The translations under genes and the position numbers were made by a program. DNA of 64,000 nt from positions 434,001 through 498,000 of the forward strand of contig NZ_CP061319.1 of the NCBI RefSeq assembly GCF_018688455.1, read 5' to 3'. Within the stretch, counting starts at the first letter, position 1. Every line of letters begins with the position of its first letter. The notes beneath the pieces were generated by a model. It was not told the origin of the DNA. It ran no database searches and saw nothing but the letters and a program-made list of their open reading frames with translations. The stretch comes from Polynucleobacter sp. AM-7D1 (GTDB taxonomy: Bacteria; Pseudomonadota; Gammaproteobacteria; Burkholderiales; Burkholderiaceae). Of the stretch, positions 1 through 64,000 are shown piece by piece.

Positions 1-338
1 AGATAGGTAACTTCACAGGCTCAGGTGATATTAAGTCTGAAGGCACTGGTGCCAGCGCAGCAAGTAATACATTCGCAGGCACGATTACAGTGACGGTTGT
101 CGAGATTCTCTCCAACGGTAATTTGGTGGTTGCTGGCGAGAAGCAAGTTGCCGTGAGTAACGAAGAAGAGATTATTCGTTTTGGCGGTGTAGTCAACCCA
201 AATACATTGGTCTTTAATCAAGTTTCTTCACAGCAAGTGGCTGATGCACGAATTGAATATCGTGGACGTGGTGCTACGGATGACACTCAAGGTACCGGTT
301 GGTTTACAAGGTTGATGTTAAAGCTCGCACCATTCTGA
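1..338 (+). CDS. flgH: Flagellar L-ring protein FlgH (3' part; gene starts before the window)
   Basis: The open frame runs in from the left edge (first full codon at position 3) and gives about 111 C-terminal residues. The sequence contains the FlgH-type end, a TVTVVEILSNGNLVVAGEKQ strand followed by a GGVVNP turn and an IEYRGRG segment. FlgH is the outer-membrane lipoprotein forming the L ring around the flagellar rod; its signal peptide and lipobox lie outside the window. The TGA stop overlaps the flgI start by one base, so the two genes are probably translationally coupled. Confidence 0.93.
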   Translation, partial: IGNFTGSGDIKSEGTGASAASNTFAGTITVTVVEILSNGNLVVAGEKQVAVSNEEEIIRFGGVVNPNTLVFNQVSSQQVADARIEYRGRGATDDTQGTGWFTRLMLKLAPF

Positions 339-1471
339 TGATGAAGAAAAAAATGTACCTAACCAATCTTAAAAAGCAAGCGCTTGCATTGCTGTGTATT
401 GGTGCAATGTCTACCAACTGCTTTGCGGATCGCATTAAAGATTTTGCCGATATTGCTGGACAACGTTCCAACCAATTGGTGGGTTATGGTTTGGTGGTTG
501 GTCTAGATGGTACCGGTGACCAAACAACACAAACTCCATTTACCTTACAAAGTGTTTTGCAGATGATTGGTGTGTTGGGTGTAACCATCCCTCAGGGCGG
601 TGGTCAAACTCAATTACGTAATACTGCTGCCGTCATGGTCACTGCAGATTTTCCAGCGCTGGCACGTCCAGGTCAGCAAATTGATGTGACAGTGTCATCC
701 CTAGGTAACGCAACCAGTCTTAAGGGCGGTACTTTGGTAATGACCCCGCTAAAAGCTGCAGACGGACAGGTTTACGCTCAAGGCCAGGGAAATATTGTGA
801 TTGGTGGTGCGAGAGCTGCAACCGGCGGAGCCGCAACATCAGTGAATCACTTGAATGCAGGCCGCATCCCATCTGGTGGTTTGATTGAAAAAGCGGTACC
901 TTCGTTACTTGCAGATGAATTTTTACAAATTGACTTACATCGTGCTGATTTTGCTTTGATGCAAAAAACGACAGAGGCAATTGGTAGAAGATTTGGCCTT
1001 GGAACAGCATTACCAGTTGATGCGCGCTCCTTAAATGTTCGCGTTCCTGTGGAGCCATTACGTAGAACTGCATTTATGGCTGCCCTACAAGATTTGGAAG
1101 TGCAGATGGTGAGTGGTCCCGCTAGAGTGATTCTCAATTCACGATCTGGATCAGTTGTGATGAATCAAGCAGTGCAATTGTCACCATCCGCTGTAGCGCA
1201 TGGCAACCTGACTGTAAAAGTGCAACAGAGCCCAACAATTAGTCAGCCGCTACCATTCAGTCGTGGGCAGACGGCAGTAGCCTCACAAGATACTGCAACG
1301 ATTAGCGATAGTGGAAAAGAAAATAGCTTGATTTCTGTGCCACCAGGAGCATCCTTGGATCAGGTTGTAAAAGCACTTAATATGCTTGGGGCAACGCCTC
1401 AGGATCTGATTTCCATATTGCAGTCATTGAAGTCTGCAGGAGCTCTAAGGGCGGAGTTAGAGGTTATTTAA
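338..1471 (+). CDS. flgI: Flagellar P-ring protein FlgI
   Basis: FlgI forms the periplasmic P ring of the flagellar basal body. The product is about 377 residues, the usual family length. A signal peptide covers roughly residues 1-30, with a lysine-rich start, a hydrophobic core and cleavage expected after CFA. The mature start DRIKDFADIAGQRSNQLVGY is the family hallmark, and GLDGTGDQT and SVPPGASLDQVVKALN are also typical. I chose the ATG at 338 because it overlaps the flgH stop (TGATG) and directly precedes the signal peptide; an ATG at 341 is equally possible. An upstream in-frame start at 299 would add residues unlike a signal peptide. The stop overlaps flgJ by one base. Confidence 0.96.
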   Translation: MMKKKMYLTNLKKQALALLCIGAMSTNCFADRIKDFADIAGQRSNQLVGYGLVVGLDGTGDQTTQTPFTLQSVLQMIGVLGVTIPQGGGQTQLRNTAAVMVTADFPALARPGQQIDVTVSSLGNATSLKGGTLVMTPLKAADGQVYAQGQGNIVIGGARAATGGAATSVNHLNAGRIPSGGLIEKAVPSLLADEFLQIDLHRADFALMQKTTEAIGRRFGLGTALPVDARSLNVRVPVEPLRRTAFMAALQDLEVQMVSGPARVILNSRSGSVVMNQAVQLSPSAVAHGNLTVKVQQSPTISQPLPFSRGQTAVASQDTATISDSGKENSLISVPPGASLDQVVKALNMLGATPQDLISILQSLKSAGALRAELEVI

Positions 1472-1914
1472 TGAGTGCTATCAACGCCATTACTCCATCG
1501 ATTGATCAAAGTAGTGCGAGGATTATTGCCAATAGCAATTCCACGCCTGCAATGGCTACCAATGAGGAAAAGCTCAAAAAGGCGGCCCAAGGCTTTGAGC
1601 GTACATTGATACGCCAAATGCTCAGCACTGTCCGTAATACGAATTTGCGTGGCACTGAAGAGCAGAGCAGCGCCTCCAAGTCCTATTTGGAGATCATGGA
1701 TGATCACATGGCTGACATGCTGTCTAAGGGCCAGGGAATGGGTTTTGGTACCAAAATGGCTGAGCAACTCATACAGCAGGCTAATGCTGGAAAGCTAATC
1801 GGAAACGGTGAAATAGCCGTTAAACCATTGAATGCACCAAGAGAAACGCCAGTATCAGCAGAAACTCTCAAGTCACTCCAGAGGCCGGACGGCTTTCTTG
1901 GCGCACCTAAATAA
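1471..1914 (+). CDS. flgJ: Rod-binding protein FlgJ, single-domain form without muramidase
   Basis: FlgJ caps the growing flagellar rod in the periplasm. In many gamma- and betaproteobacteria it also carries a C-terminal glucosaminidase that opens the wall. This product is only 147 residues. Residues about 33-97 match the rod-binding domain (EEKLKKAAQGFERTLIRQML, then a KSYLEIMDDHMADMLS segment and GMGFGTKMAEQL). The rest is a short polar tail with no hydrolase domain. The start overlaps the flgI stop (TAATG). The assignment rests on the domain plus the position between flgI and flgK. Wall opening for the rod must come from another enzyme. Confidence 0.92.
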   Translation: MSAINAITPSIDQSSARIIANSNSTPAMATNEEKLKKAAQGFERTLIRQMLSTVRNTNLRGTEEQSSASKSYLEIMDDHMADMLSKGQGMGFGTKMAEQLIQQANAGKLIGNGEIAVKPLNAPRETPVSAETLKSLQRPDGFLGAPK

Positions 1915-1927
1915 GTAAAGGCTCAAT

Positions 1928-4048
1928 ATGGGAATCTATTCCTTAACCGATTCAGCAATGGCTGGCTTGAATATTGCTCAAGCGGGAATATTGACGACTT
2001 CACAAAACGTAGCGGGTACCAGCGTTGAGGGTTACTCACGCCGCAATGCCAATGCCATCATGGATTCATTGGCGCCAAATTCATTAATGCTCAATGGATC
2101 AAGCTTTGCGGTTGAGGGTTTTACACGTCATTACTCATCCCTCATTGGCTCACAACTCTTAATTCAGCAATCTAAATCAAGCTATTCAGATACATTAGTT
2201 CAGTACACGAATTCAGTCGACAGTTTGGTTGCCGATAAATCAACCGGCTTAAATACTGCTATTAGTAATTTCTTTAATGCGATGGGTGCTTACGCGGCAG
2301 ACCCAACGAATAAAGCGATGGCTGGCGCCATTACAGGTACTGCAAAAGAGGTAGCTCAGCGCATGACTGGCATGAGCACGTTAGTGAACCAGATTCAGAG
2401 CGATGCGCGTACTGCGCTGACTGATACTGTTGCTCAAGTCAATACCATCTTGCCAGCATTGGCAGACATTAATCAAAAAATTGTTGATGGAAATAGTCCT
2501 GGCGTGAGTGCGCCTTCTGCCGACCTATTAGATGAGCGTGATCGCTTGTTAAGTAAGTTGCAGCAATTAGTTGGTGGTCAAAGTCTAATTAATTCTGATG
2601 GCACAGCAACGCAGTTGGTTGCCGGCATGCCGCTAGTTGAAAGATCAATAGCAAACAAGGTCACTATAAACGCCGATCAAGAACATGTTGCCTTAACTTT
2701 CAATTTACAAAATGGACCCACAAAAGGGGTGCTCACTACCGTTCAAACTTTGGATGGTGGTCAAGCTGGTGCCTTGCTCGAGTTAAGTAATAACTTTGTG
2801 CCTACAGTGCAAAAACGCCTCGATACGATTGCAATGGGGTTGGTTAAAGTGGCAAATAGTGCTGCTCAAAGCAGTTCGGGTGTAGCAACTAATTTAGCAA
2901 TCTTTGGATTTAAGGTTGCAGACAAAACCTATTCAAGTTTGGCAACCAATGATTTATCGGGAAATTTGCCAACGATTGAAAATGAAAACGATCTCTTGGA
3001 TTTATACAGCAGCTTGGGCAATGCAATATCTTCCAATAGCGCAGTAAAAGTTGGGAGCCTAGTTGGTACCTATACAAGCATTAGCTCTTTGACTGCAGGA
3101 TCAAATACCTTGGCTGGTGATTACACATTAACCAAGGTAGGCACAAATCAGCTCAATATTTCCGATAGCTCTGGTAAGAATCAAACGGTCTCTTTGATCA
3201 CCAGTGTCTCAGGTGGCCTTCAGACAGTTGACTTTAATCAATTGGGCATCACATTGCAGTTGGAAAATTTCAGTCCAGCATTAAGCGCAGTCAGCTCTAG
3301 CAGTGTCGTTAAAGATGGGGCTACAGTTGGAGCGCAGACAATTTCCAATATGGAAGTGGAAAATAATGTTCAGTCTGGAACTTACACATTTAGCTACAGT
3401 GGTAGTCAAGTTACGTTGACCAGTAGCAATGGCGGTAGTCAAACACTGACGCTGGTCGATGGTACTTCTGCTGGTCAAACTTTAAACTTCACTCAAATGG
3501 GAATCTCATTTTCCATGGCAGATACAGGTAGTCCTGTTGAAACAGCGGCAACTATTGCGGCAACACTGAATGCCAAAACAATTACTTTGGTAAATGCTGA
3601 GGACTCACAGGCAACCATTGCTACAGCTTTAGATGGCCTCAAAGTGAAGGTCAGCGGCATGGGAAATCCTTTGGTGAATTATGGTTTCAGTGCTGCCAAC
3701 TTTATCTCACTAGCACCGACTAATTTTGCTAGTTACTACAATGGAAATACACCACTCATTAGTTCTGAGAAGGCGAATGCCACTCAGCAGATGAGCGCTG
3801 TTTTTGGCAGCTCGATCTCCAATCTGGTAAATGAAGTGGGCGTTCAAGTTGCAACCTGGAAGAACGGTCAAAAAGCCGATTCAGTTGTCCTTGCCAATCT
3901 AAAGGCTCAAAGAGATTCCGTATCGGGAGTGAACTTGGATGAAGAGGCTGCCAATTTATTGAAATACCAGCAGCTTTACACCGCCTCAACAAAAGTGCTG
4001 CAGGCAGGCAATCAAATGTTCTCAACCCTTTTATCCATCATGAACTAA
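1928..4048 (+). CDS. flgK: Flagellar hook-associated protein 1, FlgK
   Basis: FlgK (HAP1) is the first junction protein between hook and filament. At 706 residues it is longer than the roughly 550-residue enterobacterial protein. The N-terminus (GIYSLTDSAMAGLNIAQAGI, then TTSQNVAGTSVEGYSRR) and the C-terminus (SGVNLDEEAANLLKYQQLYT, then ASTKVLQAGNQMFSTLLSIM) are the conserved coiled-coil ends of axial proteins. The extra length lies in the middle, where two related beta-rich segments occur at about residues 392-451 and 478-538, each with a GxYT...QT...F.Q.GI pattern. The gene sits 13 bases after flgJ and 11 before flgL. Confidence 0.95.
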   Translation: MGIYSLTDSAMAGLNIAQAGILTTSQNVAGTSVEGYSRRNANAIMDSLAPNSLMLNGSSFAVEGFTRHYSSLIGSQLLIQQSKSSYSDTLVQYTNSVDSLVADKSTGLNTAISNFFNAMGAYAADPTNKAMAGAITGTAKEVAQRMTGMSTLVNQIQSDARTALTDTVAQVNTILPALADINQKIVDGNSPGVSAPSADLLDERDRLLSKLQQLVGGQSLINSDGTATQLVAGMPLVERSIANKVTINADQEHVALTFNLQNGPTKGVLTTVQTLDGGQAGALLELSNNFVPTVQKRLDTIAMGLVKVANSAAQSSSGVATNLAIFGFKVADKTYSSLATNDLSGNLPTIENENDLLDLYSSLGNAISSNSAVKVGSLVGTYTSISSLTAGSNTLAGDYTLTKVGTNQLNISDSSGKNQTVSLITSVSGGLQTVDFNQLGITLQLENFSPALSAVSSSSVVKDGATVGAQTISNMEVENNVQSGTYTFSYSGSQVTLTSSNGGSQTLTLVDGTSAGQTLNFTQMGISFSMADTGSPVETAATIAATLNAKTITLVNAEDSQATIATALDGLKVKVSGMGNPLVNYGFSAANFISLAPTNFASYYNGNTPLISSEKANATQQMSAVFGSSISNLVNEVGVQVATWKNGQKADSVVLANLKAQRDSVSGVNLDEEAANLLKYQQLYTASTKVLQAGNQMFSTLLSIMN

Positions 4049-4059
4049 GGAGATAAGTC

Positions 4060-4929
4060 ATGACAGTCCGATTTAGTTCAAATCAAGTTTTAGATTCTGG
4101 TGTTCAGGGAATGGACAATGCTTTAGCTGATGCTATGACCTGGAATAGGAAGGTAACAACTGGCAAGCAGTATGCTCAGGCATCAGACAATGCTTATGCG
4201 GTATCTAGAGGTGTGCGCTTAGATTTTGATATTTCACGCCTAGATATGTTCAAGGCTAATCAAAACTTTGTAGCTAGCTCTCATGCCAATGCTCAAACGC
4301 AAATGGATAGCTTGGTGAATGAAATGAATAGCCTAAAGCAGCTATTTGTCCAGTCACAGAGCGGCGCTTTAAATCCAACTAATTACAAGGCCATAAAAGT
4401 CCAGGCTGAGCAGATTTTGATTGCTATGAAACAGCAAATGACAGCCAAAGACGGTACTGGCAACCCGATTTTTGGGAATACCGTGAATCAAGTCCAGATT
4501 GAGCCTAATGTCATGGTTGAGTCTGGGGTCAAATTTACAGATGCATTTGGATCTGGCGGGGATTTGACCTACCCAGAAAATAGTGAGATGTATCTCAATA
4601 TTCAGAAATTTGTCACTTATTTGGACGAAAAAGGCCAAAATACGGGCTTAACGACCCAAACAGCAGATCAGGTATCCGCGGGTCTAAATACCTCTTTTGA
4701 TCAGTTAACAATGGCCGAGCAGCGTAGCGGTGGGATAGCTGCCCAGGTCGATAATGCCAAATCAGCCATGTCGGCATTTGGGGTTCAAATGGCGGCCGCT
4801 CAGTCCGCACTTTTAGATACTGACATGGCGGCAGCCACAGCGTCTTATACTAGAGCCCAAACCTTGTTAAACGCTGCTCAGGCAATGTTTGCTAGACTGC
4901 AACAAAGTAACTTATTTTCAAAACTATAA
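4060..4929 (+). CDS. flgL: Flagellar hook-associated protein 3, FlgL
   Basis: FlgL (HAP3) is the second hook-filament junction protein. The 289-residue product has the flagellin-like conserved ends: an N-terminal VQGMDNALADAMTWNRKVTT helix followed by SDNAYAVSRGVRLDFDI, and a C-terminal AQSALLDTDMAAATASYTRA helix. A strong ribosome-binding site, AAGGAGA at 4047-4053, sets the ATG at 4060. It follows flgK by 11 bases and precedes motA by 18, so all three are probably cotranscribed. A flagellin (FliC) is unlikely because the protein is short and directly follows flgK. Confidence 0.93.
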   Translation: MTVRFSSNQVLDSGVQGMDNALADAMTWNRKVTTGKQYAQASDNAYAVSRGVRLDFDISRLDMFKANQNFVASSHANAQTQMDSLVNEMNSLKQLFVQSQSGALNPTNYKAIKVQAEQILIAMKQQMTAKDGTGNPIFGNTVNQVQIEPNVMVESGVKFTDAFGSGGDLTYPENSEMYLNIQKFVTYLDEKGQNTGLTTQTADQVSAGLNTSFDQLTMAEQRSGGIAAQVDNAKSAMSAFGVQMAAAQSALLDTDMAAATASYTRAQTLLNAAQAMFARLQQSNLFSKL

Positions 4930-4947
4930 AACTGAGTAAATAGAAGT

Positions 4948-5808
4948 ATGAATATCCCAATTGGGTGGATTATTGCGATGGCTTGTGCCTTGGGGGGATA
5001 TGCCCTCCATGGCGGTCATATTATGGTTCTGTGGCAACCAACAGAGGTTCTGACTATTGTTGGTGCAGCTGTAGGTACGATGATTGCTGCTAATACCCCA
5101 ACCAATCTGAAGAAAATGTTTTCAGCTTTGGGCGGCGCTTTTAAGAATGCAAAGAATGTTAAGCAAAAGTCTTTAGATCTCTTGTGCTTAATGTTTGAGA
5201 TTTTGCAAAAAATCAAACGTGATGGATTGATGTCGCTCGAGGGCGATATCGAGGAGCCAGAATCAAGCCCACTCTTTGAGAAATATCCTGAGATATTGAA
5301 GGATCATCATCTAGTTGATTTTATTACTGACTACTTACGTATGATGCTGGGCGGATCATTAGATGTGATCCAGATCGAAAGCTTGATGGAGCAAGAGCTT
5401 GAAGTGCATCATCATGAAGCTCACATACCAGTTAATGCAGTGACTAACGTAGGCGATGGCTTACCAGCGTTCGGTATTGTGGCGGCGGTTATGGGTGTTG
5501 TGCACACCATGGGCTCCATTGGTTTGCCTCCTGCTGAATTAGGAAAGCTGATTGGTGCAGCTCTTGTGGGAACCTTCCTAGGTATTTTGTTGGCATATGC
5601 CTTCGTTTCGCCTGTAGCAAAGGTCCTAGAGCAAAAAGCAGAAGCCGACGGCCGTGCCTATATGGCCATTAAGGCAATTCTGATTGCAAGTTTGAATAAT
5701 TTCCCTCCTGCAGCAGCTGTGGAGTTTGGCCGTAAAGTACTCTTTAGCTACCAGCGTCCTTCGTTTGCTGAGCTTGATGAGGGTACCAAAGCAGTTAAAG
5801 GAAAATAA
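4948..5808 (+). CDS. motA: Flagellar motor stator protein MotA
   Basis: MotA is the inner-membrane stator subunit that, with MotB, couples ion flow to flagellar rotation. The product is 286 residues, the usual length. It has four likely membrane segments (about residues 5-22, 28-48, 170-192 and 200-222) and a cytoplasmic loop between the second and third. The AAVMGVVHTMGSIG and LIGAALVGTFLGILLAYAFV segments match the conserved third and fourth helices. The gene lies five bases upstream of motB. Placement directly after flgL, rather than in a chemotaxis operon, links stator genes to the rod/HAP transcript. Confidence 0.95.
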   Translation: MNIPIGWIIAMACALGGYALHGGHIMVLWQPTEVLTIVGAAVGTMIAANTPTNLKKMFSALGGAFKNAKNVKQKSLDLLCLMFEILQKIKRDGLMSLEGDIEEPESSPLFEKYPEILKDHHLVDFITDYLRMMLGGSLDVIQIESLMEQELEVHHHEAHIPVNAVTNVGDGLPAFGIVAAVMGVVHTMGSIGLPPAELGKLIGAALVGTFLGILLAYAFVSPVAKVLEQKAEADGRAYMAIKAILIASLNNFPPAAAVEFGRKVLFSYQRPSFAELDEGTKAVKGK

Positions 5809-5813
5809 GCGGT

Positions 5814-6845
5814 ATGGCTAAGAACGACGCGCCGATTATTGTCATCAAGCGCGTTAAGAAGGGTGGTCACGGACATCACGGTGGCGCTTGGAAAATTGCT
5901 TACGCTGACTTCGTAACGGCCATGATGGCCTTCTTCCTGTTGATGTGGGTCTTGGGTTCCACAACAGCAGGAGACCTCGCTGGTATTTCCTCTTATTTCC
6001 AAAATCCAATGAGGGTATCGCTATCCGGCGGCCAAGGCTCTGGTGATGCTACGCGGATCATCAAGGGTGGTGGTGACAATATTACGAAAACCGTCGGTGA
6101 AGAGTCACGTGCAGATGCTGATACTGAGCAGCGTCGTATTAGTGATTCCTCTGTTACAGATGTTGAAAATGCCCGTAAAGACAAGACTAAGAATGAGCTT
6201 GTCAAAGAAGATATCCAGAAGAAAATTGACGCTGATCCAGAGTTAAAGAACTCCAAAGGTCAGGTATTTATGGATATCAATGCCGAAGGCTTGCGTATCC
6301 AGGTGGTGGATGAAAAAGGTAAGCCCTTATTTAGCAGTGGCGGATCTGTTCCTAGCGTATCTGCAAGAAGGTTATTGCGCATTATTGGAAAATCCTTAAA
6401 AGAAACCCCTAATCCAATCCGTATTGAAGGCCATACTGACGCAGTTAAATACGGTAACGGTGAAACGGGTTACACAAACTGGGAGCTTTCTACAGAGCGT
6501 GCCAACGTTGCTCGTCGAGAGTTGATAGCTGGTGGTTTAGATTCAAATCAGGTTGTTCAAGTGATTGGCTTTGCCAATACGGTGCCACTGAATCCCGAAG
6601 ATCTGACCGACCCATTGAATCGTCGTATTTCAATCACGGTTTTGAATAAGAAACCTAAGCAGGAAGACAAGCCAGTTGTAAGGCCGGTTGAAAAATTGCC
6701 TGAGAGCTTGCCAAAGGGAGCTCAAGAGATTCCGCCAAATCTGCGTGCACCTGCCCAATTCCTGTCGAAAGACAATGCTCCAAAATCGCCTCCAATGGAG
6801 ATACCTCCTAAGGTAACCCCGTCTTCGGATAAGACAGCGAGGTAA
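5814..6845 (+). CDS. motB: Flagellar motor stator protein MotB
   Basis: MotB is the wall-anchored stator subunit. The 343-residue product has one N-terminal membrane segment containing AYADFVTAMMAFFLLMW, in which Asp32 is the expected proton-binding residue. Its C-terminal OmpA-like peptidoglycan-binding domain covers about residues 150-280 (RIEGHTDAV, NWELSTERANVARREL, NRRISITVLNKK). A proline- and lysine-rich tail follows. A histidine/glycine-rich patch (KKGGHGHHGGAWK) precedes the membrane helix. The aspartate and the pairing with MotA support a proton-driven motor, although the coupling ion cannot be proved from sequence. Confidence 0.95.
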   Translation: MAKNDAPIIVIKRVKKGGHGHHGGAWKIAYADFVTAMMAFFLLMWVLGSTTAGDLAGISSYFQNPMRVSLSGGQGSGDATRIIKGGGDNITKTVGEESRADADTEQRRISDSSVTDVENARKDKTKNELVKEDIQKKIDADPELKNSKGQVFMDINAEGLRIQVVDEKGKPLFSSGGSVPSVSARRLLRIIGKSLKETPNPIRIEGHTDAVKYGNGETGYTNWELSTERANVARRELIAGGLDSNQVVQVIGFANTVPLNPEDLTDPLNRRISITVLNKKPKQEDKPVVRPVEKLPESLPKGAQEIPPNLRAPAQFLSKDNAPKSPPMEIPPKVTPSSDKTAR

Positions 6846-6849
6846 GGCC

Positions 6850-7653
6850 TTGTTTAGAGCCCTCGGTCTAGCCTTTCTCCTTGTGGCCTTGATAGGCAAT
6901 GATGTACACGCATCAGATGCCAAGGCACCTGTTGTTGATGCACCCTCTAAACCTCAAAAGTCAGCACAAGCAAATGCAGGTTCTGAGCCTTTTGTGGGCC
7001 CTGCAAGTGAGGCTAGAAAGTTATACAGACGTTATAAACGCGCTCATGACAAAACGGTAGTCGCAATCGCTTGTGTCCGTGATCCAAAGTGCATTGAGCC
7101 CGAAGATGAAGTCCTTCGTCATAGCAAAGAGGCTTTAAATATTCTCAATAGGTTGGATGCTCTGGCTGCAGAGGGTGATGTACAGGCAAATTACTACCGA
7201 GGTTTAATTGCTTATGAACGCGGAAAATATTACGATGCCCAGGCAGAAATCATTACCCATCCAGACTTTATTTTGACGGCAACCGTATATCGCCGTTATT
7301 CCAGGGAACAGTTTCTGATTGCGGAAAAATACTTGAGTGTTCCAGCCAAGGCAATGAATCCTTTTGCCTGTCGCCTTATGGGGGATATTTATAGCTCCAA
7401 TATTTTGGGATCGCCACGTAAAGATAAGGCAACCAACTACTATTACACTGCAGCAATCGGATTTTTGGATCAAGGCAATAAGGTAGAAGGTGCAAAAATG
7501 TATACCGCCATGAAAGAAAATGCAAACCCTGCAGACTCTCGTATTGTTCAAGTCTATGCCAAGTTGCATAATGAAGAGCCTGTAGCGAGTTGGAGAAAAT
7601 TGCCCAATGACGTACTGCAAAAGCAGCCACTTAAAAAATCACAAGAACATTAA
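6850..7653 (+). CDS. Secreted protein of unknown function in the flagellar operon
   Basis: I do not recognise this 267-residue product. It begins with a TTG codon five bases after motB; a GAGG at 6839-6842 is a plausible ribosome-binding site. A hydrophobic signal peptide (about residues 1-22, ending near VHASDA) suggests export. The mature part is alpha-helical and resembles TPR/Sel1 solenoids in places (GDVQANYYRGLIAYERGKYY), but no full repeat is clear. The same strand and close spacing make it part of the motAB transcript. A periplasmic accessory role for the stator or basal body is possible but unproved. Confidence 0.8.
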   Translation: MFRALGLAFLLVALIGNDVHASDAKAPVVDAPSKPQKSAQANAGSEPFVGPASEARKLYRRYKRAHDKTVVAIACVRDPKCIEPEDEVLRHSKEALNILNRLDALAAEGDVQANYYRGLIAYERGKYYDAQAEIITHPDFILTATVYRRYSREQFLIAEKYLSVPAKAMNPFACRLMGDIYSSNILGSPRKDKATNYYYTAAIGFLDQGNKVEGAKMYTAMKENANPADSRIVQVYAKLHNEEPVASWRKLPNDVLQKQPLKKSQEH

Positions 7654-7680
7654 ATTGGTATTTAACGGAGACCAACGGTC

Positions 7681-8088
7681 ATGAAAGAAAAAATTGAGCT
7701 ACTAGCGAGATTGCTTAAAAAAATGCTCTTATTGTTTATTTTTCCATTGGTTCTGCTGATCTTTTTCTTTGTCCTTGGAGAGCAGTTTGAGGTTGGTAGA
7801 CTCTCAGCCGTTGCAAGTTGTGAGGGCAGCATCAACAATGCCGCATGTATTCGTAGCAAGGGATACTTAGCTACTTCGCCTTACTATCCAGATTTGACAC
7901 GTCGTTACTTTGGTTCGTACGCTCGCATGATTGGTGGGGATTTGGGCGCAAGCTATCGAGTAGAACCTCAGTTACCTGCTTTAAATCTAAATAAGACTAC
8001 CGATGGTAATCCTGATGAGGATCCAGAGGATGCTGAGGAGCCAAAAGCGGCTCCAACCAAAGATAAGCTCCCGCCTGCTAAAAAGTAG
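7681..8088 (+). CDS. Small membrane protein of unknown function in the flagellar operon
   Basis: The product is 135 residues and is not a family I recognise. One strong membrane helix (about residues 15-36, LLLFIFPLVLLIFFFVLGEQ) is followed by a domain with two cysteines (VASCEGSINNAACIRSKGY) that probably faces the periplasm and could form a disulfide. The tail is acidic and then lysine/proline-rich. A GGAG lies about ten bases before the ATG. It sits between two other unassigned envelope genes in the flagellar row, so a link with flagellar assembly or the motor is inferred from position only. Confidence 0.78.
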   Translation: MKEKIELLARLLKKMLLLFIFPLVLLIFFFVLGEQFEVGRLSAVASCEGSINNAACIRSKGYLATSPYYPDLTRRYFGSYARMIGGDLGASYRVEPQLPALNLNKTTDGNPDEDPEDAEEPKAAPTKDKLPPAKK

Positions 8089-8114
8089 TTGACAGAGGAA
8101 TTTAGGGCTTCAAG

Positions 8115-8708
8115 ATGATTAATATTCAATGGCATTCGATCACTCGTTTGCCATTGTTGTTATTGGTCAGCGCTTTTCTGTTGGCTTGCTCCGATTACCA
8201 GCGGGCCCGTTCTGCTTATGAGGCTGGTGAATACACCAAAGCATTTCAGATTTTTGAGCGTTTATCGCAAGCAGGCGATAACCAAGCGCAATATGATTTA
8301 TCTCAGATGTATCTGCAGGGTATTGGAACTCCTAAAAATATAGAGCAGGGCTGGGTCTGGCTCAACCGCGCTGCAGAACAAGGCAATATCCAAGCGATGC
8401 TGGAATTAGGGGTTCGTTATCAGGCTAGCGCCAGCCTGGAAAATGGTCAGGAAATGGCCTTTCTTTGGTTTCAAAAGGCGGCGATGGCAGGAAGCCCTGT
8501 GGGGCAGTACAACCTAGCTCATTTCTATGAATCTGGGAAGCAGGCCCCAGTGGATTTGGTGAAAGCCTATGTCTGGATGACGATCTCCAATAAAAGTGGA
8601 AACCCTGCTGCAGCCTCTGAAATGAAGGCTATCAAGGCCAGACTATCCCCGGATGAGCTAGCTAGCGCTGATCGAATGATTCAGGAAATCAAAAAGACCT
8701 TGCCATAA
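8115..8708 (+). CDS. Sel1-repeat lipoprotein in the flagellar operon
   Basis: The 197-residue product starts with a lipoprotein signal ending in LLACSDY, so the mature protein is probably lipid-anchored. From about residue 35 on it is built of Sel1-like repeats (QAQYDLSQMYLQGIGTPKN, WVWLNRAAEQGNIQAMLELG, WFQKAAMAGSPVGQYNLAHF), a helical solenoid used for protein-protein contacts. It lies between the unknown small membrane protein and flhB on the same strand. A scaffolding role near the flagellar base is possible from context. Sel1 proteins are functionally diverse, so no specific function is assigned. Confidence 0.85.
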   Translation: MINIQWHSITRLPLLLLVSAFLLACSDYQRARSAYEAGEYTKAFQIFERLSQAGDNQAQYDLSQMYLQGIGTPKNIEQGWVWLNRAAEQGNIQAMLELGVRYQASASLENGQEMAFLWFQKAAMAGSPVGQYNLAHFYESGKQAPVDLVKAYVWMTISNKSGNPAAASEMKAIKARLSPDELASADRMIQEIKKTLP

Positions 8709-8774
8709 GCTTTCTAGACCCAGATCTAAATCGTTTATCCTCAAACTTCATTGAGTGCCTAGACGGAGTGTGTG

Positions 8775-9908
8775 GTGGCTGAATCTGGTGATAGTTCCCA
8801 GGAAAGAGAGTTAGAACCGAGTGAGCGGAGAATCATACGCGCTCGAGAACAGGGTCAACTACCGCAATCAAGGGATATCGCCACCTTTGCTTTGCTAACC
8901 GTTTTTATTATCTTTTTAATTGCTATTGGCCCTCTTTTGCTTCAGCAACTGGTGCTGATGACTAAATCCAGTTTTGTTTTTGCTGAGCCCATCAAGTTGC
9001 TCGACCACATTCAGGAATGGCTTAATGGCCCTTTGCTCGTTGTGCTCGGTTTACTATCTCTGGTTTTTTTGCCTGTGTGGTTGGTGGGCATATTAGCGCC
9101 ACTTTCTCTGGTGAATTTCCGCGCCTATTTTGCCCCGAAGTTTGATATGGGCAGGCTGGACTTTATCGCCGGTCTTGGCAGAATGGTTTCACTAAATGCA
9201 CTGACTGAGTTGATTAAAAATATCTTAAAGACTGCACTTGTTCTAGGTATTGGTATTACATATTTAGTGGGACTGTTTGTTTACATTCGCACAATTGTTA
9301 GTCAAGATTTTGATGCTGCGCTTTTGCATACAAGCTATTTCATTCTCAATGGTTTCTTACTGCTCATGGTTCCGCTACTATTAATTGCTGTAGGGGATGC
9401 GTGGATGCAGTGGTTTAATTTCCGTAAGCAAATCCGGATGAGTCCAGAAGAAATGAAGCAGGAGATGAAAGAGTCAGAAGGCTCTCCAGAGATTAAGCAG
9501 CGTTTACGTCAACGGCAAAGACAAATTGCTTCATCACGCATGATGGCCGCTATCGAGCGTGCTGATGTTGTTTTAGCCAACCCAGAGCATTACTCTGTCG
9601 CACTGCGTTACGATATCGAAAAAATGGCTGCACCGATTGTGATTGCAAAAGGGGCTGATCAAATTGCTTTACGAATTCAGGAAGTGGCGCGCGAGCATGA
9701 TGTGCCAATTGCACAAATTCCACCACTAGCTCGTTACCTATACAGTCAGCTAGAAATTGGTGAAGCAATACCCATGTCCTTATTTGAGGCAATCGCCAAA
9801 ATATTGGCGTGGGCCTATGAAGTCAAAGAGTCCGGAGGGGTAGAGGGCGAGATCCCTGAGGTCAGCTTTGTTCCCGAAGTACTTAAGCCAGGAAAAGCAT
9901 TGCTTTAA
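8775..9908 (+). CDS. flhB: Flagellar export switch protein FlhB
   Basis: FlhB is the inner-membrane component of the flagellar type III export gate that switches substrate class. The N-terminus (SGDSSQERELEPSERRIIRA, then REQGQLPQSRDI), four membrane segments and the SPEEMKQEMKESEGSPEIKQ linker are typical. The autocleavage loop reads NPEH at residues 269-272 instead of the usual NPTH; the Asn-Pro pair is kept. Two GTG codons in tandem could start the gene; I chose the second (8775) for its spacing from GGAG at 8765-8768. Its stop overlaps the convergent lipoprotein gene by four bases. flhA is not beside it in this window. Confidence 0.94.
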   Translation: MAESGDSSQERELEPSERRIIRAREQGQLPQSRDIATFALLTVFIIFLIAIGPLLLQQLVLMTKSSFVFAEPIKLLDHIQEWLNGPLLVVLGLLSLVFLPVWLVGILAPLSLVNFRAYFAPKFDMGRLDFIAGLGRMVSLNALTELIKNILKTALVLGIGITYLVGLFVYIRTIVSQDFDAALLHTSYFILNGFLLLMVPLLLIAVGDAWMQWFNFRKQIRMSPEEMKQEMKESEGSPEIKQRLRQRQRQIASSRMMAAIERADVVLANPEHYSVALRYDIEKMAAPIVIAKGADQIALRIQEVAREHDVPIAQIPPLARYLYSQLEIGEAIPMSLFEAIAKILAWAYEVKESGGVEGEIPEVSFVPEVLKPGKALL

Positions 9909-10465
9909 TTCATTACGCTTTTGGCAAATGTAGTTCCAACATCTTCTGGGAAGTAGTAAATCAACATGAGCTCATTGCGGTTATTTAAGCTGCGACCAAT
10001 TTGAAAGGCGACTTGACCGCCACCAAAAATATAGGTTTTTGATTTACGAATACCGGCTGCAAAGGCGCTCTCTTGCCCTTCTGAGGGGGTGTAGTCAAGG
10101 CCGTATTTGATTGTGAAGCGCTCGATAATGGTATCGGCCACATCTTTATTGAAATAACCTAATTCTTTTTTCATCAACACTAGACGGCCAGCTTCGTTAT
10201 AAATCAGCCAGATTGCTTCTTCCTTGCCATCTACTTTGATTTTGCAACTAAAGGATAGTTCATAGGCAGTGCAAGCAAATTTGTCCTTAGCCTCTTCCCG
10301 AGTCGTATTAAATGGGATGGTTGCGTACTCTTCCATAGGAAGTTTTACAACCTTAGTGTCAGGAAGCCAAATCTCAGTCTTCACTTGCTCTTCATTTTTT
10401 CCGCACGCAGATGCAAGAACTGCTAGGGCGCAAATTATCCATAATTTGAGTGAAGGTAAACGCAT
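9905..10465 (-). CDS. Lipoprotein of unknown function
   Basis: The 186-residue product has a lipoprotein signal peptide ending in LASACGKN, with Cys21 as the likely lipidated residue. The mature part contains a Cys pair (DKFACTAYELSFSCKIKV) and ends in a mixed alpha/beta segment. I do not recognise a named family. The gene converges on flhB with a four-base overlap and lies downstream of the M23 peptidase on the same strand, about 100 bases away, so the two may share a transcript. Nothing in the sequence shows a catalytic function. Confidence 0.8.
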   Translation of the reverse strand: MRLPSLKLWIICALAVLASACGKNEEQVKTEIWLPDTKVVKLPMEEYATIPFNTTREEAKDKFACTAYELSFSCKIKVDGKEEAIWLIYNEAGRLVLMKKELGYFNKDVADTIIERFTIKYGLDYTPSEGQESAFAAGIRKSKTYIFGGGQVAFQIGRSLNNRNELMLIYYFPEDVGTTFAKSVMN

Positions 10466-10568
10466 GGCTATAAGCTTTCTAAATGACGCGAAAATTAAAC
10501 AGCTACCACTGGAATTACTATACCCGATCTTGATTCTTCGGCGTCAAGTGTTGGCGAGTTTGAATGCT

Positions 10569-11504
10569 TTACCAGTACGCACTTGGTGGTGCATACACTA
10601 AGATTTTTGCAGGGTTAAGGTAGTTCTTATTTTGATGAATCTCATAGTGCAAGTGAGGACCCGTTGAACGACCTGTAGATCCTGATTCGGCAATGAGCTG
10701 TCCACGAAGAATCTTCTGGCCAGGCTGAACGTGGAGTTTGCTGTTGTGAGCGTACTTTGAAACAAAGCCTTCGCCATGCGCTATCTCAATAAATTTTCCA
10801 TATGCCGGGTCAACCCCAGCTTTGAGAACAACACCATCTCCAGCGGCAACAATAGGTGTGCCAGAAGGGGTTACGAAATCAATTCCGGAGTGCTGAGCCA
10901 ATTGCTTGGTGAATGGATCTACCCGAACACCAAAATTACTAGTCATACCCAATCTAGCGTCTATCGGGGGCCCAATCGGAAGAGTGCGTAGCCATTGATA
11001 CTGCTTTTCCCATTCAGGCTCTAGTTTGGTAAATATCTCGGCCATTTCAGTAGTTTTGCTAACTGACTCCTCTAAGTTTTCTGCTAGCGACTTAGCAGGC
11101 TCAAATTTAAAGCTCAAAGGCTTTAATGGGCCACCCAAATTTGATGGCTCGACAAATTTATTCTTTACGGTATAGGGTGTCGAAATAGCTAAGTAGCGGT
11201 CTTTAATCGACTTCAATTCATTAAAGTGCAGGGAGGCAGTGGCGAGTTGATCCTGAATATTTTTCAGTTGCTTTGTGTATCGTTGATCCAAAGCCATTCG
11301 CTCTTTGACAGTCACGACCCCGCTTACCTCTCTTGCAAAGTCGGGATTCACTTCTAATGCTATATGGATGCCGGTTGAAAAAATCAAAATCCCCAGCAGC
11401 AAAAATGAGCCGCAAACAATCATCGCCAAACGAACAAGACGTTCTTTAGTGATATTGATCTGCTTTATGGCTCCAGTAGAGCCTGATACCCAAAATAGTT
11501 GCAT
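10569..11504 (-). CDS. M23 (LytM-type) peptidoglycan endopeptidase, membrane-anchored
   Basis: LytM/M23 zinc endopeptidases cut peptide cross-links in the cell wall. The 311-residue product has one membrane helix near residues 27-50, a helical region to about residue 160, and a C-terminal M23 domain. The metal and catalytic motifs are intact: HSGIDFVTPSGTPI (the HxxxD pair), YGKFIEIAHG, and GRSTGPHLHYEI (the HxH). It therefore looks active rather than a degenerate activator. Bactofilin genes lie about 1 kb away on the other strand, and bactofilin-M23 pairing is a known arrangement in cell-shape systems. The helix near residues 65-140 could mediate contacts. Confidence 0.92.
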   Translation of the reverse strand: MQLFWVSGSTGAIKQINITKERLVRLAMIVCGSFLLLGILIFSTGIHIALEVNPDFAREVSGVVTVKERMALDQRYTKQLKNIQDQLATASLHFNELKSIKDRYLAISTPYTVKNKFVEPSNLGGPLKPLSFKFEPAKSLAENLEESVSKTTEMAEIFTKLEPEWEKQYQWLRTLPIGPPIDARLGMTSNFGVRVDPFTKQLAQHSGIDFVTPSGTPIVAAGDGVVLKAGVDPAYGKFIEIAHGEGFVSKYAHNSKLHVQPGQKILRGQLIAESGSTGRSTGPHLHYEIHQNKNYLNPAKILVYAPPSAYW

Positions 11505-11611
11505 ATACCAAGTATAAGTATTTGATTTATTTGGACTAAATGTCCAGCGTGTTTAATTTTTAGACTTATAATTCTCCAACTGCACCCAATTTTAACCGCA
11601 AAAACAGGCCT

Positions 11612-11980
11612 GTGATCACTTTAAAACGCTCCCCAAAGCAGATTCTTGCATTCAAATTTTGGATATTTTCTGCCCTTTGCGTGGTAACAGCACAAGGGAG
11701 CGCTGCAATTATTGGTCAAATGCCTGCTCACGGTGATGTTTTGTACATCACCTCAGAGCCTTGTACTGCTGAAAATGGGCGGGTAGAGCCCAATTGGTAC
11801 TTCTCCTACTCCGTTAATTCTTTAGGATCCGTGACTCGCAGTTGTTATGTTCGGTACAACGACCAAATCTGGATTAAAGGCCCTTATGGCACTGAGTCCA
11901 CGTTCCCAATGAGTTACTTTGGGAAGCCAGCAGTGGGCGATTCTGGTAAGACTGAGCAGGGATCGGAAGTGAAGCAGTAA
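11612..11980 (+). CDS. Small secreted protein of unknown function
   Basis: The 122-residue product has an N-terminal hydrophobic segment (about residues 13-33) likely to act as a signal peptide. A short mature domain contains two cysteines (SEPCTAEN and VTRSCYVRYN) that could form a disulfide, and a YGTESTFPMSYF stretch near the end. I do not recognise the family. It is divergent from the M23 peptidase (107 bases between starts) and convergent with the adhesin-E-like gene. The GTG start at 11612 gives the full signal peptide; no better downstream start preserves it. Confidence 0.7.
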   Translation: MITLKRSPKQILAFKFWIFSALCVVTAQGSAAIIGQMPAHGDVLYITSEPCTAENGRVEPNWYFSYSVNSLGSVTRSCYVRYNDQIWIKGPYGTESTFPMSYFGKPAVGDSGKTEQGSEVKQ

Positions 11981-11983
11981 CTT

Positions 11984-12008
11984 GCAAGCCAAGCTCTAGC
12001 TTGCTTTT
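11984..12008. terminator. Possible weak terminator between convergent genes
   Basis: Six-base arms GCAAGC (11984-11989) and GCTTGC (11999-12004) enclose a nine-base loop and are followed by TTTTA on the plus strand. It lies exactly between two convergent stops. The stem is short, so termination is only plausible. Confidence 0.4.
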
Positions 12009-12441
12009 ACGGGCTTGGGGGGACGCAAAAAAATTGATAGAGCAGATAGCTCATCGTGTCAGGAATGACCCTGTCCCATTGTGATCCTGAGGTATCTAGT
12101 TGCTCGACACTGACGCCGGATCCCCCGGTTCCAGAGTAATACCCTATATAAAACTGTTTATAGCTTTCGTAGCCAGTTTTACAAAAATACGATATATCTT
12201 GAATCACCGACTGGGTTAGGGCGCCATTGGGTGCAGTCAAAGCTTCGTTGTAGCTAATCAGCTGCCATGTGCTGACTTCACTGGAAGCGCTATCCCTGAC
12301 GGTCTTGGTATCTTCGTAGTAATAGGAATTCCCAACGTTGTCATTTGAGATAAATACCCACTTTGCCCAGATCGGATTAAGTGGATTTATTAAAAAAACC
12401 GTTAAGCAAATAAATACTGATTTTTTGAGAATTACTGGCAT
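12007..12441 (-). CDS. Secreted protein resembling surface-adhesin protein E domain
   Basis: The 144-residue product has a signal peptide (about residues 1-26) and a mature region beginning KWVFISNDNVGNSYYYEDTK, followed by a TWQLISYNEA strand and a cysteine-containing segment. This pattern (W, then Y-Y-D-T, then W-x-L, and two Cys) resembles the surface-adhesin E family common as small exported proteins in betaproteobacteria. The resemblance is by pattern, not search. Its role is unknown; despite the family name, many members have no shown adhesion function. It is convergent with the preceding small secreted protein and divergent from the bactofilin run. Confidence 0.65.
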   Translation of the reverse strand: MPVILKKSVFICLTVFLINPLNPIWAKWVFISNDNVGNSYYYEDTKTVRDSASSEVSTWQLISYNEALTAPNGALTQSVIQDISYFCKTGYESYKQFYIGYYSGTGGSGVSVEQLDTSGSQWDRVIPDTMSYLLYQFFCVPPSP

Positions 12442-12569
12442 TTATATACTCAAGTTAGAAATAACGAATTTATTAGCAAATAGTGCATTTTAAAGCCCAA
12501 AAGTAACGTTCAGCTGATAGAATTGCCTAAATCTTTATTAATGATAATGCGCGCTAAGGAGTGCTAAGT

Positions 12570-12908
12570 ATGGCTGAAGTAAATCAACTAGGTTGTTTAT
12601 TCGTTGGCGAGGGCGTGGTTCTCAAAGGAAATTTTGAGGTTCCCGATATTGCTTCCATTTCTGGAGTAGTAGAAGGTGAATTGACTGCCAAGCAAATCCT
12701 CATCGAGGCAACTGGTGTCGTGCATGGAAAACTCTCCGGAGAGTCTATTGATATCCGTGGCGAAGCGAATGAGTTTGTATCCTCAACACGTAGCCTTATT
12801 ATTCGCTCCACTGGAAAAGTAACTGGATCTATTCATTACTCCGAAATTGAAATCGAAAAAGGTGGCCATTTACATGGCGACCTACATAATCTCAATCCAC
12901 ATTCCTAA
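12570..12908 (+). CDS. Bactofilin (first of three)
   Basis: Bactofilins are cytoskeletal proteins that polymerise without nucleotide into beta-helical filaments, usually at the inner membrane, and recruit wall enzymes. The product is 112 residues, essentially one bactofilin domain. Regular short turns such as ISGVVEGELTAKQILIEATG and GKLSGESIDIRGEA give the beta-helix rhythm. I chose ATG 12570 because AAGGA at 12556-12560 is well spaced; a GTG at 12561 in the same frame is too close to it. The insertion around EANEFVSSTRS is unlike the other two copies. Two more bactofilin genes follow directly. Confidence 0.9.
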   Translation: MAEVNQLGCLFVGEGVVLKGNFEVPDIASISGVVEGELTAKQILIEATGVVHGKLSGESIDIRGEANEFVSSTRSLIIRSTGKVTGSIHYSEIEIEKGGHLHGDLHNLNPHS

Positions 12909-12928
12909 TCTTTTTGAGCTAAATCACG

Positions 12929-13399
12929 ATGTCTATTTTTTCTAAAAATTCAACACCCGATAACAGTGAAGACAAAATTGCTGATGAGCAAGTTGAGACT
13001 TATTCTGAAGCCGCTGCAGTTGAAGAGTCAGTAGTCGTTTCAACATCAAGCTATGAGGCTGTGCGCAACGAGGCTTCAAGTCGTCCTGGTATTTCTAAGC
13101 CATCCATCATTAGCGAAGGTTTTACTTTTGAAGGCACGATTACTTCGGATGGTGTTTTGAATATTGCTGGTACTGTGCGTGGAAAAATTACCGCAAAGTC
13201 TGTGTTGATCGATGCTAGCGGTCAAGTTGATGGGGAATTAAATTCTGATCAGCTAGTGATTAAAGGGCAGCTGAAAGGCGAAGTTAATTGCGAAGATCTG
13301 AATGTTGGACCCCTTGCGCATGTTGATGGAACGATTAGTTACAAATACATTCATATTCAGCGCGGCGGTAAGGTGTCTGGAAAGTTCATCAAGAACTAG
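12929..13399 (+). CDS. Bactofilin (second of three) with acidic N-terminal extension
   Basis: The 156-residue product has a low-complexity, acidic and serine-rich N-terminal region of about 55 residues. A complete bactofilin domain follows (SKPSIISEGFTFEGTITSDG, LNIAGTVRGKITAKSVLIDA, GTISYKYIHIQRGGKVSGKF). The disordered extension could be a membrane- or partner-binding segment, as in some bactofilins. It starts 21 bases after the first bactofilin and ends 10 bases before the third. This copy has the most canonical sequence of the three. Confidence 0.93.
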   Translation: MSIFSKNSTPDNSEDKIADEQVETYSEAAAVEESVVVSTSSYEAVRNEASSRPGISKPSIISEGFTFEGTITSDGVLNIAGTVRGKITAKSVLIDASGQVDGELNSDQLVIKGQLKGEVNCEDLNVGPLAHVDGTISYKYIHIQRGGKVSGKFIKN

Positions 13400-13408
13400 T
13401 AATGTGAC

Positions 13409-13825
13409 ATGGCCTTTAAACAAAGTCATGCAATTAGACTGCTGGATCCATCAAGGGAAACTTTTGGATCCATCATCGGCCCTGATTTAGAGATTTTCGG
13501 AAAGATTGTCGCTACTAAGAGTTTACGGATCGACGGCACCATTATTGGCGATGTTGAGACGAAATATGGTGCTGATGTCTGCATTGCGCTTGGTAAAACA
13601 GGTTTAGTACAGGGCAATATATTTGGTGTGCGCGTATTGGTTGCAGGGCGCGTGGAAGGTAATGTGCACGCCTCAGAGCGTGTTGAGTTACATAGTGGCG
13701 CTGACGTGCATGGCGATATCGTATATGCCCAAATTGGAATTGAGCATGGTGCTAGATTGAGTGGCAAGCTATCCAAGATTGCTGATGCCAATCTTTTACC
13801 CAGTGTTGATTTAGATAATTCTTAA
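13409..13825 (+). CDS. Bactofilin (third of three)
   Basis: The 138-residue product contains a bactofilin domain at about residues 22-125 (GPDLEIFGKIVATKSLRIDG, TIIGDVETKYGADVCIALGK, IVYAQIGIEHGARLSGKLSK). The short N-terminal segment differs from its neighbours. The ATG at 13409 lies 10 bases after the previous stop. The three paralogues are clearly diverged from each other, so they are unlikely to be a recent tandem duplication and may form a mixed filament. Confidence 0.91.
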   Translation: MAFKQSHAIRLLDPSRETFGSIIGPDLEIFGKIVATKSLRIDGTIIGDVETKYGADVCIALGKTGLVQGNIFGVRVLVAGRVEGNVHASERVELHSGADVHGDIVYAQIGIEHGARLSGKLSKIADANLLPSVDLDNS

Positions 13826-13844
13826 ATATTAAATAGCGTAAAAA

Positions 13845-14756
13845 ATGAATATGCAAACTCATGAGGCTATTAAGATACTGGTGACCAACCAAAAAGGTGG
13901 GGTTGGTAAAAGCACAATTGCCGCCAACCTAGCTGCTTATCTTGCTATGCAGCAGGGTATTGAGGTTTCCTTAATCGACTTCGATAGACAGGCATCTTCT
14001 TCTCGTTGGACTAAAAAAGCCCCCGATGTTGGCATTCAGGTTCACTGTGCAGAAATTAATTACGAGAACTCGGGAATTGCATTGCTGAGCTCGCGCGCTG
14101 CGGTCAGAAAATATTCTGCTGGTGTGCAGGTAAGTATTTCCGATCTAACATGGCATCCCACTTTGTCTGATGAGTTCATGCTGGATTTTGATATTGTGAT
14201 TGTGCCGAGCTCTAGCGCTAAATTTGAGATGGCTAGTACTGAAATTTTCATTTTGGAGTACGCGCAAAAACGTATGGCGCGCTTAGCTGCTAATAAGCAA
14301 TTTATTTTGGTGGCTCCTAGCAAGGTTGTTCCTGGTTATGCCTCATCAGGCTCATTTACCAATTTAGAGTTCTTAATGAACTGCCATATCACGCCGCCGA
14401 TTCATCAGACGCCAGATTTAGATGCCTATGTATATGAGGATTTTCTTTGTGTCTGCTCTGATCAGAAGGTTGCGGAAAACTTTTCAAATTTTGGAAAGTT
14501 CATGGCTAAAAAAATTGAAGAACGCCGAGTCATTAAGAAAACATTATCTTTATCAGGAACCTCGTTAAATCGCGAAATCGTTAAGAAGGTCAGCGTATTG
14601 GATGACTATCGTGTACGTGCACGTGAGTTGGGTATTTATGGTGGCTATGCGGCAAAGCCATCAACAGATGCCCCCCAAGAAGCTCCGCCTGAATCAAGTC
14701 CGGGGGTTGCGAGGGGCGGCCGTTTTATTCCAGCATTTTTGCGTCGCTCCGAATGA
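13845..14756 (+). CDS. ParA-family ATPase linked to bactofilins
   Basis: ParA/MinD-type ATPases position cargo by ATP-driven dimerisation. The 303-residue product has a deviant Walker A, NQKGGVGKST, with signature Lys17 and Lys22. Its switch-I-like segment is LIDFDRQASSSRW (Asp45), and the likely switch-II aspartate is Asp100 in SISDLTW rather than the common DTP motif. A PSSSAKFEMAS segment matches the following P-loop-NTPase strand. After a proline/serine linker (about 272-288) the protein ends in a basic-hydrophobic tail, GGRFIPAFLRRSE. No ParB or parS-like partner was seen. It begins 19 bases after the third bactofilin, so a spatial role for bactofilin filaments or wall enzymes is the likely context. 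Confidence 0.88.
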   Translation: MNMQTHEAIKILVTNQKGGVGKSTIAANLAAYLAMQQGIEVSLIDFDRQASSSRWTKKAPDVGIQVHCAEINYENSGIALLSSRAAVRKYSAGVQVSISDLTWHPTLSDEFMLDFDIVIVPSSSAKFEMASTEIFILEYAQKRMARLAANKQFILVAPSKVVPGYASSGSFTNLEFLMNCHITPPIHQTPDLDAYVYEDFLCVCSDQKVAENFSNFGKFMAKKIEERRVIKKTLSLSGTSLNREIVKKVSVLDDYRVRARELGIYGGYAAKPSTDAPQEAPPESSPGVARGGRFIPAFLRRSE

Positions 14757-14791
14757 GTACTCTTAAACATAATTCTTAAAAGCAAAAAATT

Positions 14792-15154
14792 GTGATGACC
14801 GATCCGAAACGAAATGATATTTTTGAGGATGTAAATGGAGTAAGAGTTGCAGTGAAGCAACTTTATCCTCCAAACGCTTTGGGCGTTAGCTTTGTCGAAT
14901 ACAAAAATCTCAGCGACTCCAACCTTCGTTTCTTACCTCTGGATCAGTTTCATGAGCATTTTCGTTGGGTGGATAACTTTGGCTCTACAGATACCTTTGT
15001 TAAGGTAGTGTTGGAAAAAGAAGCTAAATCACTTGAAGAGGCAGCAGCTCCGGAATCTACCGAGGAGACAAGTTCTCCTGCTGAGACAGAGGAGCTTGCT
15101 GACAAGCCGGCTGACGATGGACTAAGAGCTGCTGCACCAACGCGCTCATCTTAA
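14792..15154 (+). CDS. Unknown soluble protein after the ParA-like gene
   Basis: I do not recognise this 120-residue protein. It has no signal peptide or membrane helix. Residues 1-75 look folded (FEDVNGVRVAVKQLYPPNAL, then a WVDNFGSTDTFVKVVL segment). Residues 80-120 are acidic and proline/alanine-rich, probably disordered. It follows the ParA-like gene by 35 bases on the same strand and may be a partner or adaptor of that ATPase or of the bactofilins. That is inference from position only. Confidence 0.7.
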   Translation: MMTDPKRNDIFEDVNGVRVAVKQLYPPNALGVSFVEYKNLSDSNLRFLPLDQFHEHFRWVDNFGSTDTFVKVVLEKEAKSLEEAAAPESTEETSSPAETEELADKPADDGLRAAAPTRSS

Positions 15155-15231
15155 TAGAGTAATTTAATTTTTCTACCTTCTTATTTCTAAAAGAGGGTGG
15201 AGGGGTTTCCAGAGATTCTGAAAGAATATAG

Positions 15232-16425
15232 ATGTTAGATGTTTCACAAAAATCCCGATCGCTCGAAATGATTTTGAAGCTCATTGCACTCCTTGCTGGG
15301 GTGTTATTAATTGCCGCTTCTATCTTATCCGGAGATACTTTCCCTAGTGGATCTAGTCCAAGTCAAATTTTGCAAGACCAATTGCATCATTTGGACCAGT
15401 TGAAATGGTTGATTGGGGTCTTGTTGATCTTGTTTGGAGTCTTGTTTAGTCCGGGCAAGGCACCTATCAGACCAATATATTCTGGACCAAAGGATCTTGG
15501 TAGTGACTCATATAAGCTGTATTTGGTAGAAAAATATGGGATAGAGAAAAATACAGTTTTAGATCAGCTGACCTGTCAGAAAAGTTTGTTCGCCAATGTA
15601 GCGGATGCACTCTTTTTCGCGCATGAGCTTGAGACTGCAAATGGAAGAACTAATCGAGTTGATTCCTCAAAGGTAATTTACCAGCCGGAGAATGCACAAC
15701 CTAACTTCAGCTCCATAAACCCAGTTGAAGTTGGCATTAATGATGTGAGTCCAATTAGCTCGTCACCATCTCAAGTAGAGTCCTCCGAAGTTGAGAGGCG
15801 TCGTCGATTCATTTTTCTTCTTGGTTTGATATTCATTGCGCTTGCATTGGGCAGTCTATATTACGCAAATACGCAGAGCGTAAAAGAAGAGGTGGTGGTT
15901 GTTAGCCCCACCCCTCCATCGAATACTGATCAAGTAGTGGCTAATAGTATTCCAACGAATCCCAGTCCTCCAGCTGAACAAGCTCCAGAGGCGACTACAA
16001 AATCTTCTGTCACCCCCATTAATGAGTTGTGGATTGGTACATGGAATGCGGTTGGTAATAAGCAAAAGCTAGTGATTTCCGCCTCGAACTTTAAATACGG
16101 TAACGATGACTTCACATGGGCAGGCGTCAGGCCCAAGGGAGTGATTCAGTGCTGCCCCGCTTTTTACGAGGGATCAAGCTCAAAAGCAGAATTATTAGCC
16201 CGCATTCAGGAGTCAGCAGCAAACTCTGCCGTAAAGGGTGACCAGCAAAAAACTATAGAGCTTGTGAATGGTCTCAGCGAGGGTAATTTTAAGAAAATTG
16301 TTTTAGCTGATCCTTTTTTGCGGAAATATTTTTTCATCTATGACCAAAATACGATTTACCGTATTAATAGAGACCTGGGTGATAACGCTGAATTGGTGCT
16401 TGAGCCATTTAGAAAGCAAGAATGA
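15232..16425 (+). CDS. Unknown membrane protein with three predicted helices
   Basis: The 397-residue product is not a family I recognise. Predicted membrane helices lie at about residues 14-33, 57-73 and 193-211. Between the second and third is a soluble segment (SYKLYLVEKYGIEKNTVLDQ, with a conserved-looking Cys115). After the third comes a proline/threonine-rich stretch and then a C-terminal domain (about 260-397) starting ELWIGTWNAVGNKQKLVISA with a CC pair at GVIQCCPAFYEG. The middle segment is probably cytoplasmic and the end domain periplasmic. It overlaps the next gene by four bases (ATGA), so they are coupled. Position suggests a link with the bactofilin/ParA group. Confidence 0.78.
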   Translation: MLDVSQKSRSLEMILKLIALLAGVLLIAASILSGDTFPSGSSPSQILQDQLHHLDQLKWLIGVLLILFGVLFSPGKAPIRPIYSGPKDLGSDSYKLYLVEKYGIEKNTVLDQLTCQKSLFANVADALFFAHELETANGRTNRVDSSKVIYQPENAQPNFSSINPVEVGINDVSPISSSPSQVESSEVERRRRFIFLLGLIFIALALGSLYYANTQSVKEEVVVVSPTPPSNTDQVVANSIPTNPSPPAEQAPEATTKSSVTPINELWIGTWNAVGNKQKLVISASNFKYGNDDFTWAGVRPKGVIQCCPAFYEGSSSKAELLARIQESAANSAVKGDQQKTIELVNGLSEGNFKKIVLADPFLRKYFFIYDQNTIYRINRDLGDNAELVLEPFRKQE

Positions 16426-16970
16426 GTTCATCGTCTGACCTCAATGCTGCGCCTGTAGTCAAACTGCAGCCGTATGAGCAGTTGCGATTGCTGAGAGAGC
16501 AAACCCATGTTAAGACCATCACCAAAGAAATTGTAGGTCGACAGTGCATTTTCTTTTACAGCAAAAATTGGATTTTTGACTATTCTCTTGATAGCACTGA
16601 TAAGCAGTGGGATATCACTAAACAAGTTTATTTTCGTAATGTCAGAAAACATAAGGCTTTGGCATTTGCCTTGCCTTACATCGTTGTTCAGCTTGCACTT
16701 GCTGACACTAGCAATTATTTAAGAGCAATCGTCACATACGGTGAGGACATCACCAAGATGATTGGCTCTATGGACCATTTCATTAAGCGAGAGCCGGGTA
16801 TTCGGGCTTGGGTGGAGCAGCCAGACTTTAACTGGCAAGCATCCAGTATTGCTGAATTATCTAATCAAATTCTTGAGGACGATAACCGTTTTGGTGAAAT
16901 TCAGTTTTATCAATATCATGAACCATTCCACGCCAAGTTAAATGGGGCCTGGGAGGCAATTCAGGTCTGA
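16422..16970 (+). CDS. Unknown soluble protein coupled to the preceding membrane protein
   Basis: The 182-residue product has no export signal or clear membrane segment and no family I recognise. It contains aromatic-rich stretches (FFYSKNWIFDYSLDSTDKQW, and PDFNWQASSIAELSNQILED). Its ATG overlaps the stop of the membrane protein gene, which usually means coordinated synthesis of two parts of one complex. It may be a cytoplasmic partner of that protein's middle domain. Confidence 0.73.
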   Translation: MSSSSDLNAAPVVKLQPYEQLRLLREQTHVKTITKEIVGRQCIFFYSKNWIFDYSLDSTDKQWDITKQVYFRNVRKHKALAFALPYIVVQLALADTSNYLRAIVTYGEDITKMIGSMDHFIKREPGIRAWVEQPDFNWQASSIAELSNQILEDDNRFGEIQFYQYHEPFHAKLNGAWEAIQV

Positions 16971-16988
16971 CCAATAAAACTTAAAACT

Positions 16989-17342
16989 CTAGTTGTATCC
17001 ACAAGGATAAAGTTCAATTAACTTTTTTAACAGAATTGGATCAATATCTAGAGATTGCCTCTCTATCTTGTTGGTAGATACATCCTTAATGCCTAGGGCG
17101 ATAATTTCTTTGTAATTTGCTATGCTCAGCTTCAAAAAGGGCGGTAAGCAGAATAAAGGAGTGCTTTCAGTGGATACCAATGCATTATTTGCAGCATTGA
17201 GTCCGCTGGCAAGTCCTAGTACATAAGTGTCCACAGATTGAGTTTTCGATTTATTCTCAAAGCTTGAAACAGTCATGCTAGAAAAGGCGGTCTGGGATGC
17301 GAGAAGCATTAGCAAGCCAGAAAAAATATGGATGATTTTCAT
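16989..17342 (-). CDS. Secreted Rap1a/Tai-like protein
   Basis: The 117-residue product has a signal peptide (about residues 1-21, ending TAFSS). The mature part shows the pattern of the Rap1a/Tai immunity fold: a YVLGLASGLNAANNAL helix, then FCLPPFLKLSIANYKEII, and a C-terminal LIELYPCGYN, giving a CLP...YPC cysteine pair. Rap1a/Tai proteins block type VI amidase effectors in Serratia and Salmonella, but many chromosomal relatives stand alone without a known toxin. No amidase effector or T6SS gene lies in this window. It runs opposite to its neighbours and is convergent with the preceding gene. Confidence 0.68.
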   Translation of the reverse strand: MKIIHIFSGLLMLLASQTAFSSMTVSSFENKSKTQSVDTYVLGLASGLNAANNALVSTESTPLFCLPPFLKLSIANYKEIIALGIKDVSTNKIERQSLDIDPILLKKLIELYPCGYN

Positions 17343-17450
17343 TTGATTGAATTTGCTAGTTTATATTTACTAAATGTAACAGAATCTTTTATAAACTAAG
17401 GATAATTCTTGCACGCTCAGTTAGGTGTATGTATATTTTTAAAGGCATCT

Positions 17451-18020
17451 ATGGTCGATATTGATTGGGAATACTGGGTTTCTAGGCCCTATGTTTACAC
17501 ATGGCAGGCTGCCGCCCTAATTCAGGGAATTAATCCTAAGAAAATTAAATTTCCAGTGAGGGATGCTGCTGGAGAGTTGCACTTCGAGAGAGCTAATTTT
17601 GGCGATGCCTATCCTGAATTTAAGTTAAAGCTCGATCTCTTAACCGAGCACGCTTGGATCCAAAATTTTTCAGCTCAAAATATGCGCGTCGATTTCAAGC
17701 GTTTTTTGTACTGGGCATATCATGTTCAAAAGTGGCCATGTCCTGCTGAGCTCGCATCCTTTTCTCAGAGTTTGAGTTTGGATACATTGGTTGAGCTAGC
17801 AGACGAAGGTGATAATGCCATGCGGGAGAGCGAGAGAAACTCACTCCATTTAATTTGGGCTCTCAGGCAGTTGCTAAAAGAGCATCGATATGGAAAAACA
17901 GACCGAGAGTTAATTTATTTTTTATCGAAGACCTACTCCAGTCAACCGAGCTTCAAGCGACTCGCACTTGAGATGAAGTTTGCTGAAGCGCAGGCAGTTG
18001 TTGACGCAGTTGAGTCTTAG
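17451..18020 (+). CDS. Unknown soluble protein
   Basis: The likely product is 189 residues, starting at ATG 17451, which has AAAGG just upstream (17441-17445). An in-frame ATG 14 codons earlier lacks such a site. There is no signal peptide or membrane helix. The sequence is rich in aromatics (DIDWEYWVSRPYVYTWQAAA and FKRFLYWAYHVQKWP) and ends with charged helices. The first motif resembles proteins annotated only as hypothetical in related bacteria; I cannot assign a function. Confidence 0.7.
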   Translation: MVDIDWEYWVSRPYVYTWQAAALIQGINPKKIKFPVRDAAGELHFERANFGDAYPEFKLKLDLLTEHAWIQNFSAQNMRVDFKRFLYWAYHVQKWPCPAELASFSQSLSLDTLVELADEGDNAMRESERNSLHLIWALRQLLKEHRYGKTDRELIYFLSKTYSSQPSFKRLALEMKFAEAQAVVDAVES

Positions 18021-18079
18021 ATTGATTTTAGTAAGCACCTAATTAAGAGTCTTTTCCACAGCGGGATTTGAGTAAAACC

Positions 18080-19258
18080 ATGGTTTTGAATAAGAGTGCT
18101 ATAAAAAAACTCAATTATCCAGCATACCTTTTTCATGCTGTGCATACCTTTATCCTGAGAAATAAAGGGCGGACTTTTCGTCAAAAAGTATATTCACTCC
18201 TCAATCCAACACCAAGCTCTGGAGAGCTCCATCACATCATTGATCATGTGATCGTGATATCTGTTTTGTTGTCGGTAGTGTCAATTATTTTAGAAACTGT
18301 ATCCTGGATACATAACCCTTTTCGCTGGGAATTCTATTCAATTGAAATTGTTACCGTCATCATCTTTTCCCTTGAATACATTGGTCGAGTCTATTCTTGT
18401 TGTGAGCTAGAGAAATATCGTCAGCCCTTTGTTGGTAGATTGAAGTACATGTTTACGATTGGGGCCTTGATTGATTTGGTCGCAGTTCTGCCGTTCTATG
18501 TAGGGCTTGCATTTCATGAGGCTTTTGATTTGCGCTTCTTGCGAGTATTTAGGCTTTCGCGACTCCTGAAATTAACGCGCTATACGGGCACTCTCAATAC
18601 GATGTACAAGGCAATTTATCGGGAGCGCCGCGTATTGTTTGCAGCAGCTTTCATGATGATATTGCTTGTCATCTTGACGGCAAGCTTGGGTTATGAGTTT
18701 GAGCATGCAGCTCAGCCAGATAAGTTCAATACCATTCCGGATGCGATGTATTGGGCCGTTATTACACTGGCAAGTGTTGGTTATGGTGATTTAACTCCAA
18801 TTACTCCCATGGGCAAAGCAATGACCGTTGTCATCAGCCTCATTGGGATTGGAATTTTTGCTATTCCTGCCGGTTTAATGGCTTCAGCATTTACCGATCA
18901 ACTTCGAATTGATCGTGAGGCATTTGAAAATGAGTTTAGAGATGCCATCGCCAAGGGCAGACTATCTCCGAGTGATCGTCTTGCTCTGGAGGCTGAGGCT
19001 GAAAGATTGCACTTGTCTCTAGAGGACGTAGATCGCATCACTGATAAGGTAAAAAGTGAGCTGATTAATGCTACTGGCGTACTTCCTGATGATATGGATC
19101 CAGAGATTGTGCTAGAAAAATATCGGCAGCAGGTTAGCCATCTGAAGGTATTTTCGCTGAGCAAGCAGTTTCAAGATATTGAGATGATGCTGAATGATCC
19201 AAATTGCTCAACTGAGCTAGAGCGTCAGATTTGGGTTTTGATAAAAAAATCTAACTAG
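18080..19258 (+). CDS. Voltage-gated potassium channel (Kv-type, six helices)
   Basis: The product (392 residues from ATG 18080; a TTG at 18068 would add four) has the layout of a voltage-gated K+ channel. It has S1-S3 helices, an S4 segment with regularly spaced arginines (DLRFLRVFRLSRLLKLTRYT), and a pore loop with selectivity filter ASVGYGDLTPIT near residues 231-242. The cytoplasmic tail after the last helix is helical and acidic, without a clear RCK or cyclic-nucleotide domain. Such channels set membrane potential; the physiological role here is unknown. It ends eight bases inside the convergent next gene. Confidence 0.92.
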   Translation: MVLNKSAIKKLNYPAYLFHAVHTFILRNKGRTFRQKVYSLLNPTPSSGELHHIIDHVIVISVLLSVVSIILETVSWIHNPFRWEFYSIEIVTVIIFSLEYIGRVYSCCELEKYRQPFVGRLKYMFTIGALIDLVAVLPFYVGLAFHEAFDLRFLRVFRLSRLLKLTRYTGTLNTMYKAIYRERRVLFAAAFMMILLVILTASLGYEFEHAAQPDKFNTIPDAMYWAVITLASVGYGDLTPITPMGKAMTVVISLIGIGIFAIPAGLMASAFTDQLRIDREAFENEFRDAIAKGRLSPSDRLALEAEAERLHLSLEDVDRITDKVKSELINATGVLPDDMDPEIVLEKYRQQVSHLKVFSLSKQFQDIEMMLNDPNCSTELERQIWVLIKKSN

Positions 19259-19550
19259 ATTGATTGACTCGTAAGAATTGATAGATGGCTTCATCAACCG
19301 GACTCGGTAAGTCTGGTTGACCAGATGCCGTCAACTCAATGCTGATTTTTCCTCTTAGAGTAATCAGACCCTTTAGTGTTTCGCGCTTATGAAAATGATC
19401 GTGCTCATGATCAATCTCTTGAATCAAAAATTGGTGCAGGTATGCATGATTCGAGAGATCAAGCTTTAGTGCAAATGCCAATCGATCAATTTCTTGGTTC
19501 AGTTGATGCACCACAGTTTCAAACTCATTATCCAGATAAGGCTTGTCCAT
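19251..19550 (-). CDS. Unknown small protein
   Basis: The 99-residue product has no signal peptide or membrane helix. It is mostly helical and rich in histidine and acidic residues in the middle (QEIDHEHDHFHKRETLKG), which could bind metal, although this is only compositional. It overlaps the 3' end of the K+ channel gene by eight bases in a tail-to-tail arrangement. The codon pattern looks coding, but no family was recognised. Confidence 0.6.
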   Translation of the reverse strand: MDKPYLDNEFETVVHQLNQEIDRLAFALKLDLSNHAYLHQFLIQEIDHEHDHFHKRETLKGLITLRGKISIELTASGQPDLPSPVDEAIYQFLRVNQSS

Positions 19551-19774
19551 TTGGCTCGTGTAATTTAAATAGTTAATTAATGCTTTTAACTAGAATTTTC
19601 CTTAAGTCGGTAATGATAGGGATTTAAGTCCTCATTATATCTAGAGACCCTGGGTGAGCTCAGATTTGAGCCTATTTGCAACTTATAATCCAATGACTGC
19701 GATACGAGTTTGGTTATAGGGTGCTTGAAGATGGGCTTTGGCTTCATGTTATGGTTAGGTATGCAGATTAAAGA

Positions 19775-20545
19775 ATGAATCAAATGTTGAATTTAAGTGG
19801 AAAAAAAGGCCTCATTCTTGGGGTGGCAAACGATCAAAGTATCGCTTGGGGATGTGCGCTCATGGCTAAACAGATGGGCGCTGAGCTTATTGTTACCTGT
19901 CAAAATGAAAAGGCGCGGAAGTATGTTGAGCCTCTGACTAATGCTGAGAATATTCAGCTTGAAGCGTGTAACGTGGAGGATCCGGGTACACTAGAGATTC
20001 TGGTGAATAACGCTGTTAAAAAGTTGGGCCATTTTGATTTTGTAATTCACTCTATTGCATGGGCGCCGCTGGAAGATCTTCACGGACGTGTGATTGATAG
20101 TTCTAGTATTGGATTTTCTAGAGCAATGGAGGTTTCCTGTCATTCCTTTGCCACGCTTGCAAAGTTATGTGCCCCACATATGCCCTCTGGTGGTGCTCTT
20201 TTAACAATGAGTTACTTGGGTGCTGATGAAGCGGTACCCCATTATGGTCTGATGGGGCCAGTAAAGGCGGCGCTGGAATCATTAGTTAGATACATGGCTG
20301 TGGAATTGGGGGCGCAAAAAATTCGAGTGCATGCAGTTTCGCCCGGGCCCATAGCAACGCGCGCAGCTTCGGGTATTGATCATTTTGATGAGCTTATGCG
20401 CACCGCATCTCAGAAATCTCCACTGGGAAGGCCAGTTCGACTTGAGGAGATTGCCAGCTTATCTACATTTTTATGTTCTGATGGAGCTTCAGGCATGACT
20501 GGCCAAACTATCTACGTAGATGGTGGTTGCCATGCCGTCGCTTAA
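19775..20545 (+). CDS. fabI: Enoyl-ACP reductase (NADH), FabI-type
   Basis: FabI reduces trans-2-enoyl-ACP in fatty acid synthesis. The 256-residue product has the FabI nucleotide-binding start GLILGVANDQSIAWG rather than a generic GxxxGxG, and the catalytic set Tyr147, Tyr157 and Lys164 in the YLGADEAVPHYGLMGPVK region. SPGPIATRAASGI and MTGQTIYVDGG are also typical. It is followed 10 bases later by a MaoC-Pta fusion and then an acetate kinase, a three-gene set found in several proteobacteria, so this copy may serve that module rather than bulk lipid synthesis. Whether another FabI exists elsewhere cannot be seen. Confidence 0.92.
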   Translation: MNQMLNLSGKKGLILGVANDQSIAWGCALMAKQMGAELIVTCQNEKARKYVEPLTNAENIQLEACNVEDPGTLEILVNNAVKKLGHFDFVIHSIAWAPLEDLHGRVIDSSSIGFSRAMEVSCHSFATLAKLCAPHMPSGGALLTMSYLGADEAVPHYGLMGPVKAALESLVRYMAVELGAQKIRVHAVSPGPIATRAASGIDHFDELMRTASQKSPLGRPVRLEEIASLSTFLCSDGASGMTGQTIYVDGGCHAVA

Positions 20546-20555
20546 AGGAAATGTA

Positions 20556-21965
20556 ATGAATTCCAAGACAGAAGAGAATGTGCTGATTGAGAACATTACC
20601 TATGACGAGCTTAGCATTGGCCAAAGTGCACGCTTATTACGTACTTTAACGCTTGAAGATATTCAGGCATTTGCTGCCGTCTCAGGGGATACGAACCCAG
20701 CGCATCTCGATAATGAGTATGCTAACGACACGATGTTTCATGGCGTTATTGCACATGGTATGTGGGGTGGGGCGTTAATATCTGCTTTACTGGGAACCAA
20801 GTTTCCCGGTCCTGGAACCATTTACCTGGAGCAGGACCTACATTTTTCACGACCAGTTCGCATTGGTGATACCTTGGTTGTGGTTGCTACCGTGAGCTCT
20901 AAAGATGACTTGAAAAAACGTGTTGAGCTCGATTGTGTGGTCCACAATCAAAATGGCGAAAAAGTTTTGTATGGTACGGCTCGCATTATTGCTCCGACAC
21001 AAAAAATATCTCGTCCTAGATTAAGCGCTCCACAGATTCAGATTTTTGATCCCGAAGCTAGGTTTCATGCGCTATTAGAGAGAGCTTATCACCTTGAGCC
21101 AGTATTTTGTGCCGTTGTTCACCCATGCGACACAGAGTCCCTGATGGGCGCTGTTGATTCAGCGGCTGCGGGACTTATTAAACCTATTTTGATCGGTCCA
21201 GCCAAGAAAATTCAAGCGATCGCGCATGCCTCATCGATTGATATAACGCCATACGAGCTCATCGATGTTCCTCATAGCCATGCAGCCGCACAGAAAGCGG
21301 CAGAGATGGCTGTGGATCGTAAGGTGGAAATGATGATGAAGGGCAGCCTGCATACGGATGAGTTATTGCATGCCATATTGGCCTGCCCTCAGCTCAGAAC
21401 AGGCAGAAGAATGTCGCATGTGTTTCGTTTTGATATTCCCATGTATACCAAACCATTATTAGTGACTGATGCTGCACTCAATATTCATCCGACACTGATG
21501 GAAAAAGTCGACATTATTCAAAATGCAATCGACTTTAGCGTCATCATGGGTGTGCCAAATCCGAAAGTGGCTATCTTGTCTGCGGTGGAGACGGTGAATC
21601 CTGACATTCCCTCTACGATTGAGGCCGCAGCACTTTGCAAGATGGCTCAACGCGGGCAAATTAAGGGCGGCATCTTAGATGGCCCATTGGCATTTGATAA
21701 TGCAATCTCATTGCATGCAGCCCAAATCAAAGGAATCGATTCTCCTGTAGCGGGTGATGCAGATATTTTGAATGTCCCTGACTTGGAGTCTGGAAACATG
21801 TTGGCGAAACAGTTAGAGTATTTTGCTGGGGCTAGTGGTGCCGGTTTAGTTTTAGGTGCTCGAATTCCGGTGGCATTAACAAGTAGAGCTGATGGCCCTC
21901 GGACTAGGGTGGCATCTGCTTTACTGGGTTTATTGGTAGCTCATGCGCATCGCCAAATCGACTAA
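20556..21965 (+). CDS. Bifunctional MaoC-type enoyl-CoA hydratase / phosphate acyltransferase
   Basis: The product is 469 residues. Residues about 1-150 form a MaoC hot-dog hydratase (TLEDIQAFAAVSGDTNPAHL, then FHGVIAHGMWG). Residues about 165-469 form a phosphate acetyl/butyryltransferase domain (MKGSLHTDELLHAIL, GGILDGPLAFDNAIS, and a C-terminal LTSRADGPRTRVASALLG). The Pta half makes acyl-phosphate from acyl-CoA for the acetate kinase encoded next. I chose ATG 20556 because AAAGGAA at 20544-20550 precedes it; starting at 20520 would overlap fabI and add unrelated residues. The fused hydratase suggests handling of enoyl/3-hydroxyacyl-CoA, but substrates are not proved. Confidence 0.9.
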   Translation: MNSKTEENVLIENITYDELSIGQSARLLRTLTLEDIQAFAAVSGDTNPAHLDNEYANDTMFHGVIAHGMWGGALISALLGTKFPGPGTIYLEQDLHFSRPVRIGDTLVVVATVSSKDDLKKRVELDCVVHNQNGEKVLYGTARIIAPTQKISRPRLSAPQIQIFDPEARFHALLERAYHLEPVFCAVVHPCDTESLMGAVDSAAAGLIKPILIGPAKKIQAIAHASSIDITPYELIDVPHSHAAAQKAAEMAVDRKVEMMMKGSLHTDELLHAILACPQLRTGRRMSHVFRFDIPMYTKPLLVTDAALNIHPTLMEKVDIIQNAIDFSVIMGVPNPKVAILSAVETVNPDIPSTIEAAALCKMAQRGQIKGGILDGPLAFDNAISLHAAQIKGIDSPVAGDADILNVPDLESGNMLAKQLEYFAGASGAGLVLGARIPVALTSRADGPRTRVASALLGLLVAHAHRQID

Positions 21966-21993
21966 TTTTTTCTAAGTACGATAAAGCGCTGAG

Positions 21994-23187
21994 ATGGCAA
22001 TTCTTTCTGTAAATGCAGGTTCATCAACCTTAAAGTTTGCTATTTATCCAGTTGAAAAGGGTGTCGTAAAGCCATCGATTTTAGTAGGTAATTTTGAGGG
22101 CTTGGAGCCGAATGGTTCACCAGTTCTAAATTATGGTTTTGGAGGTGAAGCCACATCATTGCCATTGTTGAGCACACTAGGGGATCCATTTACATCTGCA
22201 TTGGAGAGCTTAAAGAACCTCATTATTTCTTTGCCCAATATTCCAAAGATTGATGCTATTGCGCATCGTATCGTGCATGGTGGCTTGTTATATACCCACA
22301 GCATCATTGCTACTGATGCAATTCTCAATGATTTATGCCAGCTCAATTCCCTCGCACCTTTGCATCAGCCCCATAACCTAGAGGGAGTGAGTGCGTTTGC
22401 AAGAGCATTTCCGGATATTCCTCAAGTACTGTGTTTTGATACTGCATACCATCAGACGATTTCTGAGACAGCATCTGCCTTTGCGTTGCCAACGGAAATT
22501 ACTGCCTTAGGCGTGAAGAGGTATGGCTTTCATGGTCTCTCATACCAATACATCATGGGTTCCTTGTTAGATTATTCCAGTAGAGCAAAGGGGAGAGTAT
22601 TGATGGCTCACCTAGGTAATGGTGCCAGTTTGTGTGCAGCTAAGACTGGTAAAAGCATAGCAACTACTATGGGATTTTCTGCTTTGGATGGCTTGATGAT
22701 GGGAACAAGGGCAGGCTCATTAGATGCTGGTGTGCTTTTATATCTCATCGAGAAGGGTTACTCTCATGATCAGCTAGAGCAGTTGCTTTATAAGAAAAGT
22801 GGCTTACTTGGCGTGTCTGGTATCTCTGCTGATATGCGTAAGTTGAGATCCAGTCCAGAGCCATTGGCGAAAGCTGCGATTGAATTATTCACCTATAGAG
22901 TAGTTCGTGAAGCTGGTGCAATGATTGCTTGTCTAGGTGGTTTGGATGTTATCGGTTTTAGCGGTGGCATAGGGGAGCATGATTCACAGCTTCGCCAAGA
23001 TGTAATTGATAAACTATCCTGGTTAGGGATCAAGCTAGATCATGCGCTTAACCAGAATGCAGTCAAGGATCAGATTATCAGAATCAGCGCAGATGACAGC
23101 TTAGTTGAGGTTTGGGTTGTGCCAACTGACGAAGGCATGGTTGCTGCCCGTGACGCGCAAACGCTACTTGAATTAGAGGCAAGTTAG
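21994..23187 (+). CDS. ackA: Acetate/propionate family kinase
   Basis: AckA interconverts acyl-phosphate plus ADP with acetate (or propionate) plus ATP. The 397-residue product has the conserved start ILSVNAGSSTLKFAIYP, the substrate arginine in AHRIVHGG, the nucleotide loop AHLGNGASLCA, the LDGLMMGTRAGSLDAG segment and the C-terminal GGIGEHDSQLR. It follows the MaoC-Pta gene by 28 bases, so the pair could run acyl-CoA to acyl-phosphate to acid with ATP gain. The GTRAGSLD variant is common in the acetate/propionate kinase branch paired with such fusions. Confidence 0.93.
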   Translation: MAILSVNAGSSTLKFAIYPVEKGVVKPSILVGNFEGLEPNGSPVLNYGFGGEATSLPLLSTLGDPFTSALESLKNLIISLPNIPKIDAIAHRIVHGGLLYTHSIIATDAILNDLCQLNSLAPLHQPHNLEGVSAFARAFPDIPQVLCFDTAYHQTISETASAFALPTEITALGVKRYGFHGLSYQYIMGSLLDYSSRAKGRVLMAHLGNGASLCAAKTGKSIATTMGFSALDGLMMGTRAGSLDAGVLLYLIEKGYSHDQLEQLLYKKSGLLGVSGISADMRKLRSSPEPLAKAAIELFTYRVVREAGAMIACLGGLDVIGFSGGIGEHDSQLRQDVIDKLSWLGIKLDHALNQNAVKDQIIRISADDSLVEVWVVPTDEGMVAARDAQTLLELEAS

Positions 23188-23216
23188 CGGAAAGTATGAC
23201 ACATTGGTGTAGAGCT

Positions 23217-23597
23217 TTAGTTAGGTTGCTTTGGGTATGCGGTAGATTTTGCAACATCGTCAGCAGTCCAGGTTTTGCTGAGATCGCCAGTTGGCCCAAG
23301 AAAAACAAATGCCAAGCAAATTCCAATGACAAGTGCGGCTAATCCAAGGATTTTGAGAACCTTGTAGTCCCGTTCTTCCTTGATAACGAACTTAGGCGCA
23401 GGGTGACGCACTTCAAACACCTCGGGAAATGCGTCTTGAATAAGGTCTTTAGCAGATTTAATATGGCGATAACGCTCGTCTTCAGAGGCCCCAACTTCGA
23501 TTACTTTAGCCGCTTTAAGGTAAAGTTCGCTAGCATTCCCCAAAATTTTGGCCCTGTGAATGCATTCTGTATAACGTTCTTTTTCAATTGGGGTCAT
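23217..23597 (-). CDS. Unknown single-helix membrane protein
   Basis: The 126-residue product has a soluble helical N-terminal part (residues 1-75, with a possible HRAKILGNASELYLKAAKVI repeat-like helix) and one membrane helix near residues 83-101 (LGLAALVIGICLAFVFLG). A short periplasmic tail follows. I do not recognise the family. It is convergent with ackA and divergent from the GST-like gene. Confidence 0.68.
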   Translation of the reverse strand: MTPIEKERYTECIHRAKILGNASELYLKAAKVIEVGASEDERYRHIKSAKDLIQDAFPEVFEVRHPAPKFVIKEERDYKVLKILGLAALVIGICLAFVFLGPTGDLSKTWTADDVAKSTAYPKQPN

Positions 23598-23687
23598 AGT
23601 TTTATCCGATACTTATCAACTTAAATTCATTTTACTTTTTCCTGAATTAAAAGTCATCATTAACTGCGTGGACTAATACTTTAGAAA

Positions 23688-24296
23688 ATGACTATCGTCC
23701 TGTATTCCTATCGAAGATGTCCCTATGCAATGAGGGCTCGCATGGCGTTGAGGTATTCAGGCGTTGAATACGAACATAGAGAAATTAGCCTAAGAAATAA
23801 ACCTCAGTCTCTATTGTTGCTATCGCCCAAGGGAACTGTTCCGGTCTTGTGTGTTGACGGACGAGTACTTGAGCAGAGTCTAGACATCATGTATTGGGCG
23901 CTTGCGCAATCAGACCCAGATGGCTGGCTTCGATTTGATGAATCAATTGCCCATGCGTGGATTGAGAAAAATGATGGTCCGTTTAAGACTTTATTGGATC
24001 AATATAAATACCCTAATCGATATCCTGAATTGAAGCAGACAGAGGTGCTTAAGCAATTACAAGAAATGATGCTTAAGCCTATGGAGGCTGCCTTAGCAAA
24101 GGAAGCCTATTTAATGGGCGATCGTATCAGTTGGGTTGATATCGCCATTTTTCCATTTATCAGGCAGTTTTCTATGGTGGATGCGAAGGTTTTTGAAAAC
24201 CTACCCGTCCCACACCTAAAGCAATGGCTGCTTCGCCTGCTTGAAACCCCTCTTTTTAATGCAGTGATGGATAAACATCCAACTTGGGTGGAATGA
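23688..24296 (+). CDS. Glutathione S-transferase family protein
   Basis: The 202-residue product has a thioredoxin-fold N-terminal domain with an active-site-like motif RRCPYAMRARMAL (Cys near residue 12), a cis-proline segment PKGTVPVLCVDG and the ESxxI-like EQSLDIMYW. An all-helical C-terminal domain of about 110 residues ends with DIAIFPFIRQF. The CPYA motif is that of cysteine-type GSTs or glutaredoxin-2-like proteins, which reduce disulfides or glutathione conjugates. A strong bidirectional terminator follows. Confidence 0.88.
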   Translation: MTIVLYSYRRCPYAMRARMALRYSGVEYEHREISLRNKPQSLLLLSPKGTVPVLCVDGRVLEQSLDIMYWALAQSDPDGWLRFDESIAHAWIEKNDGPFKTLLDQYKYPNRYPELKQTEVLKQLQEMMLKPMEAALAKEAYLMGDRISWVDIAIFPFIRQFSMVDAKVFENLPVPHLKQWLLRLLETPLFNAVMDKHPTWVE

Positions 24297-24306
24297 TTTA
24301 ATAAAA

Positions 24307-24334
24307 AAACCCCCGAACTTTCATTCGGGGGTTT
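24307..24334. terminator. Bidirectional intrinsic terminator
   Basis: A perfect hairpin has arms CCCCCGAA (24310-24317) and TTCGGGGG (24324-24331), flanked by A-tract and T-tract (AAA and TTT). It lies between the convergent GST-like and rubrerythrin genes and can serve both. Confidence 0.9.
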
Positions 24335-24353
24335 CAAATAAATGACTACGCTA

Positions 24354-24791
24354 TTAAGCGTTTGCCAAATGTGCTTCTAATGTTTTAGTAAATTTGTTAG
24401 CGTGACTACGCTCAGCTTTAGCTAAAGTTTCGAACCAGTCAGCGATTTCGTCAAAGCCTTCATCGCGTGCTGTTTTAGCCATACCTGGGTACATATCTGT
24501 GTACTCATGTGTTTCACCAGCAATAGCTGCTTGCAAAGCTTCTGCAACTGTCTTAGCTGGCATACCAGTACCTGGCTCGCCTGCGCCGCCTTCGATTAGG
24601 TATTCCATGTGACCATGGGCATGACCTGTTTCGCCTTCAGCTGTTGAGCGGAAAACTGCTGCAACATCGTTTGCACCAGCGATATCAGCTTGGTTCGCGA
24701 AATACAAATAACGACGATTTGCTTGTGATTCACCAGCAAACGCTTCCTTCAAAGACTCTTCAGTCTTTGTACCTTTTACGGATTTAGCCAT
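24354..24791 (-). CDS. rbr: Rubrerythrin (erythrin form without rubredoxin domain)
   Basis: Rubrerythrins are di-iron peroxidases that detoxify H2O2. The 145-residue product is a four-helix ferritin-like domain with the metal-ligand pattern [34 protein letters not shown] and AERSHANKF. The usual C-terminal rubredoxin (CxxC pairs) is missing, so electrons must come from a separate donor. OxyR is encoded 2.4 kb away, and an Fe-S protein and a DUF3501 protein are divergent neighbours. An iron-dependent oxidative-stress role fits the context. Confidence 0.92.
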
Positions 24792-25213
24792 GATTGACTC
24801 CTAAAAACGGTTAGTTGAAATTGGGTGATTCGCTAAATTACTAGCTCAATAAAGTTCACCTGGGAGTGATTATGACCAAATCTACGGATTTGAATAATCA
24901 TATTTTTGTATTGACTTGATAGCTAAAAACAACTGATAAGCAAATATCAATTAATAAAATATAACAATAGATTGGTGCTTTGGGGCGTGCTGCACGAGTT
25001 CTACAGGCCAAGAAAGGGGTAAATATTTAATTAAGTTAGTAAACGCTATCGTTTTTTTACTATTGTAAGAATGTATTTATGACTTTTACCATCTAATTAG
25101 TTAATTACTATGAATATTGTTAATTAATACAATTTTACTATCGATTGGCCCCGCCCTAAACTGTGGAACATTCGATTTACACGCTACAACTGTAGAAACA
25201 TTAGAGGACAGAT
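24792..25213. promoter_or_regulatory. Divergent intergenic region, rubrerythrin / Fe-S protein
   Basis: This 422-base AT-rich gap separates the two divergent start codons and must hold both promoters. It contains runs such as TTAATTA and CTAT-spaced segments (CTAT at 25056 and again at 25070), but I could not fit a full OxyR site. No coding frame longer than about 50 residues is convincing. The Fe-S gene has AGAGGA at 25202-25207 ahead of its ATG. Confidence 0.55.
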
Positions 25214-26551
25214 ATGACAACTCGCGAAGGTAGTTTAGAGGCCCCAACCAGACATCCTTTGGATTGGCAAAATCCAAAGTTTTACGACAAGGCTGATTTA
25301 GAAGCTGAGATGGAGCGCGTTTTTGATCTTTGTCATGGTTGCCGTCGTTGCGTCAGTCTCTGTGGATCGTTTCCAACTCTTTTTGATTTAGTTGATGCCA
25401 CTGAAGATCTGGAGATGGAGCAGGTCGATAAGGCGGATTACCAAAAGGTAGTTGATCAATGCTACCTCTGTGATGTGTGCTACATGACTAAGTGTCCTTA
25501 TGTCCCACCACATCCTTGGAATATTGACTTCCCTCATCTCATGCTGCGTGCAAAGGCTGTTAACTTTAAAGATGACAAGGCTACTTTCCGCGACAAACTT
25601 CTCTCCTCTACAGATAAGCTCGGACACTTTGCAGGCATTCCGATCGTGACTCAAGCTGTAAATGCAGTCAACAGCACCGGCCTTGCGCGCTTGGTGATGG
25701 AGGGTGCCTTAGGAGTAGATAAGAATGCTTGGATCCCTGAATACGCTCCGAAGACATTCCCGCAACTAGCTCAAAAATCTGAAGATCTGCCTGTTGTAGA
25801 TGGCGCAAAGACACCTGGAAAAGTTGCTATCTATGCCACTTGCTATATCAATTACAACGAGCCAGGTATTGGGCAAGATCTCATTAAGATTCTGAAACAC
25901 AATGCTATTCCTTATGAGTTGGTAGATAAGGAAGCCTGTTGTGGCATGCCAAAGCTAGAGCTAGGTGATTTGGAATCTGTTGCTGAAAACAAGGAAAAAA
26001 ATATTCCTAAGTTGGCAAAGTTGGCGCGCGAAGGTTATGCCATCTTGACTCCAATCCCATCTTGCACTTTGATGTTCAAACAGGAATTGCCACTCATGTT
26101 CCCAGATTGCGCTGATACGCAATTGGTGAAAGATGCTATGTGGGATCCGTTTGAGTACTTCATGGCTCGTAACTCCGATGGACTCTTAAAGAAAGACTTC
26201 AGCAAAGAGTTAGGCCATGTCAGCTATCACATGGCTTGTCACTCACGCGTACAAAACGTGGGTCAAAAAACTGCAGAAACTCTTAAGCTAGTTCCTGGAA
26301 CAGAGGTCAATGTGGTTGAGCGTTGCTCAGGACACTCGGGTACTTGGGGTGTAAAGAAAGAGTTTCATGAAACAGCTATGAAGATTGGTAAGCCTGTGTT
26401 TAGAAGAATGGCTGAAGAAGAGCCTAACTACATTAGCTCTGACTGCCAACTTGCTGGTCATCATATTGAGCAGGGCATGGAGGAGTTGGGATTGCCTAAA
26501 TCAGAAATGGCTCACCCTTTAACCCTGCTTGCTAAGGCATACGGTCTTTAA
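25214..26551 (+). CDS. GlpC-like Fe-S protein (heterodisulfide reductase-related)
   Basis: The 445-residue product has two N-terminal 4Fe-4S motifs, CHGCRRCVSLC (about residues 40-50) and CYLCDVCYMTKCP (about 84-96). Two C-terminal cysteine-rich domains follow (first with ACCGMPKLELGD; second with HMACHSR and RCSGHSGTWG). This is the layout of GlpC and heterodisulfide-reductase-type electron carriers. The second domain has Cys-Ser instead of Cys-Cys, seen in this branch. Next to rubrerythrin and DUF3501 it may deliver electrons for peroxide reduction, but this is inference. No glpA or glpB is present, so it is not the glycerol-3-phosphate dehydrogenase subunit. Confidence 0.87.
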   Translation: MTTREGSLEAPTRHPLDWQNPKFYDKADLEAEMERVFDLCHGCRRCVSLCGSFPTLFDLVDATEDLEMEQVDKADYQKVVDQCYLCDVCYMTKCPYVPPHPWNIDFPHLMLRAKAVNFKDDKATFRDKLLSSTDKLGHFAGIPIVTQAVNAVNSTGLARLVMEGALGVDKNAWIPEYAPKTFPQLAQKSEDLPVVDGAKTPGKVAIYATCYINYNEPGIGQDLIKILKHNAIPYELVDKEACCGMPKLELGDLESVAENKEKNIPKLAKLAREGYAILTPIPSCTLMFKQELPLMFPDCADTQLVKDAMWDPFEYFMARNSDGLLKKDFSKELGHVSYHMACHSRVQNVGQKTAETLKLVPGTEVNVVERCSGHSGTWGVKKEFHETAMKIGKPVFRRMAEEEPNYISSDCQLAGHHIEQGMEELGLPKSEMAHPLTLLAKAYGL

Positions 26552-26574
26552 TTTATTAATAGGAACACAGCAGC

Positions 26575-27159
26575 ATGAGAACGATTACTCGCGATAGTTT
26601 ATTGAGCCTTGAGGCTTATCACAAAGAGCGCCCTGCTTTTCGTGAAAAGGCGATTAAAGAGCGCCGCCTAAGAACCGTTCATCTTGGAGATCACGTCACA
26701 CTGATTTTCGAGAATGAGTTTTTAATGCGCTATCAAATTCAAGAGATGTTGCGCGTAGAAAAAACATTTGAGGAAGATGGCATTGAAGATGAGTTGAATG
26801 CCTATAACCCTCTAGTGCCAGGTGGATCAGATTTCAAAGCCACCATGATGATTGAATACCCTAATGAGGCGGATCGTAAAGTTGCGCTTGCGAAGTTGGT
26901 GGGTATTGAGCATCAAATGTTTATCGAAGTTGAAGGCCAGCCACGTGTTTATGCAATTGCTGACGAAGACTTAGAGCGCTCAACCGCTAATAAAACCTCT
27001 GCAGTGCACTTTATGCGCTTTGATCTTACAAACGATATGAAGATGGCATTAAAAGCGGGCGCTCAGATGATGGTAGGTTGTGACCATAAGGGTTACCCAA
27101 TGCATGTTCAGACACTTCCTCCAGAAACTTTAGCCTCACTCGTTTCTGATTTGAGTTAA
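26575..27159 (+). CDS. DUF3501 family protein
   Basis: The 194-residue soluble protein starts MRTITRDSLLSLEAYHKERP and contains RRLRTVHLGDHVTLIFENEF and a C-terminal VGCDHKGYPM, the pattern of the DUF3501 family. Its function is not established. It follows the Fe-S gene by 23 bases and is usually found with a rubrerythrin and a GlpC-like protein, so the three probably work together. No metal-binding motif stands out apart from CDH near the end. Confidence 0.85.
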   Translation: MRTITRDSLLSLEAYHKERPAFREKAIKERRLRTVHLGDHVTLIFENEFLMRYQIQEMLRVEKTFEEDGIEDELNAYNPLVPGGSDFKATMMIEYPNEADRKVALAKLVGIEHQMFIEVEGQPRVYAIADEDLERSTANKTSAVHFMRFDLTNDMKMALKAGAQMMVGCDHKGYPMHVQTLPPETLASLVSDLS

Positions 27160-27174
27160 TCCAAGGAGCAGGTC

Positions 27175-28101
27175 TTACAGGTATTGAACACCTGGTAGGG
27201 CGCATTGGCGAATCACTTCAGCTAGCTCATTCATTGCGGCTGCACGTGGAAAGTTCTTCCGCCAGACGAGGCAAACTCGTCTGGTTGGAATAGGATCCTC
27301 AAATGGGATGTAACGAATCAGCTGATCCGAAGAGGCAGTGTCAGAGGCTGATGTTCTCGGTAGCACTGAAATTCCGATGCCACTGGCTACCATCTGTCTA
27401 ATGGTTTCCAATGATGAGCCTTCAAAGCTACGCTGCTCTCCAATGGTTGCGCCAGATCCAAGGCGATTTAATTCTGGGCAGACGCCAAGAACATGGTCTC
27501 TAAAACAGTGACCCGTGCCAAGTAATAAAGTATTTTGTTCTTTAAGCTCTCGATGCGGAATTGATGTTCGGTTTTCCCAGGGGTGACCCTTGGGTACCGC
27601 GACTAAAAATGGCTCGTCATACAGGTCAATCTGGTTTAGTCCAGTGCTGGCAAAGGGCTCGGCTATCACGACACAATCTAATGCCCCTTGACGCAAGACT
27701 TCTAATAGACGAACAGTGAAGTTCTCCTCTAAGAATAAGGGGGCATGGGGTAGTCGCTCTCGTGCAACTCGTACTAGGCTAGGTAATAAGTAAGGCGCAA
27801 TTGTGTAGATGGCGCCAAGTCTCAGTGGACCTGACAGAGGGTCTTGACCATGCTTTGCCAAGTGCTTTAAGGAGTTGGCCTCCTCGAGTACTCTTTGGGC
27901 TTGATCGACAATCAATGCGCCAAGACTAGTCATTGCAACTTCAGTATTAGTACGCTCAAAAATTTGCGTGTTGAGCTCTTCCTCTAATTTTCTGATAGCT
28001 ACTGATAGGGTAGGTTGAGATACAAAGCAAGCATCAGCGGCCCTGCCAAAGTGGCGTTCTCGAGCAACTGCGACGATATAGCGAAGTTCTGTCAGGGTCA
28101 T
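27175..28101 (-). CDS. oxyR: Hydrogen-peroxide sensor OxyR (LysR family)
   Basis: OxyR activates peroxide defence genes after forming a disulfide. The 308-residue product begins MTLTELRYIVAVARERHFGR, a LysR helix-turn-helix, and carries GTGHCFRDHVLGVC with Cys199 and Cys208 at the same numbers as in Escherichia coli OxyR. Both redox cysteines are therefore present. It is convergent with the DUF3501 gene and overlaps the upstream DsbA-family gene by four bases, so it is likely cotranscribed with it. Rubrerythrin and its neighbours are plausible targets. Confidence 0.94.
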   Translation of the reverse strand: MTLTELRYIVAVARERHFGRAADACFVSQPTLSVAIRKLEEELNTQIFERTNTEVAMTSLGALIVDQAQRVLEEANSLKHLAKHGQDPLSGPLRLGAIYTIAPYLLPSLVRVARERLPHAPLFLEENFTVRLLEVLRQGALDCVVIAEPFASTGLNQIDLYDEPFLVAVPKGHPWENRTSIPHRELKEQNTLLLGTGHCFRDHVLGVCPELNRLGSGATIGEQRSFEGSSLETIRQMVASGIGISVLPRTSASDTASSDQLIRYIPFEDPIPTRRVCLVWRKNFPRAAAMNELAEVIRQCALPGVQYL

Positions 28102-28760
28102 GCTTGTTCGGTCTGAATTAATTGTTCAAATGCGTTGATAAAAGACTCAGGGGCTTGAGCCCCTTGGACGAGATATTGGTCATTCAGAATTACTGAGGGT
28201 ACAGAGTGAATTCCTGCACCAGTATATTGAGCCTCTTCTTCACGTACTTCATTTGCGTATAGCCCGCTATCAAGAATCTGCTTTGCTTTATCTGGATCCA
28301 AGCCGGCCGTAATGACTGCATTGAGAAGGTTTTGTTGATCATCTAAATTGACTGCCAGGCAGAAATACGTCTTCAGTAATTCTGTTTTTAAACTTGCTTG
28401 CTTCTCAAGGCCATACTCTTTACCGGCCCAATGCAAAAGACGATGTGCATCGAAGGTGTTATAGACTCGCTTGCGACCATCTGGATGGAACTTAAAGCCA
28501 GCCTCAAGGGCGCGCTCTCTAATCTGAGCTTGGTTAGCCTGTACTTGCTCTACGGTAAGACCATACTTTTCAGTAAGATGCTCAATAGCATCCTGGCCGC
28601 CCAAGGACATATTCGGATTAAGTTCGAAAGGTCGAAAGCGAACTTCAAAGTTTGCTTTATCACTGAATGCGGTGATAGCCTTATTGAGGTTGCCTAAGCC
28701 TACAGCACACCATGGGCAGGCTATGTCCGATACAAAGTCAATTTTGATGGTGGGTTTCAT
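28098..28760 (-). CDS. DsbA-family oxidoreductase, FrnE-like
   Basis: FrnE-type proteins are cytoplasmic DsbA-fold disulfide oxidoreductases or isomerases. The 220-residue product has no signal peptide, starts with a DFVSDIACPWCAVG motif (active Cys15 and Cys18), and has the helical insertion and a cis-Pro segment near SVPSVILNDQYLVQG. It overlaps oxyR by four bases and is the first gene of that two-gene unit, in keeping with thiol-redox homeostasis. A 2-hydroxychromene-2-carboxylate isomerase role is possible for the broader family but is less likely given the CPWC motif. Confidence 0.88.
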   Translation of the reverse strand: MKPTIKIDFVSDIACPWCAVGLGNLNKAITAFSDKANFEVRFRPFELNPNMSLGGQDAIEHLTEKYGLTVEQVQANQAQIRERALEAGFKFHPDGRKRVYNTFDAHRLLHWAGKEYGLEKQASLKTELLKTYFCLAVNLDDQQNLLNAVITAGLDPDKAKQILDSGLYANEVREEEAQYTGAGIHSVPSVILNDQYLVQGAQAPESFINAFEQLIQTEQA

Positions 28761-29200
28761 AGAAACTATTCTACAGAGGCTTATGAATCAATGCTCACCA
28801 AGTAAGTGTGATAACTGTTTTGGGTGGTTTTTAGCGGGTATATGTGCGCCAGAAAGTGTTGAAATGCTTTCATGTCAGATGGTAATTATTAAAGAATTTG
28901 TCTGAGATTGTTCCTGGGTAAGTTATTCATGAGTCGGGCGAGCCCGAGCTCGCGACCAACGGACAGAAAAGAGCTTACAGGTCTAAAAACCTAAATTAGC
29001 AATTAATAGATGCACAAATCAGCCGTTCGGTTAAGTGTGCTCAGCCTAATTAGCCACCTCAATGCTCACGAGATAAAAGTCATTAATTAAGCCCTAGGCC
29101 TTCGCTTTATATTTTTTCCAAGATATTGAGAAACTCTATGTAGGTAAGCAGAGTATTGAGAGTTCTGTTACTGTATTTGGGTATATTTTGGAGAGCATTC
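28761..29200. other. Intergenic region with a tRNA-Lys-like fragment
   Basis: This 440-base gap lies between the divergent FrnE-like gene and the alpha/beta hydrolase. It has no convincing gene. It holds the tRNA-like fragment at 28931-28971 and two short copies of a CAATGCTCAC-type sequence (about 28786 and 29061). Base composition is AT-rich near 29080-29190, where the hydrolase promoter should be. Confidence 0.6.
28931..28971 (-). repeat. Fragment resembling the 3' half of tRNA-Lys
   Basis: Aligned with the intact tRNA-Lys gene (39029 onwards), this stretch matches 11 of 12 bases over GAGTCGGGCGAG. The T-loop is changed (six bases instead of seven), then there are 15 of 15 matches over CTCGCGACCAACGGA, followed by a shared AAAAG. 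The D-arm and acceptor 5' strand are absent. It has the same orientation as the intact tRNA, so it could be a distal attachment-site remnant of an island inserted at that tRNA. Confidence 0.75.
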
Positions 29201-29992
29201 ATGAAAAAATTTATCAGCGCCAATCATATTCAGATGGCTTATCAAATCGATGGACCAGAGGATGGACCGCCAGTTTTCCTTAGCAATAGCCTGATGTCTA
29301 GTTTAGAAATGTGGGATGACAATATTGATGCTCTGATAGATCGCTACCGTGTTATTCGTTACGATACTCGTGGCCATGGTCAATCCCAGGTAACAGATGG
29401 TCCATATAACATTGGATTGCTGGGTCAAGATCTAGTTGGCCTAATGGATGCGCTCCATATTCAGCAGGCGCATCTGGTTGGGTTGTCTATGGGTGGCATG
29501 ATTTGCCAATATGTTGGCGCTAATTTTCCAGACAGGGTACTGTCCTTAAGTCTTTGTGATACCGCCAGTGAAATGCCACCTCGTAGCTTATGGGAAGAGC
29601 GTTTTTCTATCGCTCAAACTTCAGGGATTGCTGGTTTAGTTGATGGGACTATTAAGCGCTGGTTCCTGGAGGGTTTTATCAATCGCGAACCTCAGAAAAT
29701 TGATGTGGTCAGGAAGATGATTCTTGCGACACCTGTGGATGGTTATCTAGCTTGCGGTAGCGCGGTTCGGGATATGGCGCAATCCACTATGCTGCTTAAG
29801 ATTAAGGCGCCGACTATGGTGCTAGTGGGCAAACAGGATCCAGCCTGCACCCTTGATCAGGCGACTGTTTTACATCGTTTAATCCCTCAGTCGTCTCTTA
29901 AGGTGATTGATCAGGCAGCGCATCTATCAAATATTGAAAAACCCCAAGAATTTAATTTTCATCTCAGGGAATTCCTAGATTCTGTGGCATAG
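29201..29992 (+). CDS. Alpha/beta hydrolase, 3-oxoadipate enol-lactonase-like
   Basis: The 263-residue product has a PcaD-like alpha/beta-hydrolase fold with an oxyanion-type segment SNSLMSSLEMWD, the nucleophile elbow GLSMGG (Ser near residue 96), an acid in VGKQDPACT and the catalytic His in QAAHLSNIEKP. The family hydrolyses enol-lactones or other esters. I start at ATG 29201, about ten bases after GGAG; the frame is open further upstream but unlike the family. It precedes a Bug/TctC binding protein and an amidohydrolase, suggesting carboxylate or lactone catabolism. The substrate is not identifiable and no other pca gene is nearby. Confidence 0.85.
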   Translation: MKKFISANHIQMAYQIDGPEDGPPVFLSNSLMSSLEMWDDNIDALIDRYRVIRYDTRGHGQSQVTDGPYNIGLLGQDLVGLMDALHIQQAHLVGLSMGGMICQYVGANFPDRVLSLSLCDTASEMPPRSLWEERFSIAQTSGIAGLVDGTIKRWFLEGFINREPQKIDVVRKMILATPVDGYLACGSAVRDMAQSTMLLKIKAPTMVLVGKQDPACTLDQATVLHRLIPQSSLKVIDQAAHLSNIEKPQEFNFHLREFLDSVA

Positions 29993-30042
29993 TCATATTT
30001 AGTTGAGCGCCAAAAATAATAATTAACTACTAGGAGATATTG

Positions 30043-31041
30043 ATGAATTCATTTTCATTTACTCAGCTTATGAAGCCAATAACGCTTTCGATGGCTGTGT
30101 TTTTTAGTTTACAAGTGCAGGTGACTAATGCGCAGAATGCTGCAGCCAGTTATCCAGATAAAACTGTCAAAGTTATTGTCCCTCTGACACCAGGCTCAGG
30201 TGCAGATATTGCTGGTCGTATTGCATTTAAGACTGTTGCTGAAATGTGGAAACAGCCTGTGATTATTGAAAATCGCCCAGGTGCAGGTGGCTTAGTTGGA
30301 ACTGGCGTAGTTGTAAATTCTGATCCGAACGGCTATACCTTGTTAGTTCAATCAGCTTCTTATGCAGCTAACCCAGCAATTTATAAAAAATTACCCTATG
30401 ACTTAAAAAGTCTTACCGATGTCAATATTTTAGGTACCAGCCCTTACGCATTGGTTGTCTCTGCAGATAGCCCATATAAAACTCTAAGCGATCTTGTTAA
30501 TGCAGCAAAAGCGCAGCCAGGAGCAATTCCTTTTGCAAGCGCTGGCGTGGGAAGTTCAACGCATCTTGCTGCCGAGTACTTTAATCAAACCATGGGAATT
30601 AAAATGTTGCATGTTCCCTATAAAGGTTCGCCAGAGGCAATATCTGAAACTATTTCACAACGTACCGCCTATTACATGGCGCCGTTGCAAACCGCGATTG
30701 CTCAAATTCAAGGCGGTAAAGTACGAGCTCTTGGGGTTACAAGTGCCACCCGTGCTGAAGCAGCACCAGAGATTCCTACTATTGCCTCACAAGGTTTTCC
30801 AGGTTTTGAAATTGGTTTATGGGTAGGTCTCTGGGCGCCATCAGCAACGCCAAAAGCTATTTTGCAGAAGATCAATACTGACGTTAATGCCGCACTTCAG
30901 GATCCTCAAGTGGTCTCCGCCTATACAAAGGCTGGTATTACTATTAAGTTGATGAATTTGGCAGAAACTGAAAAATTCGTTCAATCTGAAATTAATAAGT
31001 ATCAGAAAATTGCCAAACAAGCAGGAATCGAACCGCAGTAA
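30043..31041 (+). CDS. Bug/TctC-type periplasmic solute-binding protein (first)
   Basis: The 332-residue product has a signal peptide (cleavage likely near residues 30-33) and the Bug-family core: YPDKTVKVIVPLTPGSGADI, ENRPGAGGLVG and MLHVPYKGSPEAI. Bug proteins bind carboxylates or small organic acids and feed tripartite TctAB transporters, but Burkholderiales carry many orphan copies. No tctA or tctB is in the window. It has AGGAGA at 30032-30037. The following amidohydrolase frame overlaps its 3' end, so they are likely cotranscribed. Confidence 0.92.
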   Translation: MNSFSFTQLMKPITLSMAVFFSLQVQVTNAQNAAASYPDKTVKVIVPLTPGSGADIAGRIAFKTVAEMWKQPVIIENRPGAGGLVGTGVVVNSDPNGYTLLVQSASYAANPAIYKKLPYDLKSLTDVNILGTSPYALVVSADSPYKTLSDLVNAAKAQPGAIPFASAGVGSSTHLAAEYFNQTMGIKMLHVPYKGSPEAISETISQRTAYYMAPLQTAIAQIQGGKVRALGVTSATRAEAAPEIPTIASQGFPGFEIGLWVGLWAPSATPKAILQKINTDVNAALQDPQVVSAYTKAGITIKLMNLAETEKFVQSEINKYQKIAKQAGIEPQ

Positions 31042-31918
31042 CATTCCCATATGCCAAGCACCAGATCCGCTTCTTAAAAAACCGGATCTGCGTGTTTGTT
31101 GGGGTGCTACAGATTGTCATGCGCATATCTGTGGGCCTCACTCTATCTATCCTTACTCGCCGCAGAGGATATACACACCACCAGATGCGCTACTTCCGCA
31201 ATATCAAAGTCTTTTAGAGACATTGGGTATTGAGCGTGCTGTACTAGTTCAGCCGAGCATTTATGCTGATGACAATCGAGCCCTACTCAATGCACTAGGC
31301 ACCAATCCTAAGCATCTCCGTGGTGTGGCGGTGGTCAATACTAACATTACAGATTCCTATCTTGAGGAGCTGCATCATGCGGGTGTTAGGGGTGTCAGAT
31401 GCAATATTGTTGATTTGGCGGACGCGAAGGGCATTTTGCCCATGGATAATCTACGTTATCTTGCAGATAAGATCGCGCCTTTTGGTTGGCATATGGAATT
31501 CTTAATGCATGCCAATGAGTTTCCTGACCTCAATCAGATTTTGAAAGAATTTCCAGTGCCTGTTGTGTTGGGTCATTTGGGCTACATTAAAACGAGCCAT
31601 GGAATTCATGATCGTGGTTTTCAAAATCTTTTAGCTTTAATGCGTGAGGGGCGTGCATGGGTCAAGCTAACAGGACCTTATCGCATTTCTTCTTTTGCTC
31701 AACCGCCTTATTCCGATACAAATGCATTCGCTCAGGCCTTACTTGAAGCGAATTCCAATCAATTGGTATGGGGGAGCGATTGGCCGCATGTGATGGTAAA
31801 AGGTTTTATGCCAAATGATGCCGACTTGTTGGATTTATTAATAAACTGGGTCCCAGATTCACTATTAAGGGAAAAAATTCTTCGCGAGAATCCAGCAAGG
31901 CTATATCAATTTAATTGA
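31010..31918 (+). CDS. Amidohydrolase of the 2-pyrone-4,6-dicarboxylate hydrolase type
   Basis: The product (about 302 residues) is a TIM-barrel amidohydrolase with the strand-1 metal motif TDCHAHICGP, a conserved VPVVLGHLGY, and a C-terminal WGSDWPH. These match LigI-like and related lactone-hydrolase proteins. Such enzymes open the lactone of 2-pyrone-4,6-dicarboxylate in lignin-aromatic breakdown, but close relatives act on other lactones. The start is uncertain: the frame begins with TTG 31010 inside the preceding gene and no in-frame ATG lies before the core. Beside an enol-lactonase-like hydrolase it suggests lactone catabolism. Confidence 0.83.
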   Translation: MPNKQESNRSNIPICQAPDPLLKKPDLRVCWGATDCHAHICGPHSIYPYSPQRIYTPPDALLPQYQSLLETLGIERAVLVQPSIYADDNRALLNALGTNPKHLRGVAVVNTNITDSYLEELHHAGVRGVRCNIVDLADAKGILPMDNLRYLADKIAPFGWHMEFLMHANEFPDLNQILKEFPVPVVLGHLGYIKTSHGIHDRGFQNLLALMREGRAWVKLTGPYRISSFAQPPYSDTNAFAQALLEANSNQLVWGSDWPHVMVKGFMPNDADLLDLLINWVPDSLLREKILRENPARLYQFN

Positions 31919-32040
31919 AAGTCGCCATTCAATATGCGGGAAATTTTAAGGGATAGTTCTTTGAGAATTTTCTCGATCCCAGCGATTAGTCTCCAGCATA
32001 CTCTGGCACTTGAGGCTAGGTAGTGCTGGTAGGTCAGGTA

Positions 32041-32089
32041 GAATTGACTTAGTTAGAACTTCGTTGTCGAATTCGCCACGAGCGGAATC
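32041..32089 (-). repeat. Weak tRNA-Lys T-arm-like fragment
   Basis: Bases 32068-32089 match the tRNA-Lys T-arm region at 17 of 22 positions (TCGAATTCGCCACGAGCGGA). The 36 bases from 32041 match 27 of 36 with the fragment at 36874-36909 without gaps. It lies between the amidohydrolase and the LysR-CaiB block. The short length makes chance resemblance possible, but the pairwise match to the second fragment supports a common origin. Confidence 0.5.
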
Positions 32090-32118
32090 AATTATTTAAA
32101 ATTGTTGAGTCAAGAGAT

Positions 32119-33042
32119 TTAAGTCAATGATTTTGGAGTTGGCGTAAGAAGATGTTGGCTAAGCAATGTTGCAGCAGGCAACTGATTGATTTTTGCCTTC
32201 ATTGCTAAGAGAAGATTTCTATGAGCCCAAGAATCCTCAAGTTGAATAGTCTTGAGATCCAATGCCTTGATTTGAGCTGCGCAGGCCTGAAGTGGTAAGA
32301 CGCCTATTCCCAAGTTCACTGCGATCATCTGGCACATGGCATCGTAGCTTCTAACCTGAATTCTCAGTTTCATATGTTTTCCCAACTTCTCAGCGCTTCG
32401 AGAAGTGAGTTCAAGTAATGAGCTGCCTCTGTTAAGTCCTACAAAATCATATTCAAGACATTCTTCAAATGAGATGTGCTTCCTTTTGCCTAACTGATGC
32501 CCCTTGCTGCACACAATGACCAACTGATCTCTACCAATGATTTGAGTATCCAATCCAGATGTAGCTGGTCCTTCAGCAAAGACACCAATATCAGCTATTC
32601 CATCCATTAATGCTCTTACGATATCGCCACTCAATTGCTCCTCCACTTCAACCTGTATTTCAGGGTGAATTTTTAGGAAGCTAGCCAGTGAAGCTGGTAG
32701 AAACTCAGTTAAGGCAGACATGTTTGCCCAGAGCCTGACGTGGCCTTTTACCCCTTTAGAGTATTCACCTAATTCATTACTTAATTGTTCGAAGCCTTGA
32801 AATAGTCTTAATGCATGCTGCATCACTGCATGGCCTGCAGGTGTAAGGGATACGCCTCTAACAGAGCGCTCTAGTAAGGGGATTCCTACTGTTTCTTCAA
32901 ACTCGGAAATTCGTCTGCTAGCAGCTGATAGAGCTAGATTACATGCGCTGGCCCCCTTGGTAATGCTTCCGGATTGCACTATGGAGCAGAAGAGCTTGAG
33001 AGTAACAAAGTCCACTCTGGCGGGGTTGAGCGGGTTTTTCAT
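32119..33042 (-). CDS. LysR-family transcriptional regulator
   Basis: The 307-residue product has a LysR winged helix-turn-helix near residues 12-70 (LFCSIVQSGSITKGASACNL, then SAASRRISEFEETVGIPLLE). Its effector-binding domain carries FVGLNRGSSLLE and an IAVNLGIGVLPLQA motif. It is divergent from the CaiB gene with 112 bases between starts, the standard LysR arrangement, so it probably controls the CoA-transferase/lyase operon in response to that pathway's substrate. The co-inducer is unknown. Confidence 0.92.
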   Translation of the reverse strand: MKNPLNPARVDFVTLKLFCSIVQSGSITKGASACNLALSAASRRISEFEETVGIPLLERSVRGVSLTPAGHAVMQHALRLFQGFEQLSNELGEYSKGVKGHVRLWANMSALTEFLPASLASFLKIHPEIQVEVEEQLSGDIVRALMDGIADIGVFAEGPATSGLDTQIIGRDQLVIVCSKGHQLGKRKHISFEECLEYDFVGLNRGSSLLELTSRSAEKLGKHMKLRIQVRSYDAMCQMIAVNLGIGVLPLQACAAQIKALDLKTIQLEDSWAHRNLLLAMKAKINQLPAATLLSQHLLTPTPKSLT

Positions 33043-33154
33043 GGAGTAATTCTAACCATACCTTCGCAAAATGAGAAGGAGTCGACCTGAAATAGCAATT
33101 TTCAAGATTGATGAAGGGGAGTACCTTTGCTAAAAAGATATATCAGAGGGTCGT

Positions 33155-34351
33155 ATGGAGCCATTAGCAAAGTTAAAAGTAATTGAGATGGGTCAGTTGA
33201 TTGCCGGCCCATTTGCGGCCAAAACTTTGGCTGACTTCGGTGCCGATGTCATCAAAATAGAGCCGCCAAATGTGGGTGATGCGCTACGTAAATGGCGATT
33301 GCTGAAGAATGGAACCTCTGTTTGGTGGCAGGTTCAGTCACGCAATAAGCGATCCCTCTCATTAGATCTAAAGCTAGTAGAGGCTCAAGAAATTGTCAGG
33401 ACGCTCGTAAAAGAAGCGGATGTATTAATTGAAAACTTCCGTCCCGGAACGCTAGAGGGGTGGGGTCTTGATCCACAAAAATTACTGGAACTTAATCCAC
33501 ACCTCATTGTTCTTCGTATCAGTGGTTATGGTCAAACAGGTCCCTATCGTGATAAGCCGGGATTTGGTGTAGTAGCAGAAGCCATGGGAGGCTTACGTCA
33601 TCTTACTGCTGAGCCTGGAAGGGTGCCGGTTCGGGTGGGCATCAGCATTGGGGACACCTTAGCGTCCTTACATGGTGTTATTGGAATATTACTGGCTCTG
33701 CAAGAGCGACATCACAGTGGCCAAGGGCAAATTATTGATATCGCACTGTATGAGGCAGTATTTAATTGCATGGAAAGTTTATTGCCTGAATACAGTGCAT
33801 TTGGCGAAGTAAGGCAGGCAGCTGGAAGTGCTTTGCCGGGTATTGCTCCCACCAATGCCTATCTGTGTGCAGATGGAGGGTATGTTCTTGTAGCTGGCAA
33901 TGGCGATAGTATATTTAAGCGTCTTATGGCGGTCATCGGGCGTGATGATCTGGGTAGCGATCCTCAGCTAGAGAATAACGATGGCCGTGTGAAGCGTGTT
34001 GCTGAGCTTGATGGGGCTATTGGTGAATGGGCTAAAACAGTTAGCACTGATCAGGCTTTGGAGATTCTGGACTCTGTTTCTGTTCCTGCCGGTCGAATTT
34101 ATACCATTGCTGATATTGCTAGCGATCCTCATTACAAGGCACGGGGCAATATTGAAACGATTCAAATGCAAGATGGATCTAAATTAGATGTGCCTGGTGT
34201 GATTCCAAAACTTTCCCGTACGCCTGGATCCATTAAGACTCTTGCTCCTGATATTGGAGAGAATACTGATGAGATATTACGTGGTCTTGGCTTGAATGAA
34301 TTTCAAGTTACGTCCTTAAAAGAACGCGGTGTTGCGTTTACTAAAAGCTAA
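33155..34351 (+). CDS. CaiB/BaiF-family (class III) CoA-transferase
   Basis: Class III CoA-transferases move CoA between carboxylic acids through an aspartyl intermediate. The 398-residue product has the family start LKVIEMGQLIAGPFAAKTLA, the nucleotide-contacting DVIKIEPPNVGD, and the likely catalytic Asp167 in VGISIGDTLAS. Its neighbours are an HMG-CoA-lyase-type enzyme (its stop overlaps the raw open frame but not the chosen start), a VOC protein and a Bug binding protein. A likely role is activation of an imported hydroxy- or methyl-branched dicarboxylate. The specific acid cannot be read from sequence. Confidence 0.92.
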   Translation: MEPLAKLKVIEMGQLIAGPFAAKTLADFGADVIKIEPPNVGDALRKWRLLKNGTSVWWQVQSRNKRSLSLDLKLVEAQEIVRTLVKEADVLIENFRPGTLEGWGLDPQKLLELNPHLIVLRISGYGQTGPYRDKPGFGVVAEAMGGLRHLTAEPGRVPVRVGISIGDTLASLHGVIGILLALQERHHSGQGQIIDIALYEAVFNCMESLLPEYSAFGEVRQAAGSALPGIAPTNAYLCADGGYVLVAGNGDSIFKRLMAVIGRDDLGSDPQLENNDGRVKRVAELDGAIGEWAKTVSTDQALEILDSVSVPAGRIYTIADIASDPHYKARGNIETIQMQDGSKLDVPGVIPKLSRTPGSIKTLAPDIGENTDEILRGLGLNEFQVTSLKERGVAFTKS

Positions 34352-34364
34352 TGAACAAAAGATT

Positions 34365-35300
34365 ATGACAAGAATATATTTTAACGATGTAGTTACAAGA
34401 GATGGGTTTCAAATTGAGTCCAACTTTATTCCTACCGATGACAAAGTAAAGTTGGTAGATGAGCTGAGCGGATGTGGTTTCGCAAAAATCGAGGTGACAT
34501 CATTTACTTCCCCAAAGTCTATCCCTATGCTCAGAGATGCGGAAGAGGTTATGGGCCGCATTAAACGATTGCCTGGTGTGGAATACACCGTTTTGGTACC
34601 AAATCTTCGAGGTGCAGAGCGAGCCTTTGAATCTAAGGCTGATGAATTTAATTTGGTGATGTCCACATCTGAAACGCACAATCTAGCGAATCTTCGAATG
34701 GGAAGAGAAAAAAGCTTTTCTGGATTAGCGGAGGTAATTAAATACGTTGATGGCAGAACACCCATCAATGTTTCACTCTCCACCTGCTTTGGTTGCCCTA
34801 TGGAGGGTGAGGTTCCTCAAGATGTTGTGGAGGGATTTGCACAGCGCTTTGCAGATCTAGGTGTAAGGGGTATTACGATTTGCGATACAACGGGGATGGC
34901 CAATCCAGATCAGGTAAAGAGGATGTGTGATTCACTTCAAAAACGCTTTCCTAATCTTCAGTTAACTTTGCACTTCCACAATACACGAGGCATGGGTTTA
35001 GCCAATATTTTGGCGGCGGTTCAGTCTGGCATTGTGCAATTTGATGGATCACTCGGTGGCTTAGGAGGGTGCCCTTACGCGCCTGGAGCAAGCGGAAATG
35101 TTTCTAGCGAAGATGCCATCCATATGCTTGATGCCATGGGGTATGACACAGGTATCAACATACCTAAGTTATTGCAGCTTGCTAAGGAGTTGCCACAGAT
35201 CGTCGGTCATGAGGTTCCAGGTCAGGTTGCCAAGGCTGGTAGCACTTACACACTGCATCCCGAGCCAAGTTATGTTGAAGAGTTACGCCGCGCGCAATAA
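34365..35300 (+). CDS. HMG-CoA-lyase-family enzyme
   Basis: The 311-residue product (start chosen at ATG 34365, giving the usual IYFNDVVTRDGFQIES N-terminus) has a DRE-TIM fold. The Arg-Asp pair is kept, but the common DGLQ reads DGFQ. The HFHNTRGMGLANI segment supplies the metal histidines, and GLGGCPYAPGASGNVSSED holds the catalytic-loop cysteine. HMG-CoA lyases cleave 3-hydroxy-3-methylglutaryl-CoA or related acyl-CoA to acetyl-CoA or pyruvate plus a second product. With a CoA-transferase directly upstream the pair could activate and cleave one substrate. It is followed by VOC and Bug genes. Confidence 0.9.
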   Translation: MTRIYFNDVVTRDGFQIESNFIPTDDKVKLVDELSGCGFAKIEVTSFTSPKSIPMLRDAEEVMGRIKRLPGVEYTVLVPNLRGAERAFESKADEFNLVMSTSETHNLANLRMGREKSFSGLAEVIKYVDGRTPINVSLSTCFGCPMEGEVPQDVVEGFAQRFADLGVRGITICDTTGMANPDQVKRMCDSLQKRFPNLQLTLHFHNTRGMGLANILAAVQSGIVQFDGSLGGLGGCPYAPGASGNVSSEDAIHMLDAMGYDTGINIPKLLQLAKELPQIVGHEVPGQVAKAGSTYTLHPEPSYVEELRRAQ

Positions 35301-35379
35301 ATTCTAAAGAAACTTTGATTGCGAAACCCCTATTTCCGGGTGCATTACCTAAACTGGAAGAACTTTATATGAGGAGAAA

Positions 35380-35775
35380 ATGATGATTAATCACTTAGAT
35401 CATCTGGTGCTTACGACAGCTAAGGAAGCTGAGTGCGTGGATTTTTATACCCGTGTTCTTGGAATGAAGCTCGAATCTTTTATTGGCGGCACTCCGCCAG
35501 TTGAGAGAAAAGCATTTAAGTTTGGTAATCAAAAAATTAACCTGCATATTAAAGGCAAAGAGTTCGAGCCAAAAGCAGACATTCCTACTCCAGGATCACT
35601 AGATCTTTGTTTTATTGCTGATCGACCGCTGGAGAAGGTCATTGAAAAATTGATGGTAGAGGGTTGGCCTATTATTGAAGGCCCAATTCTTCGTACTGGC
35701 GCTACGCAAAAAATAAATTCAGTTTATGTGCGCGATCCAGATCAAAATTTAATTGAAGTATCTGAGTTAATTTAA
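35380..35775 (+). CDS. VOC-superfamily (glyoxalase-fold) protein
   Basis: The 131-residue product has the vicinal-oxygen-chelate pattern: an N-terminal LDHLVLTTAKEAECVDFYTR with a metal His, then KINLHIKG, and a C-terminal VYVRDPDQNLIEVSEL with the metal Glu. VOC proteins include glyoxalases, epimerases and ring-cleaving dioxygenases; this one is too generic to assign. Two ATGs in tandem (35380 and 35383) follow a GAGGAG site. It is cotranscribed with the CoA-transferase/lyase genes, so it may epimerise or isomerise an intermediate. Confidence 0.88.
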   Translation: MMINHLDHLVLTTAKEAECVDFYTRVLGMKLESFIGGTPPVERKAFKFGNQKINLHIKGKEFEPKADIPTPGSLDLCFIADRPLEKVIEKLMVEGWPIIEGPILRTGATQKINSVYVRDPDQNLIEVSELI

Positions 35776-35797
35776 ATAAATAATTAAGGAGACAAAA

Positions 35798-36775
35798 ATG
35801 AAGATGAATGCATTTATAAAAACACTAGCGGCCCTTTCACTCGGAACTTTGGCCTTATCTGGGCTTGCCCAAGAAACTTATCCAAATAGGCCGATAACAC
35901 TAGTTGTTCCCACCTCGCCCGGAGGAACTACAGACTTTACTGCCCGTTTAATTTCTGAGTCGCTATCTAAAGCGCTTGGACAGCCTGTCGTGGTGGAGAA
36001 TAAGGGGGGTGCATCAGGCAATATTGGCGGACAAGCAGTGGCAACTGCTAAGCCTGATGGATATACCTTATTGGTAGCGTATAGCGGCTATCAAGTAGGC
36101 AATCCCCATTTGTTTAAAAAGGCCCCATGGGATCCAATTAAAGACTTCACACCAGTAGCCTTTTTAACTAAAGCTCCACAAGTAGTTGTTGCTACTCCTA
36201 GCTTACCAGTGAGTGACTTGAAGGAGCTAACAGCTTACGCCAAAGCCAATCCTGGTAAGTTAAATTACGCCTCTTCAGGAAATGGTTCGATTCAACATAT
36301 TGCAGGTGAATTATTGAAACAAATTACTGGAACTCGCATGGCGCATATACCCTATAAAGGAGCGGGCCCAGCAGTGCAAGATTTAATGGCAGGTCAAGTA
36401 GATTTGATTATTACTACGCCAGCTTCAGTTGTTGGACAAATTAAAGGGGATAAATTAAAAGCCTTGGGAGTTACTAGTCAAACACGGCTAAGTGCTTTGC
36501 CTAATGTGCCAACAACAAGCGAGCAAGGTATTAAGAACTTCAATCTTGACTCTTGGTTTGCCTTATACGCTCCAGCAGGAACTCCTCCAGATGTAGTTAA
36601 GAAATTAAATACAGAGATCAATAAGATACTTGCTCGCCCTGAGATCCAAAAGAAGGCAGAAGACTCGGGAACTTTTGTTGAGCAAATGACCCCAGCCCAA
36701 TTGGCAAGCTTTACAAAGAAGGAATACGATTACTGGGGAAATGTGATCAAGAATGCGAGTATTACTGCGGAATAA
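35798..36775 (+). CDS. Bug/TctC-type periplasmic solute-binding protein (second)
   Basis: The 325-residue product has a signal peptide cleaved near residue 24 (SGLA/QETYP) and the Bug core: YPNRPITLVVPTSPGGTTDF, ENKGGASGNIGG and MAHIPYKGAGPAVQD. It is only moderately like the first Bug protein in this window, so the two probably bind different acids. It is the last gene of the CaiB operon and is followed by a terminator hairpin. No transporter membrane subunits are present, so it must work with components encoded elsewhere. Confidence 0.93.
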   Translation: MKMNAFIKTLAALSLGTLALSGLAQETYPNRPITLVVPTSPGGTTDFTARLISESLSKALGQPVVVENKGGASGNIGGQAVATAKPDGYTLLVAYSGYQVGNPHLFKKAPWDPIKDFTPVAFLTKAPQVVVATPSLPVSDLKELTAYAKANPGKLNYASSGNGSIQHIAGELLKQITGTRMAHIPYKGAGPAVQDLMAGQVDLIITTPASVVGQIKGDKLKALGVTSQTRLSALPNVPTTSEQGIKNFNLDSWFALYAPAGTPPDVVKKLNTEINKILARPEIQKKAEDSGTFVEQMTPAQLASFTKKEYDYWGNVIKNASITAE

Positions 36776-36823
36776 GTTGCTTATCGACTAGAGGTAGCCC
36801 TAAACATTCTGAGCGATAAAAAG

Positions 36824-36853
36824 AAAGGGGGTCGCATTCTTGTGACCCCTTTG
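36824..36853 (+). terminator. Intrinsic terminator after the second Bug gene
   Basis: A hairpin pairs GGGGTCGC with GTGACCCC (one G-T pair), flanked by AAA and TTT, about 50 bases after the Bug stop. It is followed by GTATTACT, a tag also found after the hairpins near 37400 and 39016. Confidence 0.8.
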
Positions 36854-36873
36854 TATTACTCATGGATTAGGTT

Positions 36874-36909
36874 AGATTGACTTCATCGAAACTTCGTTTT
36901 CGAACTCGC
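36874..36909 (-). repeat. tRNA-Lys T-arm-like fragment after a terminator
   Basis: The segment holds TTCGAACTCGCG (36899-36910), a 12-base match to the intact tRNA-Lys T-arm, and is preceded by the GTATTACT tag. It matches the fragment at 32041-32076 at 27 of 36 positions. Relative to the intact gene, about 20 extra bases lie between the tag and the T-arm match. Confidence 0.55.
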
Positions 36910-36983
36910 GGCAAGATTTTTTGGAAAATGACCCGCTGATGCTACGATAGAATTGCTGAATTGCCAACACAAAGGACCAGACC

Positions 36984-37226
36984 ATGAAAATTATTAATTC
37001 CACATTGATTGCTCTGGCAGCGGGCCTTGTATTAACAGCTTGCGCTCAGCAGACAGAATTAATCCCCACCAAAGGCCAATCAGCTGAGCGCTACAACCAA
37101 GACCGTGCAGCTTGTATAAAAGAGTCCAATACATACTACGGCAACAGCGGCGGTGCTCCATCCGAGTCTGATGTATTTTTGGGGTGCATGAAGTCAAAGG
37201 GGTATCAAGTTAAACAAAAGTTCTAA
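36984..37226 (+). CDS. Small lipoprotein of unknown function
   Basis: The 80-residue product has a lipoprotein signal ending LVLTACAQQ (lipidated Cys20). A small domain with two further cysteines (DRAACIKESN and FLGCMKSKGY) probably forms a disulfide. The YNQDRAAC...GCMKSKGY spacing recalls short glycine-zipper-like or YmgG-type lipoproteins but is not diagnostic. It stands alone between two tRNA-like fragments and may be a small accretion in the block. Confidence 0.78.
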   Translation: MKIINSTLIALAAGLVLTACAQQTELIPTKGQSAERYNQDRAACIKESNTYYGNSGGAPSESDVFLGCMKSKGYQVKQKF

Positions 37227-37378
37227 TGCTGATAGATCTGAGTGCTAAGTACTTGGACCGTATTAAAGAATGCAAATTGTCCTAAGGGCAGGAGATACAC
37301 GTCAGCCACCCCCTTGGTTAGCGACTACAAGACCATACTTACTACCAACTGCCTCTCATTCCATCCAGTCTAAAAAGA

Positions 37379-37408
37379 AAAAGCCCCTAGATTTCTCTAG
37401 AGGCTTTT
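37379..37408 (+). terminator. Intrinsic terminator hairpin
   Basis: Arms AAAAGCCCCTAGA and TCTAGAGGCTTTT pair with one mismatch around a TTTC loop. On the plus strand it is followed by GTATTACTGG. The flanking AAAAAGAAAAAGCC matches the sequence at the tRNA-Lys terminator near 38990. Confidence 0.75.
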
Positions 37409-37460
37409 GTATTACTGGGATGTCAGTTGAAATTCGAACTTGCGAGCACTAGATTAAAAG
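37409..37460 (-). repeat. Diverged copy of the tRNA-Lys 3' half
   Basis: Aligned without gaps to 39018-39069, it matches about 40 of 52 positions. These include GTATTACTGG, ATTCGAACT, GCGA and GATTAAAAG, which covers the T-arm, variable region and the 3' side of the anticodon arm. Several stem pairs are broken, so it is not a working tRNA. It has the same orientation as the intact gene. Confidence 0.7.
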
Positions 37461-37540
37461 AAATCAAACTTCTTCAAAAATACAGCGTAATCAATTCTTT
37501 TAAGCGCAGAATGCCATGTGCGATTTTGTGCACAAAAAAT

Positions 37541-38947
37541 TTAGAAATTGTCAGTAGCGCAGGGGACTTTACCGGATTTAATTGCTTTTAAAAATGTAGC
37601 ATAGTCAGCCTCATTTTGTTTGCTGTAAGCAATCGAGAACTTGACGAGAGCATCATCTAGGGCTTCACTTTTTCCGCAGTAGCCGGCAAGAACGGCAGGG
37701 TCTCCTGAACGGGCATGGGCGTTGGCCAATGCCCATCCAAATAGTTTTGCAAAATCTGGAAATACTTTAGTGTTGATGCCGTCTCCCCCAACTGAAATTC
37801 CGCCCTTCATGTCACGTAGCTGCCTGACATAAAAATCTACTTCTGATGTTTTTCCAAAACCTAGAAAGAGATCTGGAGCCCCTTGTATTAAGCATTGCCC
37901 ATGAACGACGCGTTCCCCTTCGGACTTAAATTGCGTATCTGGAAAAAAGGAAGCGAGAACTGATTTTTGGGCCTGCTTTGTCTGGAGGAAAAGCGGATCA
38001 TTGTTATCGAGTCCTTCAAAATACATTACCCAGCAACCGGTCCCCACACTGCCAACCCCAACAACTTTTCTGGCCCAATCAATCCATTTGTAGCGTAGTA
38101 ATAAGTGCTTGCGATCTGGTGCTAGAGACTGAATGTAGGAATTTAGACCTTCGTCATTGAGCTCGGCAATACTTTTTCCATGAGGCGAGAATTGGGGATG
38201 CTCTATCAGTGGGGGATTATTAATGAGTCGAGTCCCCTCATCACTAAATTCTGTCAGCTTTCCAAGCATGCCGTGGCTACTATTTTTTCTAGCCTTATTC
38301 AATAAATGCTCTAAATACTCTTGGCTTGCAGCGTTTGCCTTTTTCGCCGCAATACTTGCCAGTGATTTCTCATCTATATAAGTATGTTTGAGATCTATAT
38401 AGGGCATAGAAGCATATTGATGAAGATTATTTCTATATGCTGTCGTGATATTTCGAACAATATCTTCTCCATAAGCCTGATCTTGACCAAGTAACTTCGA
38501 TGCAATCATGGCGCTTGCTGTCAGTCGCTTTAAATCCCAGTCAAAATTTCCGGGAAGAGTTTCATCAAAATCATTAATTCCAAAAACCAACTGATGTTCG
38601 GTTGTGGAAAAGAACCCAAAGTTACTAACGTGCATATCTCCGCATAATTGAACTTGAATGGAAGGGCTCGGGAGTTTGGCTAAGTCATGCGCCATAGTTG
38701 CAGCACCACCTCTAAAAAATGCAAAGGGGTCGGCTGCCATTCGAGCATGGCGAATTGGGATGTATTCAGGAATTCTGGTTTTAGCTTGAGCAAGCAGAAT
38801 CTCAATTGGGTCTTGGCGCTTGCTGACTTCAGTAAATTGCCCAAGCGAGGATCTATCAACCTCTTTGCGAATCGATTTTCCTAAGCTAAGTCGTTCTTGA
38901 GGATTTGGATTCTTTTTAAGAAATGATTTGTACAGTTTGCTGGACAT
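37541..38947 (-). CDS. DUF2252 family protein
   Basis: The 468-residue product matches the DUF2252 pattern: PIRHARMAADPFAFFRGGAA, then QLCGDMHVSNFGFFS, GINDFDETLPGNFDWDLKRL and VVGVGSVGTGCWVM. These motifs resemble an aminoglycoside-phosphotransferase-like kinase fold (GDxHxxNFG and the DFDET metal motif), but the substrate is unknown. It lies directly downstream of tRNA-Lys on the same strand, in the position where integrated DNA usually accumulates. No signal peptide is present. Confidence 0.9.
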   Translation of the reverse strand: MSSKLYKSFLKKNPNPQERLSLGKSIRKEVDRSSLGQFTEVSKRQDPIEILLAQAKTRIPEYIPIRHARMAADPFAFFRGGAATMAHDLAKLPSPSIQVQLCGDMHVSNFGFFSTTEHQLVFGINDFDETLPGNFDWDLKRLTASAMIASKLLGQDQAYGEDIVRNITTAYRNNLHQYASMPYIDLKHTYIDEKSLASIAAKKANAASQEYLEHLLNKARKNSSHGMLGKLTEFSDEGTRLINNPPLIEHPQFSPHGKSIAELNDEGLNSYIQSLAPDRKHLLLRYKWIDWARKVVGVGSVGTGCWVMYFEGLDNNDPLFLQTKQAQKSVLASFFPDTQFKSEGERVVHGQCLIQGAPDLFLGFGKTSEVDFYVRQLRDMKGGISVGGDGINTKVFPDFAKLFGWALANAHARSGDPAVLAGYCGKSEALDDALVKFSIAYSKQNEADYATFLKAIKSGKVPCATDNF

Positions 38948-38992
38948 GGTTCTATGATCTCATAGACTTTGGGCGGTAAAAGCCCCAAAAGA

Positions 38993-39016
38993 AAAAGCCA
39001 CCCGAAGGTGGCTTTT
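38993..39016 (-). terminator. Intrinsic terminator of tRNA-Lys
   Basis: A perfect ten-base hairpin (AAAAGCCACC and GGTGGCTTTT around CGAA) lies just beyond the 3' end of tRNA-Lys, with a T-tract on the minus strand. It would end the tRNA transcript before the DUF2252 gene. Confidence 0.88.
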
Positions 39017-39024
39017 GGTATTAC

Positions 39025-39100
39025 TGGTGGGTCGGGCGAGATTCGAACTCGCGACCAACGGATTAAAAGTCCGCTGCTCTACCGACTGAGCTACCGACCC
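39025..39100 (-). tRNA. tRNA-Lys (anticodon UUU)
   Basis: The minus strand reads a complete 76-base tRNA with encoded CCA. Acceptor strands GGGTCGG and CCGACCC pair. The D-arm holds AGCTCAGTCGGTAGAGC, the anticodon loop is CTTTTAA with anticodon TTT, and the T-arm is GCGAGTTCGAATCTCGC. It is intact. Four fragments resembling its 3' half lie within the 10 kb downstream of its 3' end. Confidence 0.97.
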
Positions 39101-39185
39101 AGTAAGACAGAAATTATAGCAAGAACTTGGTTTGGCTTCCCCGGTTTTCGGGTGTTGCCCTGTATGCCTTGTACTTACAAGTGCG

Positions 39186-40523
39186 CTAGGCGTTAGCGCG
39201 TCTGGCAACAGGTGGATTTTTGGAGAAATAGTCCTTAATTCCTCTCAGAATGGCTTCTGCAATGCGGTCTTGATAAGCATCATCATTCAGACGAGCCTCT
39301 TCTTGAGGATTGCTGATAAACGCTGTCTCAACGAGGATTGAGGGGATGTCAGGAGCCCTGAGAACAGCAAAGCTAGCTTGCTCCACCTTATTTTTATGTA
39401 GCGGAGCAAATCCACCAATTTGCTTCAAGATCGACTGCCCTACTTGTACAGAATCTTTAATTTGTGCGGTTGTAGACATATCCAATAGAAGATTAGCAAC
39501 CTGCTTGTCCTGCGTCTTGATATTGATACCACCAATTAAATCGGAAGCATTTTCTTTATTGGCCATCCAGCGTGCAGTAGTACTGCTGGCACCCATTTGG
39601 GATAGGGCAAAAACGGATGCGCCTTTGGCTCTAGGTTCGATAAATGCATCTGCATGAATCGATACAAATAAATCCGCCTCCACTCGACGTGCTTTTTGCA
39701 CTCTAGTATGGAGTGGTACAAAGTAGTCGCCATCCCTAGTCAAAAATGGACGCATATACGCATCATTGTCAATTTTGTCGCGTAAGCGTTTCGCAATAGA
39801 AAGAACAACATTCTTCTCTTTAGAGCCCATCGCGCCAATAGCGCCTGGATCCTCTCCACCATGACCCGCATCGATTGCAATGGTGATGAGGCGCTTTTGT
39901 TTTGCTGGAGCAGCTGGTTGTTTTACATCTGGAATGGCTTGAGCTACTGGAGCCCTTGGAGCTTCCTTTTCTTTCTTGGTTGCGAACTGTGCAATCAAAT
40001 CGATTTCTTCATTGGCCTTTTCTAGTGCATTCTCTTTGCGGGCACTACTCTTAACTAATTCCATCAAAGGATCTGGCGGAGTCGCTGGGTAGAGATCAAG
40101 CACCATGCGATACTGATATTCCGCAATGGGGTCTAGTGTGAAGAGTTGAGGTTTAACAGGCTCTTTAAGGTCAAAAACGATACGCACCATACCAGGTTGA
40201 AATTGCCCCACACGAATTTGTGAGACATAGGGATCGTTGGGCTTAACCTTAGCTACCAAGTCTTTCAGGGTGGAATTCAATTCCATGCCTTGAACATCGA
40301 CCACCAAGCGATCGGGATTGCTCAGTAATTGTTGTGTAATGGGTAGCGCTTTATCGGATTCCATCGTGATCCGTGTGTAATCTTCTGCGGGCCAAATACG
40401 TACACCCAAGATCTTTGCACCCCAAGCAATCTCTGCCTCGCCAAGGAAGAGGATGAAACCCAGCATCTTTGCTGAAGTTTTAAGATGTTTTCTTCTAGAG
40501 GAATTGATGGGTGACTTGCTCAT
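39186..40523 (-). CDS. amiC: N-acetylmuramoyl-L-alanine amidase, AmiC-like
   Basis: AmiC splits septal peptidoglycan for daughter-cell separation. The 445-residue product has a twin-arginine-like signal (SSRRKHLKTSAK), an N-terminal AMIN domain (about residues 38-140, VRIWPAEDYTRITMESDKAL), a linker, and a C-terminal amidase_3 domain (about 215-435). Zinc and catalytic motifs are present: TIAIDAGHGGEDPGAIG, VSIHADAF and PSILVETAFISNPQE. It follows tsaE by two bases on the same strand, a common betaproteobacterial order. Confidence 0.94.
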   Translation of the reverse strand: MSKSPINSSRRKHLKTSAKMLGFILFLGEAEIAWGAKILGVRIWPAEDYTRITMESDKALPITQQLLSNPDRLVVDVQGMELNSTLKDLVAKVKPNDPYVSQIRVGQFQPGMVRIVFDLKEPVKPQLFTLDPIAEYQYRMVLDLYPATPPDPLMELVKSSARKENALEKANEEIDLIAQFATKKEKEAPRAPVAQAIPDVKQPAAPAKQKRLITIAIDAGHGGEDPGAIGAMGSKEKNVVLSIAKRLRDKIDNDAYMRPFLTRDGDYFVPLHTRVQKARRVEADLFVSIHADAFIEPRAKGASVFALSQMGASSTTARWMANKENASDLIGGINIKTQDKQVANLLLDMSTTAQIKDSVQVGQSILKQIGGFAPLHKNKVEQASFAVLRAPDIPSILVETAFISNPQEEARLNDDAYQDRIAEAILRGIKDYFSKNPPVARRANA

Positions 40524-40525
40524 CT

Positions 40526-41056
40526 CTATTGTGGCAATAGTTCTTCTATAACCGCTATTCCATGACGGGTGTTGGCTTGCAGGCTAATATTTCTTGCGCC
40601 TTCATCTTCACCGGCGCGGAGATGAATTTCAATATCAAAAGCTGGTAGCGTGCCCTCAGCTTTACCCGGCCACTCTACCAAGCAGAATCCAGGTTCATCA
40701 AAATGCTCTGCAAAGCCAGCTTCTTGCCACTCTAGTGGATCTCTCATGCGGTAGAGATCAAAGTGGTGGGCTGTAATGCGTACTGCTGACGATGGGTTGC
40801 CACTGTTGATTTCAATAGGGTAGGGCTCACACAAGGTATAGGTTGGGCTTTTGACTCGCCCTGCATATCCTAGGGCTTGTATCAGGTGGCGGGCAAAAGT
40901 GGTCTTACCCGCCCCAAGATCGCCTTCTAGGGAAATATTGAGGTGAATGCTTTGGTCTGCTTGAAAAAGATGGCTGAGGTAGATGGCAAGCTTTTGTGCC
41001 AATACGGTCGTATCTACTTCTTGCCTACAATATTGATTAAATGAATTCTGTGCCAT
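40526..41056 (-). CDS. tsaE: tRNA threonylcarbamoyladenosine biosynthesis ATPase TsaE
   Basis: TsaE is the ATPase partner of TsaB and TsaD in making t6A37 of ANN-decoding tRNAs. The 176-residue product has the Walker A GDLGAGKTTFARHL (about residues 44-57), then KSPTYTLCEPY and the HFDLYRM motif with acidic residues, and VEWPGKAEGTLP. It is slightly longer than the usual 150-160 residues owing to an N-terminal extension and an inserted segment near residues 85-93. It is divergent from queG (43 bases). Confidence 0.93.
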   Translation of the reverse strand: MAQNSFNQYCRQEVDTTVLAQKLAIYLSHLFQADQSIHLNISLEGDLGAGKTTFARHLIQALGYAGRVKSPTYTLCEPYPIEINSGNPSSAVRITAHHFDLYRMRDPLEWQEAGFAEHFDEPGFCLVEWPGKAEGTLPAFDIEIHLRAGEDEGARNISLQANTRHGIAVIEELLPQ

Positions 41057-41099
41057 TTGCCTAGTTTATTCAATTATTAAGCTACATTCTGTATTACAC

Positions 41100-42194
41100 A
41101 TGACTTCTTCCCAAATACCGATCGCTGTTGATCAGACCCATCTTCTTGAATGGCTTAATGAGCAGTCTCGTCAATTGGGTTTTGATGGCTTGCGCATCAC
41201 CGATACCCATCTTGGATCGGCCACAGAGAGGCTGCGTGAGTGGTTAGATCAAGGTCGTCACGGGCGGATGGAGTACATGGCTAAACATGCTGATTTACGC
41301 TCTGATCCCGGCATGCTGGTTCCCGGTGCTGTGAGGGTCATTTGCGTAACGATGAATTATTTATCCCCAACAGTTGATTTTGACCATGAGTGGCAGCGTT
41401 TAGCTGAGCCAACTCAGGCGGTTGTATCCATGTATGCGCGTGGGCGCGACTATCACAAGGTGATGCGCAATCGTTTACAAGAGTTTGCACAACGAATTGA
41501 AAAACAAATTGGCGCATTTGGTTATCGTGTATTTACCGACTCAGCACCATTAATGGAGGTGGAGTTGGCTCGTAAGGCGGGCCTAGGTTGGCGGGGCAAG
41601 CACACGCTCTTGCTTAATCGTGAATCTGGGTCTACATTCTTTTTGGGCGAGATATTGGTTGATGTCCCGCTACCGATTGATCAAGAGGAAGATTCCCATT
41701 GTGGTACTTGTCAATCTTGTATCGAGATTTGCCCAACTCAAGCTATTACCGCTCCTTATCAATTAGATGCACGACGCTGTATTTCTTATTTAACAATTGA
41801 AAATCCAGATGTCATTCCGGTGGAATTTCGTAGAGCAATGGGTAATCGTATTTATGGATGTGACGACTGTCAGCTGATTTGTCCTTGGAATAAATTTGCG
41901 CAACGTACGGCCTTACCCGACTTTGCTGAACGACATGGTCTTGGAAGGGCTAGTCTCTTGCAGCTTTGGTCTTGGACTGAGGAGGAATTCGAGAAGCGTC
42001 ACGAAGGTAGTGCAATTCGTCGTATTGGGTATACCCGCTGGCGCAGAAACTTAGCTGTTGCGATGGGGAATGCCTTGGCTGATAGCGATGTATTAGAGAT
42101 TGATAAATGCGCTCTGCGGGAAGCATTGTCTGTCTGCTTGCCAAGCTCGGATAGTTTAGTGGCTGAGCATATTCAGTGGGCCCTAGATGCCTAG
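41100..42194 (+). CDS. queG: Epoxyqueuosine reductase QueG
   Basis: QueG does the last step of queuosine synthesis, reducing epoxyqueuosine in tRNA with cobalamin and two 4Fe-4S clusters. The 364-residue product has the two ferredoxin motifs CGTCQSCIEICPTQAI and GCDDCQLICPWNKFA. It also has the N-terminal YMAKHADLRSDPGMLVPGA region and the GWRGKHTLLLNRESGS motif of the cobalamin-binding part. Its start codon is 43 bases from that of tsaE, so the genes share a divergent promoter region. Confidence 0.95.
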   Translation: MTSSQIPIAVDQTHLLEWLNEQSRQLGFDGLRITDTHLGSATERLREWLDQGRHGRMEYMAKHADLRSDPGMLVPGAVRVICVTMNYLSPTVDFDHEWQRLAEPTQAVVSMYARGRDYHKVMRNRLQEFAQRIEKQIGAFGYRVFTDSAPLMEVELARKAGLGWRGKHTLLLNRESGSTFFLGEILVDVPLPIDQEEDSHCGTCQSCIEICPTQAITAPYQLDARRCISYLTIENPDVIPVEFRRAMGNRIYGCDDCQLICPWNKFAQRTALPDFAERHGLGRASLLQLWSWTEEEFEKRHEGSAIRRIGYTRWRRNLAVAMGNALADSDVLEIDKCALREALSVCLPSSDSLVAEHIQWALDA

Positions 42195-42236
42195 ATAAAT
42201 TGGAAGATTAAGCCTTAACTCACTTACAATCATTTC

Positions 42237-43022
42237 ATGTCATTAGCCGATAAACCTTATATAGACCCTAGCGAAATTGCTCTTGAGGGTTCGGCTGCAC
42301 AACGCTTTAAAGATTCCAGTCATGCTTTTTGGTCTGGCATTCGTGATGCAGCAGGAGCCCCAGCTATGGTCTTGTTTGCAGGTATGGTGGGTTTTGGTGC
42401 GATGGGCAAAACGAATGGTATGGATGTCTGGTTTACCGGCGCCACCAGTTTCTTGATGTTTGCATTGCCTGGTCAGGTGGTATTGCTAGAGATGGCTATA
42501 ACAGGATCTTCACTGCTAGCTATTGCATTGGCAGTGACTTTGACGTCTACGCGCTTTATCACGATGACTGTGACGCTCTTTCCTCAGTTTCATGAAAAAG
42601 ATCGAAATCACGGTCTATATGCTTCGGTTCATCTGCTAGCAATGACAGCATGGGCAATTTCGATGCGAGAGTTTCAGACTATTGAGGCAAAGCATCGATT
42701 GAGTTATTTCATGGGTCTTGGCCTCTTGTGTTGGCTGATCTCAGTGCCCGGTACTATTTTGGGTTACTACTTGGCCGGTATGGTGCCTCCAGCCATTACG
42801 CTTGGTTTAGTTTTTATTAATCCTTTATTCTTTTTGCTCACCTTTACTGAAGTAAAGGTCTGGATTAATCGAATTGCTATTGGTCTGGGATTTGTACTGG
42901 GTCCATTTTTCTTTATTTTGGATCGCGATACGAGCTTGCTGACCACTGGTTTAGTCGCTGGAACTGTTGCCTATTTATTTGATCGCAAAGTGTTGCGTAA
43001 GAAAGCAGGGGTAATAGGCTAA
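42237..43022 (+). CDS. azlC: AzlC family branched-chain amino acid exporter subunit
   Basis: AzlC works with AzlD to export branched-chain amino acids and analogues. The 261-residue product is a polytopic membrane protein with several hydrophobic helices. It has the typical early motif FWSGIRDAAGAPAMVLFAGM, and TLTSTRFITMTVTLFPQF in the middle. It overlaps azlD by one base (TAATG), so the two are coupled. The substrate is inferred from the family. Confidence 0.9.
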   Translation: MSLADKPYIDPSEIALEGSAAQRFKDSSHAFWSGIRDAAGAPAMVLFAGMVGFGAMGKTNGMDVWFTGATSFLMFALPGQVVLLEMAITGSSLLAIALAVTLTSTRFITMTVTLFPQFHEKDRNHGLYASVHLLAMTAWAISMREFQTIEAKHRLSYFMGLGLLCWLISVPGTILGYYLAGMVPPAITLGLVFINPLFFLLTFTEVKVWINRIAIGLGFVLGPFFFILDRDTSLLTTGLVAGTVAYLFDRKVLRKKAGVIG

Positions 43023-43363
43023 TGAATACCGCTCTTCAAGGCTGGGGTTTATGGATTGCCTTAGCTGGCGCTACCCTTGGAACTTATTTTTGCCGTGCCA
43101 TTGGTGTTTTGCTCGCAAAAAAAATTAACCAAGACAGTGAAATCTTTCGTTGGCTTGCCGCAGTAACCTATGCCATGGTTGCAGCTTTAGTAGTCAGAAT
43201 GGTCTTGATGCCAATTGGCCTATTAGCAACTGTTCCTGTATGGATTCGAATTCTGATTTGCCTTCTCAGTTTGGGTGTAATGGTTTCTAAGCCAACCCAC
43301 CGCCTCGTTCCAGCCCTATTGACTGGAACGCTTCTGATGTTAGCTTACGGCGTTATACGCTAA
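43022..43363 (+). CDS. azlD: AzlD family branched-chain amino acid exporter subunit
   Basis: The 113-residue product has four hydrophobic helices and the AzlD pattern GTYFCRAIGVLLAKKI with a later VTYAMVAALVVRMV. It is the small partner of AzlC. Its ATG overlaps the azlC stop by one base. It ends 21 bases before the convergent FAD/Fe-S gene. Confidence 0.9.
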   Translation: MNTALQGWGLWIALAGATLGTYFCRAIGVLLAKKINQDSEIFRWLAAVTYAMVAALVVRMVLMPIGLLATVPVWIRILICLLSLGVMVSKPTHRLVPALLTGTLLMLAYGVIR

Positions 43364-43384
43364 GCAAATCTTAAGTAGTTTGAT

Positions 43385-46300
43385 TCAAAGATGGGCAGCC
43401 AAAATTTTAGCAATGTGTACTGCATCTCTTTGTGTGCCATCGGCAATCTGGTGGCGACAGCTTGTCCCATCTGCAACAACCCAACTATCCGGTGCTTTCC
43501 GTATCGCTGGTAATAGGCTTGCTTCAGCCATTTGTTTGGATACTTCAATGTGCTCAGCTTCATAACCAAAGCTACCTGCCATGCCGCAGCAGGATGACTC
43601 AATCAGCTTGGGTTCAGCATTCGGGATTAACTTCAAGAGCTCCATCGCCGGTGTTACAGCAGCAAATGATTTTTGATGGCAATGACCATGAAATAAGACT
43701 GGACGGGATGCTGGCTTTAATTGAAGTTGAAGTTTTCCACTCTTTGCTTCTTGAGCTAAAAATTCTTCTAAGAGTTGCACATACTTGCTTACTGTCACTG
43801 CACGCTCACCAAAGCCCATGACTAAAGCCTCATCTTTTAAGGTGAATAGGCAAGAAGGCTCTAGACCAATGATGGGAATATTTTTTTCTGCAAATGGCGC
43901 AAGATGATTTACCAATTCATCTAAGCTAGCTTTGGCTTTGTCGACCATGCCGGCGGCTAAATAGGTACGGCCACAGCAAAATTCCTTGGAACACGTATTT
44001 GGTGTGGAGTCTGCCTTTTCCTTGGCCAAGCTCTTCTGTGGAATATGAACACGATATCCGGCAGCCTTCAGTACCGCAAGTGCGGCTTGTAAATTCTCAT
44101 CCTCAAAGTAGGCATTGAAGGTATCTGCCAACAGTACAACGCCTTTATTGCCCTTATCATCATCTTGACTGAGTTCAGCCGGGGTAAATTGATAAGGTGC
44201 AATTGCATTCTGATTACTCCAGAATGTTTTTGCTTTCCAGATCGGCAAACTTCTTTGTGCAGAGATGCCCATGATCCATTCTTGTAATTTAGCAATCGGG
44301 GCAATGTGATTTCGTAGATTGAGTAGCGCAGGCAAACCAGGAATGCTGCTAATAATGGGCGCATATTTCGGTAGATAGGCAACAGCTAGATCTCGTAATG
44401 AGTGCCCAACCCGTTTTTTGTAGGCTGACAAAAACTCAATCTTCATCTTCGCCATATCGACGCCAGTAGGGCATTCACGGCGGCAGGCCTTGCAGCTCAC
44501 ACAGAGCTCCATCACTTCCTTAATAGCATCACTTCCAAGGGGTGAACTTTCATCTTTGATATCCAATTGATTGGAGAGTGCGAGACGTAAGGTATTAGCG
44601 CGACCACGGGTGAGGTGTTTTTCATCGCGAGTCACGCGGTAACTTGGGCACATTACTTCCGCATCAAATTTACGGCAGTGACCATTGTTGTTGCACATCT
44701 CCACTGCTTTGGCTAAGCCCATTGCTGGGTCGCCGCCAGTACCCGGCGCACTGGTCTCTTCAGTGACTGGATTATTTTGTACGTTCCAAGCAGACCAATC
44801 TAAAGCGGGTTGAAGCGGAATGACCTTATAGCTTGGTGGGAAGCGGAAGTTGCTTGCATCATCCATCTTGGGTGGATTAACAATCTTGCCGGGATTAAAT
44901 AAGCCACTCGGATCAAACTCATGCTTAATCTCTGCAAGTGCTTCAGTAATCTTGGGGCCAAATTGCCAAGAGATCCATTCGCCACGGCAGAGTCCATCGC
45001 CGTGCTCACCACTATAGGCACCTTTATATTTGCGCACCAATGCAGATGCCTCTTCAGCAACGGCACGCATTTTTTGTGCGCCATCACGGCGCATGTCCAA
45101 TATAGGGCGTACGTGGAGCGTACCTACTGAAGCATGTGCATACCAAGTGCCTCGTGAACCATATTTAGAAAATACATCTGTGAGTGCTTGGGTGTATTCA
45201 GCAAGGCTCTCGAGTGGGACTGCGCAGTCTTCGATAAAGCTCACTGGCTTGCCATCACCTTTAAGGCTCATCATGATATTTAAGCCGGCCTTACGCACTT
45301 CCCATAAATTCTTTTGCAAGCCGGCATCAGGCATCGCAACTACAGAACCGGGCAGACCTAGATCACCCATCAGGCTCTGCAAAGACTTTAGTTTCTCGAG
45401 CAAGGGCGCGTGCGCTTCACCAGAGAACTCCACCAATAAGATTGCTTCAGGAGTGGGGCCGCTAGCATCAATGAGAGCAGTCTCAATGGTTTTCTTAAAG
45501 CTGGGGTTGTGACGCGCTAAATCAATCATGGTGCGATCGACTAATTCAACTGCAGTGGGCCCAAGTTTGACGATATGCTGCGCGCTATCCATTGCCTTGA
45601 AGAAGCTTGCAAAGTTCACTACTCCAAGCACTTTATGTTGTGGCAAGGGTGCCAACTTCAACTCAAGTGATTTGAAATATGCCAAAGTGCCTTCGCTACC
45701 CACCAACAGGTGTGCTAAATTCACGCTGCCATCTTGAGTGTAGGGGCGTTCGCTTTGTGGATGAAAGACATCCAGGTTGTATCCAGCAACACGACGCAGC
45801 ACTTTAGGGAAGTGCGCTTCGATTTCGGGTTGAAGGCTATTCGCCAAACCTTTTACAAAGTCACCGAGTTGTTTTGCTGCGCCAGAGCTATTGGCGTAAT
45901 TTCCAAAGCTTGCTACTTGCCCGTTGGCTAACCAAGTATCAATACCCAAAACGTTGTGCACCATGTTTCCATAGGCGATAGAGCGACTGCCGCAAGAGTT
46001 ATTGCCTGCCATGCCGCCGATGGTTGCTTGACCAGCAGTAGAGACGTCTACCGGATACCAGAGTCCATGAGGCTTGAGTGCAGCATTGAGGTGATCTAAA
46101 ACAATGCCAGGCTCCACTACTGCAGTTGCTTTTTCTGGATCCGCATGTAGAAGCTTGCGAAAATATTTTGTGTTGTCGATGACGAGTGCAGTACCGGTGG
46201 TTTGACCGCACTGACTGGTGCCACCTCCGCGAGGCAAAACTGGCACACCCAAATCAGCTGCAATCTGAATAGCTGTCGCAATATCTTCAGCAGTTTTGGG

Positions 46301-46471
46301 AACAAAGACAGCAACTGGCATGGCTTGATAAATTGAAGCATCTGTTGCATAACGTCCGCGACTAGCCATATCGGTCATAACTTCACCAGAGGTTTCTTGC
46401 CTGAGGCGCTTAGCTAACTCTGCCTTGTTGGCAACGAATTCTGGAAGAGGGAAATCGAGTGGCTTGTTCAT
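43385..46471 (-). CDS. Fused FAD-linked / Fe-S 2-hydroxyacid dehydrogenase
   Basis: The 1028-residue product joins a GlcD/Dld-type FAD domain with a GlcF/GlpC-type Fe-S part. Residues about 45-200 form the FAD-binding fold (PVLPRGGGTSQCGQTTGTAL, GMAGNNSCGSRSIAYG), and about 240-540 the FAD-oxidase C domain (ASVGTLHVRP, YSGEHGDGLCRGEW). The Fe-S part has CVSCKACRRECPTGV near residue 660, then CCG-type domains (FCCGRTYLAAG, GHCHQKSF, ESSCCGMAGSFGYE). Such fusions oxidise D-lactate, glycolate or other D-2-hydroxyacids at the membrane. The adjacent aminotransferase and GlcG-like gene make glycolate a good candidate. It overlaps the GntR gene by four bases. Confidence 0.92.
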   Translation of the reverse strand: MNKPLDFPLPEFVANKAELAKRLRQETSGEVMTDMASRGRYATDASIYQAMPVAVFVPKTAEDIATAIQIAADLGVPVLPRGGGTSQCGQTTGTALVIDNTKYFRKLLHADPEKATAVVEPGIVLDHLNAALKPHGLWYPVDVSTAGQATIGGMAGNNSCGSRSIAYGNMVHNVLGIDTWLANGQVASFGNYANSSGAAKQLGDFVKGLANSLQPEIEAHFPKVLRRVAGYNLDVFHPQSERPYTQDGSVNLAHLLVGSEGTLAYFKSLELKLAPLPQHKVLGVVNFASFFKAMDSAQHIVKLGPTAVELVDRTMIDLARHNPSFKKTIETALIDASGPTPEAILLVEFSGEAHAPLLEKLKSLQSLMGDLGLPGSVVAMPDAGLQKNLWEVRKAGLNIMMSLKGDGKPVSFIEDCAVPLESLAEYTQALTDVFSKYGSRGTWYAHASVGTLHVRPILDMRRDGAQKMRAVAEEASALVRKYKGAYSGEHGDGLCRGEWISWQFGPKITEALAEIKHEFDPSGLFNPGKIVNPPKMDDASNFRFPPSYKVIPLQPALDWSAWNVQNNPVTEETSAPGTGGDPAMGLAKAVEMCNNNGHCRKFDAEVMCPSYRVTRDEKHLTRGRANTLRLALSNQLDIKDESSPLGSDAIKEVMELCVSCKACRRECPTGVDMAKMKIEFLSAYKKRVGHSLRDLAVAYLPKYAPIISSIPGLPALLNLRNHIAPIAKLQEWIMGISAQRSLPIWKAKTFWSNQNAIAPYQFTPAELSQDDDKGNKGVVLLADTFNAYFEDENLQAALAVLKAAGYRVHIPQKSLAKEKADSTPNTCSKEFCCGRTYLAAGMVDKAKASLDELVNHLAPFAEKNIPIIGLEPSCLFTLKDEALVMGFGERAVTVSKYVQLLEEFLAQEAKSGKLQLQLKPASRPVLFHGHCHQKSFAAVTPAMELLKLIPNAEPKLIESSCCGMAGSFGYEAEHIEVSKQMAEASLLPAIRKAPDSWVVADGTSCRHQIADGTQRDAVHIAKILAAHL

Positions 46472-47151
46472 GCTGCAACTTTCTGTTTGGATTCTGAGTC
46501 AACTAATTGGATCACTACATCACGTTTATTCATCACGTGCTGCATCATGACTTTGCGCATGCGTGTGCTATCGCGAGCCTTTAATGCGTCTAACATTTCT
46601 TGATGTTCGCCCACTGCCTTCTCCCACTTCACGCCATCTTGGTTGGAGCGAAAGCGCAGTGCCTCAATTCGGGCATTGACTTGGGTAAAAAGCTGACTCA
46701 AGACGGGATTGTTTGCCGCTTTATTAATGGCCTGGTGAATCTTGAGATTGAGTTGGTAGTAGCTCGAGAGATCTCTGCGAGCATACGAGGCCATCATTTC
46801 ATATTGGAGTGCTTCCAGTTCAATAAGAGCTTGATTGCTAATGTTTTGCGCTGCTAGTTCTCCGGAGTAGCCCTCTAAGTTCGCAATCACATCAAAGGTG
46901 TGAAGGATGTCATCCCGCGTGAGTTGTACTGCAATCGCTCCGCGGTTGGCAATCAGCTCTACCAGCCCATCCGCTGCCAAACGTCGAATTGCCTCACGAA
47001 TAGGGGTGCGTGACACGTTGAGCTGTTCTGCTAATTCACGTTCATTCAATTTGCTCCCCGGCGTAATGGCGCCCTCTACCAATAAAGCTCGCAGCTTTTG
47101 GAAGGTGACCTCGTGCAGGTTTTGGGTATTTGGGGGTGCAGTGAGCATCAT
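46468..47151 (-). CDS. GntR/FCD-family transcriptional regulator
   Basis: The 227-residue product has a winged helix (EVTFQKLRALLVEGAITPGS, then LNERELAEQLNVSRTPIREA) and an FCD ligand domain with metal-type histidines (LKIHQAINKAANNP, VGEHQEMLDALKA). FCD regulators often sense 2-hydroxyacids or related carboxylates. I chose ATG 47151, with AAGG about eight bases upstream, over a start at 47196 that would add an unlike tail. It is the first gene of the minus-strand unit and probably regulates both the dehydrogenase and the divergent aminotransferase. Confidence 0.92.
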   Translation of the reverse strand: MMLTAPPNTQNLHEVTFQKLRALLVEGAITPGSKLNERELAEQLNVSRTPIREAIRRLAADGLVELIANRGAIAVQLTRDDILHTFDVIANLEGYSGELAAQNISNQALIELEALQYEMMASYARRDLSSYYQLNLKIHQAINKAANNPVLSQLFTQVNARIEALRFRSNQDGVKWEKAVGEHQEMLDALKARDSTRMRKVMMQHVMNKRDVVIQLVDSESKQKVAA

Positions 47152-47165
47152 TTGGAATGCCTTAA

Positions 47166-47180
47166 TTTTGTATACATATT
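47166..47180. promoter_or_regulatory. Possible GntR/FCD operator near the gntR start
   Basis: TTTTGTATACATATT has a GTATAC palindrome core, matching the TTGTATACAA-type site of FCD regulators. It lies about 15 bases upstream of the gntR ATG, suited to autoregulation. Confidence 0.5.
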
Positions 47181-47246
47181 TACTATAACCTATCAATAGC
47201 TTTAAATAACGCTATAAATTGCTTATTTTTCACTTATTTGAAAATT

Positions 47247-47262
47247 ATTTTGCATACAAAAT
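47247..47262. promoter_or_regulatory. Possible GntR/FCD operator upstream of the aminotransferase
   Basis: ATTTTGCATACAAAAT has six-base perfect arms (ATTTTG and CAAAAT) around CATA. It lies about 70 bases before the aminotransferase ATG and resembles the site near 47166, as expected for a shared regulator of divergent units. Confidence 0.55.
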
Positions 47263-47330
47263 TGTAAATTACCAAAAAGTACCTTACACTGGCCAGCAAG
47301 ATTAACAACAAAAACCAAGCGAGACTCAGC

Positions 47331-48515
47331 ATGCTAAAACTAGATAACCACCTCTCAGGGCGTCATTTTTTACATATTCCTGGCCCAAGCCCAGTGCCAT
47401 CCCGCATCCTGCGGGCAATCAGCTATCAAACGATTGATCACCGTGGACCTGAATTTGGTCAGTTTGGTCTCAAGGTTTTGGATGGTATTAAAAAGATTTT
47501 TAAAACTGAGCAACCAGTCATTGTTTACTCAGCCTCTGGAACGGGTTCATGGGAGGGGGCTTTGGTTAACGTCCTCAATCCTGGCGACAAGGTGCTCTTT
47601 TATGAAACCGGTCAGTTTGCTAATTTGTGGCGCGCTTTGGGTAAGCGTCTTGGTTTGGATGTTGAGGTGGTGACTAAGCCTGGTCAAGATACTTGGCGCT
47701 GGGGTGTTGATGCATCAGTCATTGAAGAGCGCTTACGTAAAGACACTGGCCATGAAATCAAGGCGGTTTGTGTAGTTCATAACGAAACCTCCACGGGTGT
47801 AACTTCGAACATTGCCGCAGTTCGCAAGGCAATTGATTCTCTCAAACACCCAGCGCTATTGTTGGTTGATAGCGTTTCTGGTTTGGGTTCTGCAGACTAC
47901 GAGCACGACAAATGGGGTGCGGACGTTACCGTGTCTGGCTCACAAAAAGGATTAATGCTGCCTCCAGGCATTGGCTTTAATGCCTTGTCAGCACGCGCAA
48001 TTGAAGTTAGTAAAACAAACAAGATGTCTAAGGCCTATTGGGCTTGGGATGAGATCTTGGAGTCGAACAAAACAGGTTATTGGCCAACCACTCCGAGCAC
48101 GAATTTGATGTATGGCTTACATGAGGCTTTGGACATGATGATGGCTGAAGGATTAGACAATATCTTTGCTCGCCACCAGCGTCTTGCGGCTGCTTGCCGT
48201 GAAGCGGTAAATGCTTGGGGCCTAGAAGTCCAGTGCCAAGATAAAGATTGCTACTCGCCAGTACTCACTTGTATTGCTACACCAGAAGGTATGGATGCGG
48301 ATGTTCTGCGTAAGCATGCTCTGGAGAAGTTCAATTTATCCCTGGGTACAGGTCTTGGAAAAATTAAAGGTAAGGCCTTCCGTATTGGCCATTTGGGTGA
48401 TTGCAATGAGCTTAGTCTGATGGCTGCACTCAGTGGGGTGGAGATGAGTTTGGGCGCGATGGGCTATAAGCCTAAGGCAAGCGGTGTTGTTGCCGCCCAA
48501 GAATTTCTAAAATAA
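47331..48515 (+). CDS. Alanine/serine-glyoxylate aminotransferase family enzyme
   Basis: The 394-residue product is a PLP class V aminotransferase with GPSPVPSRILRAISYQTIDH at the N-terminus, SASGTGSWEGAL in the phosphate-binding region, Asp180 in LLVDSVSGLG and the PLP Lys206 in SGSQKGLMLPPG. Alanine- and serine-glyoxylate enzymes share this pattern. They turn glyoxylate into glycine, which would follow oxidation of glycolate by the divergent FAD/Fe-S enzyme. The donor (alanine or serine) cannot be read directly. The start lies 180 bases from that of the GntR regulator. Confidence 0.92.
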   Translation: MLKLDNHLSGRHFLHIPGPSPVPSRILRAISYQTIDHRGPEFGQFGLKVLDGIKKIFKTEQPVIVYSASGTGSWEGALVNVLNPGDKVLFYETGQFANLWRALGKRLGLDVEVVTKPGQDTWRWGVDASVIEERLRKDTGHEIKAVCVVHNETSTGVTSNIAAVRKAIDSLKHPALLLVDSVSGLGSADYEHDKWGADVTVSGSQKGLMLPPGIGFNALSARAIEVSKTNKMSKAYWAWDEILESNKTGYWPTTPSTNLMYGLHEALDMMMAEGLDNIFARHQRLAAACREAVNAWGLEVQCQDKDCYSPVLTCIATPEGMDADVLRKHALEKFNLSLGTGLGKIKGKAFRIGHLGDCNELSLMAALSGVEMSLGAMGYKPKASGVVAAQEFLK

Positions 48516-48535
48516 TCAGTAAGTTGGGTGTAAAT

Positions 48536-48571
48536 GGGGTGTCGGCTGGAGAATCTATCGGCCAACACCCC
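48536..48571 (+). terminator. Possible terminator after the aminotransferase
   Basis: GGGGTGTCGGC pairs with the complementary GCCAACACCCC (one mismatch) around an 11-14 base loop, 20 bases after the stop. The run after it is only CTTATAATT, so it may be a weak terminator or a leader structure of the next gene. Confidence 0.45.
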
Positions 48572-48641
48572 TTATAATTCAAGTACTTATATAGATAGTA
48601 CTTTCATCAAATAAAACATATTCGAGACAGAAAGATTTCAC

Positions 48642-49049
48642 ATGTTGGCAACTAAACCATATTTAACCCAGGCTGATGTTCAAAAGATTTTGGATGCAGC
48701 AGATAAGCATGCTGCAGCAAATAACTGGGCAGTGACTATCTGTGTCTGTGATGATGGCGGGCATGTATTGGGATTAACGCGTCGTGATGGTTGTGCCCCT
48801 GTCTCTGCTTACATCGCTCAAGAAAAAGCGCGTACTGCTGCGATGGGTAAACGCGAGAGCCGTGTTTACGAAGAAATTATTAATAACGGACGCTTTTCCT
48901 TTTTATCTGCCCCACATATTTCGGGCATGTTGGAAGGTGGTGTCAATATCGAGGTAAATGGGTTTACCATCGGCGCAGTCGGCGTTTCCGGCGTTAAATC
49001 GACTGAGGATGCCGAAACCGCGAAGGCCGGCATTGCAGCCATTCTGTAA
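48642..49049 (+). CDS. GlcG/HbpS-family protein
   Basis: The 135-residue product has the GlcG/HbpS pattern: a helical start, then AVTICVCDDGGHVLGLTRRD, IAQEKARTAA and the C-terminal GAVGVSGVKSTEDAETAKAG. Members are linked with glycolate (glc) operons or bind haem or cobalamin; the biochemical role of GlcG is not settled. It lies after the glyoxylate aminotransferase and 6 bases before rhlE. The glycolate context favours a GlcG-type role. Confidence 0.85.
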   Translation: MLATKPYLTQADVQKILDAADKHAAANNWAVTICVCDDGGHVLGLTRRDGCAPVSAYIAQEKARTAAMGKRESRVYEEIINNGRFSFLSAPHISGMLEGGVNIEVNGFTIGAVGVSGVKSTEDAETAKAGIAAIL

Positions 49050-49055
49050 GTTACC

Positions 49056-50474
49056 TTGACAAATACTGTTCCTGAAATAAATTCCCCTACCGGCGCTACT
49101 GAGAGTAGCGCCACCCCAGCAACAATTACCTTTGCTGACTTTGGCTTAGATCCAAAGATTCAAAAAGCGGTATCTGAGCAGGGTTACAACACCCCAACTC
49201 CGATTCAAGCGCAATCTATTCCGCACGTTTTGGCGGGAAGTGATTTGATGGGCGCAGCCCAAACCGGCACCGGTAAGACGGCCGCTTTTGTGTTGCCGAT
49301 CATTCAAAAGATTTTGCGTCATGCAAGTAGTAGTGCTTCGCCAGCTCGTCACCCAATTCGTGCATTGGTACTAACGCCGACACGTGAGTTAGCTGTGCAG
49401 GTTGCCGAGAATGCAGCAAGCTATTCCAAGCACACTGATTTGCGTGCTGCCGTGGTGTACGGTGGCGTGGATATGAAAGAGCAAGTTGCTACATTGCGTA
49501 GTGGTGTAGAGATTTTGATTGCCACCCCAGGACGCTTGCTAGATCACATTGGCTCTAAAGTTGCCAATCTCTCCCAAGTAGAAATTTTGGTTTTAGATGA
49601 AGCAGATCGCATGTTAGATATGGGCTTCTTGCCCGACTTGCAGCGCATCATTGATTTGATTCCCGCGCAGCGCCAAACACTCTTGTTCTCAGCAACATTC
49701 TCGCCAGAGATTAAAAAATTAGCGCAAAGTTATTTGCGCACACCGGTTACTGTTGAAGTGGCACGCCAAAATGCCGCAGCCGATACCGTCAAGCAAGTAG
49801 TCCATATGGTAGCCAGTGAAGACAAGCAACGCGCGATTGTGAAAGTCCTTGAGGCGCGCACTCGTCAAGGTTTATCTCGCCAATGCATCATTTTTACAAA
49901 CAGCCGTTTAGGTTGTGCTCGATTAGCTCGTTCTTTGGAGCGCGATGGTATTAAAGCGGGCGCGATTCATGGTGATAAGAGTCAAGGTGAACGTACTCTC
50001 ACTTTAGATGCATTTAAATCTGGCGCGATTGAAGCTCTGGTAGCAACTGACGTAGCTGCACGTGGTTTAGATATTCCGTCGATGCCTTGCGTTATTAATC
50101 ATGAGCTGCCATTTAATGCGGAAGACTTTATTCACCGTATTGGTCGTACGGGTCGAGCAGGTAGCAAGGGTGATGCGATTGCATTGGTCGATGCCAGTGA
50201 AAAACGTTTACTCGACGATATTGAAAAGTTGATGAAACGCAAGTTGGATATCCAGCCTCTACCCGAAGGTAATCCTAGCTACGTTACTAGCAGAAGCTCA
50301 TCTAGATCAGATGCGCCAGCAAAAATGTCGGACCCATTTTTCTATAAGCCTTATGAGCCTAGCGCTGTCAATAAGTCATCATCAGGGGCTGGCAATCCTG
50401 AAGAGAAAAAAGTGGGTATTACGCCTGCAAGACCGGCTGTTGGTGCTTTGCTCGGTGGCTTTAAGAAGAAGTAA
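49056..50474 (+). CDS. rhlE: DEAD-box RNA helicase, RhlE-like
   Basis: The 472-residue product has all RNA-helicase motifs: a Q motif (YNTPTPIQAQSIP), Walker A AQTGTGKT, LTPTRELAVQ, VLDEADRMLDMGF, the SAT motif in LFSATFSPEI, and HRIGRTGRAG. The C-terminal tail is basic and proline/serine-rich, ending GGFKKK, typical for RNA binding. The start is TTG 49056; no better in-frame start precedes the Q motif. Its end overlaps the convergent gluQ gene by 14 bases. RhlE helicases act in RNA decay and ribosome assembly. Confidence 0.93.
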   Translation: MTNTVPEINSPTGATESSATPATITFADFGLDPKIQKAVSEQGYNTPTPIQAQSIPHVLAGSDLMGAAQTGTGKTAAFVLPIIQKILRHASSSASPARHPIRALVLTPTRELAVQVAENAASYSKHTDLRAAVVYGGVDMKEQVATLRSGVEILIATPGRLLDHIGSKVANLSQVEILVLDEADRMLDMGFLPDLQRIIDLIPAQRQTLLFSATFSPEIKKLAQSYLRTPVTVEVARQNAAADTVKQVVHMVASEDKQRAIVKVLEARTRQGLSRQCIIFTNSRLGCARLARSLERDGIKAGAIHGDKSQGERTLTLDAFKSGAIEALVATDVAARGLDIPSMPCVINHELPFNAEDFIHRIGRTGRAGSKGDAIALVDASEKRLLDDIEKLMKRKLDIQPLPEGNPSYVTSRSSSRSDAPAKMSDPFFYKPYEPSAVNKSSSGAGNPEEKKVGITPARPAVGALLGGFKKK

Positions 50475-51414
50475 TTTTTCTATTCCAAGCTTGGGTGGCA
50501 GCTAAAAGCCACTCAGCAATCGAAGTATCTTTTCCATTCGGAAGATCCCTCAATCCTAAATGCTCTCCAGCTTTGCGTAATTCTTGTAAAGCCTGTTGAG
50601 TATTCTCGGTATGAATGGCGCTTGCCAAAGTTTGCTTACTGAGTTTTTCACCATGCTCATCTAGCACTAGTGGTAGGTGCAAGTAGCTTGGTGCTGGATA
50701 TCCCAAAATACTTTGTAGATGTATTTGTCGTCCCGTGTTGTTGAGTAAATCTGCGCCACGCACAATATGAGTGATGCCTTGTTCAGCATCATCTACCACC
50801 ACGGCAAGTTGATAGGTGAATACGCCGTCCCGACGACGCAATACAAAATCCCCCACTTCTTGATTCAGGTTTTGACTTTGCTTCCCTAGGGCTAGATCTT
50901 CAAAATGAATACTGAGATCTGGGGGAAGGGCGAGCCTCCAGGCTGCTTCAACCGTAAAGATGTTTTCATCCTCATACAGGGGTATTTGTTGAGGGCGGCA
51001 GCTACCTGGGTAGACTATTTCTTGATTGCGAGGTGTGACTACACCACGAGCCTCTAGAGCGCTTGCAATGCTTTGCCTGGAACAGGTGCAGGGATAGATG
51101 GTTTGGAGCTCATTTAAGCGCTTTAGAGCCTTTTTATAGCGATCTTGGTGCTTGGATTGCCAGGTTGGCGCCTCGTCCCAGTTAAGGCCACAGGCAAGCA
51201 ATTGGCGTAGGATTTCTTGATCCGCCCCCGGAATGCAGCGGGGGGTATCTAAATCCTCGATTCTGATTAGCCATTTCCCTTGATTTTGTCGGGCATCCAA
51301 CCAGCTTCCTAGGGCGGCAACCAAGGATCCCGCATGAAGCGGGCCAGTAGGCGAGGGGGCAAAGCGCCCGCGATAGCCGTCAGCTGGGGGTGAGGGGTTT
51401 TTGAGGTTCGGCAC
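50461..51414 (-). CDS. gluQ: Glutamyl-Q tRNA(Asp) synthetase
   Basis: GluQ-RS attaches glutamate to queuosine-34 of tRNA-Asp. The 317-residue product is a short GluRS catalytic domain without the anticodon-binding part. It has APSPTGPLHAGSL (HIGH-like), WLIRIEDLDTPR, a CTCSR/YPGSCR cysteine set for zinc, and KLSKQTLAS (KMSKS-like). It starts with GTG. Having queG in the same region is a weak functional link through queuosine. It is divergent from dnaE (15 bases between starts). Confidence 0.93.
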   Translation of the reverse strand: MPNLKNPSPPADGYRGRFAPSPTGPLHAGSLVAALGSWLDARQNQGKWLIRIEDLDTPRCIPGADQEILRQLLACGLNWDEAPTWQSKHQDRYKKALKRLNELQTIYPCTCSRQSIASALEARGVVTPRNQEIVYPGSCRPQQIPLYEDENIFTVEAAWRLALPPDLSIHFEDLALGKQSQNLNQEVGDFVLRRRDGVFTYQLAVVVDDAEQGITHIVRGADLLNNTGRQIHLQSILGYPAPSYLHLPLVLDEHGEKLSKQTLASAIHTENTQQALQELRKAGEHLGLRDLPNGKDTSIAEWLLAATQAWNRKITSS

Positions 51415-51429
51415 AGCTAAAATGATCTC

Positions 51430-54400
51430 ATGGCTTCACCCCGTTTTGTTCATCTGCGCGTCCATTCCGAGTTTTCAATTACGGATGGTGTCGTTCGTAT
51501 TGATGATGCGGTAGCTGCAGCCGAAAAAGACGGCATGGGAGCCTTGGCGCTCACTGATTTGAGTAATTTATTTGGCTTAGTCCGTTTTTATAGCGCTGCA
51601 CGCTCGAGCGGAGTTAAGCCAATTGCAGGTGCGGATGTTTGGATTAGCAACCCCCAAGACCCAGATCAACCCCATCGTTTATTACTCCTGGTACAAAACC
51701 ACTCTGGCTATCTCAATTTATGTCAGCTATTAAGCAAAGCCTCCCTGGAGAATCAATCTCGTGGTCGGGCAGAGGTAGACCCCAAGTGGTTTAGTGAGCC
51801 CGCTTCTAAAGCTGAAGATAAAGCTAGAAAAAGAACACTGGCATATGGACTGATTGCGCTTTCGAGTGGACGCTGGGGTGATGTGGGTAGCGCGCTCTTA
51901 GCCGGCCAAGAAGATCAAGCTAAAGATGCTGCTAAACATTGGGCAAAGTTATTCCCAAATACTTTTTACATTGAAGTGCAGCGTGGCGGTCATCCTCAAG
52001 ATGAAAAGCAACTTCAGCTAGCCTGCCATCTCGCAAGTGAATTGGATCTACCCATCGTTGCTACGCACCCAGTGCAATTTATGCAAAGAAGTGATTTCAC
52101 GGCCCATGAGGCGCGGGTTTGTATCGCTGAGGGTGAGCTTTTAGGCAACCCCCGTCGCACCAAGAAATTTAATGAAGAGCAGTATTTCTTATCTCAAGAG
52201 GAGATGGAAAAGCGGTTTGCAGATTTGCCTGTCGCATTGGCTAATTCAGTGGAGATTGCCAAACGTTGCAATCTTTCCCTAACGCTAGGTCAGCCGCGTT
52301 TGCCGGATTTCCCAACGCCTCCTGGTATTACGCTCGACGATTATCTATTGCAGCAATCGGAGATTGGTTTGAAGCGCCATATGGAGCGCAATTTCCCAGA
52401 TCCAGAAGAGCATGCAAAGGAAGAGGCTCGTTATCACGAGCGCCTAGTCTTCGAGGTGAAGACCATTTCTCAAATGGGTTTCCCGGGCTACTTCCTGATT
52501 GTTGCGGACTTTATCAATTGGGCAAAAAACAATGGTGTACCAGTCGGCCCAGGTCGTGGATCTGGTGCCGGCTCTTTAGTTGCTTATTCACTCGGTATTA
52601 CGGATCTTGATCCACTGCGTTACAACCTCCTCTTTGAGCGCTTCTTAAATCCTGAGCGGGTATCGATGCCCGACTTTGATATTGATTTCTGCCAGCATGG
52701 GCGGGATCGCGTTATTCAGTACGTAAAAGATAAGTACGGCAAAGATGCGGTCAGTCAAATTGCTACCTTTGGAACCATGGCTGCTAGAGCGGCAATTCGT
52801 GACGTTGGTCGTGTGCTAGAGCAAGGTTATAACTTCGTTGATGGTATTGCCAAGTTGATTCCGAATAAGCCAGGTCAGTACATGACTATCGAAATGGCTA
52901 AGAAGGAAGAGAAGCAATTAGGCGAGCGCGAAAAGAATGAGGATGAAGTTCGCCAGCTCTTATCTCTCGCTCAACAGCTTGAAGGTATGACCCGTAACGT
53001 GGGTATGCATGCAGGTGGCGTATTAATTGCTCCTGGCCGTTTAACCGATTTTTGCCCGCTTTATACACAAGAGGCAAAAGATTCTAAAGATCAAGAGAGC
53101 GGCTCTGTCATTAGTCAGTTTGATAAAGATGACGTCGAAGCTATCGGCTTAGTGAAGTTTGACTTCTTGGGATTGACGACGCTGACTATTTTGGCGGCTG
53201 CTGAGAAGTGGATTAAGACACTGCATTCTGATCGTAAAGATTGGAATATTGGAGAAATTCCACTCGATGATGAAAAAGCGTTTGAAGTCTTAAAGAATGC
53301 CAATACGGTCGCAGTCTTCCAGCTAGAAAGTCGTGGCATGCAAGGCATGCTTCGTGAGGCTAAGCCTGACCGCTTTGAAGACATTATTGCGCTCGTCGCA
53401 CTCTATCGCCCAGGTCCAATGGATTTGATTCCGGACTTTATTGAGCGTAAGCATGGACGTCAAAAAGTAGAGTACCCAGATCCGCGTATTGAGCCCGTTC
53501 TGCAAGAAACCTACGGCATCATGGTCTATCAAGAGCAGGTTATGCAGATGGCCCAGATGATTGGTGGCTACTCACTTGGTGGTGCCGATATGTTGCGTCG
53601 TGCCATGGGTAAAAAGAAGCCTGAAGAGATGGCACAGCATCGCAAGATCTTTAGTGATGGTGCAAAAGCCGGCGGTATTACTGAAGGCAAGGCCAACGAG
53701 ATTTATGACTTGATGGAGCGCTTTGCAGGGTATGGATTTAATAAGTCTCATGCCGCTGCCTATGCGCTCCTGGCATATCAAACTGCCTGGCTTAAGGCTT
53801 ACTACCCTGCTGAATTTATGGCAGCCAACTTATCACTCGCGATGGATGACACCGATAAGGTGAAGATTCTGTACGACGATTGTTTGGCAAATAATATTCG
53901 GGTGTTCTCACCAGACATTAATACTGGTGTTTATGTGTTCACACCATTACGTGCGCCAGACGCTGCTCCAGATTCCCCAATTAGTCATATTCGCTATGGT
54001 TTGGGTGCTGTTAGAGGTACTGGTGAGGCGGCAATTGAAGTGATTGTGAAGGCGCGTGAGGCTGGTGGTCCGTTCAAGGATTTATTTGATTTCTGCGCAC
54101 GCGTTGATCGTAGGCAAGTCAACCGTCGAGCAATTGAGGCTTTGATGCGTGCTGGCGCTTTTGATAGCTTGTATAAAGACTCTATTCCTGCTGGTGGTAA
54201 TCCATACGATATTCGATCCACCTTATTGGCCTCTCTTGCACGCGCAATTGAGGCGGCCGAACAAGCTGAAGCTTCAATCAATCAAGTTAGTTTGTTTGAG
54301 GTGGCGGGGGAGGAGGATCGCCACCTACCTGAGTTGGTGCGCGAACCAGTCTGGTCTGAAAAGAAACGCCTTCAAGATGAGAAGAGTGCCCTCGGACTCT

Positions 54401-55056
54401 GTTTGACTGGTCATATGTTTGATGCCTATCGTGATGAGACGGCACATTTCATTCGTCAACCATTGGCTAAGGTGACCGAGGGTAAGGATCAGTTGATCGC
54501 CGGCATTATTACTTCTGCTCGAATGCTGACTGGTCAGCGTGGCCGCATGATGATTGCAACCATTGATGATGGCACCGCTGCTATTGAAGTGACTCTCTAT
54601 AGCGAAGTGTATGAACCGAATCGCTCTTGGCTTAAAGAAGATGAGTTATTAGTGGCGAAAGTAAACGTTACTCCCGACAAGTTTTCTGGCGGAATGCGGA
54701 TCGTATCTGAGGCGGTGATGGATATTACGGGAGCTCGTATGCGTTTTGCTCGCAACATCCATTTATCGATTGATTCAGCGATCGACCTTAAATCCTTGCG
54801 TAGCCAAATTGGACCTTACTTGATGAGTAATCGAGTGCGAGATCCGAAGTTAGGGTCTGCAGCAGCCTCTATGCCAAGTGCTAGCGAAGGCTTAAAGGGT
54901 TTAATGCTCACAGCTGCAGTCACTACTAGTGGTGGAGCTTGCTTGATGCAATTCCCAGAAGAGTTACGCATCTATCCTGATGATGCTTGCTTGCATAGTC
55001 TGAATCAAATATTGGCGGCCAAGCAATCCAATACTGTTCAAGTTCAGTACCTCTAA
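51430..55056 (+). CDS. dnaE: DNA polymerase III alpha subunit
   Basis: DnaE is the replicative polymerase catalytic subunit. The 1208-residue product has an N-terminal PHP domain (FVHLRVHSEFSITDGVVRI), then the polymerase core with GPGRGSGAGSLVAYSLGITD and the catalytic aspartates in MPDFDIDFCQHGRDRVI. Helix-hairpin-helix and OB-fold parts follow. A clamp-binding motif QVSLF lies at about residues 952-956. It is slightly longer than the 1160-residue enterobacterial form. It is divergent from gluQ by 15 bases, so promoter sequence lies within or at the edge of the opposite gene. Confidence 0.97.
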   Translation: MASPRFVHLRVHSEFSITDGVVRIDDAVAAAEKDGMGALALTDLSNLFGLVRFYSAARSSGVKPIAGADVWISNPQDPDQPHRLLLLVQNHSGYLNLCQLLSKASLENQSRGRAEVDPKWFSEPASKAEDKARKRTLAYGLIALSSGRWGDVGSALLAGQEDQAKDAAKHWAKLFPNTFYIEVQRGGHPQDEKQLQLACHLASELDLPIVATHPVQFMQRSDFTAHEARVCIAEGELLGNPRRTKKFNEEQYFLSQEEMEKRFADLPVALANSVEIAKRCNLSLTLGQPRLPDFPTPPGITLDDYLLQQSEIGLKRHMERNFPDPEEHAKEEARYHERLVFEVKTISQMGFPGYFLIVADFINWAKNNGVPVGPGRGSGAGSLVAYSLGITDLDPLRYNLLFERFLNPERVSMPDFDIDFCQHGRDRVIQYVKDKYGKDAVSQIATFGTMAARAAIRDVGRVLEQGYNFVDGIAKLIPNKPGQYMTIEMAKKEEKQLGEREKNEDEVRQLLSLAQQLEGMTRNVGMHAGGVLIAPGRLTDFCPLYTQEAKDSKDQESGSVISQFDKDDVEAIGLVKFDFLGLTTLTILAAAEKWIKTLHSDRKDWNIGEIPLDDEKAFEVLKNANTVAVFQLESRGMQGMLREAKPDRFEDIIALVALYRPGPMDLIPDFIERKHGRQKVEYPDPRIEPVLQETYGIMVYQEQVMQMAQMIGGYSLGGADMLRRAMGKKKPEEMAQHRKIFSDGAKAGGITEGKANEIYDLMERFAGYGFNKSHAAAYALLAYQTAWLKAYYPAEFMAANLSLAMDDTDKVKILYDDCLANNIRVFSPDINTGVYVFTPLRAPDAAPDSPISHIRYGLGAVRGTGEAAIEVIVKAREAGGPFKDLFDFCARVDRRQVNRRAIEALMRAGAFDSLYKDSIPAGGNPYDIRSTLLASLARAIEAAEQAEASINQVSLFEVAGEEDRHLPELVREPVWSEKKRLQDEKSALGLCLTGHMFDAYRDETAHFIRQPLAKVTEGKDQLIAGIITSARMLTGQRGRMMIATIDDGTAAIEVTLYSEVYEPNRSWLKEDELLVAKVNVTPDKFSGGMRIVSEAVMDITGARMRFARNIHLSIDSAIDLKSLRSQIGPYLMSNRVRDPKLGSAAASMPSASEGLKGLMLTAAVTTSGGACLMQFPEELRIYPDDACLHSLNQILAAKQSNTVQVQYL

Positions 55057-55086
55057 ATCAGCAGCTCCAAAACAACTCAGTGTGAT

Positions 55087-56244
55087 TTATTGATTTGTAG
55101 CGTCTTGAAGTGCTGCAATCACTTGATTGGGTTCTAAGAGATCCAAGCATTCGCTACGACTATTTGCGCGATCTTCACAGCCTGCTTTGCGACAGGGGAC
55201 GCATTCACCGGGCCCTTGCAAAATCGTGACATTGCCAACTGTCTGCGAACGAGTTCTTAATTGGTAGGGCTGTTTACCAATAAAACCATTAGGCCATGGC
55301 CCAAAGTTGGTGGGTGGCGTTGGACCAAATAAGGCAATGGTCGTTGTATTACATGCTGCCGCTAGGTGTGTGATGGATGTATCTACCCCGACATAGGCAA
55401 TTGCACCGCGAATCAGTGTTCCCGCTTGCGGGATAGTAAGTAGGCCTGCTGTATCAACAACATGACTGCGAGTGTCTTCATCAAGTAATGACAGAATATC
55501 TTTGTTCAGCTGAAGATCTTGCTTGGCGGGTGATGCACTCAATACAACTTGCCAACCTTGTTTTGCAATCCATGTCAGCAATGTTTGCCAATAGGCAAGC
55601 GGCCAACGCTTGTAGGCGGTCAAGGGTCCTGGATGCACTACAAGGTAAGGTGCGTGAAGTTGACCAGCAATGCTAGGGGTAATTGGGTCGCCAGCAGGTG
55701 GAGTGACTGAAATAGGTTTGCTAAATAAATCTCCCTGCTTTTTGTAAAAGATCTCAAGTAGGCGAAGCTTTTCAGTAATGACATGCTGGGCAAAATAATC
55801 CACATCAACTGTATGTAGGCTGATAGCCTTTTTCCAGACGTTTTGCTTATCGCTTTTACTTTTCTTGGCTTTATCTTGATCTGTGAGACCTTGAGGGTGG
55901 CCGCCTAGTACGCCAACGCGGTGATGGGCAGCTACTAGACCATAAAAATAGGCGCGATCACTAGGTTGCGTAACCACAGCCAAGTCGTAACGCTGAAATA
56001 GTTTAAAAAATAAAGAGAGATACTCTTTGAATTTGGGACGATCGGAAGTTTCGATGATCTGGACAATATCGGGATTACCTTTGAGCATCTCGAGCTTGCC
56101 GCGGTAACCTAAAAAATGAAACTCAGCATCAGGCCAGAGTTCACGTGCTTGAGAGATAAGCGGCGTAGTGACAAGGACATCTCCAATCTGACGAGTCGCA
56201 ATAAATAAAACTTTTTTAGGCTTTAGTGCTGAGAATGCAGTCAT
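55087..56244 (-). CDS. LPS heptosyltransferase family protein (GT9)
   Basis: The 385-residue product is a GT9-type glycosyltransferase like ADP-heptose:LPS heptosyltransferase III. It starts KPKKVLFIATRQIGDVLVTT and contains the YLVVHPGPLTAYKRWPL nucleotide-sugar region, YVGVDTSITHLAAACNTTTI and the GECVPCRKAGCE cysteine segment. It probably adds heptose to the LPS inner core at the cytoplasmic face. It is transcribed in the same direction as two GT2 genes, last in a three-gene row. The exact linkage cannot be given. Confidence 0.9.
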   Translation of the reverse strand: MTAFSALKPKKVLFIATRQIGDVLVTTPLISQARELWPDAEFHFLGYRGKLEMLKGNPDIVQIIETSDRPKFKEYLSLFFKLFQRYDLAVVTQPSDRAYFYGLVAAHHRVGVLGGHPQGLTDQDKAKKSKSDKQNVWKKAISLHTVDVDYFAQHVITEKLRLLEIFYKKQGDLFSKPISVTPPAGDPITPSIAGQLHAPYLVVHPGPLTAYKRWPLAYWQTLLTWIAKQGWQVVLSASPAKQDLQLNKDILSLLDEDTRSHVVDTAGLLTIPQAGTLIRGAIAYVGVDTSITHLAAACNTTTIALFGPTPPTNFGPWPNGFIGKQPYQLRTRSQTVGNVTILQGPGECVPCRKAGCEDRANSRSECLDLLEPNQVIAALQDATNQ

Positions 56245-56264
56245 AGGGCTAATTTAACTGAATC

Positions 56265-57044
56265 CTACTGAGCTTTAGCCAGAATTTTTTCACGGACGCG
56301 ACGTGCATTTTCTGCGGCATTGGATTGATCGTTGATACGGTGATAGAGATGAAGTACTTCAGTCGACCAGGATCCGGATTTACGAATCAAACCCCTGTTT
56401 TGTAGTCTGAAAACAAAATCCGCATCCTCGTGCCCCCAGCCTGTCATGGTTTCATCAAAGCCGCCAATGACTTTGGCGTCGGCTTTCCAACAGGCCATAT
56501 TGCAACCCTTAATACGACGCCATACGAATTTCTTATAGTTGCGCCAGGCACCATCCCCTAGCTTCATTTTGAGGGGCCAGTATTTGTTGACGCCACCAGA
56601 GAGTCGATAGCTCAACAGCTTGTCGATAAATTTTTTGAAATCCCACTGCTGCCATGACAGTAATTGTTTGCTGAGTTCGGCATTTAGCAAGACGCGACTG
56701 CCTGTAACTAGGTGGTTGGTCTGAGATAGGATTCGATGCTGGGCAATAAAGTCTGGTTGTACAAGGCAGTCGCCATCTAAAAATACGAGATAGTCGCCAC
56801 GCGCTGCCTCGATTGCTTGATTAAGAATGCGGGTCTTGCGAAAGCCGTGATCTTCCTGCCAAAGATGGGTAATTTTTACTGGGAAATTTTTCTGGATGAC
56901 TTCTATCAAGCTCTTAGTTTCTCCTGTAGAGCCGTCATCAGCAATGATGATTTCAAAATCTAAATCAGTTTGAGTGCCAAGCGACTCAAGACAGAGTTTG
57001 AGGGCTTGAGGCCAGTTATAAGTTGCCAACAGTACGGAGATCAT
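56265..57044 (-). CDS. GT2 glycosyltransferase with a galactosyltransferase-like C-terminal part
   Basis: The 259-residue product has a GT2 N-terminal domain (VLLATYNWPQALKLCLESLG, IIADDGSTGETKSL, the DGDC metal motif) and a C-terminal segment with CNMACWKADAKVIGGFDE and GWGHEDADFVFRLQ, typical of GT7C-like extensions. It belongs to the LPS-core/O-antigen class. It overlaps the upstream GT2 gene by four bases and precedes the heptosyltransferase. Its donor and acceptor are unknown. Confidence 0.88.
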   Translation of the reverse strand: MISVLLATYNWPQALKLCLESLGTQTDLDFEIIIADDGSTGETKSLIEVIQKNFPVKITHLWQEDHGFRKTRILNQAIEAARGDYLVFLDGDCLVQPDFIAQHRILSQTNHLVTGSRVLLNAELSKQLLSWQQWDFKKFIDKLLSYRLSGGVNKYWPLKMKLGDGAWRNYKKFVWRRIKGCNMACWKADAKVIGGFDETMTGWGHEDADFVFRLQNRGLIRKSGSWSTEVLHLYHRINDQSNAAENARRVREKILAKAQ

Positions 57045-57820
57045 TTGCGGTGATATGAATTATTTTCAGCTTCTTGATGCAATTGCCATAACTTCATGTA
57101 GCGATAGTAGGTTCCTTGCCCGTTGGAGATCGCTAAGGCAAAGCCCTGAGTGCCATCTAAGAAACCAAGGCGGATAAAGTAGGTTCGAGTAAAGGCCCAG
57201 ATGCCATGAAGCACGGCCTTTAATGGACTACTCTTTTTCCCTTTGGCAAATGCCTGCTCTGCAGAAGCTGTTGAATAGCGATCTAACTTTTGAAGCACTT
57301 GTGAATAGTTCATGAAGCTGTAGTGCAGCATGGGATTCTCAAGCTTTGCTACTTGCCCATTCGGAATGAGTCGTTCATGAACCAAATCATTTGAAAAGCG
57401 GGCAGTACCTCGTTTAAATAACCGATCCACATAATCGGGACTCCAGCCAGAGTGGCGAATAAATCGACCGCAATACCAAGAAAGGCGTGGAATGGCAAAA
57501 CAGTCGACATGCGCCGAGTGATGAATGGCTGTGAGAATTTCACTTCTGAGGGCAGGAGTGAGGCGCTCATCAGCGTCCAGAGACAGAACCCATTCGCCTG
57601 TTGCGAGCTCTAGAGCACGGTTCTTTTGGGGTCCAAATCCTGGCCAATCCGCTGGCCGGCTAATGAGGGCCCCATGGCCTCTGGCGATTTCTAGGGTGCT
57701 ATCGATGCTATTGGTGTCGACCACCACGATTTGCTGGGCAATCCCCTCTAGGGAGGCCAAGCAATCGGCCAAATTGGCCTCTTCATTGCGAGTGATGAGT
57801 ATGACTGATAAGGTGGGCAT
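57041..57820 (-). CDS. GT2 glycosyltransferase, KdtX/WaaE-like
   Basis: The 259-residue product has the GT2 start SVILITRNEEANLADCLASL, VVDTNSIDSTLEIARGHGAL and LSLDADERLTPALRSE (the DxD motif), and a C-terminal part with GWSPDYVDRLFKRGTARF. This pattern matches the WaaE/KdtX beta-1,4-glucosyltransferases of LPS core. The start codon is only 10 bases from that of msbA on the other strand. Both act in LPS assembly, so a shared control region fits their roles. Confidence 0.9.
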   Translation of the reverse strand: MPTLSVILITRNEEANLADCLASLEGIAQQIVVVDTNSIDSTLEIARGHGALISRPADWPGFGPQKNRALELATGEWVLSLDADERLTPALRSEILTAIHHSAHVDCFAIPRLSWYCGRFIRHSGWSPDYVDRLFKRGTARFSNDLVHERLIPNGQVAKLENPMLHYSFMNYSQVLQKLDRYSTASAEQAFAKGKKSSPLKAVLHGIWAFTRTYFIRLGFLDGTQGFALAISNGQGTYYRYMKLWQLHQEAENNSYHRK

Positions 57821-57830
57821 AATTCATTAT

Positions 57831-59594
57831 ATGAATGCTCAAGACCGCACCTCCCTAAATCGCTTAATTCAGTACCTGAAGCCCCATATCTGGACGATTA
57901 TTGGGTCCTTATTAGCCATGGCGCTGGTCGCTGGGGCTGAAACTTCCATCCCAGCCTTAATGAAGCCTTTGCTTGACCGGGGATTCACTGGTCAGATGGA
58001 TAACAAGCTGTGGCAGGTGCCGGTTTTCTTGGTGGGTTTAGCTTTTGTGCGGGGAATGTCGCAGTTTCTATCTAGTTACCTTTTAAATCGCGTTATCAAT
58101 GCTGTTTTGCTCAAGATGCGTATGCAGATGTTTAAGGCATTGCTGCATTCAAGCACTACCTTCTTCCAAAAGAATTCTGCATCCAACTTAATTAATGCGG
58201 TAGTTTTTGAAGTGAATAATGCCCTTTCGATTATGGGTGGAATGTTGATTAGTTTGGTGCGAGACTCCCTTACGGTGATTGGATTAATTGGCTACCTGAT
58301 TTACCTAAACTGGCAACTTACATTGGTGGTGCTTATGATTTTCCCAATCATTGCACTAATCATCGGCAGAATTAATAAACGCTTACGCTCACTCAATCGT
58401 GAGCAGCAGACGATGACAAGCGATCTCGCTTACATCGTTGAGGAATCTGCTGCTGGGTACAAGATCGTGAAAGTACATGGTGCTGAAGAGTATGAGATGA
58501 GTCGCTTTATGGAAAAAGCTGACCGCCTCCGCAAATTCGCCATGAAGTCAGCGGTAGCTGGAGGTCTGAATCAGCCGATTACTCAACTGATTGCCTCCAT
58601 GGCGCTATCGATTGTGCTGGTGATTGCTTTAATGCAGTCATCCTCCGAAGGTGTTACGGTAGGTGGCTTTGCATCTTTTATTACTGCGATGATGTTGGTG
58701 ATCTCGCCGATCAAGCATCTGGCCGATATTAATCAACCCTTGCAACGCGGCTTAACTGCAGCGGAAATGATCTTCTCCCTCATGGATCAACCTTTTGAAG
58801 AGGATGAGTCCCGAAAAGAAAATATGAAATCCTTGGGTAAGACTAAGGGTGGAATTCGTTTTGAGAATGTAGGCTTCTCTTATCAGCAAGAAGCCGGGCG
58901 TAAAGATGCTCTCACTGGTGTGAATTTAAATATCAAGCCTGGCAAAGTCGTTGCCTTTGTGGGGCCATCTGGTGGTGGCAAATCTACCTTAGTTAATTTA
59001 TTGCCCCGATTCTTTAAGCCAACAAGTGGGCAAATTTTCTTAGACGATATTCCGCTCGAAGATATTGTTCTTGCAGATGTTCGTAAGCAAATTGCTTTTG
59101 TGAGTCAGGATGTCATTTTATTTAATGACAGCATTGCGGCAAACGTAGCCTATGGTGCTGTTGGTCCAGAAGGCATTGATCGTGGGCGCGTGATGGAGGC
59201 GCTGGAGGCAGCTAACTTATCTGCACTCATGAAAGAAATGCCTGAAGGAATCGATACTCAAATTGGGGATAACGGCAATCGCTTATCTGGTGGTCAGCGT
59301 CAGCGTCTAGCTATTGCGAGAGCCATTTATAAAGATGCGCCCATCCTCATCCTGGATGAGGCAACCTCAGCGCTCGATTCTGAATCCGAGCGTCAGGTGC
59401 AGGATGCTTTGGAGCGTTTGATGGCGGGTAGGACCACTCTGGTAATTGCGCATCGCCTATCGACTATTGAGCATGCCGATCGGATTGTGGTCCTAGAGCA
59501 TGGTCATGTGATTGAGAATGGCTCACACGAAGAGTTGATTGCTAAGGATGGCATGTATGCCAACTTACACCGTATCCAGTTTTCAAATGCTTAA
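57831..59594 (+). CDS. msbA: Lipid A export ABC transporter MsbA
   Basis: MsbA flips lipid A-core across the inner membrane. The product is 587 residues, the usual length: an N-terminal six-helix domain (about residues 15-320) and a C-terminal ATPase with Walker A GPSGGGKSTL, signature RLSGGQRQRLAIARA, Walker B ILILDEATSALD and the H-loop in VIAHRLSTIEHADRI. I chose ATG 57831, which directly precedes the LNRLIQYLKPHIW start. Earlier in-frame starts at 57795 or 57801 would add residues and overlap the opposite gene. No strong ribosome-binding site is visible at either. Confidence 0.93.
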   Translation: MNAQDRTSLNRLIQYLKPHIWTIIGSLLAMALVAGAETSIPALMKPLLDRGFTGQMDNKLWQVPVFLVGLAFVRGMSQFLSSYLLNRVINAVLLKMRMQMFKALLHSSTTFFQKNSASNLINAVVFEVNNALSIMGGMLISLVRDSLTVIGLIGYLIYLNWQLTLVVLMIFPIIALIIGRINKRLRSLNREQQTMTSDLAYIVEESAAGYKIVKVHGAEEYEMSRFMEKADRLRKFAMKSAVAGGLNQPITQLIASMALSIVLVIALMQSSSEGVTVGGFASFITAMMLVISPIKHLADINQPLQRGLTAAEMIFSLMDQPFEEDESRKENMKSLGKTKGGIRFENVGFSYQQEAGRKDALTGVNLNIKPGKVVAFVGPSGGGKSTLVNLLPRFFKPTSGQIFLDDIPLEDIVLADVRKQIAFVSQDVILFNDSIAANVAYGAVGPEGIDRGRVMEALEAANLSALMKEMPEGIDTQIGDNGNRLSGGQRQRLAIARAIYKDAPILILDEATSALDSESERQVQDALERLMAGRTTLVIAHRLSTIEHADRIVVLEHGHVIENGSHEELIAKDGMYANLHRIQFSNA

Positions 59595-59601
59595 TTAATG
59601 A

Positions 59602-61065
59602 TTAACTGAGAACGATATCGTACTGCTCTTGGCGGAAGCTACCTTCTGCCTGAAGTTTGATGGGCTTACTGATGAAGTCGCCAAGCTGCGCCAAGAATTG
59701 ATTTTCTTCTTCAAGGAAGAGATCAATCACATCGGGCGCCGCAACAATTCTAAATTCTCGAGGATTAAATTGGCGATGCTCACGCACAATCTCGCGCAAA
59801 ATCTCGTAACAAATAGTTTGTGCTGTTTTGACTTCACCCTTGCCTTGGCAGGTAGCGCAGGGCTCGCATGTAATGTGGGCAAGGGATTCTCGAGTGCGTT
59901 TGCGTGTCATTTCTACCAGGCCTAGCGAGGAAAAGTCGCTCACCGAAGTACGAGCGTGATCACGATCTAAATTCCGATTGAGTTCATGTAACACTGACTC
60001 TTGATGGTCTTTGCTCAACATATCAATAAAGTCAATAATGATGATGCCGCCAAGATTGCGTAAACGGAGTTGACGAGCGATAGCCTGAGCAGCTTCAAGA
60101 TTGGTTTTAAAGACGGTGTCATCTAGATTGCGTGCGCCAACATAACTACCAGTGTTGACATCAATCGTAGTCATTGACTCTGTTTGATCAATCATCAAGT
60201 AGCCACCTGACTTGAGATCAACTCTTCTGCCTAAGGCCTTATTGATTTCAGCATCTACATCAAACAAATCAAAGAGGGCGCGCTCGCCGCGATGCAGGGT
60301 AAGCTTATCCAAGAGGTTAGGCATGTATAAGGTAGCGAATCCTTTGAGCTTTTCAAAGTTCTCTGCAGAGTCAACCCGAATTTTTGTAGTTTCTTCGCCA
60401 GCAACATCGCGTAATACGCGTTCGGCTAAGCTAAGGTCCTGATAAAGCAGGCTGGGGGCAGCCTTATGGTTCACGGCTTCTCGGATCCTCTCCCAGGTCG
60501 TGCGTAGGTAATGCATGTCGTGCTCAAGCTCGGTATCGCTGGCATCTTGTGCGCTGGTGCGCACGATAATTCCACCTTTTTCATCTGCAGGCATGAGTCC
60601 TGCAAGGCGTGCCTTGATAGCCTCGCGTTCCTCGGGTTGATCAATTCGTTGGGATACGCCAATATATTTTTCTGTAGCTGCATCAGTTCCAGCTGGGGGT
60701 AGATAAACCAAATTACGCCCAGCAATACTGAGCTGGGTGGTGAGGCGTGCACCTTTAGTACCCAAGGGATCTTTTAGAACTTGCACTAAAACATTTTGAC
60801 CCTCAAAGAGCAACTTTTCAATTTGTGCTTGGGGGTTATTTTGCGTGATATCAGCGACGTGCATAAATGCAGTGCGCTCTAAACCAATTTCAATAAAAGC
60901 AGATTGCATACCCGGTAGCACACGTACTACTTTGGCTAGATAGATGTTGCCAACGATGCCGCGTTGACGGGTACGCTCAATTTGCAGTTCTTGAACAGCA
61001 CCTTGCTGAATTAATGCCACCCGTGTTTCCTGTGGGGTGATGTTGATCAGAATTTCTTCATTCAT
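59602..61065 (-). CDS. rng: Ribonuclease G
   Basis: RNase G processes 16S rRNA 5' ends and decays some mRNAs. The 487-residue product has an N-terminal S1 domain (about residues 35-125), then the RNase E/G catalytic core with MTTIDVNTGSYVGARNLDDT and IIIIDFIDM (metal-binding aspartates), and the zinc-link cysteines CEPCATCQGKG. It lacks the long C-terminal scaffold of RNase E. It overlaps maf by four bases at the end of a minus-strand row. Confidence 0.95.
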   Translation of the reverse strand: MNEEILINITPQETRVALIQQGAVQELQIERTRQRGIVGNIYLAKVVRVLPGMQSAFIEIGLERTAFMHVADITQNNPQAQIEKLLFEGQNVLVQVLKDPLGTKGARLTTQLSIAGRNLVYLPPAGTDAATEKYIGVSQRIDQPEEREAIKARLAGLMPADEKGGIIVRTSAQDASDTELEHDMHYLRTTWERIREAVNHKAAPSLLYQDLSLAERVLRDVAGEETTKIRVDSAENFEKLKGFATLYMPNLLDKLTLHRGERALFDLFDVDAEINKALGRRVDLKSGGYLMIDQTESMTTIDVNTGSYVGARNLDDTVFKTNLEAAQAIARQLRLRNLGGIIIIDFIDMLSKDHQESVLHELNRNLDRDHARTSVSDFSSLGLVEMTRKRTRESLAHITCEPCATCQGKGEVKTAQTICYEILREIVREHRQFNPREFRIVAAPDVIDLFLEEENQFLAQLGDFISKPIKLQAEGSFRQEQYDIVLS

Positions 61066-61685
61066 ATGCGGGCAACTTTAGCGAAATCCAATAATTGGTT
61101 AACTTCAAAAATAGGTAATCCCATGATACCGCTATAGCTGCCTTTAATTGAGGGAATAAAAGCCCCTCCCAAACCTTGAATGCCATACGCTCCGGCCTTA
61201 CCAAAGGGCTCCCCGCTTTCAATATAGCTGTCAATTTGTCCTTGAGTTAAATGGGCAAACTCCACTTCGGAGACTTGTACTAAACAAAGTGGGTTTGTTT
61301 TAGGGTCAATTGTGAGCACAACTGCAGTGAGTACTTCATGTACTTTGCCGCTGAGCATTTTTAGAATGCGTTCAGCATCGGCGGCATCACTCGGTTTTCC
61401 TAGAATCTCGCCGGCAGGATTGCCAGGCAAGCTGACAGTGGTATCTGCACACAGAATGGGTGCCCAAGGTCTTCCGTTGTTTTGCCACCTCGCTAATGCA
61501 ATAGCACTTTTGGCGAAGGTGACTCGCTCAACATAATCACGCGCCTTTTCATTGGGGAGAGGAACTTCAAGAGTCTCCGTATCTTCACCCGGTCCTGCAA
61601 CCAGCATTTCGAATTGGACACCAATCTGTTTGAGTAACTCTTGGCGACGTGGACTTTGTGAGGCAAGGTAAATATAAGAAAACAT
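61062..61685 (-). CDS. maf: Maf-type nucleotide pyrophosphatase
   Basis: Maf-family proteins hydrolyse non-canonical or canonical nucleoside triphosphates. The 207-residue product starts FSYIYLASQSPRRQELLKQI (S-x-S-PRR), has VLCADTTVSLPGNPAGEILG and SYIESGEPFGKAGAYGIQGL, and ends with a YSGIMGLPIFEV motif. I chose ATG 61685, seven bases after the rlmH stop; the open frame to 61751 would add an unlike N-terminus overlapping rlmH. It is in an operon with rlmH, rsfS and rng. Confidence 0.92.
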   Translation of the reverse strand: MFSYIYLASQSPRRQELLKQIGVQFEMLVAGPGEDTETLEVPLPNEKARDYVERVTFAKSAIALARWQNNGRPWAPILCADTTVSLPGNPAGEILGKPSDAADAERILKMLSGKVHEVLTAVVLTIDPKTNPLCLVQVSEVEFAHLTQGQIDSYIESGEPFGKAGAYGIQGLGGAFIPSIKGSYSGIMGLPIFEVNQLLDFAKVARI

Positions 61686-61692
61686 GAATGAC

Positions 61693-62136
61693 TTACTCGC
61701 GGTGATAGGGGTGACCCTGCAAAATAGTCCAAGCTCGATAGAGCTGCTCAACTAATAAGACTCTTGCCATTGCGTGAGGCAATGTCAGGCTTGAGAGGCG
61801 CCACATTGCTTGAGCACCCTCCTTGAGACTGGGATCGAGTCCATCGGCACCACCAATCAAGAAGGTGATGTCAAAACCTTCTTGCCGCCAGTTTGCCAGC
61901 TGCGTAGCTAGATTTTGAGTGGTCTGATCTTTGCCGCGTTCATCCAGCGCAATGACGCGAGAACCTTTTGGAATAGCTGCTGCAATTTTGATAGCCTCTT
62001 TAGCTGGGGTGAGATCGGGCTTAATCTCTTTGATTTCGATGCTGCAGTCTGCGGGCATGCGCTTAATGTAATCATGGGTTGCAGTTGCAACCCATTCTGG
62101 CATTTTGTGACCAACAGAAACAATCGTTAAACGCAT
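61693..62136 (-). CDS. rlmH: 23S rRNA pseudouridine-1915 N3-methyltransferase RlmH
   Basis: RlmH methylates pseudouridine 1915 in helix 69 of 23S rRNA. The 147-residue product is a small SPOUT protein with the start [29 protein letters not shown], the knot segment [17 protein letters not shown] and a C-terminal [20 protein letters not shown]. Every expected motif is present. It lies between maf and rsfS, the usual order. Confidence 0.96.
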
Positions 62137-62146
62137 TGCTAAGACA

Positions 62147-62536
62147 TTAATCTTCGTCGTCGGGTTCGCTTGCTTTCACAAGACCTTTGTCTGCTGCCAA
62201 TTTGACGCGCACCGGCTTGGCGCCCCACATACCTTCAAGTTGGTAGTAAGCGCGCAATGCGGGTTGCAAAATGTGAACCACGATGTCGCCACAGTCGACG
62301 AGCACCCATTCACCAGTTTCTAAGCCTTCGACGGAAATGACTTCGCCGCCCTTTGCATTAACCGCTTCTTTAACTGACATGGCTAATGATCTAGTCTGGC
62401 GATTAGATGTACCGGTGGCGATGATGACGCGATCAAACAGTTCGCTGAGTTTAGTGGTGTCGTAAACGCGAATATCTTGAGCCTTGACATCTTCAAGGGC
62501 ATCGATCACGACACGTTGTAATTTAGTTAAGTCCAT
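62147..62536 (-). CDS. rsfS: Ribosome silencing factor RsfS
   Basis: RsfS binds uL14 and blocks 50S-30S joining under starvation. The 129-residue product has the family pattern [54 protein letters not shown] and [12 protein letters not shown]. It is 10 bases upstream of rlmH on the same strand, and 54 bases downstream of nadD. The C-terminal acidic tail (SEPDDED) is short and typical. Confidence 0.96.
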
Positions 62537-62590
62537 AGTTTCTTTAATATTTTTCTGAGATTTTTGTATATAAGGGTGATCTTAGCCTGA

Positions 62591-63295
62591 TTACTTATAC
62601 AGACACAGATTTGTGATGATTTCTAAAGCGTGTGATGGAATGTGCTCGGAGGCAATAGCACTACGAGAAGTGCTTTTAAGCTGATTCCGCAATTCGGTTG
62701 ATGAAAGGTCTACTGAAAGACTGTTATCTAGGTAGATGCGGCCAAATGGGCTTTTTTCAAGGGTATCTGGGTCATTACATTGATGATTTGCCAATAAAGC
62801 CTTAATTTCAGGGCTCATCTCTGCGGAAAACTCGTAATGAGGCCTGCTGGCTACTGCGAAATTCACAAAACCCAACAATTGATCCCAGGAGTTCCAGGAG
62901 GGGAGGTTTAGAAGGGAGTCAGCCCCCATTAACCAAGTCAGGCTAACTTGAGGTCCAAAACGCTCTCTGAGAGCTTCTGCGGTATCAATGGCATAGCTTG
63001 GGCCTGCACGATCAATTTCAATGCGATCAACGCCAATTTGAGTCGGTATTTTTAAATATAGAAATGCACGAGCCAGATCAATGCCTGCTGCTTCAGTTAG
63101 TTTCAGACGTAACTCAGCAGGCGTGATGTCAGAGTCTTTTTGCCAAGGTTCGCCACTAGGGATGAGTAGCAAGACATCAAGATGCAAAACCTTTGCAAAA
63201 TGGGTAGCTAATTTAAGGTGGCCAAGATGTGGTGGGTCAAACGTACCACCCAGAATGCCAATTTTTTTTGGGGTATCCAAATGCGCTGAGCTCAA
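62591..63295 (-). CDS. nadD: Nicotinate-nucleotide adenylyltransferase NadD
   Basis: NadD converts nicotinate mononucleotide and ATP to nicotinic acid adenine dinucleotide. The 234-residue product has the nucleotidyltransferase start GILGGTFDPPHLGHLKLA, the WLMGADSLLNLPSW segment and the late SSTELRNQL motif. The start is TTG 63295, one base beyond the hemF stop; no ATG fits. It is the second gene of the row hemF-nadD-rsfS-rlmH-maf-rng. Confidence 0.92.
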   Translation of the reverse strand: MSSAHLDTPKKIGILGGTFDPPHLGHLKLATHFAKVLHLDVLLLIPSGEPWQKDSDITPAELRLKLTEAAGIDLARAFLYLKIPTQIGVDRIEIDRAGPSYAIDTAEALRERFGPQVSLTWLMGADSLLNLPSWNSWDQLLGFVNFAVASRPHYEFSAEMSPEIKALLANHQCNDPDTLEKSPFGRIYLDNSLSVDLSSTELRNQLKSTSRSAIASEHIPSHALEIITNLCLYK

Positions 63296-63296
63296 C

Positions 63297-64000
<704 letters not shown>

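Follow-up and report, generated by a model that had tools for sequence, protein, structure and literature searches.

A tRNA-Lys(UUU) gene of Polynucleobacter with a probable decayed array of integrated units on its 3′ side

INTRODUCTION

The 10 kb on the 3′ side of a tRNA-Lys(UUU) gene in Polynucleobacter sp. AM-7D1 is divided into gene blocks by four short sequences that resemble the tRNA 3′ half (Table 1). Did the blocks arrive by integration at the tRNA gene, and if so, whose integrases placed them there? The original prediction, made from the letters of the window (the whole 64,000-nucleotide stretch analysed), was repeated insertion or accretion at one tRNA, with the integrases since lost. 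We compare the locus with relatives from the same genus and weigh this reading against its rivals.

Table 1. Features of the tRNA-Lys locus, in window coordinates
Feature	Position	Strand	Remark
Far flank: DsbA-like protein	28098-28760	minus	frnE of the original prediction
Fragment 1: tRNA-Lys 3′ half, altered T-loop	28931-28971	minus	far border
Unit 4 cargo: PcaD-like hydrolase, Bug-type receptor, amidohydrolase	29156-31918	plus	
Fragment 2: tRNA-Lys 3′ half with T-loop insertion (variant V)	32029-32090	minus	
Block 3: LysR, CaiB-type CoA-transferase, HMG-CoA-lyase-like, VOC protein, Bug-type receptor	32119-36775	LysR minus, others plus	
Fragment 3: tRNA-Lys 3′ half with T-loop insertion (variant V)	36864-36914	minus	
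Unit 2 cargo: 80-aa lipoprotein-like ORF	36984-37226	plus	lipobox spotted by eye
Fragment 4: decayed tRNA-Lys 3′ half, anticodon loop to CCA, with trailer	about 37402-37460	minus	
Unit 1 cargo: DUF2252 protein	37541-38947	minus	Pfam DUF2252, 1.3e-120
Intact tRNA-Lys(UUU), anchor	39025-39100	minus	ARAGORN
Near flank: AmiC-type amidase	39186-40523	minus	beside tRNA 5′ end in 60/60 relatives compared

MATERIALS AND METHODS

Genomes. Multi-genome counts refer to 61 genomes, the window's own (G000) and 60 of 100 relatives drawn. The 60 were picked for contiguity, favouring genomes with known copies, and are not a census; two of them have fewer than 150 bases of 3′ sequence.

Fragment searches. Each fragment was aligned to the 36 distinct tRNAs of the window genome by plain alignment. 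Hidden Markov models (HMMs) were built without G000, G079 and G082 and searched on the window and on its reversed copy; a plain model was made from 90 copies, with a separate model for the insertion variant (V).

Units. A set of 90 units was delimited by copies scoring at least 20 and reaching tRNA nucleotide 70 or beyond. Some of these units are composite because weak copies and most V copies were unused as borders; units 2-4 of the window count as one.

RESULTS

Fragments of the tRNA-Lys gene

ARAGORN calls one tRNA in the whole window, the tRNA-Lys (anticodon TTT) of Table 1. For fragments 2 and 3 the limits in Table 1 improve on those first given.

In plain alignment, tRNA-Lys is the best match for fragment 1 (23, next-best 11) and fragment 4 (21, next-best 13). 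Fragment 2 has no clear preference (13 for tRNA-Lys, 12 for other tRNAs), and fragment 3 scores 12 on tRNA-Lys and 13-15 on Leu and Ser tRNAs. Since tRNA-Lys does no better than other tRNAs, fragments 2 and 3 would be doubtful by this measure alone; we rejected it as the sole test, as it overlooks them. They were recovered via relatives, and both carry a conserved insertion of ~21 nt in the T-loop. The held-out insertion model finds fragment 3 at E=1.2e-12 and fragment 2 at E=1.4e-7, and the held-out plain model finds fragment 4 at E=0.0019 and fragment 1 at E=0.0034; the best E on the reversed window is 0.18 for the plain model and 2.2 for the insertion model. The top five matches of these models in the window are the tRNA and the four fragments, all on the minus strand, which bears out the original prediction of four same-strand sequences akin to the tRNA-Lys 3′ half. 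Judged by these matches, all four derive from the intact gene and are what remains of copies of its 3′ half. Their description as diverged copies holds for fragments 1 and 4, which match directly; fragments 2 and 3 belong to an insertion-bearing variant and did not arise by simple wear.

A fixed 5′ side and a variable 3′ side

The 60 Polynucleobacter relatives all keep amiC on the 5′ side of tRNA-Lys and are hypervariable on its 3′ side. Nucleotides 32-76 of the tRNA form a 45-bp repeat that recurs on the 3′ side in relatives. The 3′ regions of the 61 genomes hold 108 same-strand matches scoring at least 15; the reversed and opposite-strand controls gave 2 and 6 (31,852 tiles each). Thirty-four of the 108 copies, spread over 22 genomes, are identical at 45/45 positions.

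Many copies retain the trailer and terminator, with hairpins that are terminator-like by eye. These hairpins, with the indifference of fragments 2 and 3 to tRNA identity in plain alignment, are what a dispersed repeat or terminator family merely resembling a tRNA half would offer. That explanation is extremely improbable given the exact 45-bp copies in relatives, which lie on the 3′ side and strand of the tRNA, and given that matches in the window genome away from the site are the tRNA gene at 1913123, trailer only, or at E of at least 0.05.

A pattern search across the family, informative for this genus only because tRNA-Lys elsewhere presumably departs from the pattern at more than 3 positions, gave matches in 12 of 120 genomes, of which 11 are Polynucleobacter. 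The islands of G045 and G099 share 19 protein pairs at 96-100% identity, and the amiC genes of this pair are 76% identical; the island pairs point to recent transfer. The hot spot looks active to date in relatives, and the window looks like an old, worn example of it.

The T-loop insertion variant

Variant V is present in 20 genomes. Upstream of 30 of its 33 copies the score against the tRNA 5′ half lies inside the background, in which 3 of 2,486 tiles score at least 11; the remaining three, all in G030, score 9-11. Whole tRNA genes with an insertion were therefore rejected as the nature of V copies, those of G030 being borderline. In 23 loci scanned with ARAGORN, tRNA-Lys was never called twice, and no tRNA was called at V copies.

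These scores bear on a further alternative, that a cluster of tandem tRNA-Lys genes has decayed into the fragments, other genes having arrived between them by chance. Such a cluster would account for copies lying on the tRNA strand, many with trailer and terminator, and the three G030 copies could be whole-tRNA remnants. We consider it very unlikely: exact copies in relatives begin sharply at nucleotide 32, 5′ scores of the remaining 30 V copies stay within background, no second tRNA-Lys was called in those loci, and some units contain integrases.

A stable RNA fold of the insertion was also rejected (z-scores -1.6, -1.1 and -0.3). One pair of the V hairpin varies on both sides (13 G-C, 12 A-U, 2 G-U and 4 unpaired; n=31). 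Cells paired and the covariation score beat all but 1 of 500 shuffles with relatedness uncontrolled, and the value for pairs changed on both sides was reached by 154 of 500; we take the covariation as a hint only. Adjacent V-V pairs number 10, against 3.2 under a shuffle of all copies. Clustering of V copies was not accepted, because the loci had been chosen for containing V and shuffling within arrays gives p 0.067.

Gain and loss of the window's blocks

In the genomes compared, three of the four blocks (DUF2252, lipoprotein and hydrolase-Bug-amidohydrolase) vary independently; block 3, which the original prediction had included, may be an exception. DUF2252 is missing from the 3′ region examined in the nearest relative, G079, and turns up at other array positions in G082, G023 and G026. 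Fragment 3 has a counterpart in G079, at 1521-1574 past the tRNA. The lipoprotein, which had no match in searches of Pfam and NCBIfam, has protein homologues in G079 and G082 and a DNA match in G040. Homologues of the hydrolase-Bug-amidohydrolase block at 50% identity or more were absent from the relatives' 3′ regions examined, including that of G079. Block 3 is commoner among relatives than the other three (CaiB and HMG lyase in nine, VOC in eight, LysR in G079 and G036). It adjoins shared far-flank DNA in G036, G035, G004, G038 and G091 and therefore need not be an insert; it may instead be an old border segment.

Breakpoints fall mostly at the fragments, a check that the original prediction had proposed: of 29 alignment ends, 20 are no more than 150 bp away from a fragment or the tRNA. 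The other nine are mostly inside block 3, so ordinary deletion and recombination are also at work.

Homologous recombination between core flanks could by itself swap blocks, as in a replacement island, with the tRNA fragments as passive passengers. It would suit the position of block 3 next to shared DNA of the far flank in the five relatives just named and the far border at 28795, where the far-flank homology common to G079, G082 and G040 stops; Polynucleobacter asymbioticus provides a precedent, with replacement islands and recombination hot spots at their flanks (extract of PMC5644125). We nevertheless regard this account as unlikely. In G079 the exchange affects one block only, the one that reaches from the tRNA to the next fragment, with both flanks retained, the DUF2252 block giving way to a different 1.08-kb block that ends in a tRNA copy. 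The order of DUF2252 and lipoprotein is reversed in G082 relative to the window, and site-specific units in relatives are marked by end sequences and integrases.

Units, integrases and end sequences

Repeated insertion at one tRNA is supported by relatives, in which units at this gene are often bordered by exact 45-bp repeats and some of them encode integrases. A tyrosine recombinase is encoded in 17 of the 90 units, all of at least 6 kb and all in relatives. The data do not show that the integrases have since been lost: none of the 52 units below 6 kb carries one, and many may therefore have lacked one from the start. Eleven units of ~1 kb are toxin-antitoxin-like. In the window genome PF00589 has three matches, none of them at tRNA-Lys.

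Distal end A is shared by 4 integrase-bearing and 19 integrase-free units, and a proximal end is shared by 30 unit starts, 3 of them integrase-bearing. Because such ends are common to both kinds of unit, cargo may have used the integrase of another element. End sequences were sought at the window's fragments, with none above threshold.

In 29 arrays copy decay runs outward in 36 pairs, is tied in 33 and is opposite in 17 (permutation p 0.025). Strict outward ageing was rejected in favour of a weak trend with exceptions, among them the window's two plain fragments, which run against the gradient (15 near, 22 far).

DISCUSSION

Proposed history of the locus

We infer, with a probability of roughly 0.8, that units integrated one after another at tRNA-Lys(UUU) make up the 10 kb from there to the DsbA-like gene, as an array now in decay. 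A recombinase would act on the tRNA 3′ half; the element's own 3′-half copy would rebuild the tRNA, displacing the older copy to the far end. Later insertions would pile units up as older copies decay. Small integrase-free units such as DUF2252 and lipoprotein would owe their insertion to the integrases of co-resident elements whose core and end sequences match theirs, and block 3 is possibly a segment of the old far border that received insertions. The window's copies look too worn to move now.

A more elaborate version, which we hold to be doubtful, is an integron-like hot spot, in which integrases of a few resident elements would act in trans on a pool of integrase-free cassettes and a V att lineage freed from the tRNA would build runs of its own. 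As to integron features, the site in the window genome is without a PF00589 match and the repeats are tRNA 3′ halves. In this version many cassettes would be toxin-antitoxin modules with the last gene ending at the att copy and with ends as in integrase-bearing elements, and an att site with a T-loop insertion would be unable to restore a functional tRNA.

Under the decayed-array reading, accessory genes would enter the genomes of a freshwater genus through one tRNA gene, where units still intact lie next to fossil ones. Fossil borders like those of the window would make acquired gene blocks recognisable though an integrase is absent, and isolates with intact 45-bp repeats open trans-mobilisation of integrase-free cassettes to direct testing.

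Comparison with known systems

Islands arrayed in tandem at a tRNA or tmRNA gene are already known, and the Polynucleobacter tRNA-Lys site is a new member. Cis-mobilization and accretion have known ICE examples, and Ccr-like integrases are of the serine type.

The comparisons below are with extracts of the papers cited. In Dehalococcoides, tandem islands also lie downstream of one stable-RNA gene with direct repeats of its 3′ end; of 31 ssrA-specific islands, 15 are without an integration module and are suggested to be cis-mobilizable (PMC3146451). The Dehalococcoides islands target the tmRNA gene, their repeat is 20 bp long and their integrase is Ccr-like, whereas here the target is tRNA-Lys, with a 45-bp repeat and tyrosine recombinases; the ~1-kb toxin-antitoxin-like units and the T-loop-insertion variant also set the present site apart from the islands as described there (PMC3146451). 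The likeness to cis-mobilizable elements as that extract presents them lies in att-bearing, integrase-free units beside integrase-bearing elements with the same core (PMC3146451). In the window itself, the ORF list, family assignments and PF00589 search yield units without integrase or transfer genes, flanked by att-like tRNA fragments.

Ca. Actinomarinales, in the extract, likewise has small cassettes at tRNAs with a tRNA direct repeat at the end, but uses five tRNAs in one cell-surface island and two other tRNA sites (PMC7771536). A Tycheposon is described as an element with a large cargo that lies at a tRNA border and encodes a tyrosine recombinase of its own (PMC10872708); the window is without such a recombinase, and some relatives' units may fit. 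The fGI-2 of Ca. Methylopumilus is an additive flexible genomic island, such islands ranging from 330 bp to 42 kb, and is like the present site in being freshwater and in its varying number of tRNA-Lys-end direct repeats (PMC10872708). Features of an additive array are present here too, namely the intact border tRNA and the 3′-end repeats, exact in 22 of 61 genomes and decayed in the window. The fGI-2 target is tRNA-Lys(CTT) with a 20-nt repeat, against tRNA-Lys(UUU) and 45 bp here, and families of integrase-free units and shared end sequences, unmentioned for fGI-2 in that extract (PMC10872708), are found at the Polynucleobacter site.

The tRNA-Lys site

The source genome of the window (G000) is a single contig of 1.93 Mb. 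On the 5′ side of its tRNA-Lys gene lies amiC, encoding Amidase_3 and AMIN domains. An amiC search gave 80 loci; named isolates among these are Polynucleobacter, and the others are MAGs under Polynucleobacter or broader names. In 60/60 relatives amiC is found 5′ of tRNA-Lys, and the 3′ regions of these relatives, some extended, were all oriented by that gene. A query of tRNA-Lys plus flank matched in at least 100 of 101 genomes, with numerous extra copies of tRNA nt 32-76 (hereafter 'copies', 45 bp) among the matches listed.

Features of the tRNA-Lys array in the window, with examples from relatives
Feature	Position in window	Strand	Loci in relatives
tRNA-Lys(UUU), window anchor gene	39025-39100	minus	
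Fragment 1	28931-28971		
Fragment 2 (V copy)	32029-32090		
Fragment 3 (V copy)	36864-36914		
Fragment 4	~37402-37460		
CaiB-HMG lyase-VOC	33155-35775		
Other V copies			L114, L115, L116, L089
Integrase-bearing island, G045			L051, L086, L087
Integrase-bearing island, G099			L076-L078

tRNA fragments and copies

Against the 36 distinct tRNAs of G000, tRNA-Lys was clearly the best match for fragments 1 and 4, but not clearly the best for fragments 2 and 3. The latter two align poorly with a plain tRNA because they belong to a class of copies with a T-loop insertion, known from relatives and here termed V. Models trained without G000, its nearest relative G079 and G082 detected fragments 3 and 2 (V model, E=1.2e-12 and 1.4e-7) and fragments 4 and 1 (plain model, E=0.0019 and 0.0034); the best matches in the reversed window were E=2.2 and 0.18, respectively. 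Under both models alike the window's best five matches are tRNA-Lys and the four fragments, bearing out the observation that all four are fragments of its 3′ half. Fragment 4 retains the trailer found after tRNA-Lys, and the G079 counterpart of fragment 3 ends in a still readable tRNA-Lys 3′ end.

The V insertion is ~21 nt long (AACGAAGTTTCGRCGAAGYCA or close); one pair of a small putative hairpin in V shows a hint of covariation. Among the loci taken there are 33 V copies in 20 genomes, including G000. Because the insertion would be expected to spoil a tRNA, it is improbable that V sites represent tRNA genes that were regenerated; a tRNA 5′ half was not above background beside 30 of the 33, and the three borderline cases are all from G030. 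A different, longer insertion (~60 nt by eye) occupies the same T-loop position ~8.4 kb past the tRNA in a divergent species (L062, G050).

The 3′ regions of 61 genomes hold 108 same-strand copies scoring at least 15, a score reached by 2 and 6 matches in two control sets, each made up of 31,852 tiles. Identity over all 45 bp was found for 34 of these, in 22 genomes, and 42 of the 61 genomes have a copy scoring at least 20. No array among the loci examined has copies of mixed strand. Outward decay of copies with distance from the tRNA is a tendency only: 36 pairs show it, 17 show the opposite and 33 are tied (p 0.025). The window's fragments run counter to it.

Blocks and breakpoints

G079 matches the window at ~96% DNA identity in the flanks. 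The match runs to 3 bp past tRNA-Lys and resumes at 37270; in place of the DUF2252 block stands a different 1.08-kb block with a tRNA copy at its end. G079 lacks the window's 32119-28795 stretch, which holds fragments 1 and 2 as well as the hydrolase-Bug-amidohydrolase block. In block 3 (LysR-CaiB-HMG lyase-VOC-Bug), its Bug gene has an internal deletion of ~700 bp (L015), the counterpart of window 35923-36632. In G082 the lipoprotein comes first, then a tRNA remnant and then DUF2252, opposite to the order in the window.

Block presence was called at ≥50% identity in the relatives' 3′ regions (median 36.8 kb). DUF2252 was found in three relatives (G082, G023 and G026). Two, G079 and G082, have the lipoprotein, for which G040 adds a DNA match, and none has the hydrolase block. 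Nine relatives carry both CaiB and HMG lyase; eight of those nine also carry VOC, and LysR is present in two. Among G036, G035, G004, G038 and G091, 1.9-6.0 kb beyond CaiB is common between pairs, and the tRNA-side flank partly and in some pairs only. This pattern suits an old distal boundary better than a recent insert, so block 3 was left out of the mobility evidence. The blocks had been expected to vary separately: those of DUF2252, lipoprotein and hydrolase do, while block 3 may be an old border. In other relatives, CaiB-HMG lyase-VOC lies 6-37 kb from the tRNA.

Breakpoints were counted in six relatives picked for sharing blocks with the window, omitting secondary tRNA-repeat matches and outer core ends. 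As predicted, most fall near the fragments or the tRNA end: of 29 inner alignment ends, 20 are no more than 150 bp away from one of these (G079 4/6, G082 6/6, G036 2/5, G091 1/5, G023 3/3, G040 4/4) versus ~15% of positions by chance (own arithmetic), though the ends are not independent, 8 of the 20 being at the tRNA and three being one border, 28795, 136 bp from fragment 1. Copies, independent blocks and breakpoints agree, block 3 excepted, with the repeated insertion at one tRNA-Lys originally proposed, in a real but decayed array.

Units, integrases and cargo

Between successive copies 90 units were delimited (88 in relatives, 2 in the window), from 241 bp to 48 kb. A tyrosine recombinase was found in 17 of these with a wider protein set, and in 15 with a first, narrower one, by phmmer on ORFs ≥60 aa, which divergent integrases may escape. 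The 17 are distributed by size as 0/36 (<2 kb), 0/16 (2-6 kb) and 17/38 (≥6 kb). An integrase of the 462-aa type is present in 12 units, and in 7 of them no other gene stands between it and the tRNA or copy. Ten units have a second recombinase, of ~220 aa, and 3 have a REP_ORF2-G2P-type protein. PF00589 has three matches in G000 (269442, 1656746 and 1880534), none at the tRNA-Lys site.

The islands of G045 (42 kb) and G099 (39 kb), presumably metal-efflux-like by their proteins, share at least 19 protein pairs at 96-100% identity, against 76% between their amiC proteins. With island identity so far above that of amiC, the site looks to have been in recent use between species. Overall, 174 of 593 shared ORF pairs, which are not independent, exceed amiC identity by >3 points.

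Representatives of recurrent small genes matched VbhA antitoxin (7.5e-12), Zeta_toxin (2.9e-12) and Fic (1.3e-16); family membership across units was assigned by BLAST. Six units have Fic, two of them 0.94 kb long, and six have zeta-like genes, four of them ~1.05 kb long. The integrase-free ~1-kb units (L041, L043, L048, L050) look like toxin-antitoxin modules, with a Fic or zeta-like gene and a VbhA-like antitoxin, or with a 96+109-aa pair. This pair, in 8 units (five of ~0.97 kb), has no family above cut-off and is a toxin-antitoxin system at a guess. In 14 units the distal end holds a 65-89-aa ORF with no family match; where read, its stop codon lies 3 bases ahead of the point at which the tRNA copy becomes identical. 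A 27-kb unit of G044 (L020, L091) and G076 (L084-L085), which we take to carry a nitrate-reductase-like operon, has the zeta-type toxin-antitoxin end of the 1-kb units.

Shared unit ends

Distal end classes were defined on the 45 bases ahead of the distal copy (thresholds 11-12), with integrase calls from the first set of 15. Class A has 23 units (4 with integrase), B 15 (0), C 7 (0), D 4 (1) and E 6 (3); 35 (7) have none. The integrase-bearing A units of G053 (12) and G065 (14) score near threshold, as do two lower-scoring E units; the A units of G045 (30) and G027 (17) are firmer. A shared proximal end, from a model built on the same set, was found in 30 of 112 unit starts (2 too short to search; one match weak, E 0.0066): 3 with integrase, 24 without and 3 open-ended, not assessed. 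The window's fragments have no end sequence above threshold. Ends common to units with and without integrase are what trans-mobilisation would predict, but the loss of integrase genes by deletion would produce this pattern too.

Comparison with known systems

Among the papers listed for Polynucleobacter with tRNA-Lys, genomic islands, tRNA genes or integrase, none was on this hot spot, judged by title and abstract; an earlier description is possible, the 2017 P. asymbioticus island study falling outside this coverage. Elsewhere, passages of published studies describe islands arranged in tandem at a single stable-RNA gene in Dehalococcoides, many of which lack an integration module (PMC3146451); additive islands adjoined by tRNA-Lys repeats in Ca. 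Methylopumilus (PMC10872708); cassettes ending in tRNA sequence in Ca. Actinomarinales (PMC7771536); and the concept of additive islands in Alteromonas (PMC5217437). The window array is a real, decayed example of this known type of system, plus the att variant V.
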